Below, one piece after another: positions 1 to 64,000 of a DNA stretch of 64,000 nucleotides. The position numbers were made by a program, and so were the translations under genes. The stretch is from the NCBI RefSeq assembly GCF_900099995.1, contig NZ_FNCZ01000001.1, positions 1,178,001-1,242,000 of the forward strand, read 5' to 3'. This DNA is from Winogradskyella thalassocola (GTDB lineage: Bacteria; Bacteroidota; Bacteroidia; Flavobacteriales; Flavobacteriaceae). Numbering within the stretch: position 1 is the stretch's first letter; the number at the start of each line of letters is the position of its first letter. Under the pieces are notes generated by a model that was not told the DNA's origin, searched no databases, and worked only from the letters and a program-made list of their open reading frames with translations.

Positions 1-1803
1 GAATTAAAGGTAGAGCTTCAGGAAAAAACAAGTCCCGAGCGTTTTTTAAATGTCGTCTTTAAAGTCTATGATGACGGTATTGGATTTAGATATGAATTCC
101 CAGAGCAAGCACGATTAAAAGGAGATGTTTATATCACGGAAGAACATACCGAATTTAATCTTACAGAAGATTACAATACCTTTTGGATTCCTGGCGATTG
201 GGATATTTATGAGCACTTGTATAACACCACAAAATTATCGGAAGTTGATGCTTTACAGTTTGCTAATCATAAGAATTTAGCACAGACTCATATTCCTGAA
301 AATGCTGTAAATACTCCGGTTACTATGGTTGGGGTCGATGGAATACATTTAAGTTTTCATGAGGCTGCTTTAGTCGATTATTCAGGGATGACTTTAAAAG
401 TAGATACTGAAAATTTAAAATTAAAAAGTAATCTAGTAGGTTCAGAAAATAGGGATTACAAAGTGAAGAAAACAATGCCTTTCAACACACCATGGAGAAC
501 GATTCAAATTACAGATAACGCTCCAGATTTAATTGAGTCTAATCTTATTGTTAATTTGAATGAACCTAATAAACTTGGAGATGTGTCTTGGTTTAAACCC
601 ATGAAATACACAGGGGTTTGGTGGGAAATGCACTTAGGTAAATCATCTTGGGATTACGGGATGACGCAAGATATGAGTACGTGGACAGATGGAGGGAAAT
701 CTCATGGACGCCATGGCGCAACGACAGAAAATGTTAAGAATTTTATCGATTTTTCAGCAAAAAACAATATTGGAGGCGTTTTAGTTGAAGGTTGGAATAC
801 AGGTTGGGAACATTGGATTGGTTTTGAAGATAGAGAAGGTGTTTTCGATTTTGTAACCACGTATCCAGATTACGATATTGATGAAGTCGTACGTTACGGA
901 AAGGAAAAAGGAGTGGATATTATTATGCATCATGAAACATCGGCTGCAACAGAAACCTACACCAAACAACAAGATACGGCTTTTGCTTTGATGCAGAAAT
1001 ATGGTATGCATACAGTTAAAACGGGTTATGTTGGAAAGATTCTTCCAAAAGGAGAGTACCACCATGGGCAATACATGGTGAATCACTATAATAATACGGT
1101 TATAAAAGCAGCAAAATATGAAGTTGCCATCAACGCCCACGAGCCGATTAAAGCTACAGGTTTAAGACGAACCTATCCAAATACAATTTCGAGAGAAGGC
1201 TTAAGAGGGCAAGAATTTAATGCTTGGGCAAGTGATGGTGGTAATCCTCCAGAACATTTACCAATTGTAGCTTTTACAAGAATGTTGTCTGGACCAATTG
1301 ATTTTACTCCAGGTATTTTCAATATTAAGTTCGACGAGTTTAAAAAAGACAACCAAGTGAATACAACCATTGCGCAGCAGTTAGCGTTGTACGTGGTTAT
1401 TTACAGTCCGGTGCAAATGGCAGCCGATTTAGTAGAACATTATGAGGCTAACCCAGAACCTTTCCAATTTATAAAAGATGTTGGAGTGGATTGGGAAACG
1501 ACTAAAGTTTTAAATGGTGTTGTAGGTGATTATGTCACTATTGCCAGAAAGGAAAGAGAAACAGGAAATTGGTTTGTGGGAGGTATCACAGACGAAAATG
1601 CAAGAAACATTGATGTCGTTTTCGACTTTTTAGATGCGGACCAAACTTATGAAGTGATTATCTATAAAGATGGGGAAAATGCACATTGGGATAACAATCC
1701 ATTAGATATTTCTATTGAAAAAATTGAAGTTAAAAAAGGTTCAAAATTAAATGTAAAGCTAGCTGAAGGCGGAGGTTTTGCGATTAGTTTAAAAAAAATA
1801 TAA
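1..1803 (+). CDS. GH97 family alpha-glucosidase (SusB-like), 5' end outside window
   Basis: The frame is open from base 1, so the N-terminus lies upstream; 600 residues remain of a family usually near 740 (SusB is 738), so roughly 100-140 residues are missing. Four Glu codons at 934, 1141, 1195 and 1213 (in HHETS, NAHEP, SREG and RGQEF) have mutual spacings of 69, 18 and 6 residues. These equal the spacings of SusB Glu439, Glu508, Glu526 and Glu532, which form the base, calcium-ligand and acid set. This places it in the inverting branch of GH97 (alpha-glucosidase type) rather than the retaining alpha-galactosidase branch. It is probably periplasmic, releasing glucose from alpha-glucans. A small secreted-protein gene follows 18 bp later. 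No starch-type SusCD pair is beside it. Confidence 0.93.
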   Translation, partial: ELKVELQEKTSPERFLNVVFKVYDDGIGFRYEFPEQARLKGDVYITEEHTEFNLTEDYNTFWIPGDWDIYEHLYNTTKLSEVDALQFANHKNLAQTHIPENAVNTPVTMVGVDGIHLSFHEAALVDYSGMTLKVDTENLKLKSNLVGSENRDYKVKKTMPFNTPWRTIQITDNAPDLIESNLIVNLNEPNKLGDVSWFKPMKYTGVWWEMHLGKSSWDYGMTQDMSTWTDGGKSHGRHGATTENVKNFIDFSAKNNIGGVLVEGWNTGWEHWIGFEDREGVFDFVTTYPDYDIDEVVRYGKEKGVDIIMHHETSAATETYTKQQDTAFALMQKYGMHTVKTGYVGKILPKGEYHHGQYMVNHYNNTVIKAAKYEVAINAHEPIKATGLRRTYPNTISREGLRGQEFNAWASDGGNPPEHLPIVAFTRMLSGPIDFTPGIFNIKFDEFKKDNQVNTTIAQQLALYVVIYSPVQMAADLVEHYEANPEPFQFIKDVGVDWETTKVLNGVVGDYVTIARKERETGNWFVGGITDENARNIDVVFDFLDADQTYEVIIYKDGENAHWDNNPLDISIEKIEVKKGSKLNVKLAEGGGFAISLKKI

Positions 1804-1821
1804 ATTAAATATTTATCCCTC

Positions 1822-2277
1822 ATGAAAAATTTAATCATTTTAATTACGCTCATATTATGCACTAATAATGCATTGGCCCAAGTAGGAATTGGTACTACAG
1901 ATCCCAAAAGCACGTTAGATATAAACGGAAACTTATCTCTTAAAGTTGTGAGTTTAAATGGAGGGCCAAGTGGTGCTGCAACCTCTATTGATGATGGTGT
2001 ATATATTAATCTGACACCTACGTTTGGTAATGCCGATTTTGAATTACCAGATCCAAGAACTGTACCAGGACGAATCTACATATTAAGAAATATTACAGAT
2101 ACAGAAACAGCTTATATTCTAACTCAAGGAGCAGGAGTTGAATTTTTTGCAGGTGATAGTACGTCTAGTACAACTGTTGTGAATATGACAACAGCTGTCG
2201 GAGGTGGAAATTTAAATAAAACACTTATTTTTATAAGTGATGGTTCTAATTGGACTTATGGTAAATTAGGGTTTTAA
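1822..2277 (+). CDS. small secreted protein with adhesin-head-like N-terminus
   Basis: This 151-residue protein has a clear signal peptide (Lys near the N-terminus, hydrophobic core to about residue 18, cleavage after ALAQ). The mature part begins VGIGTTDPKSTLDINGNL. That 'VGIGTTxPxxxLDxNG' pattern opens many flavobacterial surface and tail-fibre-like proteins. The rest is Thr/Ser/Gly-rich and reads as beta structure. It lacks a C-terminal peptidase S74 chaperone domain and a T9SS sorting domain, so its anchoring is unknown. It lies 18 bp after the GH97 gene and may be cotranscribed with it. No function is assigned. Confidence 0.75.
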   Translation: MKNLIILITLILCTNNALAQVGIGTTDPKSTLDINGNLSLKVVSLNGGPSGAATSIDDGVYINLTPTFGNADFELPDPRTVPGRIYILRNITDTETAYILTQGAGVEFFAGDSTSSTTVVNMTTAVGGGNLNKTLIFISDGSNWTYGKLGF

Positions 2278-2355
2278 ACTTTTTTTAATGTCTAATAGGA
2301 ACAACAATTTATCATGTAAGATAGTGTTGTAATTATCGACTATATTAGAAATACG

Positions 2356-2363
2356 TAACTTTG
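2356..2363 (+). promoter_or_regulatory. -7 promoter box (TAACTTTG) for the GAF-domain gene
   Basis: TAACTTTG matches the Bacteroidota sigma-A -7 consensus TAnnTTTG exactly and lies 23 bases before the TTG start at 2386. No good -33 TTG at the usual spacing was found. The box supports both a separate transcript and the TTG start, because nothing upstream of the box can encode the N-terminus. Confidence 0.55.
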
Positions 2364-2385
2364 CCTATATAAAAAACTACTTTCT

Positions 2386-4758
2386 TTGGATATTAATGAT
2401 AACATAGACTCTTCTCTAGTGATTAAAATTAGCTTCGATAAGCTATTTAAACAGTATGAGAACCTAATCCTAGATGATAATGATTATATTTCAGCTAATG
2501 CAGAGCGTGTCTTAGAAGTAGCTAAAAATAATCCTATTTTAAGAGAAGGCTTTAGTGATTTTTCTGTTTTTAAAACACATGAAAAAGAAATAAACGTTAT
2601 TCTTCAAGATGCCTTTAGTCCAATTTTAACTAAAAATGAGATTAAAACAGCGTCTGTCCCCTATCATAATTTCATATTCAATTCATCAGAACGCTTTAGA
2701 TCTATTTTAAAAACGGCAGGTGATGATTTTGAACTAGAGATGAAGAATTTGCCAGAAAATCAAAGATACATCACTGAGTGTGCTATTATTTTGAATTTTT
2801 GCTATGGGTATGATTTAAATTTTAAAAGACCTCTTTTTTACGAAATACCAGATTCAAATGGCATTATGCGTTATTATAAGATTTTGTATAATGCAGATTT
2901 TACAGAAATAACTCCTAATGAGAATGCCGTTAAAATTACACAAGACGATTATAACGAATTACTAGATAATTTTGAAAATATTGATTTGTGGAAAGAGAAA
3001 TTTCCTTTAAATAGTTACACGTTTAAAGGTTTTGTCATTTCAAATATATTTGATGTAACAGACGACCAATCAATTTCTAATATTAAGTCGACATTAATTG
3101 GTAAAGAGAAGCGTAAAAACGAAAGTTTTATGCAGGGTTTTTCCGGAATTTTTCAATCGTTGTTTGGATTGAAAAATATTGAAGTTGGATTTTCTATCTA
3201 CAATGAAGAAGATGATGCTTTTGAGCGTGTCTATGGAGTTGGGATGAATAGTTATTTATTGAATGACATGGAAAGCAAAAACTGTGCTGATGCATTGTGC
3301 GAGTGGTCATATAATAAACTTCTTAGGGAAAATGAATATTTTTCTGTATCAGATGTAGAAAAATCTTTTGAGCTTTCAGAAGGTAGGGCTCCTCACATTA
3401 AAGTATTGCAGAATCAAGGTATTAAAAGTGCTATTTTTGCACCAATAGCTAATGAGGATGGATTAATGGGGATTTTAGAAATTGTATCTAAGCAGCCTAA
3501 AGTTTTAAATAGTATCAATGCCAATAAATTGGTTGATGTAATGCCATATATTGTGTCGGCAGTTGAGCGATCTAAAAACGATGAAGCCAATTTAATTGAA
3601 GCGATTATTCAAAAAGAATGTACATCCATTCATCCTAGTGTGCATTGGAGATTTAAAAAAGAAGCTAAGAATTTTATTAAAAATCGTTTGAATGGTACAA
3701 ATTCAAATTTCAATAAAATAGCATTTGAAAATATATACCCTCTCTATGGGCAAATAGATATTAAGGGCTCGTCTGAAGCTAGAAATTCGGCAACACAACT
3801 AGACTTAGCATTGCAGTTAAATACTGTGAAAAAAATATTAGAAAGCGCGTCTAAAATCGAAGAGCTGCCAATTTATGAGCAATACATTTATCAATTAAAT
3901 GAATTTTTAAATGATATTGAGGTTCATTTTCAGGTGGATAGTGAGCATCAAATTTCAAGTTTTATTAAAAATGAGATAGAGCCAATTTTAAAGCATCTTT
4001 ACTCAATTGAGAAGTTAAAAATAGAGATAGATACGTATTTTACGCGTATAGATGATAGAACAGATGCTTTGTACCATCATAGAAAACTTTATGATGATAC
4101 AATTTCTTTGATTAATAAAGAAATGGCATCGTTATTAGATCAAAAACAGGTCGAAGCTCAACTAATGTACCCACACTATTTTGAACGTTTTAAAACAGAT
4201 GGAGTTGAGCATAACATGTATATAGGTGAATCTATTACAAAGGAAGATAGCTTTAACCCAATATATTTATACAATCTTAGGCTATGGCAATTGCAAGTGA
4301 TGGTAGAAATGGAAAATATGTACTATCAAATGCAGTCCGATTTTCCAATAGCATTAGATGTGGCTTCTATGATTTTAGTGTTTAATCAACCGTTATCCAT
4401 CAGTTTTAGAATGGATGAAAAACAATTTGATGTCGATGGCACGTATAATGCTAGATACGAAATTGTAAAAAAACGAGTTGATAAAGCTTTTATAAAAGGC
4501 ACCCAAGAACGGGTTACACAAAAAGGAAAAATAAGCATTGTCTATTCTCAACGAGAAGATGAAGTAGAATATTTAAGGTATATTAAGTTTTTACAATCTA
4601 AAAAGTATTTAGATAATGATGTTGAAATTGTAGAGCTACAAGATTTACAAGCTGTCACAGGTCTAAAAGCAATTAGGGTTAGTGTTTTATACCATAAAAA
4701 TAAAGACGACAAAGACTTCTATACTTACGATGATTTAATGAAAGAAATTAAGGCTTAA
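2386..4758 (+). CDS. GAF domain-containing protein, 790 aa
   Basis: A large cytoplasmic-looking protein with no signal peptide or membrane segment. The stretch at about residues 245-400 has a GAF-like pattern (variable sensor region followed by IKSAIFAPIANEDGLMGILEI). The flanks are alpha-helical and charged and unlike any catalytic domain I can name. The start is TTG: no ATG occurs in frame before about residue 160, and a -7 box lies just upstream. Proteins of this length and layout are widespread in Flavobacteriaceae and remain uncharacterised. The C-terminus (about 640-790) is conserved-looking but unassigned. It converges with the HD-domain gene. A ligand-sensing scaffold is inference only. 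Confidence 0.75.
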   Translation: MDINDNIDSSLVIKISFDKLFKQYENLILDDNDYISANAERVLEVAKNNPILREGFSDFSVFKTHEKEINVILQDAFSPILTKNEIKTASVPYHNFIFNSSERFRSILKTAGDDFELEMKNLPENQRYITECAIILNFCYGYDLNFKRPLFYEIPDSNGIMRYYKILYNADFTEITPNENAVKITQDDYNELLDNFENIDLWKEKFPLNSYTFKGFVISNIFDVTDDQSISNIKSTLIGKEKRKNESFMQGFSGIFQSLFGLKNIEVGFSIYNEEDDAFERVYGVGMNSYLLNDMESKNCADALCEWSYNKLLRENEYFSVSDVEKSFELSEGRAPHIKVLQNQGIKSAIFAPIANEDGLMGILEIVSKQPKVLNSINANKLVDVMPYIVSAVERSKNDEANLIEAIIQKECTSIHPSVHWRFKKEAKNFIKNRLNGTNSNFNKIAFENIYPLYGQIDIKGSSEARNSATQLDLALQLNTVKKILESASKIEELPIYEQYIYQLNEFLNDIEVHFQVDSEHQISSFIKNEIEPILKHLYSIEKLKIEIDTYFTRIDDRTDALYHHRKLYDDTISLINKEMASLLDQKQVEAQLMYPHYFERFKTDGVEHNMYIGESITKEDSFNPIYLYNLRLWQLQVMVEMENMYYQMQSDFPIALDVASMILVFNQPLSISFRMDEKQFDVDGTYNARYEIVKKRVDKAFIKGTQERVTQKGKISIVYSQREDEVEYLRYIKFLQSKKYLDNDVEIVELQDLQAVTGLKAIRVSVLYHKNKDDKDFYTYDDLMKEIKA

Positions 4759-4825
4759 TTCGTCTTACAATCAGAACGATTTAAGCACAGCTATCTGTCG
4801 GAATAATCTAATCTATTCGTTTAAT

Positions 4826-6046
4826 TTACAAAAGTGTTGTTGCACGTGTGGCTAAACCAGAGTACTTAAAAGCGACTGCAAAAGCGATTACGCTTACCAC
4901 AATTCCTACCATAAATACAGTGTAAGTAATTCGTAATAATTTGTATTTTCTATTGAGAACGAGACCTAAAAAGTAAAGATCTTTTGTTAACGATCCATAT
5001 AGATAATCTCTGTCTTGCATCATTTCACTCATGGCCCATTCAAACTCATCGAGTTTCATTTTATGAAAATTACCAAAGAATAAAAGGTTTACTTTTTTAT
5101 TGGCAACATCTTCTTTTGTGAATTTTCCACTGGTCACATTTGGTCGCGTGGCGAGTACTGATAAAACGATAGAGACTACTGTAAATAAGGCAAATATAGC
5201 TGTAGGTAATATTAAGTATCCATTTGAAGGATTGTCCAGTTTAGAAATCAAATTCGAAATGACTAAAGAAATAATAATAGCATTTACGGATAGTAAAATA
5301 TTTGCTTTGGTATCTGCAATATCACTCAGGGTAATGTGGTTTCTAAGGGCCACTCTAAACATTGTTTCTATACCGCGTTCAGGAAGTTCAATTTTACTTT
5401 TCTTAAATTTAAGTTGATCTTTCTTCTGCTGAAGCTTTATGTTGGCTTGTTTTAATTTATTTTGATCTTTTAATAATTGTGCTAAATTTTTGCTTTTTCG
5501 TTCTTCCCATTTCGAAGCTGCGATATCAGAATAAAACTGATGCGTCGTGGTGAGCCACTTAATATTCTCATCAAGCCATTCAGCATCGGTTAGTACTTTG
5601 TCGCAAGTTAGCTCCCATTCTTTTCTGAGTAGTTCACAAATTCCAGTATAATTTTTACTCCCTATATGAGAGGAATCAGCATCTCTTATTAGTTTTTCTA
5701 ATAAGTTAATGGGCTTATGATTTAGTTCAGTAGCTAAAATTAAATCTAAAATTACTTGTGTATCGTCGTTGGTATAATTTCGCTTTTTTAGAAAATCTGA
5801 AGCTATTTTTACACTTTCTTTTTCATGTGTTTCGACACCTTTAGTAAAACCAGTATCGTGAAACCAAGCGGCTAATTCTAATTGTTCTTTTTCTTTATCA
5901 TTTAAACCTGAAGCTTCAGAGAGTTTTTTTACACCTGCAACAACTAATTGTGTATGAGTTAGATTATGATAAACAAAGGTGTTGTTTAATTTTTCATTCA
6001 AAAGGTGAACGACAAATTTTTCGGCTTCTAATAATATGTTTTCCAT
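4826..6046 (-). CDS. HD-domain phosphohydrolase fused to Pycsar-effector-like (DUF5706/PycTM) membrane module
   Basis: Residues 20-170 form an HD phosphohydrolase: His27/His31 (YHNLTHTQ), His63-Asp64 (WFHDTG), His74 and Asp122/Asp124 (LIRDADSSH) can be seen. Residues 180-218 are a Lys-rich coiled linker. Residues 225-406 carry the DUF5706 signature (NHITLSDIADTKANILLSVN), with membrane segments at about 250-268, 277-299 and 372-394. DUF5706 is the family of PycTM, the membrane effector of the Pycsar cyclic-pyrimidine anti-phage system. No cyclase gene is nearby, so this is not a standard Pycsar pair. A signalling role linking nucleotide hydrolysis to a membrane response is inference. The gene lies alone, convergent with its left neighbour. 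Confidence 0.85.
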   Translation of the reverse strand: MENILLEAEKFVVHLLNEKLNNTFVYHNLTHTQLVVAGVKKLSEASGLNDKEKEQLELAAWFHDTGFTKGVETHEKESVKIASDFLKKRNYTNDDTQVILDLILATELNHKPINLLEKLIRDADSSHIGSKNYTGICELLRKEWELTCDKVLTDAEWLDENIKWLTTTHQFYSDIAASKWEERKSKNLAQLLKDQNKLKQANIKLQQKKDQLKFKKSKIELPERGIETMFRVALRNHITLSDIADTKANILLSVNAIIISLVISNLISKLDNPSNGYLILPTAIFALFTVVSIVLSVLATRPNVTSGKFTKEDVANKKVNLLFFGNFHKMKLDEFEWAMSEMMQDRDYLYGSLTKDLYFLGLVLNRKYKLLRITYTVFMVGIVVSVIAFAVAFKYSGLATRATTLL

Positions 6047-6154
6047 GAATTGGGAATAAGAGACTAAATTAAGGAATTTTATAATCTTTTTGAGCTTCTA
6101 AAATTTGAAACTTATATTAATTCCAATATTGTTGCAATGTAATAAATACTTTAA

Positions 6155-6171
6155 CGACTAACGATTAGTCG
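6155..6171. repeat. 17-base inverted repeat between divergent genes
   Basis: CGACTAA-CGA-TTAGTCG is a perfect 7-bp inverted repeat with a 3-base centre, in the 255-bp gap between the divergent HD-domain and phosphatase-barrel genes. Its size and position suit an operator; no regulator is known. Nothing else notable is in this gap apart from the -7 box at 6275. Confidence 0.35.
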
Positions 6172-6274
6172 GTATTTGTTTAGGATAATTACGTTCTGTG
6201 TCGAATATTGAAAAAAAACACGTTTTATATCATCATTACTTTTTTTACAAATAGTATGTCGCAATTGTAATTCG

Positions 6275-6282
6275 TATTTTTG
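6275..6282 (+). promoter_or_regulatory. -7 promoter box (TATTTTTG)
   Basis: TATTTTTG fits TAnnTTTG and ends 19 bases before the ATG at 6302, giving a short leader. No convincing -33 element was seen. Confidence 0.5.
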
Positions 6283-6301
6283 ATAACCAACCTAATTTTT
6301 T

Positions 6302-9300
6302 ATGAGAATATTTTACAAGTTTGCTTTATTATTAGCTGTAGTTGCTGTTAGCAATTCATGTGCTACATTTAAAAAACAAGTGGTTGTTGGTTCAGAAAAA
6401 GCAATGCCAATACATAAAGAAATAGAGCATAGTTTTTATTTAATAGGAGATGCAGGTAATTCGGATTTAGGTGAAAGTTCTGAGGCCCTAAAAGCCTTTA
6501 AAGCAGAACTAGAGCGCGCCGACAAAAATAGTACGGCCATTTTTTTAGGGGATAATATCTATCCAAAAGGACTTCCTGATAAATCTAAAGAGGGTTATGA
6601 ATTAGCAAAGCATCGCATTAAGATTCAAACAGAAGCTGTTAAAAATTTCAAAGGAGAAACTATTTTTATTCCAGGGAATCATGATTGGTATTCGGGTATT
6701 TCAGGTTTAAAAGATCAGGAGAAAATAGTAACTAAAGCACTTGGTAAAGATAGTTTTTTGCCTTCTGATGGTTGCCCTATTGATAAGATTCATGTCTCAG
6801 ATGCCGTAGAGCTTATTATAATAGATTCTCATTGGTATATAAATAATTGGAACGATCAACCCACTATTAATGATGACTGTGAAATTAAAACAAGGCAACG
6901 CTTTTTAGATGAGTTTGATAGTCTCATAAAAAAGGCTAGAGGAAAAACGACTATCGTAGCGATTCACCATCCAATGTATACTAATGGTTCGCATGGTGGT
7001 CAATTTAGTTTTATGGACCATATGTCTCCATTACCAATTTTAGGAACACTTAAAAATATTATTAGAAAAACAAGTGGTGTTGCAAATGTGGATCTTCAGA
7101 ACAAAATGTATAACGAGCTTAAAAAACGCTTAGTCACTTTAGCACAAGCCAATGAAAAAGTGGTTTTTGTGTCTGGTCATGAACACAATATGCAGTATTT
7201 GATAGAAGATAATTTACATCAAATTGTTTCGGGTTCTGGTTCTAAGGTATCTGCTGTACGTAATGTAGGTTCTGGTTTATTTGGTTATGCCATTCCGGGT
7301 TATGCTAAACTCATTGTTTATAAAGATGGTTCTTCGCATGTTGCTTTTTTTGCTATTGAAGAGCAGAAAGACGTGTTTCAGGCTGAGGTTTTTCCTGTAA
7401 ATAAAACCCCGATAAAAGAGGTTTATGATAATGTATCATCTTATACTTTAGCCTCTATTTATACTGAGGAGGAAACAGATGTTAGTGGTTTTGGTAAGTT
7501 TCTTTGGGGAAATCGATATAGAAAAGAATACAGTACAAAAGTTAAAGCGCCAAATGTAGCATTAGATACCTTGTTTGGAGGATTAATACCTGTGAGAAAA
7601 GGTGGTGGAAATCAATCAAAATCGCTACGACTAGAAGATAAAAATGGGGCGCAGTACGTCATGAGAGCTGTGAGAAAACAAGCACTTCAATATTTACAAG
7701 CGGTACTTTTTAAAGAGCAGTATATTGAAGGTCAATTTGATGATACGGCTACCGAAAATTTAATTTTAGATGTCTTTACAGGTTCCTATCCTTATGCACC
7801 ACTTGCAGTTGGTGATTTAGCAGATGCAATAGGTGTTTATCATACAAATCCTGTGTTATATTATGTGCCAAAACAAGAACGTTTAGGGGAATACAATGAT
7901 GAGTTTGGTGATGAATTATATATGATTGAAGAGCATACTTCAGAAGGTCATAGTGATAAAGCAAGTTTTGGTTTTCAAAATGAATTAGTATCAACGGAAG
8001 ATATGATGAAAAAGATTCACAAAGATGAAGATATCATAGTTGATGAAACAGCTTACATTAAAGCACGATTATTTGATATGCTTATTGGGGATTGGGACAG
8101 GCATCAAGATCAATGGAGGTGGATTGAGTTTGAGGAGAATGGTAAGGACATTTATAGACCAATGCCAAGAGATCGAGACCAAGCATTTTCAATTATGTCC
8201 GACGGTTTTCTATTAGGAGCAGCTGTAAAACTAATGCCAACTGCACGGTTACTAAGAGCGTACTCGGAAGATTTGGAAGACGTAAAAGGAGTTAATGCGG
8301 AACCGTATCCTTTAGATAAGGAGATTATCACGCAATCAGGAAAAGAGATTTGGGATGCACAAGTAAAACTGATACAACAGAATATTACTGATGAGATCAT
8401 TGAGAAGGCTTTTTTTAATATACCAGATGAAATGCCTAATGCTTCTATTGATGAGATTAAGCGAACGTTAAAAGCTAGGCGCGATAATCTTCAAAAAATA
8501 TCAAATCGTTATTACGAATTAATTAATAAATATGCCGTGATTAAAGGCACCAACAAGGACGATTGGTTCGATGTTGAGCGTATGCCAAATGGTGAAACTA
8601 AAGTAACGGCTTACCGTATTAAAGGCGATGAAAAAACCGATAAATTTCATGAGCGTACTTATAATAGCGATGACACAAAAGAAATCTGGATCTACGCTTT
8701 AGATGATGATGATGTTTTTAATATCACAGGTGATGGGGATGACTTTATAAAACTCAGGTTAATTGGAGGACAAAACAATGACAAATATGTTATTGAAAAT
8801 GGAAAACGAGTGACTTACTACGATTATAAATCAAAAAAGAATACGATTGTAACAAACAAAGGACATAAAAAATTTACAGATGATTACAAAACGAATGTCT
8901 ATGATTACAAAAAATTAAAAAATAGTACCAATCAGCTAATTCCGTCTATAGGAGCAAATCCAGATGATGGGTTTAAAATGGGTTTTGTAAATGCATATAC
9001 CACTTATGGGTTTGAACGTAATCCATTTACGTCTAAGCACCAATTGGCTGCATCATATTATTTTGCCACACAAGGTTTTGATGTGAATTATAAAGGTGAA
9101 TTTGCAAATGTGATTGGTCGTTTTAATTTAGGTTTAGAAGTCCATTTTACAAGTCCAAATTATGCTTTTAATTTCTTCGGTTTTGGTAACGATTCATCTA
9201 ATCCAGAAGAAGATGAGAATGATGGTTTAGATGTGAACATGGATTATAATAGAGTAAAACTTGAAACTTTAAAATTTGCACCAACCTTAATTTGGAATGG

Positions 9301-9976
9301 TCGATATGGAGCAAGTTTTGAATTTGGGTTAACCTATGAGTCTATAGAAGTTGAAGATACTAACGAGAGATTTATAAACCAGTTTATTGGTGATAATGCA
9401 GAAATTAAAAATAATTATTACGGTGCAGATGCCAAATATCAGTTTTCTAACTCGGACAATGAAGCATTTCCTACTTTAGGAATGCTTTTTAGTTTGCAAA
9501 GTGGTTATAGAAATAATACAGATACAAAAAAAGGATTTGGTTATGTTATTTCAGAATTTGGTGTGGATTATAAATTAGTACCAAGCGGTCAGTTAATTCT
9601 AGCGTCAAAATTAAGAGGCCATTTTAATTTAGGTGATAATTTTGAATTTTACCAAGGAGCAACCATAGGAGCTGATAATGGCTTGCGTGCTTTTAGAAAT
9701 AATAGGTTTAATGGTAAAAGTGCATTTGTGCAGAGTACAGATTTGAGACTAAATGTAAAAAAGGTTAAAACTAGCGTATTGCCACTGCACATGGGCTTTT
9801 ATGGTGGCTTTGATTACGGTAGAGTTTGGTTAGATAATGAAGATTCGGACACTTGGCATACCTCATTAGGTGGTGGGATCTATGCCATCGCAGCGGATAT
9901 GATGACGCTTAACTTATCAGCATTTAATAGCGATGAAGGTATGCGTTTCGCTTTTAAATTAGGTTTTGGTTTCTAA
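6302..9976 (+). CDS. outer-membrane lipoprotein: calcineurin-like phosphatase, kinase-like segment, C-terminal beta-barrel
   Basis: A 1224-residue lipoprotein (lipobox VSNSC, Cys20). Residues 45-350 form a metallophosphoesterase with GDAGN, GDNIY, GNHDWY, HHPMY and GHEHN. Residues about 420-640 look like an atypical kinase fold: a Gly-rich stretch at 434-444 (GGGNQSKSLRL), Arg/Lys at 455-459, LIGDWDRH at 594-601 (compare the IGNxDRHH motif of FAM20-type kinases), and PRDRDQAF at 622-629 in the position of the metal-binding loop. From about residue 920 to the end, alternating aromatic strands ending in LGFGF indicate a surface-antigen/BamA-like barrel. It is monocistronic, followed by a hairpin terminator. 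The phosphatase call is firm; kinase activity is inference. Confidence 0.85.
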   Translation: MRIFYKFALLLAVVAVSNSCATFKKQVVVGSEKAMPIHKEIEHSFYLIGDAGNSDLGESSEALKAFKAELERADKNSTAIFLGDNIYPKGLPDKSKEGYELAKHRIKIQTEAVKNFKGETIFIPGNHDWYSGISGLKDQEKIVTKALGKDSFLPSDGCPIDKIHVSDAVELIIIDSHWYINNWNDQPTINDDCEIKTRQRFLDEFDSLIKKARGKTTIVAIHHPMYTNGSHGGQFSFMDHMSPLPILGTLKNIIRKTSGVANVDLQNKMYNELKKRLVTLAQANEKVVFVSGHEHNMQYLIEDNLHQIVSGSGSKVSAVRNVGSGLFGYAIPGYAKLIVYKDGSSHVAFFAIEEQKDVFQAEVFPVNKTPIKEVYDNVSSYTLASIYTEEETDVSGFGKFLWGNRYRKEYSTKVKAPNVALDTLFGGLIPVRKGGGNQSKSLRLEDKNGAQYVMRAVRKQALQYLQAVLFKEQYIEGQFDDTATENLILDVFTGSYPYAPLAVGDLADAIGVYHTNPVLYYVPKQERLGEYNDEFGDELYMIEEHTSEGHSDKASFGFQNELVSTEDMMKKIHKDEDIIVDETAYIKARLFDMLIGDWDRHQDQWRWIEFEENGKDIYRPMPRDRDQAFSIMSDGFLLGAAVKLMPTARLLRAYSEDLEDVKGVNAEPYPLDKEIITQSGKEIWDAQVKLIQQNITDEIIEKAFFNIPDEMPNASIDEIKRTLKARRDNLQKISNRYYELINKYAVIKGTNKDDWFDVERMPNGETKVTAYRIKGDEKTDKFHERTYNSDDTKEIWIYALDDDDVFNITGDGDDFIKLRLIGGQNNDKYVIENGKRVTYYDYKSKKNTIVTNKGHKKFTDDYKTNVYDYKKLKNSTNQLIPSIGANPDDGFKMGFVNAYTTYGFERNPFTSKHQLAASYYFATQGFDVNYKGEFANVIGRFNLGLEVHFTSPNYAFNFFGFGNDSSNPEEDENDGLDVNMDYNRVKLETLKFAPTLIWNGRYGASFEFGLTYESIEVEDTNERFINQFIGDNAEIKNNYYGADAKYQFSNSDNEAFPTLGMLFSLQSGYRNNTDTKKGFGYVISEFGVDYKLVPSGQLILASKLRGHFNLGDNFEFYQGATIGADNGLRAFRNNRFNGKSAFVQSTDLRLNVKKVKTSVLPLHMGFYGGFDYGRVWLDNEDSDTWHTSLGGGIYAIAADMMTLNLSAFNSDEGMRFAFKLGFGF

Positions 9977-10019
9977 TTAATTTTCAAAGAGATAAAACTT
10001 TTGTAAAGTTTCTATATTC

Positions 10020-10055
10020 TTTTAACTCAACTATTAATTTTTATATGAGTTAAAA
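10020..10055 (+). terminator. hairpin terminator after the phosphatase-barrel gene
   Basis: TTTTAACTCA and TGAGTTAAAA form a perfect 10-bp inverted repeat around a 16-base loop, 44 bases past the stop codon. A weak T-rich stretch follows. GC content is low, so strength is uncertain. Confidence 0.45.
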
Positions 10056-10146
10056 TGTCATCGTATTTTTATAATGAATTGAATTATTAATTGGTTAATT
10101 GCATCCTGCATCCGGTGTACCATAACTTAAATGCTAAATTAGATAG

Positions 10147-11709
10147 ATGGAGTTACAAATAAAAGATACATTTAGTAAAGAGTTACCATCAGATCCTATT
10201 GCGGAAAATACGAGACGCCAAGTCTCTGAAGCGACACATTCTTATGTGAATCCTAGAATTCCATCACAACCAAATTTAATTCATGCTTCAAAAGAGATGG
10301 TCAAAGCCATTGGTTTAGATGAAGCTGCTATTAAATCAAAAGATTTTTTAGACGTTTTTTCAGGTTTAAAAATTTATCCAAAAACAAAACCGTATGCCAT
10401 GGCTTATGCTGGTCATCAGTTTGGGAATTGGGCAGGACAATTAGGTGATGGTAGAGCGATTAATTTATTTGAAGTTGAAGAAAATAATAAACGTTGGGCA
10501 ATTCAACTTAAAGGTTCGGGAGAGACACCATACTCAAGACAAGGGGATGGATTAGCGGTGTTACGTTCTTCAATTCGCGAATATTTATGTAGTGAAGCCA
10601 TGCACCATTTAGGGGTGCCAACAACAAGAGCACTGAGTTTAATGTTGTCTGGAGATGACGTTCTGCGAGATATGCTTTACAACGGTAATGCCGATTATGA
10701 AAAAGGAGCCATAGTCGCTAGAGTAGCACCGACTTTTATTCGGTTTGGTAATTTTGAATTGTTTGCAGCACGTAATGATATCAAAAACCTTAAAAAGTTA
10801 ACCAATTATACCTTAAAATACTTTTATCCCGAATTGGGTAAGCCTTCAAAAGAAACCTATATCGAACTTTTTGAAACCGTGACACAACGCACTTTAGATA
10901 TGATTATCCATTGGCAACGCGTTGGTTTTGTACATGGAGTTATGAATACGGATAACATGTCCATTCTAGGTTTAACCATAGATTATGGACCTTATGGATG
11001 GCTCGAAGATTTTGATTTCGGATGGACGCCAAATACCACAGATAAGCAGAATAAACGTTACCGTTTTGGTAATCAGCCCAATATTGGACTTTGGAATTTA
11101 CTACAATTAGCCAATGCATTATATCCGTTGATTGAAGAAGCCGAACCGATAGAAGCGATTTTAAATCAGTATCAAGTTGATTTTGAAAAGCAATCACTTC
11201 AAATGATGCGTTCTAAATTAGGACTGCAAGTTGAACTTGAAGAAGATGCTAAATTATTGGCAAATTTTGAAGATTGCATGTTGCTATCTGAAACCGACAT
11301 GACGATAGCTTTCCGATTATTAGCGAATTACAAAAAAGATCATCCTGAAAATGGTATAGAAATAATTGAAAACGCATTTTATAAACCAGAAGAACTCACA
11401 AAAGATAAATTAATGCAATGGAAAGTTTGGTTCAAAGCTTACGACCAAAGATTGCAAAAGGAGACAATTACAGATTCAGAACGTCAAAAAAATATGAATG
11501 CTGTGAATCCTAAATATGTGCTTAGAAATTATATGGCGCAATTAGCAATTGATAAAGCAGATGAGGGTGATTATGGTTTGGTAGATGAATTATTTCAAGT
11601 ATTAAAAAAACCTTACGATGAGCAACTAGAGCAAGAAAAATGGTTTGCTAAACGACCAGAATGGGCAAGGCATAAGGTCGGTTGCTCAATGCTGAGTTGC
11701 AGTTCTTAA
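10147..11709 (+). CDS. selO: protein adenylyltransferase SelO (YdiU family)
   Basis: 520 residues (E. coli YdiU is 478). SelO is a kinase-fold enzyme that transfers AMP from ATP to Ser/Thr/Tyr of proteins in redox stress. Lys122 (QLKGSGETPYSRQGDG), Asn270 (NTDNMS) and Asp279 (LTIDYGPYG) match the nucleotide- and metal-binding residues Lys113, Asn253 and Asp262 of Pseudomonas SelO; the Asn-Asp spacing of nine is identical. The C-terminus has two Cys (GCSMLSCSS), the site where animal SelO carries selenocysteine. It heads a redox block with a flavodoxin-like gene 27 bp downstream. Confidence 0.95.
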   Translation: MELQIKDTFSKELPSDPIAENTRRQVSEATHSYVNPRIPSQPNLIHASKEMVKAIGLDEAAIKSKDFLDVFSGLKIYPKTKPYAMAYAGHQFGNWAGQLGDGRAINLFEVEENNKRWAIQLKGSGETPYSRQGDGLAVLRSSIREYLCSEAMHHLGVPTTRALSLMLSGDDVLRDMLYNGNADYEKGAIVARVAPTFIRFGNFELFAARNDIKNLKKLTNYTLKYFYPELGKPSKETYIELFETVTQRTLDMIIHWQRVGFVHGVMNTDNMSILGLTIDYGPYGWLEDFDFGWTPNTTDKQNKRYRFGNQPNIGLWNLLQLANALYPLIEEAEPIEAILNQYQVDFEKQSLQMMRSKLGLQVELEEDAKLLANFEDCMLLSETDMTIAFRLLANYKKDHPENGIEIIENAFYKPEELTKDKLMQWKVWFKAYDQRLQKETITDSERQKNMNAVNPKYVLRNYMAQLAIDKADEGDYGLVDELFQVLKKPYDEQLEQEKWFAKRPEWARHKVGCSMLSCSS

Positions 11710-11736
11710 TTTTTAATTTTATAAAAAAACAGAACT

Positions 11737-12462
11737 ATGGATTTTTCAAAACTAAAAGTATTATACATCAATTGCACATTAAAGAAATCACCTGCTGTAA
11801 GTCATACAGAAACGCTTATGGAGGTGTCTCAAAATATTCTAAAAAAGGAGAAGGTTTCTTTTGAAACAATTCGACTTATAGATTTAGATGTGGCCGTTGG
11901 TGTGTATCCAGATATGACAGAACACGGTTGGGAAAAAGACGATTGGCCAAGTATTTATAAAAAAGTGAGTGAAGCAGATGTTTTAATCGTAGGAACACCA
12001 ATTTGGTTAGGTGAAAAATCTTCTGAAGCTCAAAAGTTAATTGAACGTTTGTACGCCATGAGTGGAGAGACCAATGATAAAGGACAATATGTGTTCTTCG
12101 GTAAAGTAGGAGGATGTATGGTAACGGGTAATGAAGATGGAGTAAAACACTGTGCTATGGGTATATTGTATGCCTTGCAACACGTTGGGTATTCTATTCC
12201 TCCGCAAGCCGATTGTGGATGGATTGGAGAAGTAGGACCAGGACCGAGTTATGGGGATACCAAATGGAAGGATAAAACCATTAACCCACCAGTAGGATTT
12301 GATTCTGAATTTACAAACAGAAATACCACATTTATGACCTATAATCTTTTACATTTAGCAAGACTGCTGAAAGAAAATAAGGGGTATAGCAATTACGGTA
12401 ATTCTCGAGAAGCATGGGTCAGTGGTACCCATTGGTCTTTCGAAAATCCTGAATATAGATAG
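11737..12462 (+). CDS. flavodoxin-fold NAD(P)H-dependent oxidoreductase
   Basis: 241 residues with a flavodoxin-like fold: a first strand followed by a phosphate-binding loop (YINCTLKKSPAVSHTE), a second strand and loop (VLIVGTPIWLGEKSS), and a third flavin-contacting segment (GKVGGCMVTGNEDG). The family (NADPH-dependent FMN reductase/flavodoxin-like) reduces flavins or quinones in the cytoplasm; the substrate is not predictable. It lies 27 bp after selO and 60 bp before the DUF427 gene, suggesting shared expression with the redox genes. Confidence 0.85.
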   Translation: MDFSKLKVLYINCTLKKSPAVSHTETLMEVSQNILKKEKVSFETIRLIDLDVAVGVYPDMTEHGWEKDDWPSIYKKVSEADVLIVGTPIWLGEKSSEAQKLIERLYAMSGETNDKGQYVFFGKVGGCMVTGNEDGVKHCAMGILYALQHVGYSIPPQADCGWIGEVGPGPSYGDTKWKDKTINPPVGFDSEFTNRNTTFMTYNLLHLARLLKENKGYSNYGNSREAWVSGTHWSFENPEYR

Positions 12463-12522
12463 AAATTACGTGTACGGAAATCGTTTAAAGAAATTTCTGT
12501 TATATATTATAAAGCAATAAAG

Positions 12523-12804
12523 ATGAAAGCAATTTGGAATAATAAAGTCATAGCAGAGAGTAATGACACTATAGTAATTGAAAGGAATCATTATTTTCCT
12601 CATGAGAGTATAAATAAAGAATTTTTTAAACCTAGTGAATTGCATTCCGTATGTCCTTGGAAAGGTACAGCATCGTATTATACTATAGAAGTTGATGGCA
12701 AGGAAAATAAAGATGCAGCCTGGTTTTACCCAGAAGTATCAGAGTTAGCAAAAGGAATTAAAAATTATGTAGCTTTTTGGAGAGGTGTAACTATTGAAGA
12801 CTAA
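12523..12804 (+). CDS. DUF427 domain protein
   Basis: 93 residues spanning one complete DUF427 domain. The pattern IVIERNHYFP, followed by CPWKGTASYY, DAAWFYPEVS and YVAFWRGVTI, is diagnostic. The biochemical role of DUF427 is not established. It is 9 bp upstream of the hydrolase-OsmC gene and probably in the same operon. Confidence 0.9.
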   Translation: MKAIWNNKVIAESNDTIVIERNHYFPHESINKEFFKPSELHSVCPWKGTASYYTIEVDGKENKDAAWFYPEVSELAKGIKNYVAFWRGVTIED

Positions 12805-12813
12805 ACTTAGGTT

Positions 12814-14031
12814 ATGAAAAGCACAAAACTCAAAATAAAAAATAGAAAAGGTATAACTCTAAATGCGAATTTAGAATTACCCGCCAATCAAAAACCAAAT
12901 TACTATGCCATTTTTGCGCATTGTTTTACGTGCAGCAGTAGTTTAAATGCTGTTAGAAACGTGAGTAGAGCCTTAACTCAAAATGGATTTGCTGTACTGC
13001 GTTTCGATTTTACAGGTTTAGGTCGGAGTGAAGGCGAATTTGCTGATAGTCACTTTTCTGCAAATGTCGATGATTTACTAGATGTACATCAATACATGGC
13101 TGAACATTACAGCGCACCAAGTTTACTTGTTGGGCATTCATTAGGTGGTGCAGCAGTATTGGTTGCAGCTTCAAAAATAGACGCTGTAAAAGCGGTTGCT
13201 ACTGTGGGTGCACCATCAACAGTAAATCATGTGAAGCATTTGTTTTCGCATCAGGTTGAAGACTCTGAAGAAAAAGGAGATGTAGAGGTAAATATTGGTG
13301 GTCGTCCATTTGTAATTAATCAAGATTTCGTTAAAGAATTTGATAAAACAGACTTACCTGAAATAGTTAAAGATTTACGTAAACCTTTGTTGATTATGCA
13401 TTCGCCTTTCGATAAAATCGTAGGTATTGAAAATGCTGAGCAATTGTATAAAAATGCGCGTCATCCTAAGAGTTTTGTGACGCTAGACAATGCAGATCAT
13501 TTATTAACAAAAGAAGAGGATAGCCATTATGTTGGTGAAGTTATAGGGACTTGGGCAAAACGTTATTTTCCTAAGGTTGAAAATGTAATGTTAGATACCG
13601 AAGGTGAACAATTAGTTGGACATCTTAATATTGTTGAAGATAATTTTACGACATCCATTCAGACTAAAAATCATACACTAATAGCGGATGAACCTGCAAG
13701 TGTTGGTGGTAGTGATTTTGGTCCTTCACCATACGAATATCTCAATGCCGCATTAGCAGCATGTACAGTAATGACTTTGAAAATGTATGCCGAACGAAAA
13801 AAGTGGGATCTGAGAGAGGTTTATGTGTACATTTCGCACTCTAGAAAACATAGCGACGATTTAAATCTTGTTTTAGAGCAACCAAAATACTTAGATCACA
13901 TTAGTAAGAAATTAAAATTCATTGGCGATTTAACGACTGAACAAAGCGACCGATTAAAAGAAATTTCGTCACGTTGCCCTGTGCACAAAACTATAGCAAG
14001 CGAAGTCGTTTTTGAAACTGAAATAATATAA
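12814..14031 (+). CDS. alpha/beta hydrolase - OsmC fusion protein
   Basis: 405 residues in two domains. Residues 1-250 are an alpha/beta hydrolase: nucleophile Ser109 in GHSLGG, likely acid Asp200 (HSPFDK) and His229 (NADHLL). Residues 262-405 are OsmC-like, with the two redox Cys at 317 (AALAACTVM) and 388 (SRCPVHKT). OsmC domains reduce organic hydroperoxides. The fused architecture is known in bacteria, but the ester or peroxide substrate is not. It lies 7 bp before egtB, within the redox block. Confidence 0.92.
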
Positions 14032-14038
14032 TTTATAC

Positions 14039-15205
14039 GTGGAAACCATAGCAGAACATAGTATTTCAAAAGAACGATTTTTAGACGTTAGACATCAAAC
14101 GGAACTGATTTGTAAATCGCTTCAGGCTGAAGATGTATCCATCCAACCCGCAGAATTTGTGTCTCCTCCCAAATGGCATTTGGCACATACCACATGGTTT
14201 TTTGAGCAGTTTGTGTTGACTGAATATCAGTCAGGTTACAAAGTGTTTAACGACGATTTTGCCTATTACTTTAATAGTTATTACAACAACGTTGGCAAAC
14301 GCGTTATGAGGGCTGAACGTGGTTTAATGACACGACCAACGTTGCAAGAGGTATTAGAATATAGAGCTTATGTAAATGCGCAACTTTCAGAATTTATTTC
14401 TAAAGGTGTTTCTGAAGATATTTCAAATATTATCGAAATTGGTTTACAGCACGAACAGCAGCATCAAGAACTATTAATTTACGATATCAAATATATTTTC
14501 GGGAACCAGCCTTCGTTTCCTATTTTAGATTATAAAATTCAATTACAAGCAGAAAACGAACCTCAAAAATTTCTTCAAATTAAAGAAGGCATTTATGAAA
14601 TTGGTCATAATACTGAAGGGTTTTGTTTTGATAATGAATTAGGAAGATATAAAGTATACCTTCATGATTTTGAGATTTCAAATCAACTCGTCACCAATTC
14701 AGAATACATAGCATTTATAGATGCAGGTGGTTATGAAGATTTTAATTATTGGCATGCTGAAGGTTGGGATTTTGTACAGAATAATGATTTAAAGGCTCCA
14801 TTATATTGGCACAAGGTCGATGGGAAATGGATGCAATATACGCTTAACGGTTTTGTTGAGGTTAATGGCGACTTACCTGTAACTCATGTTACGTTTTATG
14901 AAGCTTTTGCCTTTGCACAATGGAAGGGCATGCGTTTACCAACCGAGTTCGAATGGGAAGTAGCGTCATCCAAATTTAATTATGGTCAATTATGGGAATG
15001 GACCAATAGTGCCTATTTACCTTATCCTAATTACACCAAAGTAGACGGTGCATTAGGTGAGTATAATGGTAAATTTATGGTGAATCAAATGGTATTGCGA
15101 GGCGGCTCAGTGGCAACTTCAAAAAATCATTGCAGACCAACTTATAGAAATTTTTTTCAGCCAGACATGCGTTGGCTGTTTTCAGGAATTAGATTAGCAA
15201 AATAA
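14039..15205 (+). CDS. egtB: ergothioneine biosynthesis sulfoxide synthase EgtB
   Basis: 388 residues. EgtB is an iron enzyme that joins hercynine to cysteine or gamma-glutamylcysteine with oxygen, forming a sulfoxide. The N-terminal DinB-like domain supplies iron ligands: His50 in WHLAH and His138/His142 in HEQQH. The C-terminal FGE-sulfatase domain (about 180-388) ends in the typical CRPTYRNFF and RWLFSGIRLA. The start is GTG at 14039, 8 bases after the previous stop; the next Met would remove the first iron motif. egtD follows directly. No egtA, egtC or egtE is in the window. Confidence 0.94.
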   Translation: METIAEHSISKERFLDVRHQTELICKSLQAEDVSIQPAEFVSPPKWHLAHTTWFFEQFVLTEYQSGYKVFNDDFAYYFNSYYNNVGKRVMRAERGLMTRPTLQEVLEYRAYVNAQLSEFISKGVSEDISNIIEIGLQHEQQHQELLIYDIKYIFGNQPSFPILDYKIQLQAENEPQKFLQIKEGIYEIGHNTEGFCFDNELGRYKVYLHDFEISNQLVTNSEYIAFIDAGGYEDFNYWHAEGWDFVQNNDLKAPLYWHKVDGKWMQYTLNGFVEVNGDLPVTHVTFYEAFAFAQWKGMRLPTEFEWEVASSKFNYGQLWEWTNSAYLPYPNYTKVDGALGEYNGKFMVNQMVLRGGSVATSKNHCRPTYRNFFQPDMRWLFSGIRLAK

Positions 15206-16144
15206 ATGACAGATAACTTTTCAAAAGATGTGCTTAAAGGCTTAACTGCCAAAAATAAACACTTGCCATCTAAGTATTTTTACGATGATAATGGCAGTCG
15301 CATATTTCAGGAAATAATGAATATGCCAGAATATTATCCAACCAATTCAGAGTTTGAGATTTTGTCTATGCAATCCAAACAAATTAGTGAAGCCTTGAAA
15401 TTTTCAGGACCTTTTAATATTGTGGAATTGGGTGCTGGTGATGGTTTTAAAACGTTTAAACTGTTAGAATATTTAGTGAATAACAATGTGGACTTTCATT
15501 ATATCCCAATAGACATCTCTCAAGAAGCTATAGACATTCTCACACAGCGATTAAAAGAAAAATTACCAGCTTTAAAAATACATCCAAAAGTGGGTGATTA
15601 TTTTGAAATCTTAAAGGATAATAGACAAAGTGATTACCCTAGTTTATTACTGTTTTTAGGTGGTAATATCGGAAACTACCTAGAAGAAAAAGCCGAAGAA
15701 TTATTACAGCTTTTTAATAAAAACATGAAACATGGTGACAAGCTTTTAATTGGTTTTGACCTAAAGAAAAACCCAATTACTATTCAGAATGCGTATTACG
15801 ACAAGCATGGTATTACAAAGCGTTTTAACCTGAATTTATTGGTTAGAATTAATAGAGAGTTAGATGCCGATTTTAAAATTGATGATTTCGATTTTTATTG
15901 CCATTATAATCCAATGACTGGAGATGTAAAAAGTTATATCGTTAGTCTTAGAAAGCAAACGGTACATCTTAAAGCTATAAATGAGTTTATTGATTTTGAT
16001 TACGATGAATTGATATGGACGGAGCTCTCAAAGAAATACGCCTTAGAAGGCATTAATGATTTGGCGGAAAATGCTGATTTCAAAGTAGAAAACAACTTTT
16101 TGGATTGTAAACATTACTTTACAGATAGTTTGTGGACAAAATGA
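15206..16144 (+). CDS. egtD: L-histidine N-alpha-methyltransferase EgtD
   Basis: 312 residues (mycobacterial EgtD is about 321). It trimethylates histidine with SAM to hercynine, the substrate of EgtB. Signatures are KYFYDDNGSRIFQEI with MPEYYPT near the N-terminus, the SAM loop ELGAGDGFKT at about residue 73, and GGNIGNY. Its ATG follows the egtB stop with no intervening base, so the two are translationally coupled. The order egtB-egtD is the reverse of the pathway order. Confidence 0.95.
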   Translation: MTDNFSKDVLKGLTAKNKHLPSKYFYDDNGSRIFQEIMNMPEYYPTNSEFEILSMQSKQISEALKFSGPFNIVELGAGDGFKTFKLLEYLVNNNVDFHYIPIDISQEAIDILTQRLKEKLPALKIHPKVGDYFEILKDNRQSDYPSLLLFLGGNIGNYLEEKAEELLQLFNKNMKHGDKLLIGFDLKKNPITIQNAYYDKHGITKRFNLNLLVRINRELDADFKIDDFDFYCHYNPMTGDVKSYIVSLRKQTVHLKAINEFIDFDYDELIWTELSKKYALEGINDLAENADFKVENNFLDCKHYFTDSLWTK

Positions 16145-16255
16145 TACCGATTAAAACCTAATGCGTTTGGGTTAAGTTGTAAAAATATAAAGGCGTTTCT
16201 TATCGCTAAATTGAAAGATCATTTTCAATGCCTCATAATTCTATAACGCACAAAC

Positions 16256-17569
16256 GTGAAAAAGCATTTATACAATATAATAAAGTCATTAGTTAAGCTA
16301 GAAAGTAATATTGCTTTTTATCCTTCAATCATTAGTCTTTTTGGGATGCTTTTCGCGTTCTTTATGATTTATTTAGAGAGCATAGGTATTTCTAAATACC
16401 TCGTTGAGCATGCACCAATTTTAGTCGTTAATAATGCCGAAACAGCAAGAAGCTTATTAACCACATTTGTTGCCGGATTAATCTCAATAATGGTGTTTAG
16501 TTTTTCATTGGTGATGATTTTACTAAATCAGGCGTCTAGTAACTTTTCACCGAGATTGCTTCCGGGATTGATATCTAACAGAAGACATCAAATTATTTTA
16601 GGAATCTATAATTCTACCTTACTCTACTGCATTTTTACATTAGTTTCCATAACTCCTCAAGGTGATAAATACCAATTACCTGGTTTTTCGGTACTATTGA
16701 GTATTGTTTTTATGACGCTAAGTTTAGGGGCTTTTATTTATTTTATTCATTCTATTTCACAGGAAATTCAAGTGAATACAATAATGGATAAAATCTTCAA
16801 AAAATCGAAAGCACGATTAGATAAGTTGATTGAAGCCGAAAAGCATCTTGATATTGAGTTTGAAGACACCTCGAATTGGAAAGAAGTTATGGCCGATTCA
16901 ACAGGCTATATGCAAGATGTGAGCTTAAATTCTTTAGCCGATTTAGCAGAAGAACATCAATTGAAGATTGAAATTGTCCCTATTAAAGGAGCGTATGTTT
17001 TAAAAGGTATTCCAATTTTAAAATATAAAGGTGACAACGATGATGACCTAGAAAAAAAGTTAGCTGAAGCCATAACGTTTTCTAATAGCGAACTTATAGA
17101 AGATAATTATGTGCTTGCTTTTAAACAGATAACCGAAATTGCGCTAAAAGCAATGTCGCCAGGTATTAATGATCCCGGAACCTGTATTAATTGCATCGAT
17201 TATCTTACCGAATTATTCGCATTACGAATGACTAAGAAGAATAAAAGTTATTATTTCAGTGAAGATGAAACCGCACTTATATTTATTAATACGGTTAGTT
17301 TTGAGCAGTTGCTTTATAATGTAATGGCATCACTTAGAACCTATTGCAAACACGATATTATTATTGTACAGAAGCTATTTTTAATGCTGCAATATTTACT
17401 TCAAAATAGTAATGTGTTAAACGAAAACTATAGCAAAGTTGTGGTTAAAGAAATAAAAAACCTTAAAAAGGACGCCTTAGATAATCATAAAAACGAAGCC
17501 GATATTATTGTTATACAATCTTGTATTAAAAGGCTACAACAGGTTAACGCCTCAGAATATGACATTTAA
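16256..17569 (+). CDS. DUF2254 membrane protein
   Basis: 437 residues. Four hydrophobic segments lie in the first 170 residues (around 20-43, 70-95, 115-135 and 145-168), then a soluble C-terminal half with the conserved MSPGINDPGTCINCIDYL stretch. This is the DUF2254 layout; its function is unknown and an ion-channel role is only suggested. The start is GTG at 16256, 111 bp after egtD, and no ATG occurs before the first membrane segment. It ends 3 bp from the convergent lipoprotein gene. Confidence 0.88.
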   Translation: MKKHLYNIIKSLVKLESNIAFYPSIISLFGMLFAFFMIYLESIGISKYLVEHAPILVVNNAETARSLLTTFVAGLISIMVFSFSLVMILLNQASSNFSPRLLPGLISNRRHQIILGIYNSTLLYCIFTLVSITPQGDKYQLPGFSVLLSIVFMTLSLGAFIYFIHSISQEIQVNTIMDKIFKKSKARLDKLIEAEKHLDIEFEDTSNWKEVMADSTGYMQDVSLNSLADLAEEHQLKIEIVPIKGAYVLKGIPILKYKGDNDDDLEKKLAEAITFSNSELIEDNYVLAFKQITEIALKAMSPGINDPGTCINCIDYLTELFALRMTKKNKSYYFSEDETALIFINTVSFEQLLYNVMASLRTYCKHDIIIVQKLFLMLQYLLQNSNVLNENYSKVVVKEIKNLKKDALDNHKNEADIIVIQSCIKRLQQVNASEYDI

Positions 17570-17572
17570 AAG

Positions 17573-18382
17573 TTAATTCAAACTAAAAGAATAGATATAG
17601 CCTCCTTCAAAATCTTTTCTTTCATCTGTAATGATAATCGTAGAGTCGGTTTTAAAACAGATGCCTTCTTTTTGAGAATTGTGATCAAATTTATGTTCAG
17701 TTACATCTCCAGAGAAAAAATCATCACGCTCAAAATTTGTGATTTCCCATAATTTATCATGATTTAAGAGTATCACTGTTTTGCCATTGTCGCTAATATC
17801 GGCTGAGGTGATTTTATTATTTTTACCATTAAATTTATATTCCGAATGTAATTCTGCGACCTGCTTTCCTATGCTATTCTTAACTTTTAAAACACTGAAT
17901 GTTTTGTTCTCTTTACTAAAAATGTAAAAGGAGTTATTGTAAATAAAAAAGGATTCAAAATCTTCAGGCTTTTGGTCTTCGGGAAGTGTAAATTCAATGA
18001 TTTCAGCAACGGCTGAATCAGTATTTAAATCGTCGTGATTTACTTTGTAGATTTTAAATGTTTTCTGCTTTTTATTATTGTTTCCAAAATCACCTATGTA
18101 GATGTTGCCTTCACGATCCGAAGTTAAATCCTCCCAGTCTTTATTTTTGGCATTGCTGATAAGAATGTTTCTGGCGATGTGCCCTTTTTTGTCTAATCCG
18201 ATGAGGTTATTTCTATTTCCAGCATCTTGAATGACCCACACGATATCGGAATCTTTGCCTATTTCGGCAGCAGACACTTCCTTTAATTCGTTAATAATGC
18301 GCGACTCAATTTTTAATTGTCCTATAGATTGACAAGAACTCACAATAAATATTAGAAATATTAGTCTTTTGATGTATATCAT
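17573..18382 (-). CDS. lipoprotein, beta-propeller-like (SdiA-regulated-like)
   Basis: 269 residues with a lipoprotein signal (IFIVSSCQS, Cys17). Repeated strand-turn units such as DWEDLTSDREGNIYIGDFGNN and KITSADISDNGKTVILLN resemble SdiA-regulated/SMP-30-type propellers. No catalytic residues are evident. It is likely envelope-anchored and of unknown role. It is convergent with the DUF2254 gene and divergent from the flavoprotein gene. Confidence 0.65.
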   Translation of the reverse strand: MIYIKRLIFLIFIVSSCQSIGQLKIESRIINELKEVSAAEIGKDSDIVWVIQDAGNRNNLIGLDKKGHIARNILISNAKNKDWEDLTSDREGNIYIGDFGNNNKKQKTFKIYKVNHDDLNTDSAVAEIIEFTLPEDQKPEDFESFFIYNNSFYIFSKENKTFSVLKVKNSIGKQVAELHSEYKFNGKNNKITSADISDNGKTVILLNHDKLWEITNFERDDFFSGDVTEHKFDHNSQKEGICFKTDSTIIITDERKDFEGGYIYSFSLN

Positions 18383-18466
18383 TGTAATTTTATCCTTTGA
18401 CTCAAAGTAGTATTAGTCATTAATAAACACAAATAAAAACTCACAAAATCTTCTTAATAAAACGGT

Positions 18467-19684
18467 TTGAATAAGCAGAAAGATATTATAATTATTGGAG
18501 GTGGAGCTGCAGGTTTTTTTGCAGCAATTAATATTGCAGAACGGCATCCGGAATTGTCTGTGGCCATCTTTGAACGTGGAAAAGAAGGTTTGCAGAAAGT
18601 GAAAATTTCAGGCGGTGGACGTTGCAATGTAACACATGCCGAATTTATACCTTCAGAACTGGTGCAGAATTACCCAAGAGGAGAAAAAGAACTTTTGGGG
18701 CCTTTTCATAGTTTTATGACAGGCGATACGATTGCTTGGTTTGAAGAACGAGGTGTAGAATTAAAGATTGAGGATGACGGTCGGATGTTTCCGGTTTCAA
18801 ATTCATCGCAAACGATTATAGATTGTTTTTTAAATGAAGCTGAAAAACATAATGTAGACGTGCTTTATAATCATTCTGTAAAGACATTAAAAGCATTAGA
18901 AAATGAGTTTATCATTGAAACTTCTCAAGGAGATTTTCAATCTAAAAAACTATTAATTGCCACCGGAAGTAATCCTAAGGTTTGGAAACTTCTAGAAGAT
19001 TTAGGACATACCATTATCAACCCTGTACCATCCCTTTTTACCTTTGATATTAAGGATAATCGTATTAAGGATATTCCTGGTGTGGTGGCTAAAAATGTAG
19101 AAATTAAAGTGGTCGGTACCGATTTGGAATCTCACGGACCATTACTAGTTACACATGTTGGGATGAGTGCACCGGCCATTTTAAAACTCTCTGCGTTTGG
19201 AGCTGTTGAATTGGCGAAAATGAATTATAATTTTAAGATTGAAATTAATTTCATCCAATTAGATTTTGAATCTTGTTTAGATCAACTGAAAAACTTCAAG
19301 CAAGAATTTGCAAAAAAGACAGTCGTTAAATTAACCCAATTCGATTTACCAAAACGGCTTTGGAAACAATTGGTTTTAGCTTCAGATATAAGTGAAACAA
19401 TGCGATGGGCAGATCTTAACAAGCAACAGTTAGAGGCATTCGCTAATCAGTTAACGCGTGCTGTTTTTCAAGTCACAGGAAAAAGTACGTTTAAAGAAGA
19501 ATTTGTGACGGCTGGAGGTATTGACTTAAAAGAAGTAAATTTTAAAACTTTTGAAAGCAAGCGTATTCCTAATCTGTATTTTGCAGGTGAAGTTATAAAC
19601 GTAGATGCCGTTACAGGTGGTTTTAACTTTCAGAATGCATGGACTAGTGCTTATATTGCTTCAGCATCAATAATTTTGCAGTAG
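18467..19684 (+). CDS. NAD(P)/FAD-dependent oxidoreductase, HI0933/YhiN family
   Basis: 405 residues. N-terminal FAD motif IIIGGGAAGFFAA, the family-specific VKISGGGRCNVTHAEF at about residues 44-60, and C-terminal FVTAGGIDLKEV plus AGEVINVDAVTGGFNFQ, which closes the FAD site. The in vivo substrate of this family is unknown. The start is TTG at 18467; the FAD loop begins nine residues later, so a later start is impossible. Its last 34 bases overlap the convergent histidine kinase gene. Confidence 0.92.
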   Translation: MNKQKDIIIIGGGAAGFFAAINIAERHPELSVAIFERGKEGLQKVKISGGGRCNVTHAEFIPSELVQNYPRGEKELLGPFHSFMTGDTIAWFEERGVELKIEDDGRMFPVSNSSQTIIDCFLNEAEKHNVDVLYNHSVKTLKALENEFIIETSQGDFQSKKLLIATGSNPKVWKLLEDLGHTIINPVPSLFTFDIKDNRIKDIPGVVAKNVEIKVVGTDLESHGPLLVTHVGMSAPAILKLSAFGAVELAKMNYNFKIEINFIQLDFESCLDQLKNFKQEFAKKTVVKLTQFDLPKRLWKQLVLASDISETMRWADLNKQQLEAFANQLTRAVFQVTGKSTFKEEFVTAGGIDLKEVNFKTFESKRIPNLYFAGEVINVDAVTGGFNFQNAWTSAYIASASIILQ

Positions 19685-21933
19685 TTGTCATTACTACCAC
19701 TGTAAGAAGTGATAATGGCTTTAAAATCTTCGAAAATATAAGGTTTAGTAATAATTTGATCGATTCCTGATGCTTCTGCTCTTAAAGAAATTTCATTAGA
19801 ATTTAACGCTGTAAGTGCTAAAATAGGGATTGTGGTATTGAACATTCTAATGTGCTTAGTCACGTCATAACCATCCATATCTGGCATGTTAATGTCCATT
19901 AAAACCAAATCAAAATCTTTTGCCTTCACTAAAGATATCGCTTCTTTGCCATTAGAGATTGTTTGACAGCTATAGCCTTCTATTTTTTCGATATTCTTTT
20001 TAGTAATCAATAAGTTTATCTTATTATCATCTACGACTAAAATGCGCATGTCTCTGTGTGGTTTAACAGATATGATGCCTTGGCTTTCTTCATTTGTAGC
20101 AAGTGTAAAGGTAATTTCAAAGAAAAAACAGGTGCCTTCGTTTGGTGTTGAAACAAAATCGATATCTGAATCATGGCTTTTTAATAAGGTTTTTACGATG
20201 TATAATCCTAAACCAGAACCACTACTGTTTTTATTTAAAAACGTCTTATTTTCAAAAGCACTAAACACAATAGACCTATGTTCTTCTTTAATTCCTATAC
20301 CAGTATCTTTAACTTCAAAACGCAGTGTAATATTCTTAGTGTCTCGCTTTTTTTCAAAAACATTTATAGTAATGCTTCCCGTTTTTGTATATCGAATAGC
20401 ATTGTAAGCCAAGTTTATTAATATTTGACTAAAGGCCACTTTGTCAACTAAGATAAATTCTTGGTCATCAGATTTGTCAATATGAACTTTAAGCTCTAAG
20501 CCTTTATTTTTTGCGGCTACAGCAACGGTACTCATAACATGATTAACAATTTTTGCCATTTTACCAGGCTTTAATCGAAGATTTTTCTTTTCAAATTTTA
20601 AACGATTTGCTTGAAGAATATTATCTATTAAAATAGACAAATAATTACTAGATGATATTAATGAATCTAAATAAGATTGCTTTTTAGTGTCATCGCTCTC
20701 TTGGTCTATAAGTGTTGCTAAGCCGCTAATGCCATATATTGGAGTTCGTAATTCGTGACTTAGAATTGAGAAAAACTCAAGTCGATCTTTATCAATGGCA
20801 ATAAGTTTAGAATTAGAGGCTTTTAAAGCGTCATTTATAAGAAGAATATTTCTTTTTGCCTTAAAATAAAAATAGAAAATAGTTAATGTAATAAGTAGTA
20901 ATGTGCTGACTATGATTGTGCTAATTAGAAATGTTTGAGAATTCTTTGCTTCTTTTTTTTGTATTTCTTTGGTGAGGTTTAATTTTTGCTCTGCATCTAT
21001 AATTTTATAAACTAAGTCACCATTTCTATTGTTCTTATTTTCAATATTTGCGAGGGCGTCGTATTTATAATTGTCAGATTTTAAAATGTATTTATTTGCA
21101 GAATCTAAATCTTTCTTAGCATAAGTATAATATAAATATTTATAATAATTGAATGTTGCTAGTTTTCTATAAGAGTTAATATCTGTGTTTAATGCAGCTT
21201 TTAACTTCTCATCACTTAAAGAAAATAAGAGGTTGTAGTTTTTGGGATTTGTTTGGTCTATCTTAATCTGTGCAAGTGCATTGTAATATTTGAAAGATTG
21301 TATTAAATTTTGCTTTAAGTTTTCTGTATGATATTCTTTAGAAATATTTAAGGTTGAAAAATCGGTATTATTTAAGAGTTCTAAACCCATATTCGACATT
21401 TCTAATAAACTCTTATTGTTGAAATTATAGTAATCTCGTTTTACTTTGTTTTCCAAATTTATAAAGTAAATTTCACTATTTAAAGATTTTGAAAGTAGCT
21501 GAGCTTTTGGGTAAATACTATCAAACTTAGTGTAATTTTTTTCTTGAGTATATGAGTTTATCAATCCAGATAGAACAAGGTCTTGTCCTTTCTTATTGTT
21601 TAGCGAATCGTAGATATGTAATGATTTTTCAAGATAACTTTCGGCTTTCTTAAAATTAGACATTTTTGTTAAAACATTTCCTAAAGCATTATAGGATTTT
21701 GCTAGTGTGGTCTTTAAATTATATTTTTTTGAAAAACTTATCGCATCATTAAGAAGAATTGTAGCCTTGTATAGACTATCGTTTTTAACTAATAAATCCA
21801 GTTTGTAACTGTCAAAAGTACAAGCTGCAGTGTTATCATTAGCTACAAGCTTTTCTTGGGCATTTATGTAATGCCAGTTAAAAAATAAGAACGCAAATAA
21901 TACAATTACAGCGTTTGATTTGGGAAAACACAT
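19651..21933 (-). CDS. TPR-containing hybrid histidine kinase/response regulator
   Basis: 760 residues: signal peptide (1-25), TPR-like periplasmic sensor (about 50-300), membrane helix (335-357), HisKA with His393 (FFSILSHELRTP), ATPase domain with N-box Asn511, DTGIG (543-547) and GSGLGL (572-577), then a receiver domain with Asp635/Asp636, phospho-acceptor Asp680 (LVLMDINMPDMDG), Thr708 and Lys730. All catalytic residues are present. There is no output domain, so the signal must pass to another regulator. The signal sensed is unknown. A good -33/-7 promoter lies just upstream on the minus strand. Confidence 0.93.
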   Translation of the reverse strand: MCFPKSNAVIVLFAFLFFNWHYINAQEKLVANDNTAACTFDSYKLDLLVKNDSLYKATILLNDAISFSKKYNLKTTLAKSYNALGNVLTKMSNFKKAESYLEKSLHIYDSLNNKKGQDLVLSGLINSYTQEKNYTKFDSIYPKAQLLSKSLNSEIYFINLENKVKRDYYNFNNKSLLEMSNMGLELLNNTDFSTLNISKEYHTENLKQNLIQSFKYYNALAQIKIDQTNPKNYNLLFSLSDEKLKAALNTDINSYRKLATFNYYKYLYYTYAKKDLDSANKYILKSDNYKYDALANIENKNNRNGDLVYKIIDAEQKLNLTKEIQKKEAKNSQTFLISTIIVSTLLLITLTIFYFYFKAKRNILLINDALKASNSKLIAIDKDRLEFFSILSHELRTPIYGISGLATLIDQESDDTKKQSYLDSLISSSNYLSILIDNILQANRLKFEKKNLRLKPGKMAKIVNHVMSTVAVAAKNKGLELKVHIDKSDDQEFILVDKVAFSQILINLAYNAIRYTKTGSITINVFEKKRDTKNITLRFEVKDTGIGIKEEHRSIVFSAFENKTFLNKNSSGSGLGLYIVKTLLKSHDSDIDFVSTPNEGTCFFFEITFTLATNEESQGIISVKPHRDMRILVVDDNKINLLITKKNIEKIEGYSCQTISNGKEAISLVKAKDFDLVLMDINMPDMDGYDVTKHIRMFNTTIPILALTALNSNEISLRAEASGIDQIITKPYIFEDFKAIITSYSGSNDNYCKIIDAEAI

Positions 21934-21955
21934 GTATTTAAGGGGATTAATGTCA

Positions 21956-21986
21956 CAAAACTAAACTTTTTACAAGATGAAACAAC
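21956..21986 (-). promoter_or_regulatory. promoter of the hybrid histidine kinase gene
   Basis: On the minus strand GTTG (21986-21983), a 19-base spacer and TAGTTTTG (21963-21956) match the Bacteroidota -33/-7 pattern. The -7 box lies 22 bases before the ATG. Confidence 0.65.
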
Positions 21987-22096
21987 ATTTAATCGGTTTT
22001 ATTTGCGCTTTAAAGAGTTGGAGATTGCGAACAAATGCTTGGTTTTATGCTGCTGTTTTGAGTTAATGTTCTTGTCGTTAGTTATTTAGGTTGTGA

Positions 22097-22127
22097 TTTG
22101 CTTGGAGGCGTGTTTTAACTATATTTA
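22097..22127 (+). promoter_or_regulatory. promoter of the DUF1697-mvaD transcript
   Basis: TTTG at 22097-22100, then 19 bases, then TATATTTA at 22120-22127. The last base differs from TAnnTTTG but the -33 box and spacing are ideal. The ATG is at 22155. Confidence 0.55.
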
Positions 22128-22154
22128 CATCTGATAATAACTTAGATTTATTAA

Positions 22155-22688
22155 ATGCAAACCTATATCGCACTTTTACGAGGAATAAATGTTGGTGGAC
22201 ACAAAAAAGTGCCAATGGCGGAGCTAAGAGAATTATTGGTAAAATCAGGGTTGATAAACGTAAAAACCTATATTCAAAGCGGAAATGTTATTTTTAAATC
22301 TTCAATTAGGGATTCAAAAGATTTAGAAACTAATATTCAAAAACTCATTTTAAAACAGTTTGGTTTTGAGGTACCTGTTTTGGTAAAAACTAGAGAGGAG
22401 TTATCCCTTATTTATAATAATTGTCCTTTTACAGATGATAAGAAAGCGGAAAGTTATTATGTGATGTTAAGTGAAATACCACGTCAAATTTTAGTAGAAG
22501 AGGCCACACAAAAAACGTATCCCGATGACGAGTATATAATTCTTAACGATTGTATTTACTTGTATTGTACTAAAGGTTACGGACAATCAAAATTCAACTT
22601 AAATTTCTTCGAACGAAAACTTAACGTCAATGCTACAGCAAGAAATTATAAAACAATGGTAAAACTCTTATCTTTGTCGGATATTTAA
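22155..22688 (+). CDS. DUF1697 domain protein
   Basis: 177 residues spanning the family. It opens with YIALLRGINVGGHKKVPMAE and continues with VKTYIQSGNVIF, the DUF1697 hallmarks, and ends with the conserved TARNYKTMVKLL. Function is unknown. It is 6 bp upstream of mvaD and so leads the mevalonate group transcriptionally, though no pathway link is known. Confidence 0.9.
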   Translation: MQTYIALLRGINVGGHKKVPMAELRELLVKSGLINVKTYIQSGNVIFKSSIRDSKDLETNIQKLILKQFGFEVPVLVKTREELSLIYNNCPFTDDKKAESYYVMLSEIPRQILVEEATQKTYPDDEYIILNDCIYLYCTKGYGQSKFNLNFFERKLNVNATARNYKTMVKLLSLSDI

Positions 22689-22694
22689 AATGCA

Positions 22695-23780
22695 ATGACA
22701 GCACAAGACTTTATTCTTAAATCTTATCATACCAATATTGAAAATGGTTCTGTAAAATGGGAATCACCAAGTAACATTGCTTTGGTGAAATATTGGGGAA
22801 AAAAGAAAGATCAAATTCCAGAAAACCCATCGATTAGCTTTACGCTTTCAGATTGTAAAACAATTACAGAAATTACTTTTACTAAAAAAGAACGTACAGG
22901 TTTTAGTTTCGATATCTATTTCGAAGGTGAAAAAAATGAAGCCTTTAAGCCTAAAATTCAAACCTTTTTTGAGCGTATTGAAATTTATATGCCTTTTTTA
23001 AAGGATTATCATTTTAAAATTGAAACATCAAATACGTTTCCACATAGCTCAGGAATCGCTTCTTCAGCGTCTGGTATGAGTGCGATTGCTTTATGTTTAA
23101 TGAGTATTGAACGATCGCTTAGCTTAGTTGAAGTAACAGACGAGGTCTTCAATCAAAAAGCATCATTTCTTGCACGTTTAGGATCAGGAAGTGCTTGTAG
23201 AAGTATCGAAGGAGAACTTGTGGTTTGGGGAAAAAATGAAAGTATTGAAGCGAGTTCAGATTTATATGGAGTAAAATTTGAAGGAGAGGTACATTCAAAT
23301 TTTAAAAATTATCAAGACACTATTTTGTTAGTTGATAAAGGTGAAAAACAAGTAAGTAGTACCGTTGGGCATCAACTAATGTATGGTCATCCGTTTGCGA
23401 AAGAACGCTTTTCTCAAGCACATGATAATTTAGCAAAACTGAAAACAATTTTAGCTTCTGGTGATTTAAATGAATTTGTGAAAATTGTAGAAAGTGAAGC
23501 CTTAACGCTTCATGCTATGATGATGACGAGTATGCCGTATTTCATATTAATGAAGCCAAATACTTTAGAAATCATTAATAAGATTTGGGCTTATAGACAA
23601 AAAACAGATTCAAAAGTTTGTTTTACGCTCGATGCAGGAGCCAATGTTCATGTTTTATATCCGGAAAACGAAAAAGAATCTATTTTAGAATTTATTAAGA
23701 ATGAATTGGTTAGCTATTGTCAAAATGGACACTACATTTGTGATCAAATTGGACTTGGCGCCAACCAAATAGAATTTTAA
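22695..23780 (+). CDS. mvaD: diphosphomevalonate decarboxylase
   Basis: 361 residues of the GHMP kinase superfamily. The enzyme converts mevalonate diphosphate plus ATP to isopentenyl diphosphate. Signatures are SPSNIALVKYWGKKK near residue 25, the ATP loop PHSSGIASSASGMSA at about 117-131, and the catalytic-Asp region CFTLDAGANVHVLY near residue 315. No phosphomevalonate kinase is in the window, so it could instead act on monophosphate, as some archaeal relatives do; sequence alone does not decide. It precedes a mevalonate-kinase-like gene. Confidence 0.92.
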   Translation: MTAQDFILKSYHTNIENGSVKWESPSNIALVKYWGKKKDQIPENPSISFTLSDCKTITEITFTKKERTGFSFDIYFEGEKNEAFKPKIQTFFERIEIYMPFLKDYHFKIETSNTFPHSSGIASSASGMSAIALCLMSIERSLSLVEVTDEVFNQKASFLARLGSGSACRSIEGELVVWGKNESIEASSDLYGVKFEGEVHSNFKNYQDTILLVDKGEKQVSSTVGHQLMYGHPFAKERFSQAHDNLAKLKTILASGDLNEFVKIVESEALTLHAMMMTSMPYFILMKPNTLEIINKIWAYRQKTDSKVCFTLDAGANVHVLYPENEKESILEFIKNELVSYCQNGHYICDQIGLGANQIEF

Positions 23781-23784
23781 TACG

Positions 23785-23792
23785 TATATTTG
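23785..23792 (+). promoter_or_regulatory. -7 promoter box (TATATTTG) for the mevalonate kinase gene
   Basis: An exact TAnnTTTG match directly after the mvaD stop and 22 bases before the ATG at 23815. It suggests a second start within the mevalonate group. Confidence 0.5.
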
Positions 23793-23814
23793 TTAAAGAA
23801 ATTGCTATCAATAC

Positions 23815-24744
23815 ATGAAGGGACCACTATTTTATTCTAAGATACTTCTATTTGGAGAATACGGAATCATTAAAGATTCTAAAGGTTTATCTATTCCTTA
23901 TAACTTTTATAATGGAGCACTTAAGAAGGATGAAAATCCTAATGAAGAAGCCCTGAAATCTAACGAAAGCTTAAAGCGTTTTACTACGTATTTAAAGGGT
24001 TTGGATAAGGATTTAGTTGTTTTTAATAGCAATAGATTACAAAAAGATGTTGATGCTGGTATGTATTTCGATTCTTCAATTCCACAAGGGTATGGAGTAG
24101 GAAGTAGTGGAGCATTAGTAGCTGCTATTTATGATAAATACGCCAGTGATAAAATTACTGTTTTAGAAAATTTAACGCGTGAAAAACTATTACGATTAAA
24201 ATCTATTTTTTCTGAAATGGAATCTTTTTTCCATGGTAAATCTTCAGGTTTAGATCCTTTGAATAGCTATTTAAGTCTTCCGATTTTAATTAATTCTAAA
24301 GATAATATTGAAGCTACTGGTATTCCTTCTCAAAAAGCAGAGGGAAAAGGAGCTGTGTTTTTATTAGACAGTGGTATTGTAGGAGAAACGGCACCAATGG
24401 TTAGTATTTTTATGGAAAGCATGAAAAATGAAGGCTTCCGTAGTATGCTTAAAGACCAATTTATCAAACATACGGATGCTTGTGTAGATGATTTCTTAAA
24501 AGGTGATATGAAATCACTATTTAAAAATACCAAGCAACTATCTAAGGTTGTTTTGAATAACTTTAAACCGATGATTCCAACTCAGTTTCATGAGTTATGG
24601 AAAAAAGGATTAGATACTAATGAATATTACTTAAAACTTTGTGGTTCTGGTGGAGGAGGTTATATCTTAGGATTTACTGAAAACATAGACATAGCAATAG
24701 AAGCCCTTAAAGGTCAGAAGTTAGAGGTTGTTTATAACTTCTAA
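23815..24744 (+). CDS. mvk: mevalonate kinase-like GHMP kinase
   Basis: 309 residues. N-terminal SKILLFGEYGIIKDS, ATP loop PQGYGVGSSGALVAAIYD at about residues 91-108, and C-terminal LCGSGGGGYILGF are the three GHMP kinase motifs. Its place between mvaD and a prenyltransferase supports phosphorylation of mevalonate with ATP. GHMP families are hard to separate by eye, so phosphomevalonate kinase activity cannot be excluded. Confidence 0.85.
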   Translation: MKGPLFYSKILLFGEYGIIKDSKGLSIPYNFYNGALKKDENPNEEALKSNESLKRFTTYLKGLDKDLVVFNSNRLQKDVDAGMYFDSSIPQGYGVGSSGALVAAIYDKYASDKITVLENLTREKLLRLKSIFSEMESFFHGKSSGLDPLNSYLSLPILINSKDNIEATGIPSQKAEGKGAVFLLDSGIVGETAPMVSIFMESMKNEGFRSMLKDQFIKHTDACVDDFLKGDMKSLFKNTKQLSKVVLNNFKPMIPTQFHELWKKGLDTNEYYLKLCGSGGGGYILGFTENIDIAIEALKGQKLEVVYNF

Positions 24745-24808
24745 TTTTTTGGTTTTGTAATTTGAGCTTAAACAGAATGTTGTTCCAGAATTTTACATAT
24801 TTAAAATA

Positions 24809-25711
24809 ATGTTATCAAGACGGCAGAAACACATTCTTCTAAAATTTTTCAGCCTATTTTCTGTAGTTAGAGGTTATAATATTTTAGTGGTTGTAATTGC
24901 GCAATATTTAGCTTCAGTTTATATTTTTGCACATGATAAGCCTGTTAAATCTGTTCTTTTAGACCTTAACCTTTTAATGCTTGTTTTAGCGTCTTCCGCA
25001 ACTATAGCAGGTGGGTATATCATTAATAACTTTTACGATTCCGAGAAAGACTTAATCAATAAGCCTAGAAAAACAATGCTAGATCGTTTGGTGAGCCAAA
25101 ACACAAAACTATCTTTTTATTTTGTTTTAAATTTCTTAGCAGTGGTATTTGCCAGTTATGTATCTTTTAAAGCCGTTGTATTTTTTTCGTTATATATTTT
25201 TGCGATATGGTTTTATTCACATCGCTTAAAAAAACAACCTATAATTGGTAATATGGTGTCTGCCATATTAACGGTAACTCCGTTTTTTGCTATTTTTATT
25301 TATTATCAAAATTTTGAAACCGTTGTTTTTGCTCATGGTTTATTTCTGTTTTTGCTAATTTCTATGCGTGAACTCACTAAGGATTTAGAGAATTTAAAAG
25401 GTGATTTAGCCCTCAATTACAGGACGATTCCGGTTGTTTATGGGGAAAAGGTATCTAAGTTAATGCTTACGATTGTGGCCGTTTTTACCATTGTTTCTGC
25501 AATTATGCTTATTCTGTTTTTTAAGATAGGTCATATGTATTATTTCTTTTATCTCAGTATTGCCTTGTTGCTACTTTATCTCATTATTCTACTGAAATCG
25601 AATAAGAAAAACCATTATCTTATTCTTCATAATATTCTAAAATTTATCATTGTGGTTGGTGTGTTTTCAATTCTTTTAATTGATGCTTCTATAGTTTTAA
25701 ATCGAATTTAA
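24809..25711 (+). CDS. UbiA-family prenyltransferase, geranylgeranylglycerol-phosphate geranylgeranyltransferase-like
   Basis: 300 residues with about eight hydrophobic segments. The two Asp-rich UbiA motifs are NNFYDSEKDLINKPRK (about 71-86) and RELTKDLENLKGD (about 189-201). The family joins a prenyl diphosphate to an acceptor in the membrane. Bacteroidota members next to mevalonate genes are usually labelled as relatives of the archaeal lipid enzyme. The real acceptor (glycerol phosphate, quinone ring or other) is not determined by sequence. It follows the mevalonate kinase by 64 bp. Confidence 0.82.
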   Translation: MLSRRQKHILLKFFSLFSVVRGYNILVVVIAQYLASVYIFAHDKPVKSVLLDLNLLMLVLASSATIAGGYIINNFYDSEKDLINKPRKTMLDRLVSQNTKLSFYFVLNFLAVVFASYVSFKAVVFFSLYIFAIWFYSHRLKKQPIIGNMVSAILTVTPFFAIFIYYQNFETVVFAHGLFLFLLISMRELTKDLENLKGDLALNYRTIPVVYGEKVSKLMLTIVAVFTIVSAIMLILFFKIGHMYYFFYLSIALLLLYLIILLKSNKKNHYLILHNILKFIIVVGVFSILLIDASIVLNRI

Positions 25712-25797
25712 AAGCAAGACGTACTGTTTTTTAGGGAATTGCAAAATTAAGGTGTTAAACATCTTAAATAATTAAGCACTAGATATAAACAATTGTT

Positions 25798-25805
25798 TAC
25801 CTTTG
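25798..25805 (+). promoter_or_regulatory. -7 promoter box (TACCTTTG) deciding the start of the next gene
   Basis: An exact TAnnTTTG match 22 bases before the ATG at 25820. An in-frame TTG at 25793 lies upstream of this box and therefore cannot be the translation start of a transcript made here. Confidence 0.55.
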
Positions 25806-25819
25806 CAAAAAATTGGAAC

Positions 25820-26680
25820 ATGACCAAACATCAAGATAGCAAGGGAAAAGGGAAGACTTCAGGAAGAGGAAATGCTAATAGTAAGACGAACAGTTTTACG
25901 AAAGGAAGCGCTCCTTTTAAAAAGAATACACAACCTGCAAAGAAGACATCGCAACCATCAAGATCATCTAATCCAGATGAGATGCGTTTAAATAAATACA
26001 TAGCCAACAGTGGTATGTGTTCACGTCGCGAAGCAGACGAGAATATAGCCATTGGTTTAGTTATGGTAAACGGTAAAGTAATTACCGAAATGGGGTACAA
26101 AGTAAAACGCACAGACGAAGTTCGTTTTGATGGACAACGCATTACGCCAGAACTTCCTGTTTATATTTTATTAAACAAGCCAAAAGGGTTTGCTACAACT
26201 ACAGCAGAAGGTAAAGGTAGAACGGTTATGGATTTAGTTGCCAATGCTACTAGTGCTAATATTAAACCGATTGGTCGTTTAGGTCGAAATTCTTTAGGTT
26301 TACTTTTGTTTACTAATGATGATATAGTAGTTCAGAAATTCACAAATTCTAAAAGTGGAGTTGCTCGATTATTTCAGGTAGAATTAGATAAAAATCTAAA
26401 ATTTGAAGATTTAAAAAAGATTCAAGAAGGTTTTAAAGTAGAAGGCAAATTAGTTGCTGTAGAGGAGATAAGCTACATCCAAGGTGAATCTAAAAACCAA
26501 GTAGGTATCAAAATTAAAAATACAGGTAACACAATTCTACGTACAATATTTGAAGAACTTAACTACGATATTGTAAAAATTGATTGCGTAGCGATTGGTC
26601 ATTTAACAAAAAAAGACATTCCTCGCGGTCATTGGAAGCATCTTACTGAGCAAGAGGTAAATACCTTGAAAATGCTGTAG
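25820..26680 (+). CDS. RsuA/RluB-type pseudouridine synthase homologue lacking the catalytic Asp
   Basis: 286 residues: a basic Ser/Gly/Lys-rich tail (1-50), an S4 RNA-binding domain (about 52-110; MRLNKYIANSGMCSRREAD) and a pseudouridine synthase domain. The family motif GRLDxxTxGLLL reads GRLGRNSLGLLL, with Gly155 (GGT) where the catalytic Asp (GAT) should be. The usual KxYxV segment reads ARLFQVEL, so the Tyr is Phe. It is probably catalytically inactive but may still bind rRNA. The ATG at 25820 was chosen because a -7 box lies just upstream. The frame is otherwise intact, arguing for retained use. Confidence 0.85.
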   Translation: MTKHQDSKGKGKTSGRGNANSKTNSFTKGSAPFKKNTQPAKKTSQPSRSSNPDEMRLNKYIANSGMCSRREADENIAIGLVMVNGKVITEMGYKVKRTDEVRFDGQRITPELPVYILLNKPKGFATTTAEGKGRTVMDLVANATSANIKPIGRLGRNSLGLLLFTNDDIVVQKFTNSKSGVARLFQVELDKNLKFEDLKKIQEGFKVEGKLVAVEEISYIQGESKNQVGIKIKNTGNTILRTIFEELNYDIVKIDCVAIGHLTKKDIPRGHWKHLTEQEVNTLKML

Positions 26681-26705
26681 CCATTGAGCTAATCGCTAAT
26701 TGCAA

Positions 26706-26754
26706 TAAATCTTAAGATTTACCGTTCGTCGAATAAATGATTCATTTTGTCGAC
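26706..26754. repeat. 16-bp palindrome plus second inverted repeat
   Basis: TAAATCTTAAGATTTA at 26706-26721 is a perfect palindrome. A second imperfect hairpin covers 26728-26754 (GTCGA/TCGAC and AAATGA/TCATTT arms, two mismatches). They lie between the end of the RluB-like gene and the next lipoprotein gene, so they may be a terminator, an operator or both. Confidence 0.4.
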
Positions 26755-26809
26755 TGGTTATTTGTTTTTTCTATATTGGCACCCCAAATAGATTAAAAAT
26801 AACCTACTT

Positions 26810-27190
26810 ATGAAAAATGTAAAACTCATTTTTGTGCTTTTACTTATGGTAAATTGTACAACGGATTCCTCTGAGGTACTAGAAACGCAAGACGATTTCG
26901 GTCCACAAATGCTTAGTTGTGTCGATGATTTGCCTCAAGTTAAAATAACTAACAACGGCACACTTACTTTCGATATTGCTGTTTATGGGCAAGATTATAG
27001 CGAATTGCATGCGGAGAATTTAGATACAACTGCAGAAAGCGATTGGTTAGAACTGTCTAGCAATGATATTTTTATTGTGGCGTCTAATGATGATGTTGAC
27101 GGTCAAAAAATTCAATTAAATATTTTTCCATGTGAAAGTGTTGAAGTGGAGGTTGACGAAAACAACATTTTACTTATTTCCGGAGAGTAA
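26810..27190 (+). CDS. small lipoprotein of unknown function
   Basis: 126 residues with a lipoprotein signal (LLLMVNCTTDSS, Cys16). The mature part is strongly acidic, has two further Cys (near residues 43 and 113) that could form a disulfide, and looks like an immunoglobulin-type beta fold. No family was recognised. It stands alone and converges with the transglutaminase-like gene. Confidence 0.65.
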   Translation: MKNVKLIFVLLLMVNCTTDSSEVLETQDDFGPQMLSCVDDLPQVKITNNGTLTFDIAVYGQDYSELHAENLDTTAESDWLELSSNDIFIVASNDDVDGQKIQLNIFPCESVEVEVDENNILLISGE

Positions 27191-27214
27191 TTATCAACAT
27201 TACAATACCAGTAA

Positions 27215-28228
27215 TTAGCTTTTTACTTTAACCGTATAGGTTGAAATTAAGTCGTCATTTATAAAAAAATGGACATCGTAAAAACCTAAGGTTTTAAATT
27301 GATATTCTATAATTAGTGACGTTTTATTTAGTGACGTTGCGTGTGGTTTTGTTTTCCAAGTATTAAACCCATTGTCAATTTGAAGGGTGATATCTTTAAT
27401 TCTGACAGAGGGTTTAACTTGGTATTCAAAAGTAATTTTATCAAAAGGTATAATAGTGTGATGCATTTTTTTTGGTAAAACATGACGATTTAGATATGTG
27501 TAAGCGTTTCCATAAATTACTGGCGATGCTAAAAAGCTCTTAAAAGAAGGAATGGTTTTATCTAATAACCACCATTTTTCTTCAACAGGAAAATGATTCA
27601 CTGCAAAAAGTTTAGGATTGGTTAAAAAAAAGCCATCGTTATACTGAAATGTAAACCGATTGGTTTTAGGATCTGGAATACCACTTGCCCATGTAGGATC
27701 GCACAAATACCATTTGTTATTTAGTTTTACGGCGTTCCAAGAGTGGTTTGGTTGGTCTAATTTTTCGAGGTCAGTTGTACTTACGCGTCCGTAACCTTGT
27801 ACTATTTCGCAGTCAATGTGAGCTAGTTGTGCAAGTTCTTTAACTAAATACGCATAGCCCGTGCAAATCGTACTTTGGTCTTTTAGAAGCTTATTAAAAA
27901 GCTTTTTTCTGAAATCGTCGTTCCAATTTTTAAGCTTTAGACTATCATTTTTAAAGCGCTCAGTTTTGCGTTTATGTTTTAAATACAAGCTGTAATTATT
28001 AGATATGTTGTTACATACCCAACGGTAAATTGCTCTAAAACGTTCTGCATCTGTATCTAAAGTAGAGGTTAGTTGAAACGCTAATTGAGGTAAATTATAA
28101 AGCCCTTCATTTTTATAAACTAATGCAATACTATCTGATTTTTTAAAATCAAGATGATCAAAATCAGAGATTTGAGCATACGTCTGAGTTACAAATATAA
28201 AGGGCAGTATAAAAAGGAAAATTTTCAA
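27215..28228 (-). CDS. secreted transglutaminase-like protein
   Basis: 337 residues with a signal peptide (cleavage after TYAQ, about residue 19). The transglutaminase/protease-like core shows the Cys-His-Asp triad in STICTGYAYL, NHSWNAVKL and YLCDPTWAS. The C-terminal 90 residues look like a beta-sandwich. Bacterial members may be proteases or peptide-crosslinking enzymes; the substrate is unknown. It lies 10 bp after the carboxypeptidase-regulatory-domain gene and is cotranscribed with it. Confidence 0.85.
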   Translation of the reverse strand: MKIFLFILPFIFVTQTYAQISDFDHLDFKKSDSIALVYKNEGLYNLPQLAFQLTSTLDTDAERFRAIYRWVCNNISNNYSLYLKHKRKTERFKNDSLKLKNWNDDFRKKLFNKLLKDQSTICTGYAYLVKELAQLAHIDCEIVQGYGRVSTTDLEKLDQPNHSWNAVKLNNKWYLCDPTWASGIPDPKTNRFTFQYNDGFFLTNPKLFAVNHFPVEEKWWLLDKTIPSFKSFLASPVIYGNAYTYLNRHVLPKKMHHTIIPFDKITFEYQVKPSVRIKDITLQIDNGFNTWKTKPHATSLNKTSLIIEYQFKTLGFYDVHFFINDDLISTYTVKVKS

Positions 28229-28238
28229 AAAAGAATAA

Positions 28239-28673
28239 TTAATTTTTACGCTTAGATTTATAAGGTTTTGCTGAATCTAATGCACCACTCATTTCAATTA
28301 AATCTTCAGTCAGCTTTAAAGTAATAAATGTGGTGTCGTCTTTAATTTCTACTTTTTGAGTAACGTATCCTAAATAACTAAATAGTAAAACATCACCAGT
28401 TTTTAACTTCTTTGGGAAGGTGAATTCACCTTTTTCATTAGTTACTGTACCATTTTTAGTGCCGTATTGGATAACGTTTACACCTTCTAAACTTGTTGTT
28501 TCATCACTAACAACACCTTTAATTGTTTTTTCGTTTACGGTAACTTGGGTTGTTGTAACGGTGTTGTTTTGTCCATAGATTGGGTTAAACGCTAAAAGTG
28601 TCAGCGTCATAATACCTATAAAACTAAGTGATTTGTAGGTTTGTTTCCATTGTAATTTTAAAATTGACTTCAT
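28239..28673 (-). CDS. carboxypeptidase-regulatory-like domain protein
   Basis: 144 residues: an N-terminal export segment (cleavage after IYGQ, about residue 35), then one CarboxypepD_reg-like domain (IKGVVSDETTSLEGVNVIQ, then VTNEKGEFTFP and LLFSYLGYVTQ), then a short basic tail. The domain is the same as the N-terminal extension of SusC-type receptors, but no plug or barrel follows. It probably acts at the periplasmic face of the envelope. It is the first gene of a two-gene transcript. Confidence 0.8.
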   Translation of the reverse strand: MKSILKLQWKQTYKSLSFIGIMTLTLLAFNPIYGQNNTVTTTQVTVNEKTIKGVVSDETTSLEGVNVIQYGTKNGTVTNEKGEFTFPKKLKTGDVLLFSYLGYVTQKVEIKDDTTFITLKLTEDLIEMSGALDSAKPYKSKRKN

Positions 28674-28696
28674 AATATAGATTGTTTTGTTTACAT

Positions 28697-28704
28697 CAAA
28701 TCTA
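28697..28704 (-). promoter_or_regulatory. -7 promoter box (TAGATTTG, minus strand)
   Basis: An exact TAnnTTTG on the minus strand, 23 bases before the ATG of the carboxypeptidase-regulatory-like gene. No well-spaced -33 box was seen. Confidence 0.5.
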
Positions 28705-28863
28705 TCAGTAAATCTTACAAGTTAATAATAGTTTTGAGTAATCGCAATGCTTGGGTTAGTTAACTAATGGTTTTAATTAGGGAAGTTTATAAATGCTATA
28801 AATGACTGAAGGTCTTATTGGTTAAAAAAAAATAAAAAAAGTTTCCTGTGTCAAAAAAAAAAT

Positions 28864-28871
28864 TACATTTG
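28864..28871 (+). promoter_or_regulatory. -7 promoter box (TACATTTG) of the polyamine operon leader
   Basis: An exact TAnnTTTG match about 290 bases upstream of speA, after an A-rich tract. It would start a long leader RNA that includes the 50-codon ORF. The -33 region is weak. Confidence 0.45.
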
Positions 28872-28940
28872 TAACGAAAATTGGAGTCAATTAATAAATT
28901 ATAATTCCAATTTTTAGCTGAACAATTGAAACATGTTTTT

Positions 28941-29093
28941 ATGTTCGGGTTCTTGAAAATTAGGAAGTCATATTCAAGAGCCGCTTATAGATTAAGTAAC
29001 CGAATTTTAGAGCTAACTTCCGCTTCTGCGATTGCTGCTAGTCAGCATATTTACGGTTTTGTACCTACTACACAAAGCCAGATTCAGGTATGA
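28941..29093 (+). CDS. 50-codon ORF in the speA leader (possible leader peptide)
   Basis: ATG at 28941, TGA at 29091-29093. The peptide starts MFGFLKIRKSYSRAAYRLSN, with four Arg at residues 8, 13, 17 and 21, and then becomes neutral and Ala/Ser-rich. The ORF is visibly richer in G and C than the flanking noncoding DNA. It lies between a -7 box and the arginine decarboxylase gene. Codons 3-14 span the hairpin at 28948-28982, so translation would alter leader folding. It may be a regulatory leader peptide or a small protein. No homologue is claimed. Confidence 0.5.
   Translation: MFGFLKIRKSYSRAAYRLSNRILELTSASAIAASQHIYGFVPTTQSQIQV
28948..28982 (+). promoter_or_regulatory. leader hairpin upstream of speA
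   Basis: GGTTCTTGAA pairs with TTCAAGAGCC over 10 bp (one G-U pair) around a 15-base loop. GGAAGT in the loop (28963-28968) is complementary to ACTTCC at 29016-29021, so a pseudoknot or alternative pairing is possible. It could be an attenuator or a sensor; inference from base pairing only. Confidence 0.45.
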
Positions 29094-29161
29094 TATAACG
29101 TAACCTTAACACTTTTTACGCTTATATTTTTTAATTTACACTTGAATATTTAATTTACAAC

Positions 29162-30601
29162 ATGAATAATAAATATATTGATCTAATCGATCAATCCTTT
29201 CACTTTCCACAAGACGAATTTAAACTTGAGGACAAAGAGCTGCATTTCCATGATATAGACCTAATGAAATTGGTTGAAGAACATGGAGTACCTTTAAAAT
29301 TCACCTATTTACCACAAATTTCTAATAACATACAACGTGCAAAAACGTGGTTTGCGGACGCCTTTAAAAAGCATGATTACAAAGGCAAATACAACTATTG
29401 CTATTGTACTAAAAGTTCACACTTTAAGCATGTTTTAGATGAAGCTTTAACTAATAATATTCATATTGAAACCTCTTCAGCTTTTGATATTGATATTGTG
29501 AAGGCATTGAAAAAAGAAGGTAAAATTACAGATAAAACGTTTGTACTAAGTAACGGTTTTAAACGCGAACAATATATTACCAATATTGCCGAACTTATCA
29601 ATGGTGGTCATAAAAATTGTATTCCTATTATAGATAATTATGAGGAAATCGATTTGCTATCAGAAGAAATTGATGGAAAATTTCAAGTTGGTATCAGAAT
29701 CGCTTCAGAAGAGGAGCCTAAGTTTGAGTTTTACACGTCGCGTTTAGGAATTGGGTATAAAAATATTGTACCTTTTTATAAAAATCAAATTCAAGATAAT
29801 AAAAAAGTAAAGCTTAAGATGCTTCATTTCTTTATCAATACAGGGATTAGAGATAATGCGTATTATTGGAATGAATTGCACAAATGTTTAAAGGTATATA
29901 CGGCTTTAAAGAGAATTTGTCCAACTTTAGATAGTTTAAATATCGGTGGAGGCTTTCCGATTAAAAACTCATTAGCTTTTGATTTTGATTATGCCTATAT
30001 GGTTGATGAAATCGTGAATCAAATTAAATTGGTTTGTGAGGAAGAAGAGGTAGATACACCAAACATTTTTACAGAATTTGGAAGTTTTACTGTTGGTGAA
30101 AGTGGAGGAGCATTGTACAAAATCTTATACCAAAAGCAACAGAATGATCGTGAAAAATGGAACATGATTAATTCATCTTTTATTACAACGTTGCCAGATA
30201 CTTGGGCTATAAATAAACGCTTTATAATGTTGCCTATTAACCGATGGAATGATAATTACGAACGTGTACTTTTAGGAGGTTTAACTTGTGATAGTGATGA
30301 TTACTACAATAGTGAACAACATACTAACGCTATCTATTTACCTAAATATAATAAGGATAAACCGTTATATATTGGGTTTTTCAATACTGGAGCTTATCAA
30401 GAAACCATTGGTGGTTTTGGTGGCTTGCAGCATTGCTTAATTCCAACACCAAAACATATTTTAATTCAGAAAGATGCCGACGGTAATCTACACACTAAAG
30501 TTTTTGCAGAACAGCAAAAAAGTGAAAATCTGTTAGGTATTTTGGGCTATGAGCCAGAAACTAAGGTCGAAAAGACTAAGTCTAATTCGATTTCAAAATA
30601 A
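29162..30601 (+). CDS. speA: arginine decarboxylase, fold type III PLP enzyme
   Basis: 479 residues of the alanine-racemase-fold decarboxylase family. The PLP lysine is Lys84 in YCYCTKSSH. Later motifs are LNIGGGFPIKNS (glycine loop for phosphate), TEFGSFTVGESG and the GFFNTGAYQ segment near the C-terminus. The next gene encodes agmatinase, which identifies the product as agmatine. It is shorter than E. coli SpeA (about 658) and lacks its inserted domains, as is usual in Bacteroidota. The leader upstream is long and structured, suggesting post-initiation control. Confidence 0.9.
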   Translation: MNNKYIDLIDQSFHFPQDEFKLEDKELHFHDIDLMKLVEEHGVPLKFTYLPQISNNIQRAKTWFADAFKKHDYKGKYNYCYCTKSSHFKHVLDEALTNNIHIETSSAFDIDIVKALKKEGKITDKTFVLSNGFKREQYITNIAELINGGHKNCIPIIDNYEEIDLLSEEIDGKFQVGIRIASEEEPKFEFYTSRLGIGYKNIVPFYKNQIQDNKKVKLKMLHFFINTGIRDNAYYWNELHKCLKVYTALKRICPTLDSLNIGGGFPIKNSLAFDFDYAYMVDEIVNQIKLVCEEEEVDTPNIFTEFGSFTVGESGGALYKILYQKQQNDREKWNMINSSFITTLPDTWAINKRFIMLPINRWNDNYERVLLGGLTCDSDDYYNSEQHTNAIYLPKYNKDKPLYIGFFNTGAYQETIGGFGGLQHCLIPTPKHILIQKDADGNLHTKVFAEQQKSENLLGILGYEPETKVEKTKSNSISK

Positions 30602-30643
30602 AAAATTTAAATTAAATTTCTAATTACTTAGAATAACTTAATA

Positions 30644-31585
30644 ATGAAAACAAAAACTTACGCTGGTATTCCAGAAGAATTAGCAAAATTAGAAACTGCT
30701 AAAATTGTATTAATTCCTGTACCTTATGATGGTACAAGTACATGGCAAAAAGGAGCTGATAAAGGTCCTGATGCGTTTTTAGATGCTTCAGCAAACATGG
30801 AGCTTTATGATATTGAAACGGGTTCAGAAGTGTATCAACAAGGTGTGTTTTTAGCGGATGCTGTTACTGAAAATAACTCGCCAGAAGCGATGGTCGAAGC
30901 AGTTCATCAAGCGACTAAAAAATACATTAAAAAGAACAAATTTGTAACTGTTTTTGGTGGTGAACATTCGGTGTCTATCGGAACTATTAGAGCATTCAAT
31001 GAAATGTTCGAGGATATCACCGTTTTACATATCGATGCACATGCAGATTTACGCGAAAGCTACGAAGGTTCTACGTGTAACCATGCGTGTGCTGTTTATG
31101 AAGCGAGCCAAACGACGAACTTAATTCAAGTTGGAATTCGCTCAATGGATAGCATTGAGAAAACAGTAATGGACGAAGAGAAAACGTATTTCGCTCACGA
31201 AATGGCTGTTGATGATAGTTGGATGGATTCAGCAATCGATCAAATGACAGATAATGTGTTTATCACATTTGATTTAGATGCTTTTGATCCTTCAATAATG
31301 CCAAGTACAGGAACACCAGAACCAGGAGGTTTATTATATTATGAAACACTCGAATTCTTAAAACAAGTATTCGAAGAAAAGAATGTTGTTGGATTTGACA
31401 TCGTAGAATTATGCCCAAATGAAAATGAAAAATCATCAGATTTCTTAGCGGCTAAATTGTACTATAAAATGTTGAGCTACAAATTTAGAGACCAAAATAT
31501 TGAAGATGGTTTCGAAAGTAACTTCAACGATTCAGCGAACTCAGGAAATAAAAAATCTAAATTTGATACAGAAGATGACTACTAA
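30644..31585 (+). CDS. speB: agmatinase (ureohydrolase family)
   Basis: 313 residues. It hydrolyses agmatine to putrescine and urea with two Mn ions. The metal motifs are all present: GGEHSVSIG, LHIDAHADLRESYEG and FITFDLDAFDPSIMPSTGTP. It lies 42 bp after speA. The C-terminal tail (about 290-313) is acidic and Asn/Ser-rich and extends beyond the usual domain; its last codons overlap the start of the next gene. Confidence 0.95.
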   Translation: MKTKTYAGIPEELAKLETAKIVLIPVPYDGTSTWQKGADKGPDAFLDASANMELYDIETGSEVYQQGVFLADAVTENNSPEAMVEAVHQATKKYIKKNKFVTVFGGEHSVSIGTIRAFNEMFEDITVLHIDAHADLRESYEGSTCNHACAVYEASQTTNLIQVGIRSMDSIEKTVMDEEKTYFAHEMAVDDSWMDSAIDQMTDNVFITFDLDAFDPSIMPSTGTPEPGGLLYYETLEFLKQVFEEKNVVGFDIVELCPNENEKSSDFLAAKLYYKMLSYKFRDQNIEDGFESNFNDSANSGNKKSKFDTEDDY

Positions 31586-32552
31586 TAAAGGAGAAATTTC
31601 AAAATTTATAGAAAAGTATTATTTACACTTTAATGCAGCAGCTTTGGTTGATGCAGCGAAGGGTTATGAAGATCAGTTAAATTCTGGTGCGAAGATGTTA
31701 GTGTCTTTAGCGGGTGCTATGAGTACTGCAGAATTAGGTAAGATTTTCGCCGAAATGATTCGTAAAGATAAGGTGCAAATTGTGTCTTGTACAGGAGCGA
31801 ATTTAGAAGAGGATATCATGAATTTAGTGGCGCATAGCCATTATAAACGTGTACCCAACTACAGAGATTTAACACCTCAAGACGAATGGGACTTACTTGA
31901 AAAAGGCTTAAATCGTGTCACAGATACATGTATTCCTGAAGAGGAAGCCTTTAGACGTATTCAAGAACATATCGTTAAAATATGGAAAGATGCAGAAGCT
32001 AAAGGTGAACGTTATTTGCCGCATGAATATATGTACAAATTGTTGCTATCTGGTGTATTAGAAGAGCACTACGAAATAGACCTTAAGGATTCTTGGATGT
32101 ATGCAGCAGCAGAGAAAAATCTACCTATTATTTGTCCAGGTTGGGAAGATAGTACTATGGGTAATATTTTTGCAAGCTATGTTCTAAAAGGAGAATTGAA
32201 AGCTAGTACCATGAAATCGGGTATAGAATACATGACGTTTTTAGCCGATTGGTACACTAATAATTCACAAAATGGTATCGGATTCTTCCAAATTGGTGGA
32301 GGTATAGCTGGTGATTTTCCTATTTGTGTCGTACCAATGTTATATCAAGATATGGAACGTCCGGAAACACCTTTCTGGAGCTATTTCTGTCAAATTAGCG
32401 ATAGTACAACTAGTTATGGGTCGTACTCTGGAGCGGTGCCAAATGAGAAAATTACTTGGGGTAAATTAGATATTAACACACCAAAATTCATCATTGAGAG
32501 TGATGCTACTATTGTTGCTCCTTTAATTTTTGCTTATCTTCTAGATATGTAA
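31575..32552 (+). CDS. deoxyhypusine synthase-like enzyme
   Basis: 325 residues from the ATG at 31575, which overlaps the speB end by 11 bases; an earlier in-frame start at 31500 lies deep in speB and would add 25 residues without homology. Motifs are MLVSLAGAMSTAELG, VSCTGANLEED, IGGGIAGDF and SDSTTSYGSYSGAVPNEK, and the catalytic Lys is Lys297 in ITWGKLD. Eukaryotic deoxyhypusine synthase moves aminobutyl from spermidine to eIF5A, which bacteria lack. Its place in a putrescine operon suggests a polyamine such as homospermidine as product (inference). Confidence 0.9.
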   Translation: MTTNKGEISKFIEKYYLHFNAAALVDAAKGYEDQLNSGAKMLVSLAGAMSTAELGKIFAEMIRKDKVQIVSCTGANLEEDIMNLVAHSHYKRVPNYRDLTPQDEWDLLEKGLNRVTDTCIPEEEAFRRIQEHIVKIWKDAEAKGERYLPHEYMYKLLLSGVLEEHYEIDLKDSWMYAAAEKNLPIICPGWEDSTMGNIFASYVLKGELKASTMKSGIEYMTFLADWYTNNSQNGIGFFQIGGGIAGDFPICVVPMLYQDMERPETPFWSYFCQISDSTTSYGSYSGAVPNEKITWGKLDINTPKFIIESDATIVAPLIFAYLLDM

Positions 32553-34084
32553 TGGAAGAGCATAGAATTGATAATATAGAATTAAGCTTTTTAACGGTTG
32601 GTGATTTTGAAGAATTAAAATCAGCAACCTTAGAAGCGTATGGTGGTGTTCTAAATTCCTATTGGAAAAAGGACCATATTGCACGTTTGACCTCTATTTT
32701 TTCTGAGGGTCAAGTGGTTATTCGCATCGACGGCCAATTGGCTGGTTGCGCGTTGTCTTTAATTGTAGATTACGATAAAATTGATGATAACCATACCTAC
32801 GCTGACATTATTGAAGGTGATAAATTTAAAAATCACGATCCTGATGGAGATGTGCTTTATGGAATTGATGTTTTTATAAAACCAGAATTTAGAGGCTTAC
32901 GTTTAGGACGTCGTTTATATGATTACCGAAAGGAATTATGCGAAAATCTAAATCTCAAAGGGATTGTGTTCGGTGGTAGAATGCCAAATTACCACAAGTA
33001 TAAAGATCAATTTTCACCAAAAGAATACATTCAGAAAGTAAAACATAAGGAGATTCACGATCCGGTTTTAAACTTTCAAACCTCTAATGATTTTCATCCG
33101 ATTCGGATTATCAAAGGTTACTTAGAAGGAGATACGGCATCTAGTGAGTATGCGGTTTTAATGGAATGGGATAATATTTATTATACCAAACCTAATAAAA
33201 AAGCAAGTAGCGTTAAAACAGTTGTACGTTTAGGTTTAATTCAGTGGCAAATGCGTCCATACAATGGTTTAGATGACTTAATGCAACAGGTAGAATACTT
33301 CGTAGATAGTGTTTCTGCGTATCGTTCAGATTTTGCCGTATTCCCTGAGTTTTTCAACGCACCATTAATGGCCAAGTATAACCATATGCACGAGCCACAA
33401 GCGATTAGAGAATTAGCAAGTTATACACAGACTATTGTAGAGAGAATGCAGCAATTATCAATTTCTTACAATATCAATATCATTACAGGTAGTATGCCAG
33501 AGGTTGTTGATGATGTGCTTTATAATGTGGGGTATTTATGTCGTAGAGATGGAAGTTTAGAGCGTTATGAGAAAATTCATGTTACTCCAGATGAAGCTAA
33601 AATTTGGGGAATGCAAAGAGGGCATCAATTAAAAACTTTTGAAACGGATGCTGGAAAAATCGGAGTTTTAATTTGTTATGATTCTGAATTCCCTGAATTA
33701 TCAAGGTTATTAGCAGACGAGGGTATGGATATTTTATTCGTTCCGTTTTTAACAGATACGCAAAATGGCTATTCTAGAGTGCGTTTATGTGCACAAGCAA
33801 GAGCCATAGAAAACGAGTGTTATGTTGCTATTGCTGGTAGTGTTGGTAATTTACCAAATGTGAATAATATGGATATTCAGTATGCACAGTCAGCTGTGTT
33901 TACACCTTGTGATTTTTCATTTCCGAGTAATGGCATAAAAGCAGAAACGACGCCAAACACAGAAATGATATTAGTTGCTGATGTAGATTTGGGATTATTA
34001 AGAGAATTGCATTCCTTTGGAGCGGTGAAAAATTTAAAAGATCGTAGAAAAGATTTTTATGATGTTATACGAGTAACCAAATAA
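32552..34084 (+). CDS. GNAT acetyltransferase - nitrilase-family amidohydrolase fusion
   Basis: 510 residues. Residues 1-215 are a GNAT fold (acetyl-CoA loop VFIKPEFRGLRLGRRLYDYR). Residues 225-510 are a carbon-nitrogen hydrolase with the triad Glu266 (FPEFF), Lys341 (YEKIH) and Cys375 (LICYDSEFPE). The start ATG shares one base with the previous stop (TAATG), so it is translationally coupled to the deoxyhypusine synthase-like gene. This fusion is common next to polyamine genes. It may acetylate and deamidate a polyamine derivative, but the substrate is not known. Confidence 0.92.
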   Translation: MEEHRIDNIELSFLTVGDFEELKSATLEAYGGVLNSYWKKDHIARLTSIFSEGQVVIRIDGQLAGCALSLIVDYDKIDDNHTYADIIEGDKFKNHDPDGDVLYGIDVFIKPEFRGLRLGRRLYDYRKELCENLNLKGIVFGGRMPNYHKYKDQFSPKEYIQKVKHKEIHDPVLNFQTSNDFHPIRIIKGYLEGDTASSEYAVLMEWDNIYYTKPNKKASSVKTVVRLGLIQWQMRPYNGLDDLMQQVEYFVDSVSAYRSDFAVFPEFFNAPLMAKYNHMHEPQAIRELASYTQTIVERMQQLSISYNINIITGSMPEVVDDVLYNVGYLCRRDGSLERYEKIHVTPDEAKIWGMQRGHQLKTFETDAGKIGVLICYDSEFPELSRLLADEGMDILFVPFLTDTQNGYSRVRLCAQARAIENECYVAIAGSVGNLPNVNNMDIQYAQSAVFTPCDFSFPSNGIKAETTPNTEMILVADVDLGLLRELHSFGAVKNLKDRRKDFYDVIRVTK

Positions 34085-34219
34085 GTATTATATTTAAAAA
34101 AAAATAGCTTCAGAAATATTATTAAAGAATGACATATCCATTGCTAAAAGTTTATCATGGAGAATCATTTTTAAAATAGATATAACATCTGACATATAGA
34201 AAAAAATAGAATTTACCTG

Positions 34220-34546
34220 ATGAAACCAAAAGACGCACATTTAAAACGAGTTATAGTTGATTTTAAAAAATTGACACCAGAAATTTTAGCACTTCTGGTG
34301 GAGAAATATCCTGATGGGTATGACGACGATAATGTTATCTCGTTTAAAAATGCAAAAAACGAAACAGTCGAAGCCGTAGAAGTCACTACAGAAGATACCA
34401 AATATTTGGTAAAAGTGAGTACGAAACTAGAGCAAACCATGGAGAATTATGACGAAGACGATTATGAAGACTTCGACGATGACGATCCAGACGCTGTTGT
34501 AGATCCAGATTTAGAGCCTGGAGCAGAAGACGAAGATTTCGATTAA
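34220..34546 (+). CDS. small acidic-tail protein, conserved-looking, unknown
   Basis: 108 residues. A globular N-terminus (1-75) with the pattern VIVDFKKLTPEILALLVEKY is followed by a tail that is almost entirely Asp/Glu (from residue 76). Such tails occur in nucleic-acid mimics and chaperone partners, but no family was recognised. It has no export signal. It lies 135 bp after the polyamine operon and may have its own promoter. Confidence 0.75.
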   Translation: MKPKDAHLKRVIVDFKKLTPEILALLVEKYPDGYDDDNVISFKNAKNETVEAVEVTTEDTKYLVKVSTKLEQTMENYDEDDYEDFDDDDPDAVVDPDLEPGAEDEDFD

Positions 34547-34589
34547 AGTTTAGTTTAGTTGAAACTAATTTTGTAATTTACTATAAGAT

Positions 34590-34628
34590 TTCAACTTAAC
34601 TTTTTGGTTTATTAAAAGTTAAGTTGAA
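34590..34628 (+). terminator. strong hairpin, perfect 15-bp inverted repeat
   Basis: TTCAACTTAACTTTT and AAAAGTTAAGTTGAA pair perfectly around a 9-base loop, 44 bases after the acidic-tail gene. There is no clean T-tract, but the stem is the longest perfect one in the window. A shorter hairpin (TTAGTTGAAACTAA followed by TTTT) lies just before it, near 34553-34570. Confidence 0.55.
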
Positions 34629-34667
34629 CTTTAAATTAAAATTGTATAAATTTTAAATGGTTGAATT

Positions 34668-35081
34668 ATGGAATCATCATTTCACATGTCATTACCATGT
34701 TTAAGTGTAGAAGACACGAAAAACTTTTATACTAATAATATTGGCGCTTCTATAGGAAGAACTAGTGAGAATTGGTTGGATATAGATTTATTTAATCATC
34801 AACTCACTTTTATTCAAGCCGAAAAATTCAATTTCAATAGTCCAAATTATGTGTTTGAAGGTAAGTTATTACCCTCATTTCATTTTGGTGTTATTATTGA
34901 TGTTGAGAAATGGGGAGAACTCTATGCTAAACTAAATCAGTTGAATTTAAAAGTGGTTACTCAAACCACGTTTTTAAAAGATAAAACGGGTGAGCATTTA
35001 TCATTTTTCATTAAAGATCCGAATGATTACATGTTAGAATTTAAGAGTTTTAAAGAGTCCAAAGACATATTTAAAATATAA
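34668..35081 (+). CDS. VOC (glyoxalase-fold) family protein
   Basis: 137 residues with the beta-alpha-beta-beta-beta repeat of the vicinal-oxygen-chelate superfamily: LPCLSVEDTKNFYTN at the start and FIKDPNDYMLEFKSF at the end (Glu as a potential metal ligand). Members are lyases, dioxygenases or binding proteins; the reaction cannot be assigned here. It is monocistronic between two hairpins. Confidence 0.85.
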   Translation: MESSFHMSLPCLSVEDTKNFYTNNIGASIGRTSENWLDIDLFNHQLTFIQAEKFNFNSPNYVFEGKLLPSFHFGVIIDVEKWGELYAKLNQLNLKVVTQTTFLKDKTGEHLSFFIKDPNDYMLEFKSFKESKDIFKI

Positions 35082-35217
35082 TTGTTACTATTTATTTAGT
35101 ACGATACAGAAAAATAGACTTCACTTATATCCACGTAATTATAACCAAGAGGTTGTAATCTAAAAGCATTTGGGCTTGAGGTGGCAAATTCCCAAAACCA
35201 CAATCTATATTTAAAAC

Positions 35218-35237
35218 ATGCTGATGACATTCAGCAT
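35218..35237 (+). promoter_or_regulatory. leader hairpin before the secreted-protein gene
   Basis: ATGCTGA and TCAGCAT form a perfect 7-bp stem with a 6-base loop, 14 bases before the ATG at 35252, so it would lie in the mRNA leader close to the ribosome site. Function is unknown. Confidence 0.35.
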
Positions 35238-35251
35238 AAAAATTAAACACA

Positions 35252-35623
35252 ATGAATACAAAAAAAATTACAGTATTTGTGCTTCTGGTAATGGTTTTAA
35301 GCGCAAATGCATTTTCAATATCGAATGAAAAAATTCAGGAAAAGTTGAAAGTAACAACCACTGGTGTTTTTGATGGTTACGACCCAGACGATGGTTATGC
35401 TTTTTTAATTAATGAGGATGCAGACGATGAAGATAGTGAAGAAACAGTATATTTTGCTGAAATTTCTGAAGAAGCTCTTAAAGCTGTGAACCTAAAGTCT
35501 AAAGACATGGTTGGTAAGCGTTTTGAGATCACTTACGAAATTACTGAGTTTGAAGAAGACGATGAAAATGGGTTCACAGAAATATATGAAACTTATAAAA
35601 TAGTTCAAATAAAGAAATTGTAA
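35252..35623 (+). CDS. small secreted acidic protein, unknown
   Basis: 123 residues with a signal peptide (hydrophobic core to about residue 18, cleavage after ANAFS). The mature protein is acidic (DEDSEETVYF, FEEDDENGF) with alternating strands resembling a small OB- or barrel-like fold. No family was recognised. It is convergent with the glycosyltransferase operon and preceded by a leader hairpin. Confidence 0.65.
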   Translation: MNTKKITVFVLLVMVLSANAFSISNEKIQEKLKVTTTGVFDGYDPDDGYAFLINEDADDEDSEETVYFAEISEEALKAVNLKSKDMVGKRFEITYEITEFEEDDENGFTEIYETYKIVQIKKL

Positions 35624-35651
35624 ATAGAACTTAATTCATAGAATTAGACTG

Positions 35652-37019
35652 CTAGGCAACTAGTGGTCTTTTTTTTATAAAAACTTCCCAAATAAAAACG
35701 GAAAATACTAAGGTATATTCTAAGCCAATGATCCAAAGGTTTTCGGAATAGCTACTATTAGAATACGCCAAATAACTTAATATAATAACTAAGGACCAAA
35801 CTAAAGGAAACTTGTAATTGGTGAATACACTAAGCATAACTAAGGTGGCAATATACCATGGATGGACCGTTGTACTTAAAAACAAATAGCAGGTGAGCGC
35901 TAACAACATCGACGTAGCTAATTTAGGTAAGCTATTGTTGTGTTTTAGGAATGTAAATCCTAGGATGATAACGACGGAAATTAGAGGTAGAATTTTACCT
36001 ATAATTGCAATTTCATTGTAACCAGTTATGGCATATCCAATAGCTCTTGCTATATAGTAAATACTGGCATTAAATTCGAAATTACCAAACCAAAGTCCAA
36101 CTGTTTTGGAGTAATTCGTTACAAATTCCATTGAAAAGAATGGTAAGAACAATAACAAGGTCGTGGCAATGACAATGATGTAAAATGTAATTAATTTTAA
36201 TAGTCCTAATTTCTCGGTTTGACCATTCAACTTATTAGACGTGAACCATCCAAAAAATAACGGTAGCAACATTAAGGGTATTAATTTTATTGAAATAGAA
36301 CACGCTAACACCACTGCCGCCCATTTCCATTTACGAGCGTGTAGTAAATATAATGCCCAGATGAAGAAGAAAATCATAACGCCTTCAAAATGAAGATTTC
36401 CAGTTAATTCAATAATAATAAACGGATTTAAAATGTACCAAAAGATTCTGTTTGAGGGTAGTTTTAAGCGTTCTAAAAGTTTCTTTCCAAAGTATATGGT
36501 TCCAATGTCTGCGGCTATAATAACAAGTCTTAAACCAATTGCAGAGCCTAAAATAGTTTGACTAGGAATTATATTAGCAATAACAAAGCACAATTGATTT
36601 AAAGGCGGGTAATTAGAAAAATGAGAGGAGCTTAAGCTTCCCATACCATTGTACAATTCCTGAGCGTTAGCTACAGGTAATTTTCCACTATTAATAAAAG
36701 AATCTGGCGTGTAGAGATACGGGTTAAAGCCTTCTAGAATCATTCGTCCATCCCAAACAAACCGATAGAAATCTTGAGATAAATTTGGAATTGAAAAAAG
36801 GAGTAATACCCTAAAAGCAATCGAAAAGATAACTAAGAGTCTAAAGTTAAATCCAGAAGTCTTTATAATTTTATAGGCAAATACAAATAAGGCAATGTAT
36901 AAAAGTAGAAGTTGGGTTGTTTCAATACGTGTTGTATGATAAGCAAACCATAAATAAACAATACAACTAGCAATAGAAAATAGAAATGGAATTTTGTGAT
37001 ATTTCCAAAGCGAAATCAC
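35652..37019 (-). CDS. polytopic membrane glycosyltransferase, mannosyltransferase-like (GT-C)
   Basis: 455 residues with about 11 hydrophobic segments. An Asp/Glu-bearing first loop (LSQDFYRFVWDGRMILEGFNPY) and YPPLNQL are typical of GT-C enzymes of the GT87/PIG-M-like type, which use polyprenyl-phosphate sugars. It overlaps the upstream gene by 4 bases and ends the three-gene operon. With the two GT2 enzymes it could transfer a sugar carried on a lipid phosphate to an envelope polymer or lipid (inference). Confidence 0.78.
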   Translation of the reverse strand: MISLWKYHKIPFLFSIASCIVYLWFAYHTTRIETTQLLLLYIALFVFAYKIIKTSGFNFRLLVIFSIAFRVLLLFSIPNLSQDFYRFVWDGRMILEGFNPYLYTPDSFINSGKLPVANAQELYNGMGSLSSSHFSNYPPLNQLCFVIANIIPSQTILGSAIGLRLVIIAADIGTIYFGKKLLERLKLPSNRIFWYILNPFIIIELTGNLHFEGVMIFFFIWALYLLHARKWKWAAVVLACSISIKLIPLMLLPLFFGWFTSNKLNGQTEKLGLLKLITFYIIVIATTLLLFLPFFSMEFVTNYSKTVGLWFGNFEFNASIYYIARAIGYAITGYNEIAIIGKILPLISVVIILGFTFLKHNNSLPKLATSMLLALTCYLFLSTTVHPWYIATLVMLSVFTNYKFPLVWSLVIILSYLAYSNSSYSENLWIIGLEYTLVFSVFIWEVFIKKRPLVA

Positions 37020-38506
37020 ACCTTCGAACTTAAAGATTTAAAAAACACATATCCAAAGCCTATAAAAAGCATTAGATGAAAAGGAAATAACCCGAAGTCA
37101 CCACCTTGGTCTCCAACTATAAAAGCACTATACATACCAAAAGCAAAATAAAGCATTAAAATACCTTCTATAATCACGTGAGGTGACATCTTTTTCATGA
37201 TATATTTATTACCCTTCCAAGAATCTCTAATGGTACTAATATTAAACTTTGGTGTTCTTACAAATTCACTTCGTTTACCAATATGTCCTTCAATAACAGC
37301 TATAGAGTTATGAAGTGAAAAACCCATAGCAATTGAGAAAAAGGTAAAAAACATACCTATGTAATTGAAGAATTTTTTAAAGCCACTACCGTAAATGCTG
37401 CGGTACATAAACCAATAGCATACAAAGAAAATGATCGTACTCATTACAAAGAAACTCATTACATAAAAGTAGTTTCTTAAATGTTCGTATTCATTCTTTA
37501 TATAGAGCATTGGGATACTTAAAATAGCGACTGTAAATATGCTTAAGAACATAGAGCTATTCAATAAATGAAGTAAACCGTGTGCTTTAGTTTTGGCTGA
37601 AATATTATCAGATTTTAGAACACGCCAAAGCATTTTCCTAAAGTTTTCTGCGCCACCTTTATTCCAACGAAATTGCTGTGATCTAGCCGCACTAATCACC
37701 ACAGGTAATTCTGCCGGAGTTTCAACGTCTTCTAAATATTTAAATTCCCAATTCTTTAACTGCGCTCTGTAACTTAAATCTAAATCTTCGGTAAGTGTAT
37801 CACCTTCCCAATTTCCGGCATCTATAATACAGGTTTTTCTCCAAACACCAGCTGTACCATTAAAATTGATAAAGTGCCCTTTGCTGTTTCTACCTACTTG
37901 TTCTAAAGTGAAATGGGCATCTAATGCGAACGCTTGGATTTTCGTCAATAAAGAATAATCGCGATTAATATGTCCCCAACGTGTCTGAACAACTCCTATT
38001 TTCTCATTTTTAAAATAAGGAATAGTGCGTTTTAACCAGTTAGGTTGTGGTAAAAAATCGGCATCAAAGATGGCAATATATTCACCTTTTGCAATTTTTA
38101 GACCTTCTTTAAGCGCACCAGCTTTAAAACCACTTCGGTCGGTTCTGGTAATATGAGTGATGTCTAAACCTGTTTTAGCCAATTGGTCTACATGTGCCTT
38201 TGTTGTTGCAATGGTTTCATCTGTAGAATCATCTAAAACCTGGATTTCTAATTTGTCTTTAGGATATTCTAAAAGCGCAATATTATTTAACAAGCGCTCC
38301 ATCACATACATCTCGTTAAAAACAGGGAGTTGAATGGTAACAAAAGGAATTTCTTCAGGATTTGAAAAATCAAAGGTCTCACAATCTAGTCGCTTCTTTT
38401 TTGAAGACAAATAATTGTAGAGTAGATTTAGTTGCGCCAAAGCGTACATAAAGATGAGTACAATGGCAATGGTGTAAATAACAATAACTATTGATTCGAG
38501 AATCAT
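37016..38506 (-). CDS. membrane GT2 glycosyltransferase, cellulose-synthase-like
   Basis: 496 residues. N-terminal helix, then a GT2 domain with PVFNE, LDDSTDE, DAD at 148-150, TED at 239-241 and QQFRW at 277-281 (the processive QxxRW motif), then four membrane segments (about 310-490). The similar CslA/GT2 group makes beta-linked mannan or glucan, or glycosylates lipids; the product is not known. It overlaps both neighbours by 4 bases, so it is tightly coupled in an operon. Confidence 0.88.
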   Translation of the reverse strand: MILESIVIVIYTIAIVLIFMYALAQLNLLYNYLSSKKKRLDCETFDFSNPEEIPFVTIQLPVFNEMYVMERLLNNIALLEYPKDKLEIQVLDDSTDETIATTKAHVDQLAKTGLDITHITRTDRSGFKAGALKEGLKIAKGEYIAIFDADFLPQPNWLKRTIPYFKNEKIGVVQTRWGHINRDYSLLTKIQAFALDAHFTLEQVGRNSKGHFINFNGTAGVWRKTCIIDAGNWEGDTLTEDLDLSYRAQLKNWEFKYLEDVETPAELPVVISAARSQQFRWNKGGAENFRKMLWRVLKSDNISAKTKAHGLLHLLNSSMFLSIFTVAILSIPMLYIKNEYEHLRNYFYVMSFFVMSTIIFFVCYWFMYRSIYGSGFKKFFNYIGMFFTFFSIAMGFSLHNSIAVIEGHIGKRSEFVRTPKFNISTIRDSWKGNKYIMKKMSPHVIIEGILMLYFAFGMYSAFIVGDQGGDFGLFPFHLMLFIGFGYVFFKSLSSKV

Positions 38507-39195
38507 TTTTTAAAACTGTATTTAAAAATCCAACCTAGGATTTTTATGCCTGCAAAGATAGCACCTTTTACGGTACCTGAAACTTTTGAGACACCAATTC
38601 TGTTTCTATAATTAACAGGAATTTCCTTATAACTTAATTTTTGTTTTAATACTTTGAGCTGCATTTCTACCGTCCAACCATATGTTTTATCTTCCATGTT
38701 TAAGCCTAAGAGGGTATGGTATTTAATAGCTCTAAAAGGTCCTAAGTCTGAGAAAGTTGAACGGAAAAATAACGCCATTAGGCTTGTTGCTAGCCAATTA
38801 CCAAATATCTGAGGCGACGTCATAGAGCCTTCTTCTCGTAAGTCCTTGTCGCGAGCACCAATCACAAAATCAATATTGTCTTCTAAAATAGGTTGAATGA
38901 TTTTTGTTAACTCTTCGGGGTAATCACTGTAATCTCCATCTAAAAAAACAATGATGTCTGGTTTTTTTTCTAGATTTGAAATATAATCCATGCCTTTTAA
39001 GCACGCATAACCATAGCCTTTTCTGTTTTCAACTAAAACCGTTGCACCAGCATTTTTGGCATTAATTTCCGTGTTATCAGTTGAGTTATTACTGACCACA
39101 ATAATTTCACTAACAATAGAAGGGATGTCTTTAACCACAAGAGGAATTGACGCTTCTTCATTATAAGCAGGAATAATAACTTTTATATTGGGCAT
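38503..39195 (-). CDS. GT2 glycosyltransferase, dolichyl-phosphate-mannose-synthase-like
   Basis: 230 residues of GT2: VIIPAYNEEASIP, VVSNNSTDNTE and the catalytic DGDYSDYP. There is no membrane domain apart from a short basic, aromatic C-terminus. This type charges a polyprenyl phosphate with a sugar from a nucleotide donor, which would supply the GT-C enzyme at the end of the operon. It is the first gene, with its own -7 box at 39214-39221. Confidence 0.85.
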   Translation of the reverse strand: MPNIKVIIPAYNEEASIPLVVKDIPSIVSEIIVVSNNSTDNTEINAKNAGATVLVENRKGYGYACLKGMDYISNLEKKPDIIVFLDGDYSDYPEELTKIIQPILEDNIDFVIGARDKDLREEGSMTSPQIFGNWLATSLMALFFRSTFSDLGPFRAIKYHTLLGLNMEDKTYGWTVEMQLKVLKQKLSYKEIPVNYRNRIGVSKVSGTVKGAIFAGIKILGWIFKYSFKK

Positions 39196-39213
39196 TGTGT
39201 GCGTTTAAAAGTG

Positions 39214-39221
39214 CAAAAGTA
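39214..39221 (-). promoter_or_regulatory. -7 promoter box (TACTTTTG, minus strand)
   Basis: An exact TAnnTTTG on the minus strand, 18 bases before the ATG of the first glycosyltransferase gene and just after the stop of the polyferredoxin gene. It separates the two operons. Confidence 0.5.
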
Positions 39222-39227
39222 ATCTTC

Positions 39228-40817
39228 TTATTTTTGATTCACTAAATCCATTAAATCTACATCGTTTCCTAAAAGCACTTCTGTTGGATTAATACGTCCT
39301 TTCATAGAATCATTTTCTAATTTTAATACACCTCTTGGGCAAACTGCAGAACAAATACCACAACCAACACAACTAGAACGTACGATGTTTTCTCCCTTTT
39401 GAGCATAGTGTCTTACATCGATACCCATTTCGCAACTGTTAGAACAGTTACCACAAGAAATACATTGTCCACCATTAGTGGTAATTCTAAATTTTGAAAA
39501 CAAACGTTGTTGGAATCCAAGAATCGCTGCCATAGGACAACCAAAACGACACCAAGAACGATTTCCTAAAATGGGATAAAATCCAGTTCCAATCACTCCA
39601 GAAAAAATAGAACCTATATAAATACCATAAGCAGATCTTAAGGCTCCGGCTTTAATATAGAACAGATGATCGGTTGTGCCTGTATAATGCATAATTAGTA
39701 AAAGAGAAATCACAATGAAAAATCCTATCGCTCCGTATTTTGCATCTTTTTCTAATTCTTGTCTTTTAAATAACATTACGGCTGCAAAAACTATGGTTAA
39801 AAACCCAATCACTAAGCTTATAAAAACACCTCTAGTTAGCCAAAAATGATTTTTATCGTAACCTAAGTAAGTATAAACCATTGCAGTTGTCATTACAATA
39901 GAAAACACTAAAACGGTATGGATTAACCAACGTTCTAGTTTCCAAGCCGACATTTTTTTAGACGATAATTGTCTAAACGAATCACCAGCAGTTTCTGCTA
40001 ATCCACCACAACCACAAACCCAAGAGCAATACCAACGTTTACCGTATTTGTAAGTTAAAATAGGTGTAAACACAAAGATGGATAGGATACCAAATATGAG
40101 TAAGGCGATACCAATATTTCCATTAGATAAAAAGCCGTTTACAGACCATTCATCAAAAATGTAATAGTTAAGAGGCCATATACTTTTAAGGTCGTAGTAT
40201 GGTAAATCGTTGTTCATAACGTACATAAATTCAGGAATCAAAAAGGCAAAACCTAACTGAAAAAACATCACTGAAATAGTACGTAATTGTTGGTAACGAT
40301 TATGTCTGTATTTTAATATGAATTTATATCCAAAAGCTAAAATAGCAACGGTATAAAGCGTTCCATACACAAACCATTGGCTCGCGTTTCTGCCACTTAA
40401 TAAGTGACTTAACGGGTCGAATAAACTAATTAAGCCTGTGTTTTCTGCTCCGTCAGTACCTAAACCTAAATATTTAGGAAAGAAGTAAAGGACGATATAG
40501 AAGGTGGTTAAAATAACACCAACAATCCAGCCCCAAACTCCACGAGAAGAAATAGATTTAAACCAAACTCCATCATTTTTTATACCTTCTAATTTAGATA
40601 AATAGGCTTCTCTAGAATATACAACGATACCACCAATTATTAAACCTAATGACAAGGTTAAAAACAGGGCTTTGTTAGGGAAATTAGTATTAAAAAGGGC
40701 TAAGGCTAAAATAAATAACCCAATCACTCCTGCCGAAAGTGCTACTTTTTGTTTGTTCGAAATATCTAAAGCATCTGGTTTCGCCAAAGACATACTATGA
40801 TTTAATTTATTACTCAT
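39228..40817 (-). CDS. membrane polyferredoxin (NapH/NosR/CcoG-like 4Fe-4S protein)
   Basis: 529 residues with about ten hydrophobic segments. Two Cys motifs of the NapH/NosR type sit at membrane edges (RWYCSWVCGCG near residue 262 and RSWCRFGCPMA near 420), followed by two [4Fe-4S] ferredoxin motifs, CISCGNCSNSC and CVGCGICSAVCPRG (about 450-500). It probably carries electrons across or along the inner membrane. Its start shares one base with the stop of the FAD oxidoreductase gene, so the two are likely partners. The terminal acceptor is not in the window. Confidence 0.87.
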   Translation of the reverse strand: MSNKLNHSMSLAKPDALDISNKQKVALSAGVIGLFILALALFNTNFPNKALFLTLSLGLIIGGIVVYSREAYLSKLEGIKNDGVWFKSISSRGVWGWIVGVILTTFYIVLYFFPKYLGLGTDGAENTGLISLFDPLSHLLSGRNASQWFVYGTLYTVAILAFGYKFILKYRHNRYQQLRTISVMFFQLGFAFLIPEFMYVMNNDLPYYDLKSIWPLNYYIFDEWSVNGFLSNGNIGIALLIFGILSIFVFTPILTYKYGKRWYCSWVCGCGGLAETAGDSFRQLSSKKMSAWKLERWLIHTVLVFSIVMTTAMVYTYLGYDKNHFWLTRGVFISLVIGFLTIVFAAVMLFKRQELEKDAKYGAIGFFIVISLLLIMHYTGTTDHLFYIKAGALRSAYGIYIGSIFSGVIGTGFYPILGNRSWCRFGCPMAAILGFQQRLFSKFRITTNGGQCISCGNCSNSCEMGIDVRHYAQKGENIVRSSCVGCGICSAVCPRGVLKLENDSMKGRINPTEVLLGNDVDLMDLVNQK

Positions 40818-42124
40818 TATGATACAGTTTGTAATTGGTTAGTGTAAGCTTGTAAAATTTCGTTTTCAAATCTTGAATAAAATTCAGGATCAAAGTTGGC
40901 TTCAGAGAGGTGATTCATGACGTAATCCATGTCGCGTTTTTCAGTAAGCCATTTATCAAAAACTTCATGGCGCATTCGTATACCGAAGGTGTTTATGCCT
41001 AAAAATTCATTGGTGTTTTTATCGTAGGCTACTGAGATACATTTAGTATCGTCTTCATGTTTCCAATGAAAATGTTGCTCATAATCTGGACGTCCATTTT
41101 TTCCAAACACCCAACCATAGGTTTGATATTCGATATCTAAGAATTTAGCCGAATTAAACCAATGACCTGGTTTGTATTCCATTTTATTACCACAAATGGT
41201 TTGCGCTAAAGTTTCACCCATCATGCGACCAGTGTACCAAACGGCTTCAATTGGTCTTCTGTTTCCAATAGCTTCATGTTGCTCGGCACAATCGCCAATG
41301 GCATATATATCTGGAATATTCGTTTCTAAAAATCGATTCACTTTAACACCACGTCCTATTTCAATACCAGAATCTTTTAAAAAATCAACATTTGGTGTCA
41401 CTCCAGCAGTTAAACCAACTACGTTACATTCTAATTCTTCACCGGTTTCTTCAATAATAACAGATTTTACATTACCGTTCTCGTCTGAATTAATGGCTTT
41501 TAGATTTGTGGAAAGTCGTAAATCGATATGGTGATTCTTAATGTGTCTGTTAATCATTTCACTTTCTCCTTTTGGCAAAACACCATTCCAAAAGCTGTCT
41601 TCCCTAACGAGGAATGTTACTGGTATACTTCGGCTATTCAACATTTCCGCCAATTCAATACCTATTAACCCACCACCAACAATTACAGCACGTTTGCACA
41701 CCTCATTATTTGGTGCATGTGCTTCAAGATTTTCTAAATCTTGTTTGTGGTACATGCCCATTACACCGTTTAAATCTTGTCCCGGCCAACCAAATTTATT
41801 GGGTTTACTTCCTGTTGCAATAATTAATTTATCGTATTGAAGCGTATCACCTTCAGCAAAATGAAGTGTTTTAGTTGCTGTTTCAACCTGTTTTACGTAC
41901 CCTTTTTTGAGTTCAATTCTGTTTTTTTTCCAAAACCAATTCTCGTAAGGTTGGGTGTGTTCAAACTTCATATGTCCCATATAAACGTACATTAACGCAG
42001 TACGAGAGAAGAAATAATCGGCTTCGGCTGAGACGATAGTTATTTTTTTGTCGGATAACTTTCTGATGTGTCTCGCAAGTGTAACTCCAGAAATGCCGTT
42101 GCCAATAATAACGATGTGTTCCAT
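40817..42124 (-). CDS. NAD(P)H/FAD-dependent oxidoreductase, pyridine-nucleotide disulfide family
   Basis: 435 residues. FAD loop IVIIGNGISGVTLARH, an NAD(P) loop IVGGGLIGIELAEML near residue 150, ATGSKP and DIYAIGDCAE are all present; no redox-active CxxxxC pair is seen, so it resembles ferredoxin/rubredoxin or nitrite reductase FAD subunits. About 110 C-terminal residues are unassigned. It is coupled by a 1-base overlap to the polyferredoxin, suggesting NAD(P)H-to-ferredoxin electron flow. It is divergent from the GH113-like gene. Confidence 0.88.
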   Translation of the reverse strand: MEHIVIIGNGISGVTLARHIRKLSDKKITIVSAEADYFFSRTALMYVYMGHMKFEHTQPYENWFWKKNRIELKKGYVKQVETATKTLHFAEGDTLQYDKLIIATGSKPNKFGWPGQDLNGVMGMYHKQDLENLEAHAPNNEVCKRAVIVGGGLIGIELAEMLNSRSIPVTFLVREDSFWNGVLPKGESEMINRHIKNHHIDLRLSTNLKAINSDENGNVKSVIIEETGEELECNVVGLTAGVTPNVDFLKDSGIEIGRGVKVNRFLETNIPDIYAIGDCAEQHEAIGNRRPIEAVWYTGRMMGETLAQTICGNKMEYKPGHWFNSAKFLDIEYQTYGWVFGKNGRPDYEQHFHWKHEDDTKCISVAYDKNTNEFLGINTFGIRMRHEVFDKWLTEKRDMDYVMNHLSEANFDPEFYSRFENEILQAYTNQLQTVS

Positions 42125-42221
42125 ATAATTGAGGTTGTTGATATGAGCTATAGGTCGAAGCTTTTGTTAAAACCTTAATCTATTAGTCGAATTTCTTTAA
42201 ATTTAGGCATAATTTTACAGT

Positions 42222-43229
42222 ATGCGATATGTTTTTTATTTCCTTTTAAGCGTCATTTTTATTAGTTGTGCTGCGATTCCACATCAATCTTCTAAGATTA
42301 ATGGTGTTAGTTTTGTCGCTTCTAGAGGCGTCGTAGATTCGACACATGTTAAACCAATAATGAACATTAATGCAAATGCTGCTTCTGTTATGCCTTTTGG
42401 TTTTATTAAGGATATGAATCATCCTGAAATAATTCACAACACCGACCGTCAGTGGTTTGGTGAAACACGATCTGGAGCAGGACAATATATTGAAGCGCTT
42501 CATAAGGAAGGTATTAATGTGATGGTGAAGCCACAACTATGGATTTCTCACGGGGAATTCACTGGGTTATTAAAAGCATCTTCGGAAGCCGATTGGCAAT
42601 TGTTAGAAGCCTCATATACTGATTTTATAATAGAATATGCTGAATTGGCTGAGGAGTTAAATGTGGAAGTATTTTGCATAGGAACCGAGCTTGAAGAATT
42701 TGTAAAAAATAGACCAGAGTATTGGCATCAATTAATAAAGGAGATTAGAACGGTTTATACTGGGAATCTAACCTACGCCGCCAATTGGGATGAATTTTGG
42801 ACCACACCGTTTTGGTCGGAATTAGATTATGTGGGTATTGATGCTTATTTTCCGGTGAGTGAAATGCAAACACCAACGATTGAAGATTGTATAAAAGGTT
42901 GGGAAAAGCATAAACCAGGATTAAAGAATTTTTCCAAAAAATTAGATCGACCAATTCTGTTTACGGAGTTTGGTTATAGAAGCGTGGATTATTCAGGGAA
43001 AGAGCCTTGGCGTTACGATCGCTCTATGACTTCGGTAAATCTTATAGCACAGAACAATGCTACGCAAGCTTTGTTTGAAGCTGTATGGCAAGAAGATTGG
43101 TTTGCTGGTGGTTACTTATGGAAATGGTTTATTGATCACCATAAAGTTGGTGGTTTGCAAGACAATCAATTTACTCCACAGAATAAACCCGTTGAAGAAA
43201 TACTTAAAGTGCATTACGGAAAGTATTAG
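42222..43229 (+). CDS. lipoprotein, GH113-like glycoside hydrolase (TIM barrel)
   Basis: 335 residues with a lipoprotein signal (VIFISCAAI, Cys16). The barrel shows the GH113 beta-mannanase pattern: VMVKPQLWIS, the likely acid/base Glu in FCIGTELEEF, YVGIDAYFPV, and the likely nucleophile Glu in PILFTEFGYRS. It is probably exposed at the cell surface or in the periplasm. It would cut a beta-mannan-like chain; given the mannosyl-type transferases next door, an endogenous envelope glycan is also possible (inference). Confidence 0.82.
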   Translation: MRYVFYFLLSVIFISCAAIPHQSSKINGVSFVASRGVVDSTHVKPIMNINANAASVMPFGFIKDMNHPEIIHNTDRQWFGETRSGAGQYIEALHKEGINVMVKPQLWISHGEFTGLLKASSEADWQLLEASYTDFIIEYAELAEELNVEVFCIGTELEEFVKNRPEYWHQLIKEIRTVYTGNLTYAANWDEFWTTPFWSELDYVGIDAYFPVSEMQTPTIEDCIKGWEKHKPGLKNFSKKLDRPILFTEFGYRSVDYSGKEPWRYDRSMTSVNLIAQNNATQALFEAVWQEDWFAGGYLWKWFIDHHKVGGLQDNQFTPQNKPVEEILKVHYGKY

Positions 43230-43260
43230 CCATTCTCATTTTTATATTTTTTCTTTTGTA

Positions 43261-44583
43261 ATGATGCGTTGTGCTAAACGTCTAATTTTTTATAAATTAA
43301 AGAGTTTGAACCAAAAATCAATATTATTTAGTCTTATAGTTTGTTTAGGGCTTTTTGGCTATGCACAAGACGTAAATGTCTCGGAGATTATAATTGAGGG
43401 CAATAAACGTACAAGAACTAATTTTTTAAAGCGTTTGGCTTTTGTAAAAGAAGGAAGTACAGTAGATTCTACAAGAATAGCTTCGGATGTTAGACGTTTT
43501 AGATTATTACCATCAGTTGCTAGTGCATCTTCAAAATTAGAAAAAGTTGATGATAACAACTATAGACTTGTTTATACAGTTGTAGAAAATTTTGCCATTA
43601 TTCCAGGGTTGAATGTATCTCAAGATAATAACGACGATTTGGCCTATAGAACCTCCGTTTTCGATTTTAATTTTTTAGGTCAAAATCAAATAATTGGTGG
43701 ATTTTATAGTAAAAATGTATTCGATTCTTATGGGTTTTATTGGGAAGCACCTAATCTATTTACCAGAAAATTAGGAATCGGCATAAACTATCAAAACAAT
43801 GTATTACAAGAACCAATATTTTTTGAAGATGAACGCGATGTTAAATATAAAAACACGAGTCGAGCCTTTGAGATAAGGTTAATGTACGAGCATAATTTTA
43901 AGAATAAATTCGAATTTGGTTTTAACATCGCTAACGACGACTATAATTACTTAAGTGGTAATTTGCCAGAATCGATACCTGAGACTTTAGGTGTAGATAA
44001 AATATCGGCCGTTGGTGAATATGAATTTAACAACATCACCAATGAGTATCAATACGTCGATGGTTTTAGAAGTATTTTTACTTATAGTTTTACATTGCAC
44101 TCTAATGGTGATAACGACCTATTGCGTAATTTTTTTATTGGTAGAAACGATTTTGAATATTTTAAACGTATTGGTGATAAAGGAAACTGGGCTAATAGAT
44201 TACGTTTAGGTTATGCGACCAATGATACGACACCGTTCGCTCCATTTGCTTTAGATAACCAACTTAATATTAGAGGTGTTGGTAACACTATAGATAGAGG
44301 TACAGCTTCTGTAGTTCTTAATACAGAATATAGACATACGATACTAGAGAAAGGTTGGTTTGCCATGCAAGCAAATGCGTTTGTAGATGCTGGTACATGG
44401 CAAGAATCTGGTGGTAGTCTTGGGGATTTAATAGAAGGAAAAAAAGCGACTGTATTCTCTGGTTTAGGTGTTCGGTTTATTCATAAGCGCATCTTTAATG
44501 CTGTTTTTCGAATTGATTATGGAGTTGGCATAGGAAAAAAAGCTAATAATGGTATTGTCTTTGGAATCGGCCAATATTTTTAG
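43261..44583 (+). CDS. BamA/TamA-like outer membrane protein (POTRA plus surface antigen barrel)
   Basis: 440 residues from the ATG at 43261. A signal peptide (cleavage after GYAQ) precedes one POTRA-like domain (VSEIIIEGNKRTRTNFLKR) and a 16-strand-type barrel ending in a C-terminal aromatic (GIGQYF). It is far shorter than BamA, with one POTRA. A TTG at 43306 (MNQKSILFSL) would give a tidier signal peptide and is a real alternative start; open frame continuing upstream to 43057 overlaps the previous gene and is not used. The substrate is unknown. Confidence 0.82.
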   Translation: MMRCAKRLIFYKLKSLNQKSILFSLIVCLGLFGYAQDVNVSEIIIEGNKRTRTNFLKRLAFVKEGSTVDSTRIASDVRRFRLLPSVASASSKLEKVDDNNYRLVYTVVENFAIIPGLNVSQDNNDDLAYRTSVFDFNFLGQNQIIGGFYSKNVFDSYGFYWEAPNLFTRKLGIGINYQNNVLQEPIFFEDERDVKYKNTSRAFEIRLMYEHNFKNKFEFGFNIANDDYNYLSGNLPESIPETLGVDKISAVGEYEFNNITNEYQYVDGFRSIFTYSFTLHSNGDNDLLRNFFIGRNDFEYFKRIGDKGNWANRLRLGYATNDTTPFAPFALDNQLNIRGVGNTIDRGTASVVLNTEYRHTILEKGWFAMQANAFVDAGTWQESGGSLGDLIEGKKATVFSGLGVRFIHKRIFNAVFRIDYGVGIGKKANNGIVFGIGQYF

Positions 44584-44589
44584 AGCGTT

Positions 44590-46119
44590 CTATTCTAGTG
44601 GCATTACTTTAAATTCTTTTATGGCTTTATTAGGTTCAATAATATTATAACCTTTCCAAAACTCAGGATCGTATTGGTTTAGTTGTGTTGGTGTCACCTG
44701 TGATTTTTCATTGAAATTTTGAAAATCAGACTCAGAAATGGCATTGGTTTCAAAGACAATAAGTTCTGTTTTTTCAATATTTCTAACGATAAAATGAATG
44801 TCTCCTTTTAATTCATTTTGTTTGCGTCTGCCTTTTACATTTTTGTTTTTCTCTACAATTTTTATTGGTCGCTTAACTCCTACTAATTGACCTAAAGATT
44901 CATCTTTGTATTTTAGAGTATATTTTTCATTGTCGTTTTTTTGAAAGATGATAGTCCCTTCCTTTAAGTATTTTTTCATAGAAATGCCTAGAAGAGAAAA
45001 CTTACTAAGGGGCTTCACATTTTTATAATCAACTCTTACAACCGCAAAGTCTTCAGTGTTCACATACATGGTGCCAGAAAAGTCTTCACTTCGTTTGGGC
45101 TTAAATGGAATGACATATACGAACATATCATTGATATAAGCATAATCTGCGATTTCAAATTCGTACCGTCTAGATTTATGAATAAAATTGAGGTCATTAT
45201 CATCATCGATAAAATTATTGTTTTCAAAATTATGAATCTGCATTTTTCGCCAATGTAAAAAGCCGATTTTACGGATCGAATCTTTTTTCTTTTGTTCGGC
45301 AAGTAAAGCATCAGTAGCGGCTTCCTCTTTTTCATTTGTGTCGCCAAATAAAGACGAATCTATATCCTCTTTTACACTAAACCAACCCGATTTGATTTTA
45401 AAATACGAATCGCGTTTTACATACTTTTTAAAGATCTCGTTAAAGCGTTTTTCGTAGTTATCCATATTGATATCTTTAGATTTATCATATAAATAACAAG
45501 CTTTTAAGATGTCCATTTTTTGAGAGGCCTTTGGGGCGATTTCACCGTAAATTTCACCTAAAATTTCAGTGTGATTACTATTTGTTTTAGGCATTATTTG
45601 AAGCAAACTATCTATTAATTGCTGATTAAATTCGGGTATGGTCGACTTTTCTAAAGTGACATTGTACTTGTCCATTTCAGTATAATAGGATGTTCTATAA
45701 AAGAGTTTGCGTTTATTATAACTGAAGTCATAATTAACAGTTAAGCCTTCCTTTATTTTATCTAAAATTTCGTCAATCGTGTAGTTTTTATTGGTGACTA
45801 ATACTTCCGATAAATCCACAGATTTTGACTTTAAGTAAATAGGGGAATTGTTGAAGTTAAGAAGTGGAATTCGTTTTTCTTCATAACCCAAACAACTTAT
45901 CATTAGCGAGTCGGTTGCTTTTATGGCACGTGTAATACTGATGTTGAATTCTCCATTATCATTACTGATAACTCCATTCTTTGAGTTGAACTGAATCGTT
46001 GCAAAGGCAATGGCTTGTTCTGTTTTAGAGTCTAGTAATGTTGAAGAAAAGGTTTCCTGTCCGTAAGATTGCGACGCTAAAAATAGCATACACGCAATGA
46101 TGATTTGATTGATTTTCAT
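44590..46119 (-). CDS. secreted carboxypeptidase-regulatory-like domain protein
   Basis: 509 residues. A signal peptide (cleavage after QSYGQ, about residue 21) is followed by one CarboxypepD_reg domain (IAFATIQFNSKNG, NDNGEFNI, LMISCLGYEE), a linker beginning LVTNKNYTIDEIL, and an all-beta C-terminal half. No barrel is evident. Such proteins are common in flavobacteria and are probably periplasmic-face envelope proteins of unknown function. It converges within 6 bp of the BamA-like gene. Confidence 0.75.
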   Translation of the reverse strand: MKINQIIIACMLFLASQSYGQETFSSTLLDSKTEQAIAFATIQFNSKNGVISNDNGEFNISITRAIKATDSLMISCLGYEEKRIPLLNFNNSPIYLKSKSVDLSEVLVTNKNYTIDEILDKIKEGLTVNYDFSYNKRKLFYRTSYYTEMDKYNVTLEKSTIPEFNQQLIDSLLQIMPKTNSNHTEILGEIYGEIAPKASQKMDILKACYLYDKSKDINMDNYEKRFNEIFKKYVKRDSYFKIKSGWFSVKEDIDSSLFGDTNEKEEAATDALLAEQKKKDSIRKIGFLHWRKMQIHNFENNNFIDDDNDLNFIHKSRRYEFEIADYAYINDMFVYVIPFKPKRSEDFSGTMYVNTEDFAVVRVDYKNVKPLSKFSLLGISMKKYLKEGTIIFQKNDNEKYTLKYKDESLGQLVGVKRPIKIVEKNKNVKGRRKQNELKGDIHFIVRNIEKTELIVFETNAISESDFQNFNEKSQVTPTQLNQYDPEFWKGYNIIEPNKAIKEFKVMPLE

Positions 46120-46202
46120 GATGATGTATTGGTTGGTTGATTACTGCCAAAGTATATGATTAGCAGAGTTTAGAGAGCCAATTTAATCTTTTGTTAAGTA
46201 AG

Positions 46203-46253
46203 ATTTATCTTAAGTTTAACATCTTTAAGATAAATTAAGAATTCAATTTAAGA
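46203..46253. repeat. inverted repeat with TTAAGA direct repeats in a divergent promoter region
   Basis: ATTTATCTTAA (46203-46213) and TTAAGATAAAT (46225-46235) form a perfect 11-bp inverted repeat. TTAAGA recurs at 46225, 46235 and 46248. The site lies between two divergent genes, 25 bases or more upstream of the -7 box at 46278, a typical operator position. The core ATCTTAA is shared with the palindrome at 26706. Confidence 0.4.
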
Positions 46254-46277
46254 ATGTATTTATTAGAAATTAAGCTT

Positions 46278-46285
46278 TAGCTTTG
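46278..46285 (+). promoter_or_regulatory. -7 promoter box (TAGCTTTG)
   Basis: An exact TAnnTTTG match 17 bases before the ATG at 46303. No clear -33 element was seen. Confidence 0.5.
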
Positions 46286-46302
46286 ATGAAAAATGAAGTG
46301 AT

Positions 46303-47034
46303 ATGAGAACATTAGCGATTGGGGATATTCATGGTGGATTAAGAGGTTTAACTCAAATTATAGATAGAGCACATGTGAACTCTGAGGATGCTTTGATTTT
46401 TTTAGGAGATTATGTTGATGGCTGGAGTGACTCTGCACAAGTGATTCAATATTTAATTGAATTGTCTAAAACCAATACCTGTGTTTTTATAAAAGGAAAT
46501 CACGATGTTTGGTGCGAACAATGGTTGGCCTCAGGTATTATAAATGATGTGTGGTTTAAACATGGAGGCAAGGAGACCATTGAAAGTTATGATGGGTTTT
46601 CTAAAGATCAAAAATTAATGCATCTTGATTTTTTTGAGGGCATGCCGTTATATCATCTCGATACAGAAAATAGATTATTTGTGCATGCAGGTTTTACGTC
46701 TATGTATCGTGTGGAGCGCGAGTTACACAAAGAAAATTTCTATTTTGATAGAACGCTATGGGAAATGGCATTAACCATGGATAAAAATATTGAACCAAAT
46801 TCAAAAATTTATCCAAATCGTTTAAAGCATTATTCTGAAATTTATATTGGTCATACACCTACCATTAATTTTGGTGAAGACCAACCGATGAATTGTGGTA
46901 ATATTTGGAATGTAGATACAGGAGCAACCTTTACAGGGAAATTATCTGCTATAGATATCGATACCAAGGAAGTTTTTCAGAGTGATAAAGTCATGGATTT
47001 GTATTCTGATGAATTAGGACGAAATAAGAAATAG
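46303..47034 (+). CDS. PPP-type metallophosphatase
   Basis: 243 residues of the calcineurin-like family, close to PrpE/ApaH-type serine/threonine phosphatases. The complete metal motifs are GDIHGGLRG at residue 7, GDYVDGW near 36, GNHDVW near 68, HAGFT near 128 and GHTPT near 188. It is cytoplasmic. The substrate may be a phosphoprotein or a dinucleoside polyphosphate. The following lipoprotein gene starts 3 bp later. Confidence 0.9.
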   Translation: MRTLAIGDIHGGLRGLTQIIDRAHVNSEDALIFLGDYVDGWSDSAQVIQYLIELSKTNTCVFIKGNHDVWCEQWLASGIINDVWFKHGGKETIESYDGFSKDQKLMHLDFFEGMPLYHLDTENRLFVHAGFTSMYRVERELHKENFYFDRTLWEMALTMDKNIEPNSKIYPNRLKHYSEIYIGHTPTINFGEDQPMNCGNIWNVDTGATFTGKLSAIDIDTKEVFQSDKVMDLYSDELGRNKK

Positions 47035-47037
47035 TAA

Positions 47038-47505
47038 ATGAAAAAAATATTAGGTACATTATTCGGATTGATTCTCTTTAGTTGTAGTTCTGCTGTTGAA
47101 GTTAATTACGAAGTTTTGACTTTTGAATTAGCTAAAGAACAAATGAATTTAGCTGAGTATTCAAACAGAAAAATTTTTGAAAACAAACAAGAGACTTCAT
47201 TGAGTAGTTTTGAATTAATAGTGCTCAATGAGTTGTTAGATTCAAGTATAAACACATATAATAAAAATCATCCAGATTTTAAAAATATTGATATTAAGGG
47301 ATACAATTTCTTCTATATTCCAACGAAAAACGATAAAAATGAAAAATGGATATTTATTTATGGTCTATGTAGTTATGAACCCGAATTGAATAGAACACTC
47401 AGTCAGTTTTTCTTAGTAGATGATGGTGGAAGTTGTTATATTCAAACAGTAATTAATTTGACTAAAAATGTCGAGGGTTGGATTGCTATTAATAGCAGAG
47501 CTTAA
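47038..47505 (+). CDS. lipoprotein of unknown function
   Basis: 155 residues with a lipoprotein signal (LILFSCSSA, Cys16). The mature part has mixed charge with no recognised domain. Its gene lies 3 bp after the phosphatase, and its final 4 bases overlap the convergent glycosyltransferase gene, marking the right edge of the plus-strand block. Confidence 0.65.
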   Translation: MKKILGTLFGLILFSCSSAVEVNYEVLTFELAKEQMNLAEYSNRKIFENKQETSLSSFELIVLNELLDSSINTYNKNHPDFKNIDIKGYNFFYIPTKNDKNEKWIFIYGLCSYEPELNRTLSQFFLVDDGGSCYIQTVINLTKNVEGWIAINSRA

Positions 47506-48284
47506 CAAACATACTTCTTATAATAAGCCAATAACTCATCAGCCGAAGCACCAAACCATTTCTTTACATAAATCGTCCAGAAGTGATATTGTAGTTTCCA
47601 AACACCATGTTTACGATAGAGTCGTGCTGAGGTTATTAATTTTTTATTGATGACTGTAAATTCATTCCGAGCATACAATTCATTAATCAGAATATTGTCT
47701 TCGTAGATAATATAGTTCTCATTATAACCACCAATGTCGTTAAATAGTGTTTTTGTAATAAACTGACTTTGATCGCCACCTCTACTAGCACGCCAAGAAA
47801 ATTGGGTAAGCCAACTGGCTAAACGTAACCACCAATGGTTGCTGTCAAATTGCATTCTAAAACAACCTGCTTGGTTCTCTTTTTGGACTTCATTTATAAT
47901 AAGTTGATCAAAGTCTTTAGGTGGGAAAGAATCGGCATGAAGAAAATACAGAATAGTTCCGGTTGCATGTTTTGCCCCCAAATTCATTTGTTTTGCTCTT
48001 CCTTTTTCTGAATGAATTAGTTGTATGTCAGTTCGAGTGAAATTCTTTTTTTGGAATTTTGTATCGAGAACATCTGAAAAAGCTTCTCGATACAATTCTT
48101 CACTGCGTTCAGAATCACTCGAAGTGACGAAGTCTTTAACAATGTCCAAAGTCCCATCCGTACTACCTCCATCAACCACAATGATTTCAGAAATGTTCTT
48201 AGACAACGAATTCTCAATTAAATGCGTTAACAATCGACCTATACTATCGACTTCATTTAAAACAGGAATAATAATACTAATCAT
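47502..48284 (-). CDS. GT2 glycosyltransferase, TIGR04283 (rSAM/selenodomain-associated transferase 2) type, with in-frame repeat insertion
   Basis: 260 residues. GT2 signatures are IIIPVLNEVDSIG, VVDGGSTDGTLDIV (about 36-49), EKGRAKQMNLGA (about 93-104) and LHADSFPP. Relatives have the first two blocks joined by a short strand. Here residues 53-86 are an extra 34 residues encoded by a palindromic element at 48027-48128; without them KDF runs straight into IQLIHSEKGRA with normal spacing. The frame is open, so the protein may still work. This transferase type co-occurs with ArsS-family radical SAM genes, as here, and probably handles a sugar in arsenosugar synthesis. Confidence 0.88.
   Translation of the reverse strand: MISIIIPVLNEVDSIGRLLTHLIENSLSKNISEIIVVDGGSTDGTLDIVKDFVTSSDSERSEELYREAFSDVLDTKFQKKNFTRTDIQLIHSEKGRAKQMNLGAKHATGTILYFLHADSFPPKDFDQLIINEVQKENQAGCFRMQFDSNHWWLRLASWLTQFSWRASRGGDQSQFITKTLFNDIGGYNENYIIYEDNILINELYARNEFTVINKKLITSARLYRKHGVWKLQYHFWTIYVKKWFGASADELLAYYKKYVC
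48027..48128 (-). repeat. 102-bp palindromic element inserted in frame in a glycosyltransferase gene
   Basis: Outer arms GTCAGTTCGAGTGA (48027-48040) and TCACTCGAAGTGAC (48115-48128) pair over 14 bp with one mismatch. Inner arms TTGTATCGAGAA (48059-48070) and TTCTCGATACAA (48084-48095) pair perfectly. The length is exactly 34 codons. Similar sequences are familiar to me as intergenic repeats in marine flavobacteria (from memory, not checked). No transposase is present, so any movement would depend on factors elsewhere. Confidence 0.85.
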
Positions 48285-48316
48285 ATAGTACTTACGATAA
48301 ATTTATGACCGTAGTT

Positions 48317-49201
48317 TTAATCATTTAAATCCCAATTGTAATCGGTGTAACTTTTTTTAGCAGACTCTGAAATGGTAATGTCTGAGTATTGATTTAAGAA
48401 ATCAATTAAACTTCCACTTTGTTCAAAGTCTTTTTTAAACCATTTAAAGATTTTCGAAATTTTGATTTGGTCTTTTGAAAGTTCATTTTTAGTTGAATCC
48501 GCTAAAAATTCCTTTGTGGCTTTGGTTAATTGTGCGTCTAAGTTTGAAGCAGTGAAGGCTTCATTTTGCAATTTCGGACAAGATACAGAAGCACAAACAA
48601 TAGCAAAATGAATGCGTGGTTCATCCATGTTTCTAAGAATCTTGTGCTCAATATCATTAAGATTTTGCCAAGTATCACCAAATTTCCAAAGTCGTTGATC
48701 CCAAGGATCTTTAATGTCTTTAATGCTTTTTGTTGGGTAATTTCTTAGAATTAAATCTACGGTAAGAGCGTTATAAGCGTTTATCCAATAGGCTAGTTTT
48801 TGTGTTTTCATCCATTCTTCAGTTGGAAGATTTTTGGATAAATAAGTTATGTATTCTTTGAGTTTCTTTTTGTCTCTTTGAATTCCGTTGTAGTTAACAT
48901 TACCTATATCAGAAACATGACTTTGTAATAATTCTTGCCATTTTTCATGACTTGTTATTTTGATAACGTAGACATTGTCATGAAGTTTTTTTGTTTTTAA
49001 TATATAATCAGAACTGTCATTTAGTTTGTTGTTATTTTTAGACTCAATGGGGTTATCAATTTTAACATCAACTAACTTTGACGTTTCGGTCATTTCAACA
49101 ACTTCTACTGTTACATTTTTCTGATTTTCAGTTGTTTTTTGTAATCCACTACATGATGATGTAAATATTAAGGTGACGATTAAGACTGATAAATATTTCA
49201 T
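48317..49201 (-). CDS. DUF547 lipoprotein
   Basis: 294 residues with a lipoprotein signal (IFTSSCSGL, Cys17). The DUF547 region runs from about residue 110 to 260, with KLAYWINAYNALTVDLIL, HFAIVCASVSCPKL and LSKIFKWFKKDF-like elements. DUF547 has a papain/transglutaminase-like outline but unproven activity. It often lies near the rSAM/selenodomain transferases, consistent with this locus. A role on the envelope side is inference. Confidence 0.88.
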   Translation of the reverse strand: MKYLSVLIVTLIFTSSCSGLQKTTENQKNVTVEVVEMTETSKLVDVKIDNPIESKNNNKLNDSSDYILKTKKLHDNVYVIKITSHEKWQELLQSHVSDIGNVNYNGIQRDKKKLKEYITYLSKNLPTEEWMKTQKLAYWINAYNALTVDLILRNYPTKSIKDIKDPWDQRLWKFGDTWQNLNDIEHKILRNMDEPRIHFAIVCASVSCPKLQNEAFTASNLDAQLTKATKEFLADSTKNELSKDQIKISKIFKWFKKDFEQSGSLIDFLNQYSDITISESAKKSYTDYNWDLND

Positions 49202-49228
49202 GTATGGTGTTTTTATATGTTAGTAGTA

Positions 49229-50137
49229 TTATTCTGAACTCTTGATGTCCTGCTTTTTAGAAAACGCAGGATACAATTCTTGTTTTAAAAAATCTTTAGG
49301 AAAATTTTCATCACCTTCAAAACCGAGTTCAATATCTCTACCATCGTGTGGTATATAATCGGTTTTAAAAATGTAATCCCATAGACTTAACGTTAGTCCA
49401 AAGTTGACACCATACCTTACATCTTCAGGTAATTCTTTAACATGATGCCATATATGCATTTTAGGATTATTGAAAATGTATTTTAAAACACCATAATCCC
49501 AACCCAAATTAGCATGATTGAGATGACCAATAGCAATACTAAAGAAATAGACGATAGCAACATCTTGTGCATCAAAACCTCCGATGATTGCGATAGGAAT
49601 GTAAAGTATAGATTTATAAACTACAGGTTCCATCCAATGGTAGCGCAAGTGTGCCGCAAAGCCCATTTCTTTTACAGAATGATGCACTTTATGGAAATTC
49701 CATAGCCATTCAAAACGGTGTAAAAGCCGATGCGTATTCCATTGTACAAAATCTGAAACAATAAAAAAGATAAATAAGCCTAACCATTTAGGAAGTTCAT
49801 CAACATCAAAAAGTTGAAAGCTTGAAGCTGACAAACCAACAACGCCTAAAATATCATTAAATAGTTCTGAAACCGTATTAGATAAGGCAATGAAAACAAT
49901 AAGATTCAATAAAAAGAAATTGAAAAACATGTAAAATGTATCTAGCCAAAAATCTTTTCGGAATAAGGCTTGCTCTTTTCTCCAAGGAAATGCAATTTCT
50001 AGAATCCAAACTAGAACAGAAATAAGGATAAGTCCATAAAAAAAGTTATCCCAATGATTGAGATCAATGAGTTCGTATTTGAGGTAATTCCAATATCCGG
50101 AATAAGAATTTTTAATGAGGTCTAAGTACTTTTCCAT
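49229..50137 (-). CDS. sterol desaturase/fatty acid hydroxylase family membrane oxygenase
   Basis: 302 residues with about five hydrophobic segments. Di-iron His clusters are HRLLHR, HKVHHS, a single His in RYHWMEP, and MHIWHHVKE. The family (which includes alkylglycerol monooxygenase and sterol C-4/C-5 enzymes) hydroxylates or desaturates lipids in the membrane with oxygen. No substrate can be named; a link to lipid-bound arsenosugars would be speculation. It sits in the middle of the minus-strand arsenosugar run. Confidence 0.85.
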   Translation of the reverse strand: MEKYLDLIKNSYSGYWNYLKYELIDLNHWDNFFYGLILISVLVWILEIAFPWRKEQALFRKDFWLDTFYMFFNFFLLNLIVFIALSNTVSELFNDILGVVGLSASSFQLFDVDELPKWLGLFIFFIVSDFVQWNTHRLLHRFEWLWNFHKVHHSVKEMGFAAHLRYHWMEPVVYKSILYIPIAIIGGFDAQDVAIVYFFSIAIGHLNHANLGWDYGVLKYIFNNPKMHIWHHVKELPEDVRYGVNFGLTLSLWDYIFKTDYIPHDGRDIELGFEGDENFPKDFLKQELYPAFSKKQDIKSSE

Positions 50138-50142
50138 GTTTG

Positions 50143-50165
50143 TTTCCTGAGTAGGCAGGAATTTC
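50143..50165. repeat. degenerate copy of the CCTGCGAAGGCAGGAA repeat
   Basis: CCTGAGTAGGCAGGAA with flanking T-rich ends matches the arm of the 59904-59964 repeat except at two positions. It lies directly upstream of the sterol desaturase family gene. Confidence 0.5.
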
Positions 50166-50174
50166 TTTTGTTAT

Positions 50175-50201
50175 CCTACAAGGTTTTTAAAACCTTGTAG
50201 G
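50175..50201. repeat. 27-bp perfect palindromic repeat (CCTACAAGGTTTT family)
   Basis: CCTACAAGGTTTT, a single T, then AAAACCTTGTAGG: a 13-bp perfect inverted repeat. Related copies occur at 50224-50251 and 63897-63924, so it is a dispersed REP-like element. It may also act as a terminator between two minus-strand genes. Confidence 0.75.
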
Positions 50202-50223
50202 TATTATTCTAGTATTTATAGGG

Positions 50224-50251
50224 TCAACAAGGTTTTTAAATCTTTGCAGGT
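50224..50251. repeat. degenerate copy of the CCTACAAGGTTTT repeat
   Basis: CAACAAGGTTTTTAAATC then TTTGCAGGT aligns with the perfect copy 23 bp to its left but has lost symmetry at several positions. It ends 6 bp before the end of the nucleoside phosphorylase gene. Confidence 0.55.
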
Positions 50252-50256
50252 CTTTT

Positions 50257-51069
50257 TTATAAGGTCTTAATCAACTCTTTAAAAAGTGTAATCATATTGG
50301 GTTCTGCTTTTCCGGCCATAGCAATGATTTCAGAAATATCAACGGGTTTTAAATTTTCCGGATCACATTCGTCTGTTAACACAGAAACGGCAGCAACCTT
50401 TAAATTCAAGTGATTTGCCACAATAATTTCTGGAACCGTACTCATGCCAACAGCATCAGATCCCATGATTTTTAACATGCGATATTCAGCACGTGTTTCT
50501 AATTGCGGTCCAACAACACTAGCATAAACACCTTTATGTAATGTAATATTATGTTCTTTTGCGATATTTTCAAATTTAGAATTGATATCAGCATCATAAG
50601 GAGCGCTCATGTCTGTAAAACGTTCTCCTAGTTCTGAAACGCCTTTAAATGCTAAAGGTGAACCGCCTTGAAGATTAATATGATCGTCAATAAGCATTAA
50701 TTCTCCTTTTTTATAATCGAGATTAATGGCGCCAGAAGCATTAGAAACCAATAAGGTTGTTATACCTAATTTCTCCATAATTCTCACCGGAAACGTTACA
50801 TCTTGTAATGAGTAACCTTCATAAACATGAAAACGACCTTGCATAACAACCACCTTTTTACCTTCTAAAATGCCGTAAATAAGTTTGCCTTTATGAAACT
50901 CTACGGTTGCTGTAGGAAAGTTTGGAATGTGATTATAACTTGCTTCGGCTATGATGTCAATTTCATCAACTAATTGTCCTAAACCGGTACCTAAAATGAT
51001 TCCGATTTCGGGTTGATCAAAGCCTTTGCTTTGTAAATATTCTGTGCTTTCTATTATTTGGTCAATCAT
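50257..51069 (-). CDS. purine nucleoside phosphorylase, trimeric type, predicted adenine-accepting
   Basis: 270 residues. Signatures are GIILGTGLG (22-30), GRFHVYEG (79-86), NASGAINL, GPQLETRAEYR with Glu191, and GMSTVPEI. Residue 233 is Asp (SVLTDECDPE) where human PNP has Asn243 (LITNKV); Asp there is characteristic of 6-aminopurine recognition, as in methylthioadenosine phosphorylase. The ATG at 51069 was chosen because the upstream 19 codons read as unrelated sequence; it overlaps the preceding transferase gene by 8 bases. In this locus it could release adenine from a 5'-deoxyadenosyl arsenical (inference). Confidence 0.92.
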   Translation of the reverse strand: MIDQIIESTEYLQSKGFDQPEIGIILGTGLGQLVDEIDIIAEASYNHIPNFPTATVEFHKGKLIYGILEGKKVVVMQGRFHVYEGYSLQDVTFPVRIMEKLGITTLLVSNASGAINLDYKKGELMLIDDHINLQGGSPLAFKGVSELGERFTDMSAPYDADINSKFENIAKEHNITLHKGVYASVVGPQLETRAEYRMLKIMGSDAVGMSTVPEIIVANHLNLKVAAVSVLTDECDPENLKPVDISEIIAMAGKAEPNMITLFKELIKTL

Positions 51070-51691
51070 TAAGTTGCTGTATTTTTTCTTGTAATTTATT
51101 GTTCGATTTATAAAAGTCTGAAGCAATTAAGTCTTCATAAGTATCAATATCGTTTAAAGTGTCTAAGGTACCAACTGAAATTTGATTACTCTGTAACTCT
51201 TGTAACGTTAATTCTAATAAATTGGGTTGACTCCATGGTTTATTGGTGAAAATTTCGGTATTCAATTTAGACATACCTACTAAATAATAACCACCATCTT
51301 CTGCTGGTCCAAAAACCACTTCATTAGTGTTTAAAGCCTCTAACCCGTTTTTTATGTGAGCGACATCTATATCTGGTAAATCAGAACCAACTAAAACGAT
51401 GTTGTTATAGCCAGCACCAAAGCCATCTTTAAAAGCATTAAGCATGCGTTCTCCTAAATCAGCTCCATGTTGCACCACTTTATATTCCCCTTTCCATTGG
51501 TCATCTACAATAGCATTAGAAAAATAAATGCGTTTATCTATGTCTAATTTCTGAGTTGCTTTTTCTGTGATTTTTACCAACTCGGTGTACACTTCAAACG
51601 CACCAAAATCGCCAATGGTTTTAGCGAGTCTTGTTTTTACAGTTCCTAATTTTATGTTTTTGACAAACACAATAACAAGTGATTTATTCAT
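51062..51691 (-). CDS. DUF2064 glycosyltransferase-like protein, TIGR04282 (rSAM/selenodomain-associated transferase 1) type
   Basis: 209 residues with a CofC-like nucleotidyl/glycosyltransferase fold: VIVFVKNIKLGTVKTRLAK at the N-terminus, HGADLGERM, VLVGSDLPDI and FGPAEDGGYYLVG. The family co-occurs with ArsS-type radical SAM genes. A second paralogue lies at 59218-59898. It overlaps both the phosphorylase gene and the rhodanese gene by 8 bases, so these three are an operon. Confidence 0.9.
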   Translation of the reverse strand: MNKSLVIVFVKNIKLGTVKTRLAKTIGDFGAFEVYTELVKITEKATQKLDIDKRIYFSNAIVDDQWKGEYKVVQHGADLGERMLNAFKDGFGAGYNNIVLVGSDLPDIDVAHIKNGLEALNTNEVVFGPAEDGGYYLVGMSKLNTEIFTNKPWSQPNLLELTLQELQSNQISVGTLDTLNDIDTYEDLIASDFYKSNNKLQEKIQQLND

Positions 51692-52178
51692 AGATTTTAA
51701 TGCCTTTTAATAACCATTTACTCCAATCTTTAGAGTAAGCGTGTACGTAATCTGTTTCATTTCCTTCTGAATCTAATAGAGGAAAATTGTTGTTCTTCCA
51801 TTCAAAAATACCACCAAATAAATTGTAAACATTGGTGTAACCTTTCTTTTTAAGTTGTTCTGCAATGTCTTCAGATCGAATACCAACAGAACAATAGATT
51901 ACAATAGTTTTTGAAGTATCTGGAATTGATTTTACGACAGTATCTAAATCAAAATCATCATAACCAACATAAGTTGAGTTAGGGATATGACTTACATTAT
52001 ATTCTTTAATTTCTCTGGCGTCCAATAAAATAGCATCAGTTTTTGGCATTGCCAATTCTTGAACAGAAATATAAGGAATACGCTCTTTATTATGAGTTTT
52101 TAATAACTCTTGAAGGGTTTCTTGGCTATTTCCAAAGCAACTTAAGAGTAAAAACGATAAGATAATGAGGTTTCGCAT
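51684..52178 (-). CDS. rhodanese-like lipoprotein
   Basis: 164 residues with a short export signal whose LLLSC (Cys14) looks like a lipobox. The rhodanese domain has the active-site loop CSVGIRS at about residue 105 and GGIFEWKNNNFPL near the end. Rhodaneses move sulfane sulfur or reduce arsenate; the Cys-loop here is seven residues, closer to sulfur-transfer members. An envelope location is predicted. It is coupled to the transferase gene by overlap, which suggests a role in the same pathway. Confidence 0.87.
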   Translation of the reverse strand: MRNLIILSFLLLSCFGNSQETLQELLKTHNKERIPYISVQELAMPKTDAILLDAREIKEYNVSHIPNSTYVGYDDFDLDTVVKSIPDTSKTIVIYCSVGIRSEDIAEQLKKKGYTNVYNLFGGIFEWKNNNFPLLDSEGNETDYVHAYSKDWSKWLLKGIKIYE

Positions 52179-52208
52179 TTCTAATTAGTATAAATAATTG
52201 GGTTAACC

Positions 52209-53060
52209 TTACAGTTCTAGTGGTTTTCCTTGCTGCTGTTTTTCGGGTTCAGGTAAAATTTCCATGTTGTCCCAAATCCCTGAAACGATCGTTTTTGCAT
52301 ACGATTCTGGAAGCAATCCGTTTAGCATTAATTTGTTAGTGAGCGTATGGTTATAGTCTAACTTACGAAAATTTACCTGTAAGGGTTTTACCGAATCCTC
52401 CAAAATAGCAAACCAAACATTCGATTTTCCATCATTAGCAGGCATACCAATCACACCAGGATTTATCCAAAGTTTATCGCTGTTTTTGTGTTCGAAAGGT
52501 AAACCACAATGACCAGCAATAATGATATCGCTTTCAGTAGCTTCAAAATTAGATTGCTTAGTTGCCCAAGGTGTCGATTTGAAAATAAATTCTGAAACAT
52601 TAAAATACGAACCATGAACTACAGTCACCTTCTGATTTTCAAATGTGAATTGTATATGATCTGGAAGCGTGTTAAGATAGTCAAGTGAATCTTTAGAGAG
52701 TTTACTTTTCGCATAAGGATACCATTGTTGTGAAAAACCATCGCATCGTGAACCTTCTCTAAAATCGCAACCGCAATCGTCTTCATCATCACGTAATTGT
52801 ATTTCTACATTACCAACAATACTTCTGGCATTCCAATTTTTAAATGTCTGAATGGTTTCTTCGGGTTGTGCGCAATAACCAATAATATCGCCAGTGCAAA
52901 GACAATTTTCAGGTGGAATACCTTCATGTTCTGCCACAGCAATTAATGCTTCAAGTGCTTGAAGATTACTGTAAACACCACCAAAGAGTAGTACTTTACC
53001 TGAAATTTTTCCTATGTCAACTATATTTTTATTCATAACATTTTCCACGAAAGTGGACAT
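52209..53060 (-). CDS. degenerate metallophosphoesterase-like protein
   Basis: 283 residues with a calcineurin-like fold, but several metal ligands have changed: the first motif reads FGGVYSNLQAL in place of DxHxNxxAL, the third reads GNVE in place of GNHE/D, and the last reads GHCG in place of GHTH. CTGDIIGY and VVHGSYF remain. A Cys-bearing stretch (DDCGCDFREGSRCDGF, about 96-111) is unusual. It is probably not a standard phosphoesterase; it may bind a different ligand, or a thiophilic species such as an arsenical (inference). It is 30 bp upstream of the rhodanese gene. Confidence 0.8.
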   Translation of the reverse strand: MSTFVENVMNKNIVDIGKISGKVLLFGGVYSNLQALEALIAVAEHEGIPPENCLCTGDIIGYCAQPEETIQTFKNWNARSIVGNVEIQLRDDEDDCGCDFREGSRCDGFSQQWYPYAKSKLSKDSLDYLNTLPDHIQFTFENQKVTVVHGSYFNVSEFIFKSTPWATKQSNFEATESDIIIAGHCGLPFEHKNSDKLWINPGVIGMPANDGKSNVWFAILEDSVKPLQVNFRKLDYNHTLTNKLMLNGLLPESYAKTIVSGIWDNMEILPEPEKQQQGKPLEL

Positions 53061-53061
53061 C

Positions 53062-54402
53062 TTATTTATTTGATTTCAACCATTTCGGTATGAAATATAA
53101 AATATTACAACTTAAAATTCCCCAAATATTCACCCAAAGTAAATCCGCATACTTACCTTCTGTAAAAATTAAGGCTTCCGGAAACACATTAAAAACCAAG
53201 GTAAATCCAAATACTAATCCGGTAATAACACTCAAATAGAAACTCATTTTGGGTACTTTAATGTTCCAAAACAGAAAGATGGGTGTTAAACCAATAACCA
53301 TGGTGCCAGATATGGTGGTTGCGGATAAAATTTCGGCTTCAAGAAAAACGGGTAGTGTGCCTAATATAGCAATAGCTGCCATGGATGCTCTACCGAAGGT
53401 GATATCGTTAACCATACCTAAATCAATCGCCAATAATTTTGAAAATGATGAAAACGTAGAGTCTAGTGTGGAAGCGGCTGAGGTAATCATTATAAAATTA
53501 ATGACTAATAAAATAACCACGCCAAAGGCTTTACCAACTTCTACGGCGGCTTGACCTTTAAAGCCTTGGGTTTGTGCATAGACGCCAATAACACTAAATA
53601 GTATAATACAAATAGCACCTAATAAACTTGCCCATAAAAAGCTTTTTCGGGTGACTTTTGGTGAACTAATAAAGGCTCTATCCGTTAAAACGGGATCGTG
53701 AAACGGATAACTAAAGGATTGGATAATAGCTGCGAAAAATAAATTTAAACCCAACTCAAAGCTCCACGTACCAGAAGTTACCACATCAGTAAAGCTAAAG
53801 GTTTCTATAGAAAAGATATTCCATAAAATTACCATGAGTAGAATACTAAACAATACCATTTGAATCACATCAGTAAAAATAGAACTGCTTAAGCCTCCTT
53901 TTATCGCATACGCTAGAGTCAAAATGGTAAAAACAATAATCGCCCAATAATAATTGGAACTGCCTGTTTCGCCAAAATAACTACCAATAACCATGATGTT
54001 ACTCCACACTTCATTAAACAACCTGATGGCAATCAATATAGAAAATAAAGCCATGGCTCCTTTTCCAAATTTGGTGGTTAAAAATTGATGAATACTTTTA
54101 AATCCACCAACTACGCGTATTTTGTAAATTAGTAAACCAGCGACAGCAAAGGATACATAATAACCAGCATAGGCAACACCACCAACAATACCAAAGTCTA
54201 AACCTAAATTGGCGGCGTTGGTAATGCTCTTGGCAAAAATCCAAGAAATGATAAGACTTCCAGTAAGCACTAAGCTGTTTGGTGCTTTCTTTTTATGAAC
54301 CGCCTTAAAAAATTCGTCTGTAGTTTTTGCTAATGGTGATAATAGAAAGAGTAGTAAACTCGATACGATTATCAAGGTCCATTGCCAGTTAATTATATCC
54401 AT
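53062..54402 (-). CDS. sodium/solute symporter (SSS family)
   Basis: 446 residues with about 12-13 hydrophobic segments and SSS-type motifs (YAGYYVSFAVAGLLIYKIR; YYWAIIVFTILTLAYAIKGG; FIMITSAASTLDSTFSSFSK with the sodium-site Ser/Thr). It sits in the inner membrane. The substrate is not predictable but, lying directly between the SusC/SusD genes and the metallophosphoesterase gene with gaps of 1 and 6 bp, it probably carries the compound taken in by the Sus pair. Confidence 0.88.
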   Translation of the reverse strand: MDIINWQWTLIIVSSLLLFLLSPLAKTTDEFFKAVHKKKAPNSLVLTGSLIISWIFAKSITNAANLGLDFGIVGGVAYAGYYVSFAVAGLLIYKIRVVGGFKSIHQFLTTKFGKGAMALFSILIAIRLFNEVWSNIMVIGSYFGETGSSNYYWAIIVFTILTLAYAIKGGLSSSIFTDVIQMVLFSILLMVILWNIFSIETFSFTDVVTSGTWSFELGLNLFFAAIIQSFSYPFHDPVLTDRAFISSPKVTRKSFLWASLLGAICIILFSVIGVYAQTQGFKGQAAVEVGKAFGVVILLVINFIMITSAASTLDSTFSSFSKLLAIDLGMVNDITFGRASMAAIAILGTLPVFLEAEILSATTISGTMVIGLTPIFLFWNIKVPKMSFYLSVITGLVFGFTLVFNVFPEALIFTEGKYADLLWVNIWGILSCNILYFIPKWLKSNK

Positions 54403-54408
54403 CTATGT

Positions 54409-55851
54409 TTATTCGTTCCACCAAACTGGCACGTTTATACTATTGTTGTCTGTTGCGGTTGCAGCAACACTGTAATTTTCAAAATTTAAAGCTGCCTCTT
54501 CAGCAGGATAAGGCATTCTAATCGGAATTAAATCATTGTTTAAACTCGCCGAAATGGTTTGTAGTTCGGGCAAACCTGTTCTTCGGTATTCTATCCAACC
54601 TTCATAACCATTAATGACATTAGCTATCCATTTCTGCGTTAAGATTTGTTCTATTGAATTTGACCCAAAAGCATCATAAGCCGCAGGACCAGTGAGGTAA
54701 TCTGCCGGTAATGCTGTGTTCCAATATTCAAAAGCTAAAGTGACTCCAGTATTATAAAGCGTTTGTGCATCTGCGTTGATAATGCCTTCGGCAGCCGCTT
54801 CGGCTAAGGCAAATTGCACTTCCCAGGCGGTAATAAAATTGGCGTCTAAAGTTGAAGTGTCTTCTCGAAAAGCAGTACTTGCTAAAGAATAATTAGCTAA
54901 AGCAATAGACGTTGAGGATGCGTCAATACCATTTAGTAAGCCATTGAATTCATTGGAAGTTGAATTGGAAAATGGTCGGAACAAACTTGAAAGTCGCGTA
55001 TCATTCAAACCCACTAAAATCGTTTCCATTGTTTCGGATAACACAAAATTGTTGAAATCACCAATGCGTAATTGAGCTAACCTAAAACTGTTTGGGTCTG
55101 TATTGGTAAAATTGAAAATAGCATTTTCACTGTTGGAAGTGATATAATTACCTTCATCAAAAAGGGATTGTAAATCATTAGAAACATCAATTTTATCAGA
55201 AATACGCACCAAATGTTTAATTTTTAAAGCATTCGCGAATTTTATCCAAGCCTCCAAATTGCCATTAAATAAAATATCTCCTTCTAACGGAATCACATCC
55301 GTATAGGCTTCAATAGCCGCAATGCCTTTATCTAAGTTGTCTAAAATGCCGTTTTCATTGAGGTAAATCTCTTCTTGCAAATCATATGCTGGTGTTACTG
55401 TGCCGTAAACGCCATTAAAAGCTTCAAAATAAGGCACATCTCCAAATAAATCGGTTAAACCAGCCGCCATATAAGCCTTAAGAATTAAAGCAGGGCCTTC
55501 GTAAACGGCAAAGGTTTCTATGGTTCTAGCTTTGTTGAGAATAATCTCATTATCTCTTAAATTGGTATAAAAAATAGGCCAAGGATTACCACCTAATTGT
55601 GGTGATTTTAGCGCATGTCTATCAAACAAATTAAAATCTAAAGCGGTTCTGTGTTGCGCTAATAAATCGCCAGCAACAAAACCTTCGTAGCTCATGTTTT
55701 CGCCAAAATCGTAAATCACTTGTCGCAGTAATAAGCTAGGCTGAACAGAACTTGGTGCATTTGGATTGGTATTAATGTCTTCAAAATCTTTGGTACAGCT
55801 TGTGGTGAACATCAAGCTTAAAACCGAAACGATATATATAATTTTTTTCAT
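54409..55851 (-). CDS. SusD/RagB-like nutrient-binding lipoprotein
   Basis: 480 residues from the ATG at 55851, which begins a proper lipoprotein signal (MFTTSCTKDF, Cys19); an earlier in-frame start at 55980 would run into the susC-like gene and bury the signal. Typical opening is FEDINTNPNAPSS. It belongs to the SusD-like/SusD_RagB lid group that caps a SusC channel at the cell surface. The ligand is unknown. It follows the susC-like gene after an 82-bp gap with a hairpin. Confidence 0.92.
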   Translation of the reverse strand: MKKIIYIVSVLSLMFTTSCTKDFEDINTNPNAPSSVQPSLLLRQVIYDFGENMSYEGFVAGDLLAQHRTALDFNLFDRHALKSPQLGGNPWPIFYTNLRDNEIILNKARTIETFAVYEGPALILKAYMAAGLTDLFGDVPYFEAFNGVYGTVTPAYDLQEEIYLNENGILDNLDKGIAAIEAYTDVIPLEGDILFNGNLEAWIKFANALKIKHLVRISDKIDVSNDLQSLFDEGNYITSNSENAIFNFTNTDPNSFRLAQLRIGDFNNFVLSETMETILVGLNDTRLSSLFRPFSNSTSNEFNGLLNGIDASSTSIALANYSLASTAFREDTSTLDANFITAWEVQFALAEAAAEGIINADAQTLYNTGVTLAFEYWNTALPADYLTGPAAYDAFGSNSIEQILTQKWIANVINGYEGWIEYRRTGLPELQTISASLNNDLIPIRMPYPAEEAALNFENYSVAATATDNNSINVPVWWNE

Positions 55852-55868
55852 TGAAAATTTTATTTTCA

Positions 55869-55886
55869 TTCCCTTAAAAAAGGGAA
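55869..55886. repeat. hairpin between the susC-like and susD-like genes
   Basis: TTCCCTT, four A, AAGGGAA: a perfect 7-bp stem in the 82-bp gap. It resembles the TTCCCGT repeat at 62382 in form. It may moderate read-through from susC to susD or protect the susD mRNA. Confidence 0.5.
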
Positions 55887-55933
55887 GTTTATTATTTTGT
55901 TCACTATTCTTGAGATTCTCATTGTTGTGAGAA

Positions 55934-58900
55934 CTAGAAATTAAATCCGGCTTTAAAACCAATACTTCGTGTGGTCGCATAACTCATATCTTCTACACCA
56001 CTTACAAAAGCATTCCCTTGAACCGCTAATTGTTCTGGGTCAAAATGCGGATTCTCAGTAATGGCAAATAGATTATTTCCAACTAAGGAAAGGCTTAAAT
56101 CAGCACCTTCTTTCAATCCTAAAAAGCCATCTTTTATATTGAATGTATAGCCAACGGAAAACTGACGTAGCTTTAAAAAGGAAGCGTCGTAAACGTTGTT
56201 TTCTTCGTGATTTCTATCGTAAAACTGTCGGTAATAACTTTCTGCCGAAACCGCAACGGTATTTGCCTGTCCTGTGTTTATGTTAACACCTTGTGCCACA
56301 ATACCAGCATCTGGCCTATAACTGGTTTCGGCTAATTGACCACCAACATTTCCTAAAGCGCGTGTTCTCGAAACAATTTCGCCTCCTTGTCTCCAATCGA
56401 ATAAAAAACTCATATTCCAATTTTTATAATTGAAATTGTTACTCCAGCCTAAAGTGAAATCCGGATTGTAATTTCCTAATTTTTTTAAATCATTATCTGC
56501 GATAAATTGACCTTCATCATCAATTAGAAATTCGCCATTGTCGTTTTTTTTATAACCTGTTCCATAGAAATCACCAACACGTCCTCCTTCTTCCACCTGA
56601 AACCAAACGGTTTGGTTGGCACTATCATAAATTCTACTGTAAGCCAATGTTAATCTGCCATCGGCTTGCGGTAAATCTTTAATTACAGAACGGTTGGTTG
56701 TGAAGTTGAAAGTGCTATTCCAATTAAAATGATCGGTTTGAATAGGTGTGATCCCTAAAATAATTTCTACACCTTGCGTATTTACTTTTCCGCCATTAAC
56801 CACTTGCTGATTGTAGCCCGAAGAAATAGCCACAGGTAATGAGATAATTTGATCTTCGGTATTGGCATTGTAATAGGTAACGTCTAATCGCAATTTATTT
56901 TCAAAAAAGCGCAGGTCTGTACCAAATTCATAAGAGGTGGTGCGTTCTGGTTTTAAGTTGGCATTTGGGATAAAATTTTGATCGCTAAATGTGGGTTGAC
57001 TATTATAAGGGGTTTGCGATACAAAAGTACCAGAAGTTTGGTAAGCGCTTGTGTCGTTTCCAACTTGTGCCACACTCGCTCGTAGTTTTGCAAAAGATAT
57101 GGCAGTTGGTAATTCCACAACATTAGATAGTATAAAACTAGAAGAGACAGAAGGGTAGAAAAACGAGGTACCATCGACAGAAAAAGGTGTGGCTAAAGCA
57201 CTAGACCAATCATTCCGTCCTGTAATATCTAAGAATAAAAAGTCTTTATAGCCCAGTTTTGTAATACCATAAAATGAATTGATACGCTTTTCACTTTTAA
57301 ATTGAAATACTTCAATAGGTGATGCTGCATTGTTTAAATTGTAAATTCCGGGTTGTGCTAAATTAACCGTTTGTGATTGTTTAGTTGATGCGGTTTGGTT
57401 CAATCTATTTCCTCCTAAAAAGACATCAAGTGAAAAGTCTTTAAACTGATTGTTGTAGTTGATGAGAAAGTCGGTGTTAATCTCTCTAAACATCACATCA
57501 TGCTCGGCATAAGCACCGTTATTGAAACGATTACTACTGTATGCTCTGCGTAATTCACGCTTTTCAGTACTATAATCCATCCCTGTTCTTAAGGATATGC
57601 TTAAGTTTTTAGTCAGTTCTTGTGTAATGGATAGATTTCCAAAAATACGATCGCGATTAAAGGAATTGGTATTCTCATTTAGAATGAAATACGGATTGTC
57701 AAAAAAGGTGTAGTTAAATGAATATTGTTGTGTGCCTTCTAAACCAGGTTGCCAATAATTTTTAAGATTTTCAATATTTAAAGAACGAGGTCCCCAAGCT
57801 ACTAAAGAGTAATTTGCGTTTTCACTTCCGTAACCATTGGATGGTCTATTGTCGCTACTAGAATTTATGTAGCTAAAAGATGAATTGATTTCGGTATTGT
57901 CACTTGGCTTAAAGTTTAATTTAGCAGCAATGGTTTGGCGGTCTAAATTCACGCCAGGAATGATCGATTCACTTCTCAAATCGGTAAAAGACAATCGGTA
58001 ATTACCGGAATCAAATCCATTAGAAACTGAAATATTATTAATGGTTGTAACACCAGTTTCATAAAAATCTTTTAAGTTGTCCGGATTCGATTTAAAAGGT
58101 GTTGCTGTGATTTCTAAACCATCGTAAAGCGCAGTATCTCCACCTCTAACAAAAGTGCCATTTGGTAATTGCACAGGACTATCAAATTGCGGAATTAACA
58201 AACCCGTGTCTAATCGTGGTCCCCAAGAATAGGTGATGTTGTCGTTAATTCCGCCGCCAAGGCCATCACTATATTCAAACTGACCCGAATTTCCTTGACC
58301 GTAAGAATTTTGAAAATCGGGTAATTTAAAAGCAGTGTCTACAAAAAGAGAGGAATTAAAACTGATGCCTAAACCTCTTTTGTTTTTGCCGTTTTTGGTT
58401 TCAATAACGATAACACCATTCGACGCTCTTGTGCCATATAATGCTGCGGCACTTGGACCTTTTAAAACGGTAACAGAGCCAATATCATCAGGATTGACTT
58501 CCATGGCGCCATTACCAAAATCAATTTCTTGAAATCCGGCTGCAGCTTCGTTTGTGAAATTAAAAACCGTTTCATTATTTATAGGGACACCATCAACTAC
58601 AAATAAAGGATTGTTGTTAGAAAAGGACGCTTCGCCTCGAATCGTAATTTTGGAAGAAGAACCAACACCTGTGGCGCCTTGCGTTACGGTAACTCCGGCT
58701 AATTTACCTTGTAGGTTGTCTAGAAAGTTCACCGTTTTTACTTCCGTTAATTTTTTAGCAGAAATGGCTTGAACTGCGTAACCCAATTCTTTGGTGTCCC
58801 GTTCTAAACCTAAGGCAGTAATGACCACTTCGTCTAAAGCTGCGGAATCTTCTTCAAGTGCAATATTGATTATAGTTGTATTACCAACACTAATGGTTTG

Positions 58901-59128
58901 GGTTTTAAAACCTAAAAAGGAAAAAGTAAGTTGTTCGGTACTTGAGTTGACGACAATGCTATATGTGCCTTGCTCGTCTGTTGTTGTTCCATTGCCATTG
59001 TTAGATGAGATGTTTACAAACGGTAAAGGTGTGTTTGAAACGGCATCGGTGACGGTTCCAGTAATTGTAATTTGCGCATTGCCCAATAGACATAAGCATA
59101 GCAGTAAGCATGAGTAAATGTACTTCAT
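55934..59128 (-). CDS. SusC/RagA-like TonB-dependent outer membrane transporter
   Basis: 1064 residues: signal peptide (cleavage after GNAQ), CarboxypepD_reg domain (ITGTVTDAVSNTPLPFVNIS), TonB box region (ALDEVVITALG), plug (LQGKLAGVTVTQGATGVG, FVVDGVPINN) and a 22-strand barrel ending in KAGFNF. It imports a substrate bound by the partner SusD protein, using TonB energy. No glycoside hydrolase is in the locus, so a small molecule (for example an arsenical-sugar precursor or peptide) is as likely as a glycan. No -7 box was recognised in the 89 bp upstream. Confidence 0.95.
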   Translation of the reverse strand: MKYIYSCLLLCLCLLGNAQITITGTVTDAVSNTPLPFVNISSNNGNGTTTDEQGTYSIVVNSSTEQLTFSFLGFKTQTISVGNTTIINIALEEDSAALDEVVITALGLERDTKELGYAVQAISAKKLTEVKTVNFLDNLQGKLAGVTVTQGATGVGSSSKITIRGEASFSNNNPLFVVDGVPINNETVFNFTNEAAAGFQEIDFGNGAMEVNPDDIGSVTVLKGPSAAALYGTRASNGVIVIETKNGKNKRGLGISFNSSLFVDTAFKLPDFQNSYGQGNSGQFEYSDGLGGGINDNITYSWGPRLDTGLLIPQFDSPVQLPNGTFVRGGDTALYDGLEITATPFKSNPDNLKDFYETGVTTINNISVSNGFDSGNYRLSFTDLRSESIIPGVNLDRQTIAAKLNFKPSDNTEINSSFSYINSSSDNRPSNGYGSENANYSLVAWGPRSLNIENLKNYWQPGLEGTQQYSFNYTFFDNPYFILNENTNSFNRDRIFGNLSITQELTKNLSISLRTGMDYSTEKRELRRAYSSNRFNNGAYAEHDVMFREINTDFLINYNNQFKDFSLDVFLGGNRLNQTASTKQSQTVNLAQPGIYNLNNAASPIEVFQFKSEKRINSFYGITKLGYKDFLFLDITGRNDWSSALATPFSVDGTSFFYPSVSSSFILSNVVELPTAISFAKLRASVAQVGNDTSAYQTSGTFVSQTPYNSQPTFSDQNFIPNANLKPERTTSYEFGTDLRFFENKLRLDVTYYNANTEDQIISLPVAISSGYNQQVVNGGKVNTQGVEIILGITPIQTDHFNWNSTFNFTTNRSVIKDLPQADGRLTLAYSRIYDSANQTVWFQVEEGGRVGDFYGTGYKKNDNGEFLIDDEGQFIADNDLKKLGNYNPDFTLGWSNNFNYKNWNMSFLFDWRQGGEIVSRTRALGNVGGQLAETSYRPDAGIVAQGVNINTGQANTVAVSAESYYRQFYDRNHEENNVYDASFLKLRQFSVGYTFNIKDGFLGLKEGADLSLSLVGNNLFAITENPHFDPEQLAVQGNAFVSGVEDMSYATTRSIGFKAGFNF

Positions 59129-59217
59129 ATCACGACCACAAAACGTGGCAATTTTTTAAGATGTGAGAATCGTTAGTTGTAAAAATTCTTGGACTTTAAT
59201 AGCGTTAAAATCCCTCT

Positions 59218-59898
59218 TTATAGATGAAGTGATATTGGTGAGCCTTTGTTGTATGGTGATTCAAAGACTGTAGCATATTGAAAAACGGAAGCAGACGTTA
59301 CAATGGTCTTAATTGTTTTTCGAAGTATTAATAGCAATCGTTTTATCTTAAAATCTAAAGTTTTAAAACTTTCTAAAACGGAGTCGATATCGGAAACATC
59401 ATCAATATCTGTGAGTATTTCTAAATAAGAAACACTTTCGTTTTGATGTTGTAATTCGGTATTTAAACGCTGTCTTAATTTAGAAGTTTGCCAAGGTAAA
59501 TTCTGGAAACTAGTTTTATTGAAATGTGTTTTTTTGAAACCCATTAAATAAAAACCACCATCGGTTGAAGGTCCTAAAACATAGTCTGAAGTTGCTAAGT
59601 TTTGAGTCGCCTTTAGAATATGATTGGCCCTAAGATGAGGTATGTCGTTTCCGAGAGAAATAACATGTTCAAAGCCTTTATTAAAAACAGCTTCAATGGC
59701 ATTAGTAAAGCGCTCGCCAAATGAACTACCTATTTGTTCTTTTTCGGAAAAATGAAAATAAGGTAAATTCGTTTTCTTAACCGTTTTTACAGTATCAGAA
59801 TCAAGCAAATTAAAGAAGTCAGAAGAAGAAATTGATTTTGAAGTCAATTCTTTTTCTGCAGAATTTGCAAAGATTAATATGGCGGTTTTAGTCTTCAT
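59218..59898 (-). CDS. second DUF2064 glycosyltransferase-like protein (TIGR04282-related)
   Basis: 226 residues. The C-terminal half has the family blocks SFGERFTNAIE, ISLGNDIPHL and LGPSTDGGFYLMG. The N-terminal nucleotide loop (AILIFANSAEKEL) lacks the KTRL pattern of the first copy at 51062, so the two paralogues probably use different donors or acceptors. It lies between ArsS and the susC-like gene and is flanked on its 5' side by a long inverted repeat. Confidence 0.8.
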   Translation of the reverse strand: MKTKTAILIFANSAEKELTSKSISSSDFFNLLDSDTVKTVKKTNLPYFHFSEKEQIGSSFGERFTNAIEAVFNKGFEHVISLGNDIPHLRANHILKATQNLATSDYVLGPSTDGGFYLMGFKKTHFNKTSFQNLPWQTSKLRQRLNTELQHQNESVSYLEILTDIDDVSDIDSVLESFKTLDFKIKRLLLILRKTIKTIVTSASVFQYATVFESPYNKGSPISLHL

Positions 59899-59903
59899 TA
59901 TTT

Positions 59904-59964
59904 ATTCCTGCGAAGGCAGAAATCTTAATTGGTTTAAATCTAAGATTCCTGCCTTCGCAGGAAT
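59904..59964. repeat. long inverted repeat (ATTCCTGCGAAGGCAG family)
   Basis: Two 24-base arms at 59904-59927 and 59941-59964, complementary except at one position, around a 13-base loop. Each arm also contains its own short palindrome. It sits in the 70-bp gap between the ArsS gene and the second DUF2064 gene, where it could terminate or attenuate the transcript. A degenerate relative is at 50143. Confidence 0.8.
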
Positions 59965-59968
59965 TTTG

Positions 59969-61024
59969 TTATGCTACAACACCTTGACAGCTACTTCCTG
60001 CACCAGCAGTACAACCATAACAGTGCTGTGAAATGACGATGTTTCGTCCTTCTAATAATTCTTCGTTAAATTCAGATATGTGTCTCGACTTACTATTTAC
60101 AGGCAATTCTAACATTTGGTTAAAATCGCAATCAAATAAATAACCATCCCAACTAATAGATAAGGTATTGGTACACATCACGTTTTCTACAGCAGCCGGA
60201 TTATAAGCTTCCACTAAAGAATACATATAATCTTCGTAGTTTTCTGAAGCGATTAAATAATCTAAGAATCGTGCGATAGGTAAATTTGTAATGGCAAATA
60301 GATTATGAAATTCAATTCCGAAATCGTCCATCAATGCCTTTTTGAAATCCTTTTCCATCGCAACTTGATCACCTGGTAAAAAGGCTCCAGACGGATTGTA
60401 AACCAAATCTAATTTTAAGTCACTTCCAGGCATTCCATAACCTACAGCATTTAATTCTTGTAAGGCTTTTATAGATTTATCAAAAACACCATCTCCACGT
60501 TGTTTATCCGTTTTTCCACGTGTCCAATGCGGCATAGAACTTACCACGTGTACATTGTGTTTTTTAAAGAATTCTGGTAAATCGTAATATTTTTTATTGG
60601 CTCTAATAATAGTTAAATTAGAACGTACTATAAAATCTGTAATACCAACCTTTGAAGCTTCTTCTACAAACCATCTAAAATCAGGATTCATTTCTGGTGC
60701 TCCACCAGTTAAATCTAGCGTGTGTGCTCCAGAATTTTTAATCACCTCAAGACATTGTCTCATGGTGTCTCTCGTCATAATTTCTTTTCGGTCCGGACCA
60801 GCATCTACGTGGCAATGATCACAAACTTGGTTACACATGTAACCTACATTAATCTGTAGAATTTCTAGTTTTTTTGCTTTAATAGGAAATTGACTCGTTT
60901 CTGAAATCTTATCTTTAAAGGTTGGTAATTCACCAGTTTTAAAGATACCATTAGAGAGTATTTCTATTTGTTTATTGCTTTGAGCTAAATCGCTTCCTAA
61001 TTTTTGTAGGGACTTTGTTGCCAT
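59969..61024 (-). CDS. arsS: arsenosugar biosynthesis radical SAM protein ArsS
   Basis: 351 residues. The radical SAM cluster is Cys64-x3-Cys68-x2-Cys71 (YMCNQVCDHCHVDAGP), followed by LDLTGGAPEMNP. The C-terminal DUF3641 region has further Cys for an auxiliary cluster (MCTNTL, FDCDFNQ, HCYGCTAGAGSSC). ArsS adds a 5'-deoxyadenosyl group to a dimethylated arsenical, the first committed step to arsenosugars. Some members contain selenocysteine; here all positions are Cys and no in-frame TGA was seen. It is 56 bp after the CMD-family gene. Confidence 0.93.
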   Translation of the reverse strand: MATKSLQKLGSDLAQSNKQIEILSNGIFKTGELPTFKDKISETSQFPIKAKKLEILQINVGYMCNQVCDHCHVDAGPDRKEIMTRDTMRQCLEVIKNSGAHTLDLTGGAPEMNPDFRWFVEEASKVGITDFIVRSNLTIIRANKKYYDLPEFFKKHNVHVVSSMPHWTRGKTDKQRGDGVFDKSIKALQELNAVGYGMPGSDLKLDLVYNPSGAFLPGDQVAMEKDFKKALMDDFGIEFHNLFAITNLPIARFLDYLIASENYEDYMYSLVEAYNPAAVENVMCTNTLSISWDGYLFDCDFNQMLELPVNSKSRHISEFNEELLEGRNIVISQHCYGCTAGAGSSCQGVVA

Positions 61025-61080
61025 TAATCGTTTCTCTTGTTTGTAATTCTTACGAAATTAATGCGGTTGAGGTTTTTATC

Positions 61081-61416
61081 TTAACCGTCTAATTTGTTAA
61101 CTTTATTCATCATTTGGACACCATGTACTAAAGTGGCTCCGCTTTTTATTGCTGCACCAACATGTATGGCTTCCATCATTTGCTCTTTAGTAATGCCACG
61201 TTGCAAAGTGTCTTTTGTGTAGGCATCTATACAATATGGGCATTGTTCTGTATGTGCTACTGCTAAAGCTATGAGTGATTTTTCACGAGCCGTTAAAGCG
61301 CCTTCCTCAAATACTTTTCCGTAATAGTCAAAGAATTTAGTTCCTAATTCTTCACTCCATTCCGTGATTTTTCCAAATTTGCGTAAATCCGCAGCATCGT
61401 AATATGGTTTCGACAT
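61081..61416 (-). CDS. arsenosugar-associated AhpD/CMD-like protein
   Basis: 111 residues, carboxymuconolactone decarboxylase/AhpD fold. The redox pair Cys59-Cys62 (HTEQCPYCIDAYTK) is intact. This small family accompanies ArsS genes, and in some bacteria the first Cys is selenocysteine. It probably acts as a thiol peroxidase or reductase for the arsenical. It is the first gene of the minus-strand run. Confidence 0.92.
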   Translation of the reverse strand: MSKPYYDAADLRKFGKITEWSEELGTKFFDYYGKVFEEGALTAREKSLIALAVAHTEQCPYCIDAYTKDTLQRGITKEQMMEAIHVGAAIKSGATLVHGVQMMNKVNKLDG

Positions 61417-61592
61417 AAAATTATTTTTTGATTTAGAAAAATCAATATAACGATTAAGTCGAAGTTAAATCTTAAAGATTACAGAAAATTTTAAAAGATT
61501 GATTTCTATTAAAAGGTTTGACGCTAGTTTTAAAAATAGAAAATCATTTAAGTCAAAAAACCTTACTTTTAAATTCTCTTTTTTTATTAGAA

Positions 61593-62375
61593 ATGCAAAA
61601 CTGGATTGAATTACTTTCTGAATTTAAACAAAAGCAAATACCTGTAGCCTTTATAACGGTAACCAAGTGCTTAGGCTCAACGCCTTGCGTAGTGGGTTCG
61701 CGTATGCTTGTGACTGAAAACAAAGATATCCACGGAACTATAGGAGGTGGGAAGCTTGAATTTAAAGCCATAGATGAGGCTATCGTTGCTTTAAAAGAGA
61801 ATAGAATTATTGAATCCACCTATACTTTAGGTCCGGAATTTGAGCAATGTTGCGGAGGAAAAGTGGAATTTATCATAGAACCTATGAATCAATCACCAGA
61901 ATTATTTTTATTTGGAGCAGGACATATTGGTGTTGAAATCGCCAAATTATTAGTAGATACGCCTTTTAAAGTGAACCTTATAGATTCACGTGACAATTGG
62001 TTTTCTAATTTAGAATTAGACAGCAGTGTAACGACGCATCAAGCCAATGAAACCGATTTTAAATCGTTTAAAGATGCTGTGAAATGGGGACCTAATTGTT
62101 ATGTTCTCGTGCTAACACATAATCATGCTATCGATTTTGATTTGATAACTATGGCTTTGCAAAATGAAACTAAATTTTTAGGACTAATAGGAAGTAAAAC
62201 CAAAAAAGTAAGGTTTAATAATATGCTCATTAACGAGATGCATATTCCAGAAGGTATGACAAATGTGGTTTGCCCTATAGGTTTAGACATTGGAGGAGAT
62301 ACACCAAAGGAAATTGCGATTAGTGTGGTGGCTCAATTGCTTCAAGTGCATTATAAAGACACCGTTGAGAATTAA
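61593..62375 (+). CDS. XdhC/CoxI family protein
   Basis: 260 residues from the ATG at 61593; 25 codons upstream are open but read as unrelated hydrophobic sequence. The N-terminal XdhC domain shows VTKCLGSTPCVVGSRMLV and TIGGGKLEFKAID; the C-terminal Rossmann domain shows LFGAGHIGVEIAKLL, VLTHNHAIDFDLI and CPIGLDIGGDTPKEIAISV. XdhC proteins mature or guard molybdenum hydroxylases. No xanthine dehydrogenase gene is in the window. It leads three plus-strand genes. Confidence 0.88.
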   Translation: MQNWIELLSEFKQKQIPVAFITVTKCLGSTPCVVGSRMLVTENKDIHGTIGGGKLEFKAIDEAIVALKENRIIESTYTLGPEFEQCCGGKVEFIIEPMNQSPELFLFGAGHIGVEIAKLLVDTPFKVNLIDSRDNWFSNLELDSSVTTHQANETDFKSFKDAVKWGPNCYVLVLTHNHAIDFDLITMALQNETKFLGLIGSKTKKVRFNNMLINEMHIPEGMTNVVCPIGLDIGGDTPKEIAISVVAQLLQVHYKDTVEN

Positions 62376-62381
62376 AAGAGA

Positions 62382-62399
62382 TTCCCGTTTTTACGGGAA
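62382..62399. repeat. short palindromic repeat (TTCCCGTTTTTACGGGAA)
   Basis: A perfect 7-bp stem with a four-T loop, directly after the XdhC stop codon and 6 bases before the next ATG. It is similar in design to the hairpin at 55869. It could stop or attenuate read-through. Confidence 0.6.
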
Positions 62400-62405
62400 G
62401 TATGC

Positions 62406-63413
62406 ATGAAAAACAATAAATCCATTATAGAAAAACTAACCGCACTTTGGGCTTTAAACGAGTCAGGTTTAGGTGGTTTTTTACACGTGTTTAATTCTCC
62501 ATTTACAGGATTGATTGTAGGTGGCGTGTCCATTTTACTTATAAGTTTAATTGCTTATTATGCCGAAAATAAATGGCAAGCCATCTTAAAGGCATTGGTC
62601 ATTGTCTTAATTATAAAAATGGCAGTGAGTCCATATTCACCTTTTGGAGCTTATGTTGCTGTGAGTTTTCAAGCGGTTTTAGGAGCAGTTTTATTTTCTA
62701 ATTTCTCATGGAAAGGAGCTACGATAATGGTTTTAGGAATGATGACCTTTTTAGAATCGGCACTTCAAAAATTATTAATACTAACCATCGTTTACGGAAC
62801 AAATCTCTGGGAAGCCATTGATATTTATGGGGCTTGGGTTCAGAAAAAATTAAATTTTGTTTCAGAAACCTCTACAACATCGGTTTTAGTCACCACCTAT
62901 CTTTTGGTTTATGGGATTTGCGGAATTTTAGCTGGGATTTTTATTAAAAACACGATTAAGATTATTTCAAATAAAAAAGAAACTGATTTTTATCTTCATC
63001 TTGAAACGGATAAACGCGATAAGAAAACCAAAAAAGTAGCTTTTAAAACGAAAGTCATTTGGGTGTGGCTAGGCACAGTTGCGGTTATGGTTTTGGCCTT
63101 TTCAATATTTGGAGGTCCGCTTTTGGGGTGGCAAAAAGCCATTTATATTGTATTGAGAAGTTACTTGATTTTAATGCTTTGGTATCTAGTAATTGGTCCT
63201 TTTTTGTTGAAAGTGGTTCAGAAATATCTTCGAAAAAAAGAATCTAAATATCAAGAGGATATTGCGAATGCGATGGATTTGTTTCCATATTTCCGTCAAA
63301 TTATTGCATTTACATGGAAAGACACAAAACATTTAAAAGGTTACACGCGATTCCAATATTTTATGGCGAATAGTATTTCTAATTGTATTCATTTTAAAGT
63401 GCCTTCAGAATGA
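62406..63413 (+). CDS. polytopic membrane protein of unknown function
   Basis: 335 residues. Hydrophobic segments lie at about 35-52, 58-75, 82-98, 100-128, 155-178, 220-240 and 250-272, with charged loops between. Compact hydrophobic spacing in the first half recalls small-molecule or ECF-type membrane components, but no motif confirms this. It overlaps the P-loop NTPase gene by 4 bases, which suggests the two act together. Confidence 0.65.
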   Translation: MKNNKSIIEKLTALWALNESGLGGFLHVFNSPFTGLIVGGVSILLISLIAYYAENKWQAILKALVIVLIIKMAVSPYSPFGAYVAVSFQAVLGAVLFSNFSWKGATIMVLGMMTFLESALQKLLILTIVYGTNLWEAIDIYGAWVQKKLNFVSETSTTSVLVTTYLLVYGICGILAGIFIKNTIKIISNKKETDFYLHLETDKRDKKTKKVAFKTKVIWVWLGTVAVMVLAFSIFGGPLLGWQKAIYIVLRSYLILMLWYLVIGPFLLKVVQKYLRKKESKYQEDIANAMDLFPYFRQIIAFTWKDTKHLKGYTRFQYFMANSISNCIHFKVPSE

Positions 63414-63895
63414 TATATATCCTCAGAGGTGATATCCGAACAGGAAAAACAACGGCTTTATTAGAGTGGTGTAAAAACCGTGATGATGTTGATGGAGTAT
63501 TGTGTCCTGATAATGCCGAAGGAAAGCGCTATTTTCTAGAAGTAAAGTCTAAAAGTGAATTTGAACTTGAAACTGAACTTGAAACTGAAGCCATCATTGA
63601 AATTGGATACTTTAAGTTTTTAAAATCAGCTTTTGAAAAGGCGAATGCTTATTTGCAATCTGTTGCTTTAAAAAATGAATCGAAGTATCTTATTATTGAT
63701 GAATTAGGGAAGTTGGAATTGAAAGGAGAAGGCTTGCATTTGTCAGTAGAAAGATTGATTCCTAATTATGAAACTAATGAAAACAAGCACCTCATTCTTG
63801 TTGTTAGAGATTATTTATTGGAGGCTGTTTTGACGCATTATTCAATAGAGAAATATAGGATTCTCACAAAAGTAAATTTAGAAACACTGAATTAG
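63410..63895 (+). CDS. P-loop NTPase, THEP1/DUF2478-like
   Basis: 161 residues. Walker A is GDIRTGKTTAL at about residues 7-17, and Walker B is YLIIDELGKLEL near residue 94. The short size and DELGKLE wording match nucleoside-triphosphatases of the THEP1 type. It starts within the stop of the membrane-protein gene (ATGA overlap). It may power or regulate that protein (inference). Confidence 0.75.
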   Translation: MIYILRGDIRTGKTTALLEWCKNRDDVDGVLCPDNAEGKRYFLEVKSKSEFELETELETEAIIEIGYFKFLKSAFEKANAYLQSVALKNESKYLIIDELGKLELKGEGLHLSVERLIPNYETNENKHLILVVRDYLLEAVLTHYSIEKYRILTKVNLETLN

Positions 63896-63896
63896 T

Positions 63897-63924
63897 CCTG
63901 TAAGGTTTTTAGAACCTGACAGGT
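63897..63924. repeat. copy of the CCTACAAGGTTTT palindromic repeat
   Basis: CCTGTAAGGTTTTTAGAACC then TGACAGGT follows the NTPase stop codon by one base. It is the third recognisable member of the family seen at 50175 and 50224, with compensated changes in both arms. Confidence 0.65.
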
Positions 63925-63976
63925 CTGGTAAGTAGATGTTCCGCATCACACAATCTCATTTGTGTTTGTATGGTGA

Positions 63977-64000
63977 GGTCTTATTTGAAATAGTAAGACC
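63977..64000. repeat. hairpin at the window edge
   Basis: GGTCTTA (63977-63983) and TAAGACC (63994-64000) form a perfect 7-bp stem with a 10-base loop. It touches the window end, so it may be longer or part of another repeat. No gene was seen in the last 105 bases. Confidence 0.4.

What the first reader, a model, noticed from the sequence alone, without database searches (positions are those of the whole stretch)
48027..48128. 102-bp palindromic element inserted in frame in a glycosyltransferase gene
Nested inverted repeats define the ends exactly, the length is 34 codons, and removing it restores the normal spacing between VVDGGSTDGT and EKGRAKQMN. The inserted segment is hydrophilic and would form a surface loop. 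This parallels the Rickettsia palindromic elements that persist inside proteins, which I do not know to be described for flavobacteria. It implies that a noncoding repeat family can spread into coding DNA and be tolerated.
Basis: partly seen in the sequence, partly recalled or inferred. Interest (0 to 1): 0.8.

Follow-up and report, generated by a model that had tools for sequence, protein, structure and literature searches.

The report
Mobile DNA hairpin inside an enzyme
A small repeated DNA hairpin that normally sits between genes lies inside a sugar-transferring enzyme gene of a marine flavobacterium without breaking it, and relatives in many genera carry such repeats in the same loop, so the loop looks like a long-lived refuge for junk-like DNA inside a working protein.

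Summary
In detail: 48027-48128 is a 102-bp, 34-codon nested palindrome in frame in a TIGR04283 glycosyltransferase gene (most likely Winogradskyella). It is an inverted pair of REP-type units (YGTC tag plus imperfect hairpin). The genome has 17 strict units (control 0): two are this insert, 13 are intergenic, 2 border masked DNA. Models built only from repeats outside this gene hit 47 of 224 homologues examined (two overlapping sets), 14 genera in one set; all 132 hits lie in this one loop. Of 14 full inserts 12 start at the same nucleotide. Other loops hold other repeats, half units or scars; 68 of 110 long loops show no hit. Within the genus, inserts are closer to each other than to repeats elsewhere; across genera only partly. 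The insert evolves like noncoding DNA (third codon positions no faster); stem covariation is modest. AlphaFold gives a disordered loop. Intragenic REPs and Rickettsia elements are known; the family-wide shared site is the new variant. One old insertion with many losses is slightly favoured over recurrent insertion, not proven.

The parts
47502..48284 (-). host gene: TIGR04283-family glycosyltransferase (Pfam Glycos_transf_2), 260 aa
   Evidence: glycosyltransferases as best fold matches; flank omega 0.06-0.19 in the pairs with finite dS
48027..48128 (-). inverted REP pair, 102 bp, 34 codons (V53-D86)
   Evidence: profile of 20 repeat pairs outside the GT gene: E 2.7e-20 here
48083..48128 (-). 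first REP unit (gene orientation): GTCA, CTTCGAGTG ... TTGTATCGAGAAG
   Evidence: unit model E 4.5e-11; strict pattern
48027..48071 (+). second REP unit, opposite orientation: GTCA, GTTCGAGTG ... TTGTATCGAGAAC
   Evidence: unit model E 5.9e-11; strict pattern
48096..48114 (-). inner hairpin of the first unit
   Evidence: minimum-energy structure; helix 2
48041..48058 (-). inner hairpin of the second unit
   Evidence: minimum-energy structure; helix 4
48059..48095 (.). middle stem-loop (12-bp arms 48059-48070 and 48084-48095)
   Evidence: helix 3

Best explanation
An inverted pair of REP-type palindromes, a repeat class that otherwise lies between genes, sits in the loop between the second helix and the third strand of the glycosyltransferase. 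Shown: repeat identity, in-frame position, intact and constrained enzyme, repeats in the same loop in many genera. Inferred: the pair was inserted long ago, before at least part of these genera split, probably by a REP-mobilising (RAYT/HuH-type) reaction; it persists because the loop is surface-exposed and disordered and the pair has 3n length and one open frame; its nucleotides keep evolving as a REP (arms keep their sequence, inner hairpins vary) rather than as protein. Lineages then lose it by in-frame deletions, add further repeats, or let it decay into an ordinary long loop.
For: Models from repeats outside the GT gene hit 47 of 224 GT genes; 132 of 132 hits in the loop, 0 in reversed genes. 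Start at nucleotide 45 after DGG in 12 of 14 full inserts (7 genera), 51 in two (L047 read by eye). G000's insert is 0.85-0.97 identical to those of seven other Winogradskyella (0.80 in an eighth); copies elsewhere reach 0.77 (3 full copies, own genome) and 0.81 (7 in the genus). G154's is closer to 16 of 20 GT inserts than to any of 10 full copies in its own genome (best 0.83 v 0.72). Its right-unit type recurs in GT loops of G251, G234, L292, L297 but not in 29 other fetched G154 loci. Insert distance follows rpoB distance: Mantel r 0.84, p 0.0001, 14 genomes. Codon positions 1/2/3: insert 0.79/0.80/0.75, flank 0.755/0.854/0.542; position 3 more alike than in the flank in 119 of 120 non-independent pairs. 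Insert dS below flank dS in 7 of 9 REP-type pairs, e.g. 0.10 v 0.96. Half units and scars: L117, L192, L295, L055/L309.
Against: Across genera the closeness is weak for G000: only 1 of 12 inserts from outside the genus exceeds 0.81 and 4 exceed 0.77 (L288, a MAG without genus name, counted as outside). The arm type that in G154 is seen only in the GT loop exists in family B repeats of G173 and G131. REP presence needs at least 16 changes on the rpoB tree of 53 genomes and is no more clustered than shuffles (327/1000 as low). The repeat pool may drift with phylogeny too, so the Mantel result does not exclude repeated insertion; with one Winogradskyella and 8 other genomes r is 0.62, p 0.018. 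Two of 9 REP-type pairs have insert dS above the flank (L032-L281 0.25 v 0.15; L096-L102 0.14 v 0.11), L093-L103 is nearly equal. Only recognisable inserts entered the constraint tests. Covariation is modest: with the minimum-energy structure 8 both-sided cells v 3.3 (1/500), pairs changed on both sides 4 v 2.3 (52/500), pair types 14 v 13.0 (145/500). No transposase is tied to this repeat family.
Confidence: 0.5

Rival explanations
1. Insertion hotspot: REPs from each genome's own pool insert again and again in this loop, or overwrite older ones by conversion, because the target is attractive and the loop tolerates them.
For: Several repeat classes occur here: family A, family B (7 genes), the ATCCTGAANNARGTTCAGGAT repeat (5 GT loops), the ACCTGACAGGT repeat (G013, G017); nested copies by eye in L088, L294, L297. 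L032 and L281 have nearly identical flanks (dS 0.15) but inserts 18 changes apart. Filled and empty states alternate on the tree. A copy between genes in G022 (L202) would encode a very similar 34-residue peptide.
Against: Within the genus, and between G154, L292 and G234, inserts are closer to each other than to the copies compared elsewhere.
Confidence: 0.35
2. The palindrome has a function at DNA or RNA level inside the gene (regulation of this enzyme, or a protein-binding site), which is why third positions are conserved.
For: Flat codon-position rates; some both-sided pair changes; an intergenic copy beside trpF differs at 3 of 102 nt between two species whose TrpF proteins are 68% identical, third positions 63%, so such repeats can be conserved elsewhere too.
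Against: Only 6 of 37 genus genomes have a full family A pair here (L043, half replaced, not counted) and the gene stays open in all 37, so the function cannot be essential; conversion or re-insertion gives the same pattern; only recognisable inserts were tested.
Confidence: 0.12
3. A protein-level adaptive loop whose DNA is palindromic by accident.
For: 40 of 62 and 28 of 48 long loops have no repeat hit; in four pairs of about 55-residue loops omega is 0.17-0.56.
Against: The same DNA lies between genes elsewhere in the genome; repeat models hit the loop; no third-position excess in REP-type inserts.
Confidence: 0.03

Closest known systems
REPs inside genes (Di Nocera et al. 2013, PMC3733652; abstract passages and section 15 read)
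   Same: Short tagged palindromes, mostly intergenic near gene ends, dimers in opposite orientation, some within genes, many encoding 20-30 residues; recB of two Xanthomonas hit at about the same site. The paper's CGTC-tagged superfamily includes Bacteroidetes, and 16 of 25 units here carry CGTC.
   Different: Here one glycosyltransferase loop is occupied in many genera, often from the same nucleotide, by several repeat classes, with scars and nesting; 8 of 25 own and 42 of 42 G154 units carry TGTC instead.
Rickettsia palindromic elements (RPE)
   Same: Palindromic and in frame in otherwise intact genes (passages of PMC10969869). Di Nocera et al. equate intragenic R. conorii repeats with RPE-4 and RPE-6.
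   Different: RPEs sit in many unrelated genes of one genome (44 insertions in R. conorii by the review); here one gene of this genome is hit, but family-wide. No RPE letters were compared.
REP/RAYT systems, Bacteroidetes subclass 2.6 (PMC6006769; passages and section 25 read)
   Same: Tag plus imperfect hairpin, paired units (general REP features recalled); a weak Y1 match in this genome is flanked by a palindrome of a type also seen in GT loops.
   Different: No Y1 gene was found beside the family A repeat itself in this genome.

Membership tests
REP (repetitive extragenic palindrome) | many dispersed copies, mostly outside genes | tested here: met
   17 strict units, control 0; of the 15 outside the GT gene 13 intergenic, 2 bordering masked DNA
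REP (repetitive extragenic palindrome) | short tag next to an imperfect hairpin | tested here: met
   YGTC in 24 of 25 own and 42 of 42 G154 units of the regex, GT copies included; outer arm base complementary in 86 of 86 family A units (shuffled 42.4) and 24 of 24 family B units (11.0); inner base 86 of 86 (shuffled 86.0, uninformative) and 23 of 24 (9.4)
REP (repetitive extragenic palindrome) | cognate RAYT (Y1 transposase) flanked by the same repeat | tested here: not met
   two PF01797 matches in this genome, one below the cut-off; none with family A sequence in the fetched 3.3 kb. Other genomes were not searched. REP families without a RAYT are known (recalled)
Rickettsia palindromic element | in-frame insertion in otherwise intact genes | tested here: met
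Rickettsia palindromic element | many genes of one genome hit | tested here: not met
   one gene among 17 strict units; second genes only seen in relatives (HsdM in G027; TrpF in G017)
Rickettsia palindromic element | sequence relationship to RPE families | not tested
   no RPE sequence was fetched or compared
MITE | terminal inverted repeats with target site duplication | tested here: inconclusive
   terminal arms present; no direct repeat seen by eye at the junctions; no empty site in a close strain was examined
described Rfam RNA family | match above gathering score | tested here: not met
   insert; five other loci

The most novel reading that the evidence does not exclude
One REP pair entered this enzyme gene in an ancestor of many Flavobacteriaceae and has lived there since as noncoding structured DNA that happens to be translated; it is continually damaged and overlaid by other repeats, and in some clades (loops of about 55 residues with a KEAYxYI-like motif) its remains have become ordinary protein. 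That would be a traceable path from junk repeat to protein segment.
Probability: 0.3. Interest if true: 0.75.

Novelty: new variant of a known kind. Interest (0 to 1): 0.6.

Why it matters
Repeats inside proteins are usually seen as single snapshots. Here one loop of one enzyme offers a graded series across a bacterial family (full pair, half unit, scar, nested pair, long loop without signal, short loop), so persistence, loss and possible conversion of a mobile noncoding repeat into protein can be measured. It also shows that a translated segment can evolve under nucleotide-level rules, which misleads dN/dS and loop annotation.

Tried and rejected
Rejected: a chance palindrome; a known RNA family; an insertion unique to this strain; a pseudogene (intact ORF, flank omega 0.06-0.19 in the pairs with finite dS); a pure protein-level loop. 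The C18 transposase as mobiliser: no family A sequence beside it. Parsimony counts cannot separate gain from loss. My first structure for the pair count (14 both-sided cells v 6.6, 0/500; pairs 6 v 3.8, 41/500; types 17 v 15.7, 124/500) contained two pairs that I had added after looking at the sequences, and they gave 6 of the 14; the count was repeated without them. I first counted 4 differences in the trpF repeat; the script gives 3. The ATCCTGAANNARGTTCAGGAT repeat is rare: 14 matches in 9 of 13 genomes, 5 of them in GT loops. G154's second apparent intragenic unit (L370) lies in a probably spurious ORF beside the end of an opposite-strand ORF. Rows dropped: rpoB trees used 53 of 60 genomes asked (6 without a match, G008 split over contigs), and I had chosen the 60 to hold both states; L311 had no readable loop. 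No report of this in flavobacteria was found in listings of searches, which cover only the held open library.

Full report
1. The observation. The stretch 48027-48128 is a nested palindrome (outer arms 14 nt, 93%; inner arms 12 nt, 100%). In gene orientation it reads GTC...GAC, 34 codons, within the 260-aa ORF 47502-48284 on the minus strand, a TIGR04283 glycosyltransferase (225.7 bits, cut-off 182). Both strands fold better than all 200 shuffles as DNA and as RNA. The minimum-energy DNA structure is a four-way form: outer stem, a hairpin inside each unit, and a middle stem-loop.

2. What the element is. It is two opposed copies of a unit GTCA-[C/G]TTCGAGTG-(variable inner hairpin)-TTGTATCGAGAA[G/C]. 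The strict pattern occurs 17 times in the genome, never with the reversed control pattern. Two of the 17 are this insert; 13 of the other 15 are intergenic, 9 of them within 60 bases of an ORF of 100 aa or more, and 2 border masked DNA. In fetched repeats the outer arm bases are complementary in 86 of 86 family A units and 24 of 24 units of a second family B (shuffled means 42.4 and 11.0; the family A set includes GT copies), so each unit is an imperfect hairpin behind a YGTC tag. That is REP architecture. Family A is present in 32 of 35 and family B in 29 of 35 genomes that I chose, 0-52 family A units each, controls 0; genomes without a GT insert have them too. No Rfam family matches above its gathering score.

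3. Distribution in this gene. The gene was found in all 37 genus genomes of the search and in none of 23 others of the order at E<=1e-30. Of the 37, 18 have a long loop here and 19 a short one. In a family sample 213 of 299 genomes have the gene. I read the loop in 145 loci of the two searches, mostly from the top of the score lists and so enriched for this type, and in 79 of 80 named loci (the sets overlap). The named records suggest Winogradskyella (nearest 85% identity). Profiles built only from repeats outside the GT gene (20 pairs, 38 units, 25 family B units) hit 25 of 145 and 22 of 79 genes; all 132 hits fall in the loop, none in reversed sequences. 40 of 62 and 28 of 48 long loops (over 34 residues) have no hit. 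By the genus labels the 25 belong to 14 genera. Named genera with hits include Confluentibacter, Gaetbulibacter, Pontimicrobium, Aquaticitalea, Lacinutrix and Wocania. In 12 of 14 full family A inserts, from 7 genera, the element begins at nucleotide 45 after the DGG codon and in two at 51.

4. Other states. In G013 and G017 the left unit is replaced by another palindrome (AAACCTGACAGGTTTTT type). Five Winogradskyella carry ATCCTGAANNARGTTCAGGAT in the loop. L088, L294 and L297 look like a REP within a REP (by eye). G036 and L309 (W. algicola-type loop, perhaps the same genome) have a short loop whose DNA still holds the last bases of the REP (E 9.4e-4, just under the limit), G255 and G175 only a right unit, L295 half of a family B unit.

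5. History. G000's insert is 0.85-0.97 identical to those of seven other Winogradskyella and 0.80 to an eighth; copies outside the gene reach 0.77 in its own genome (3 full pairs) and 0.81 in the genus (7). Of 12 inserts from outside the genus, 4 exceed 0.77 and one 0.81. For G154, 16 of 20 other GT inserts (best 0.83) exceed the best of its own 10 copies (0.72), and its right-unit type has no second example in 29 other fetched G154 loci though four other GT loops have it; similar arms do occur in family B repeats of G173 and G131. Insert distances follow rpoB distances (14 genomes r 0.84, p 0.0001; 6 of the genus r 0.77, p 0.003; one of the genus plus 8 others r 0.62, p 0.018). These favour descent at the locus. 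Against a single origin stand at least 16 changes of REP state on the rpoB tree of 53 genomes, no more clustered than shuffles (mean 17.3; 327/1000 as low); long loops are somewhat clustered (13 v 17.5, 22/1000). L032 and L281 differ at 18 places in the insert though their flanks are nearly identical. Selection for an open frame could raise similarity: 7 of 20 pairs outside the gene have 3n length and an open frame.

6. Mode of evolution. In 16 inserts the mean identity at codon positions 1, 2, 3 is 0.79, 0.80, 0.75, in the flanks 0.755, 0.854, 0.542; third positions are more alike than in the flank in 119 of 120 non-independent pairs. Flank omega is 0.06-0.19 in the pairs with finite dS. Insert dS is below flank dS in 7 of 9 REP-type pairs (0.10 v 0.96, 0.16 v 1.15, 0.02 v 1.52 with G004, G034, G032) and above in two. 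In loops without repeat signal insert dS is 0.20-2.16 and omega 0.17-1.68 over five pairs. Pairing of the minimum-energy structure holds in 92.1% of cells, with 8 both-sided cells against 3.3 in shuffles (1/500), while two other measures are unremarkable (52/500, 145/500); a version with two pairs that I added by eye gives 14 against 6.6. An intergenic copy beside trpF differs at 3 of 102 nt between G017 and G360, whose TrpF are 68% identical. Only recognisable inserts were used, which biases toward conservation, and recent conversion or re-insertion would look the same as selection.

7. Protein. AlphaFold2 on 46 homologues gives mean pLDDT 87.0, with 57-63 and 69-83 below 50 between helix 45-57 and strand 86-91. 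The best solved matches are glycosyltransferases. So the repeat occupies a loop predicted to be disordered, outside the well-predicted core.

8. Other genes. In G027 a single unit lies in frame, in the same phase, in HsdM, where the query has 31 residues and 3khk five. In G017 TrpF carries TGTCATGCCGAACTTGTTTCG in frame where this genome has a shorter sequence.

9. Mobiliser. The genome has two PF01797 matches: a 156-aa gene without such repeats nearby, and a match below the cut-off (20.8 bits) in a protein with NHFH and YIHRNP, open in frame into coproporphyrinogen III oxidase and flanked on both sides by ACCT...AGGT palindromes like those in G013/G017 loops. A Pfam scan of that ORF listed only the oxidase at E<=0.001. 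For family A no transposase was found in this genome; mobilisation by such an enzyme is inference.

10. Comparison. Di Nocera et al. 2013 (abstract passages and section 15 read) describe REPs inside genes, including two Xanthomonas recB genes hit at about the same site, and equate intragenic R. conorii repeats with RPE-4 and RPE-6; their CGTC superfamily includes Bacteroidetes. RPEs are the Rickettsia case (passages of PMC10969869). The kind is therefore known. New, as far as the listings show, are the family-wide shared site, several repeat classes at it, and the nucleotide-level mode of evolution in a translated segment.

Noticed in passing
window 63900-63925: Copy of the ACCTGACAGGT-type palindrome that also flanks the RAYT-like gene of this genome and occurs in GT loops of G013/G017.
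   Followed up: partly
L062:1480-2970 (G000:C19): RAYT-like protein (weak PF01797 match) open in frame into coproporphyrinogen III oxidase, with similar palindromes on both sides; the downstream one lies in the open frame.
   Followed up: partly
L222 (G027), HsdM ORF: Half a REP in frame (VTSSDSRGTRELYREA) in a type I methyltransferase.
   Followed up: partly
L203 and L223 (trpF loci of G017, G360): A REP gives TrpF its last codons and stop; a different repeat lies in frame inside G017 TrpF and is missing in this genome.
   Followed up: partly
L299, L301, L303, L307, L315, L318, L345: GT loops of 55-56 residues with a KEAYxYI-like motif and no repeat hit, equal in length to REP-filled loops.
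   Followed up: no
L032 against L281: GT genes almost identical outside the loop but 18 changes in the insert: mosaic or replaced insert.
   Followed up: no
G154 loci L360-L389 and own loci: Base before GTCA is T in 42 of 42 units of G154 but C in 16 of 25 in this genome: lineage-specific tag.
   Followed up: no
L014 (G000:C19:334767): A separate repeat-like GTCATTCTGAACGCAGTGAAGAATC shares the inner hairpin of the insert's first unit.
   Followed up: no
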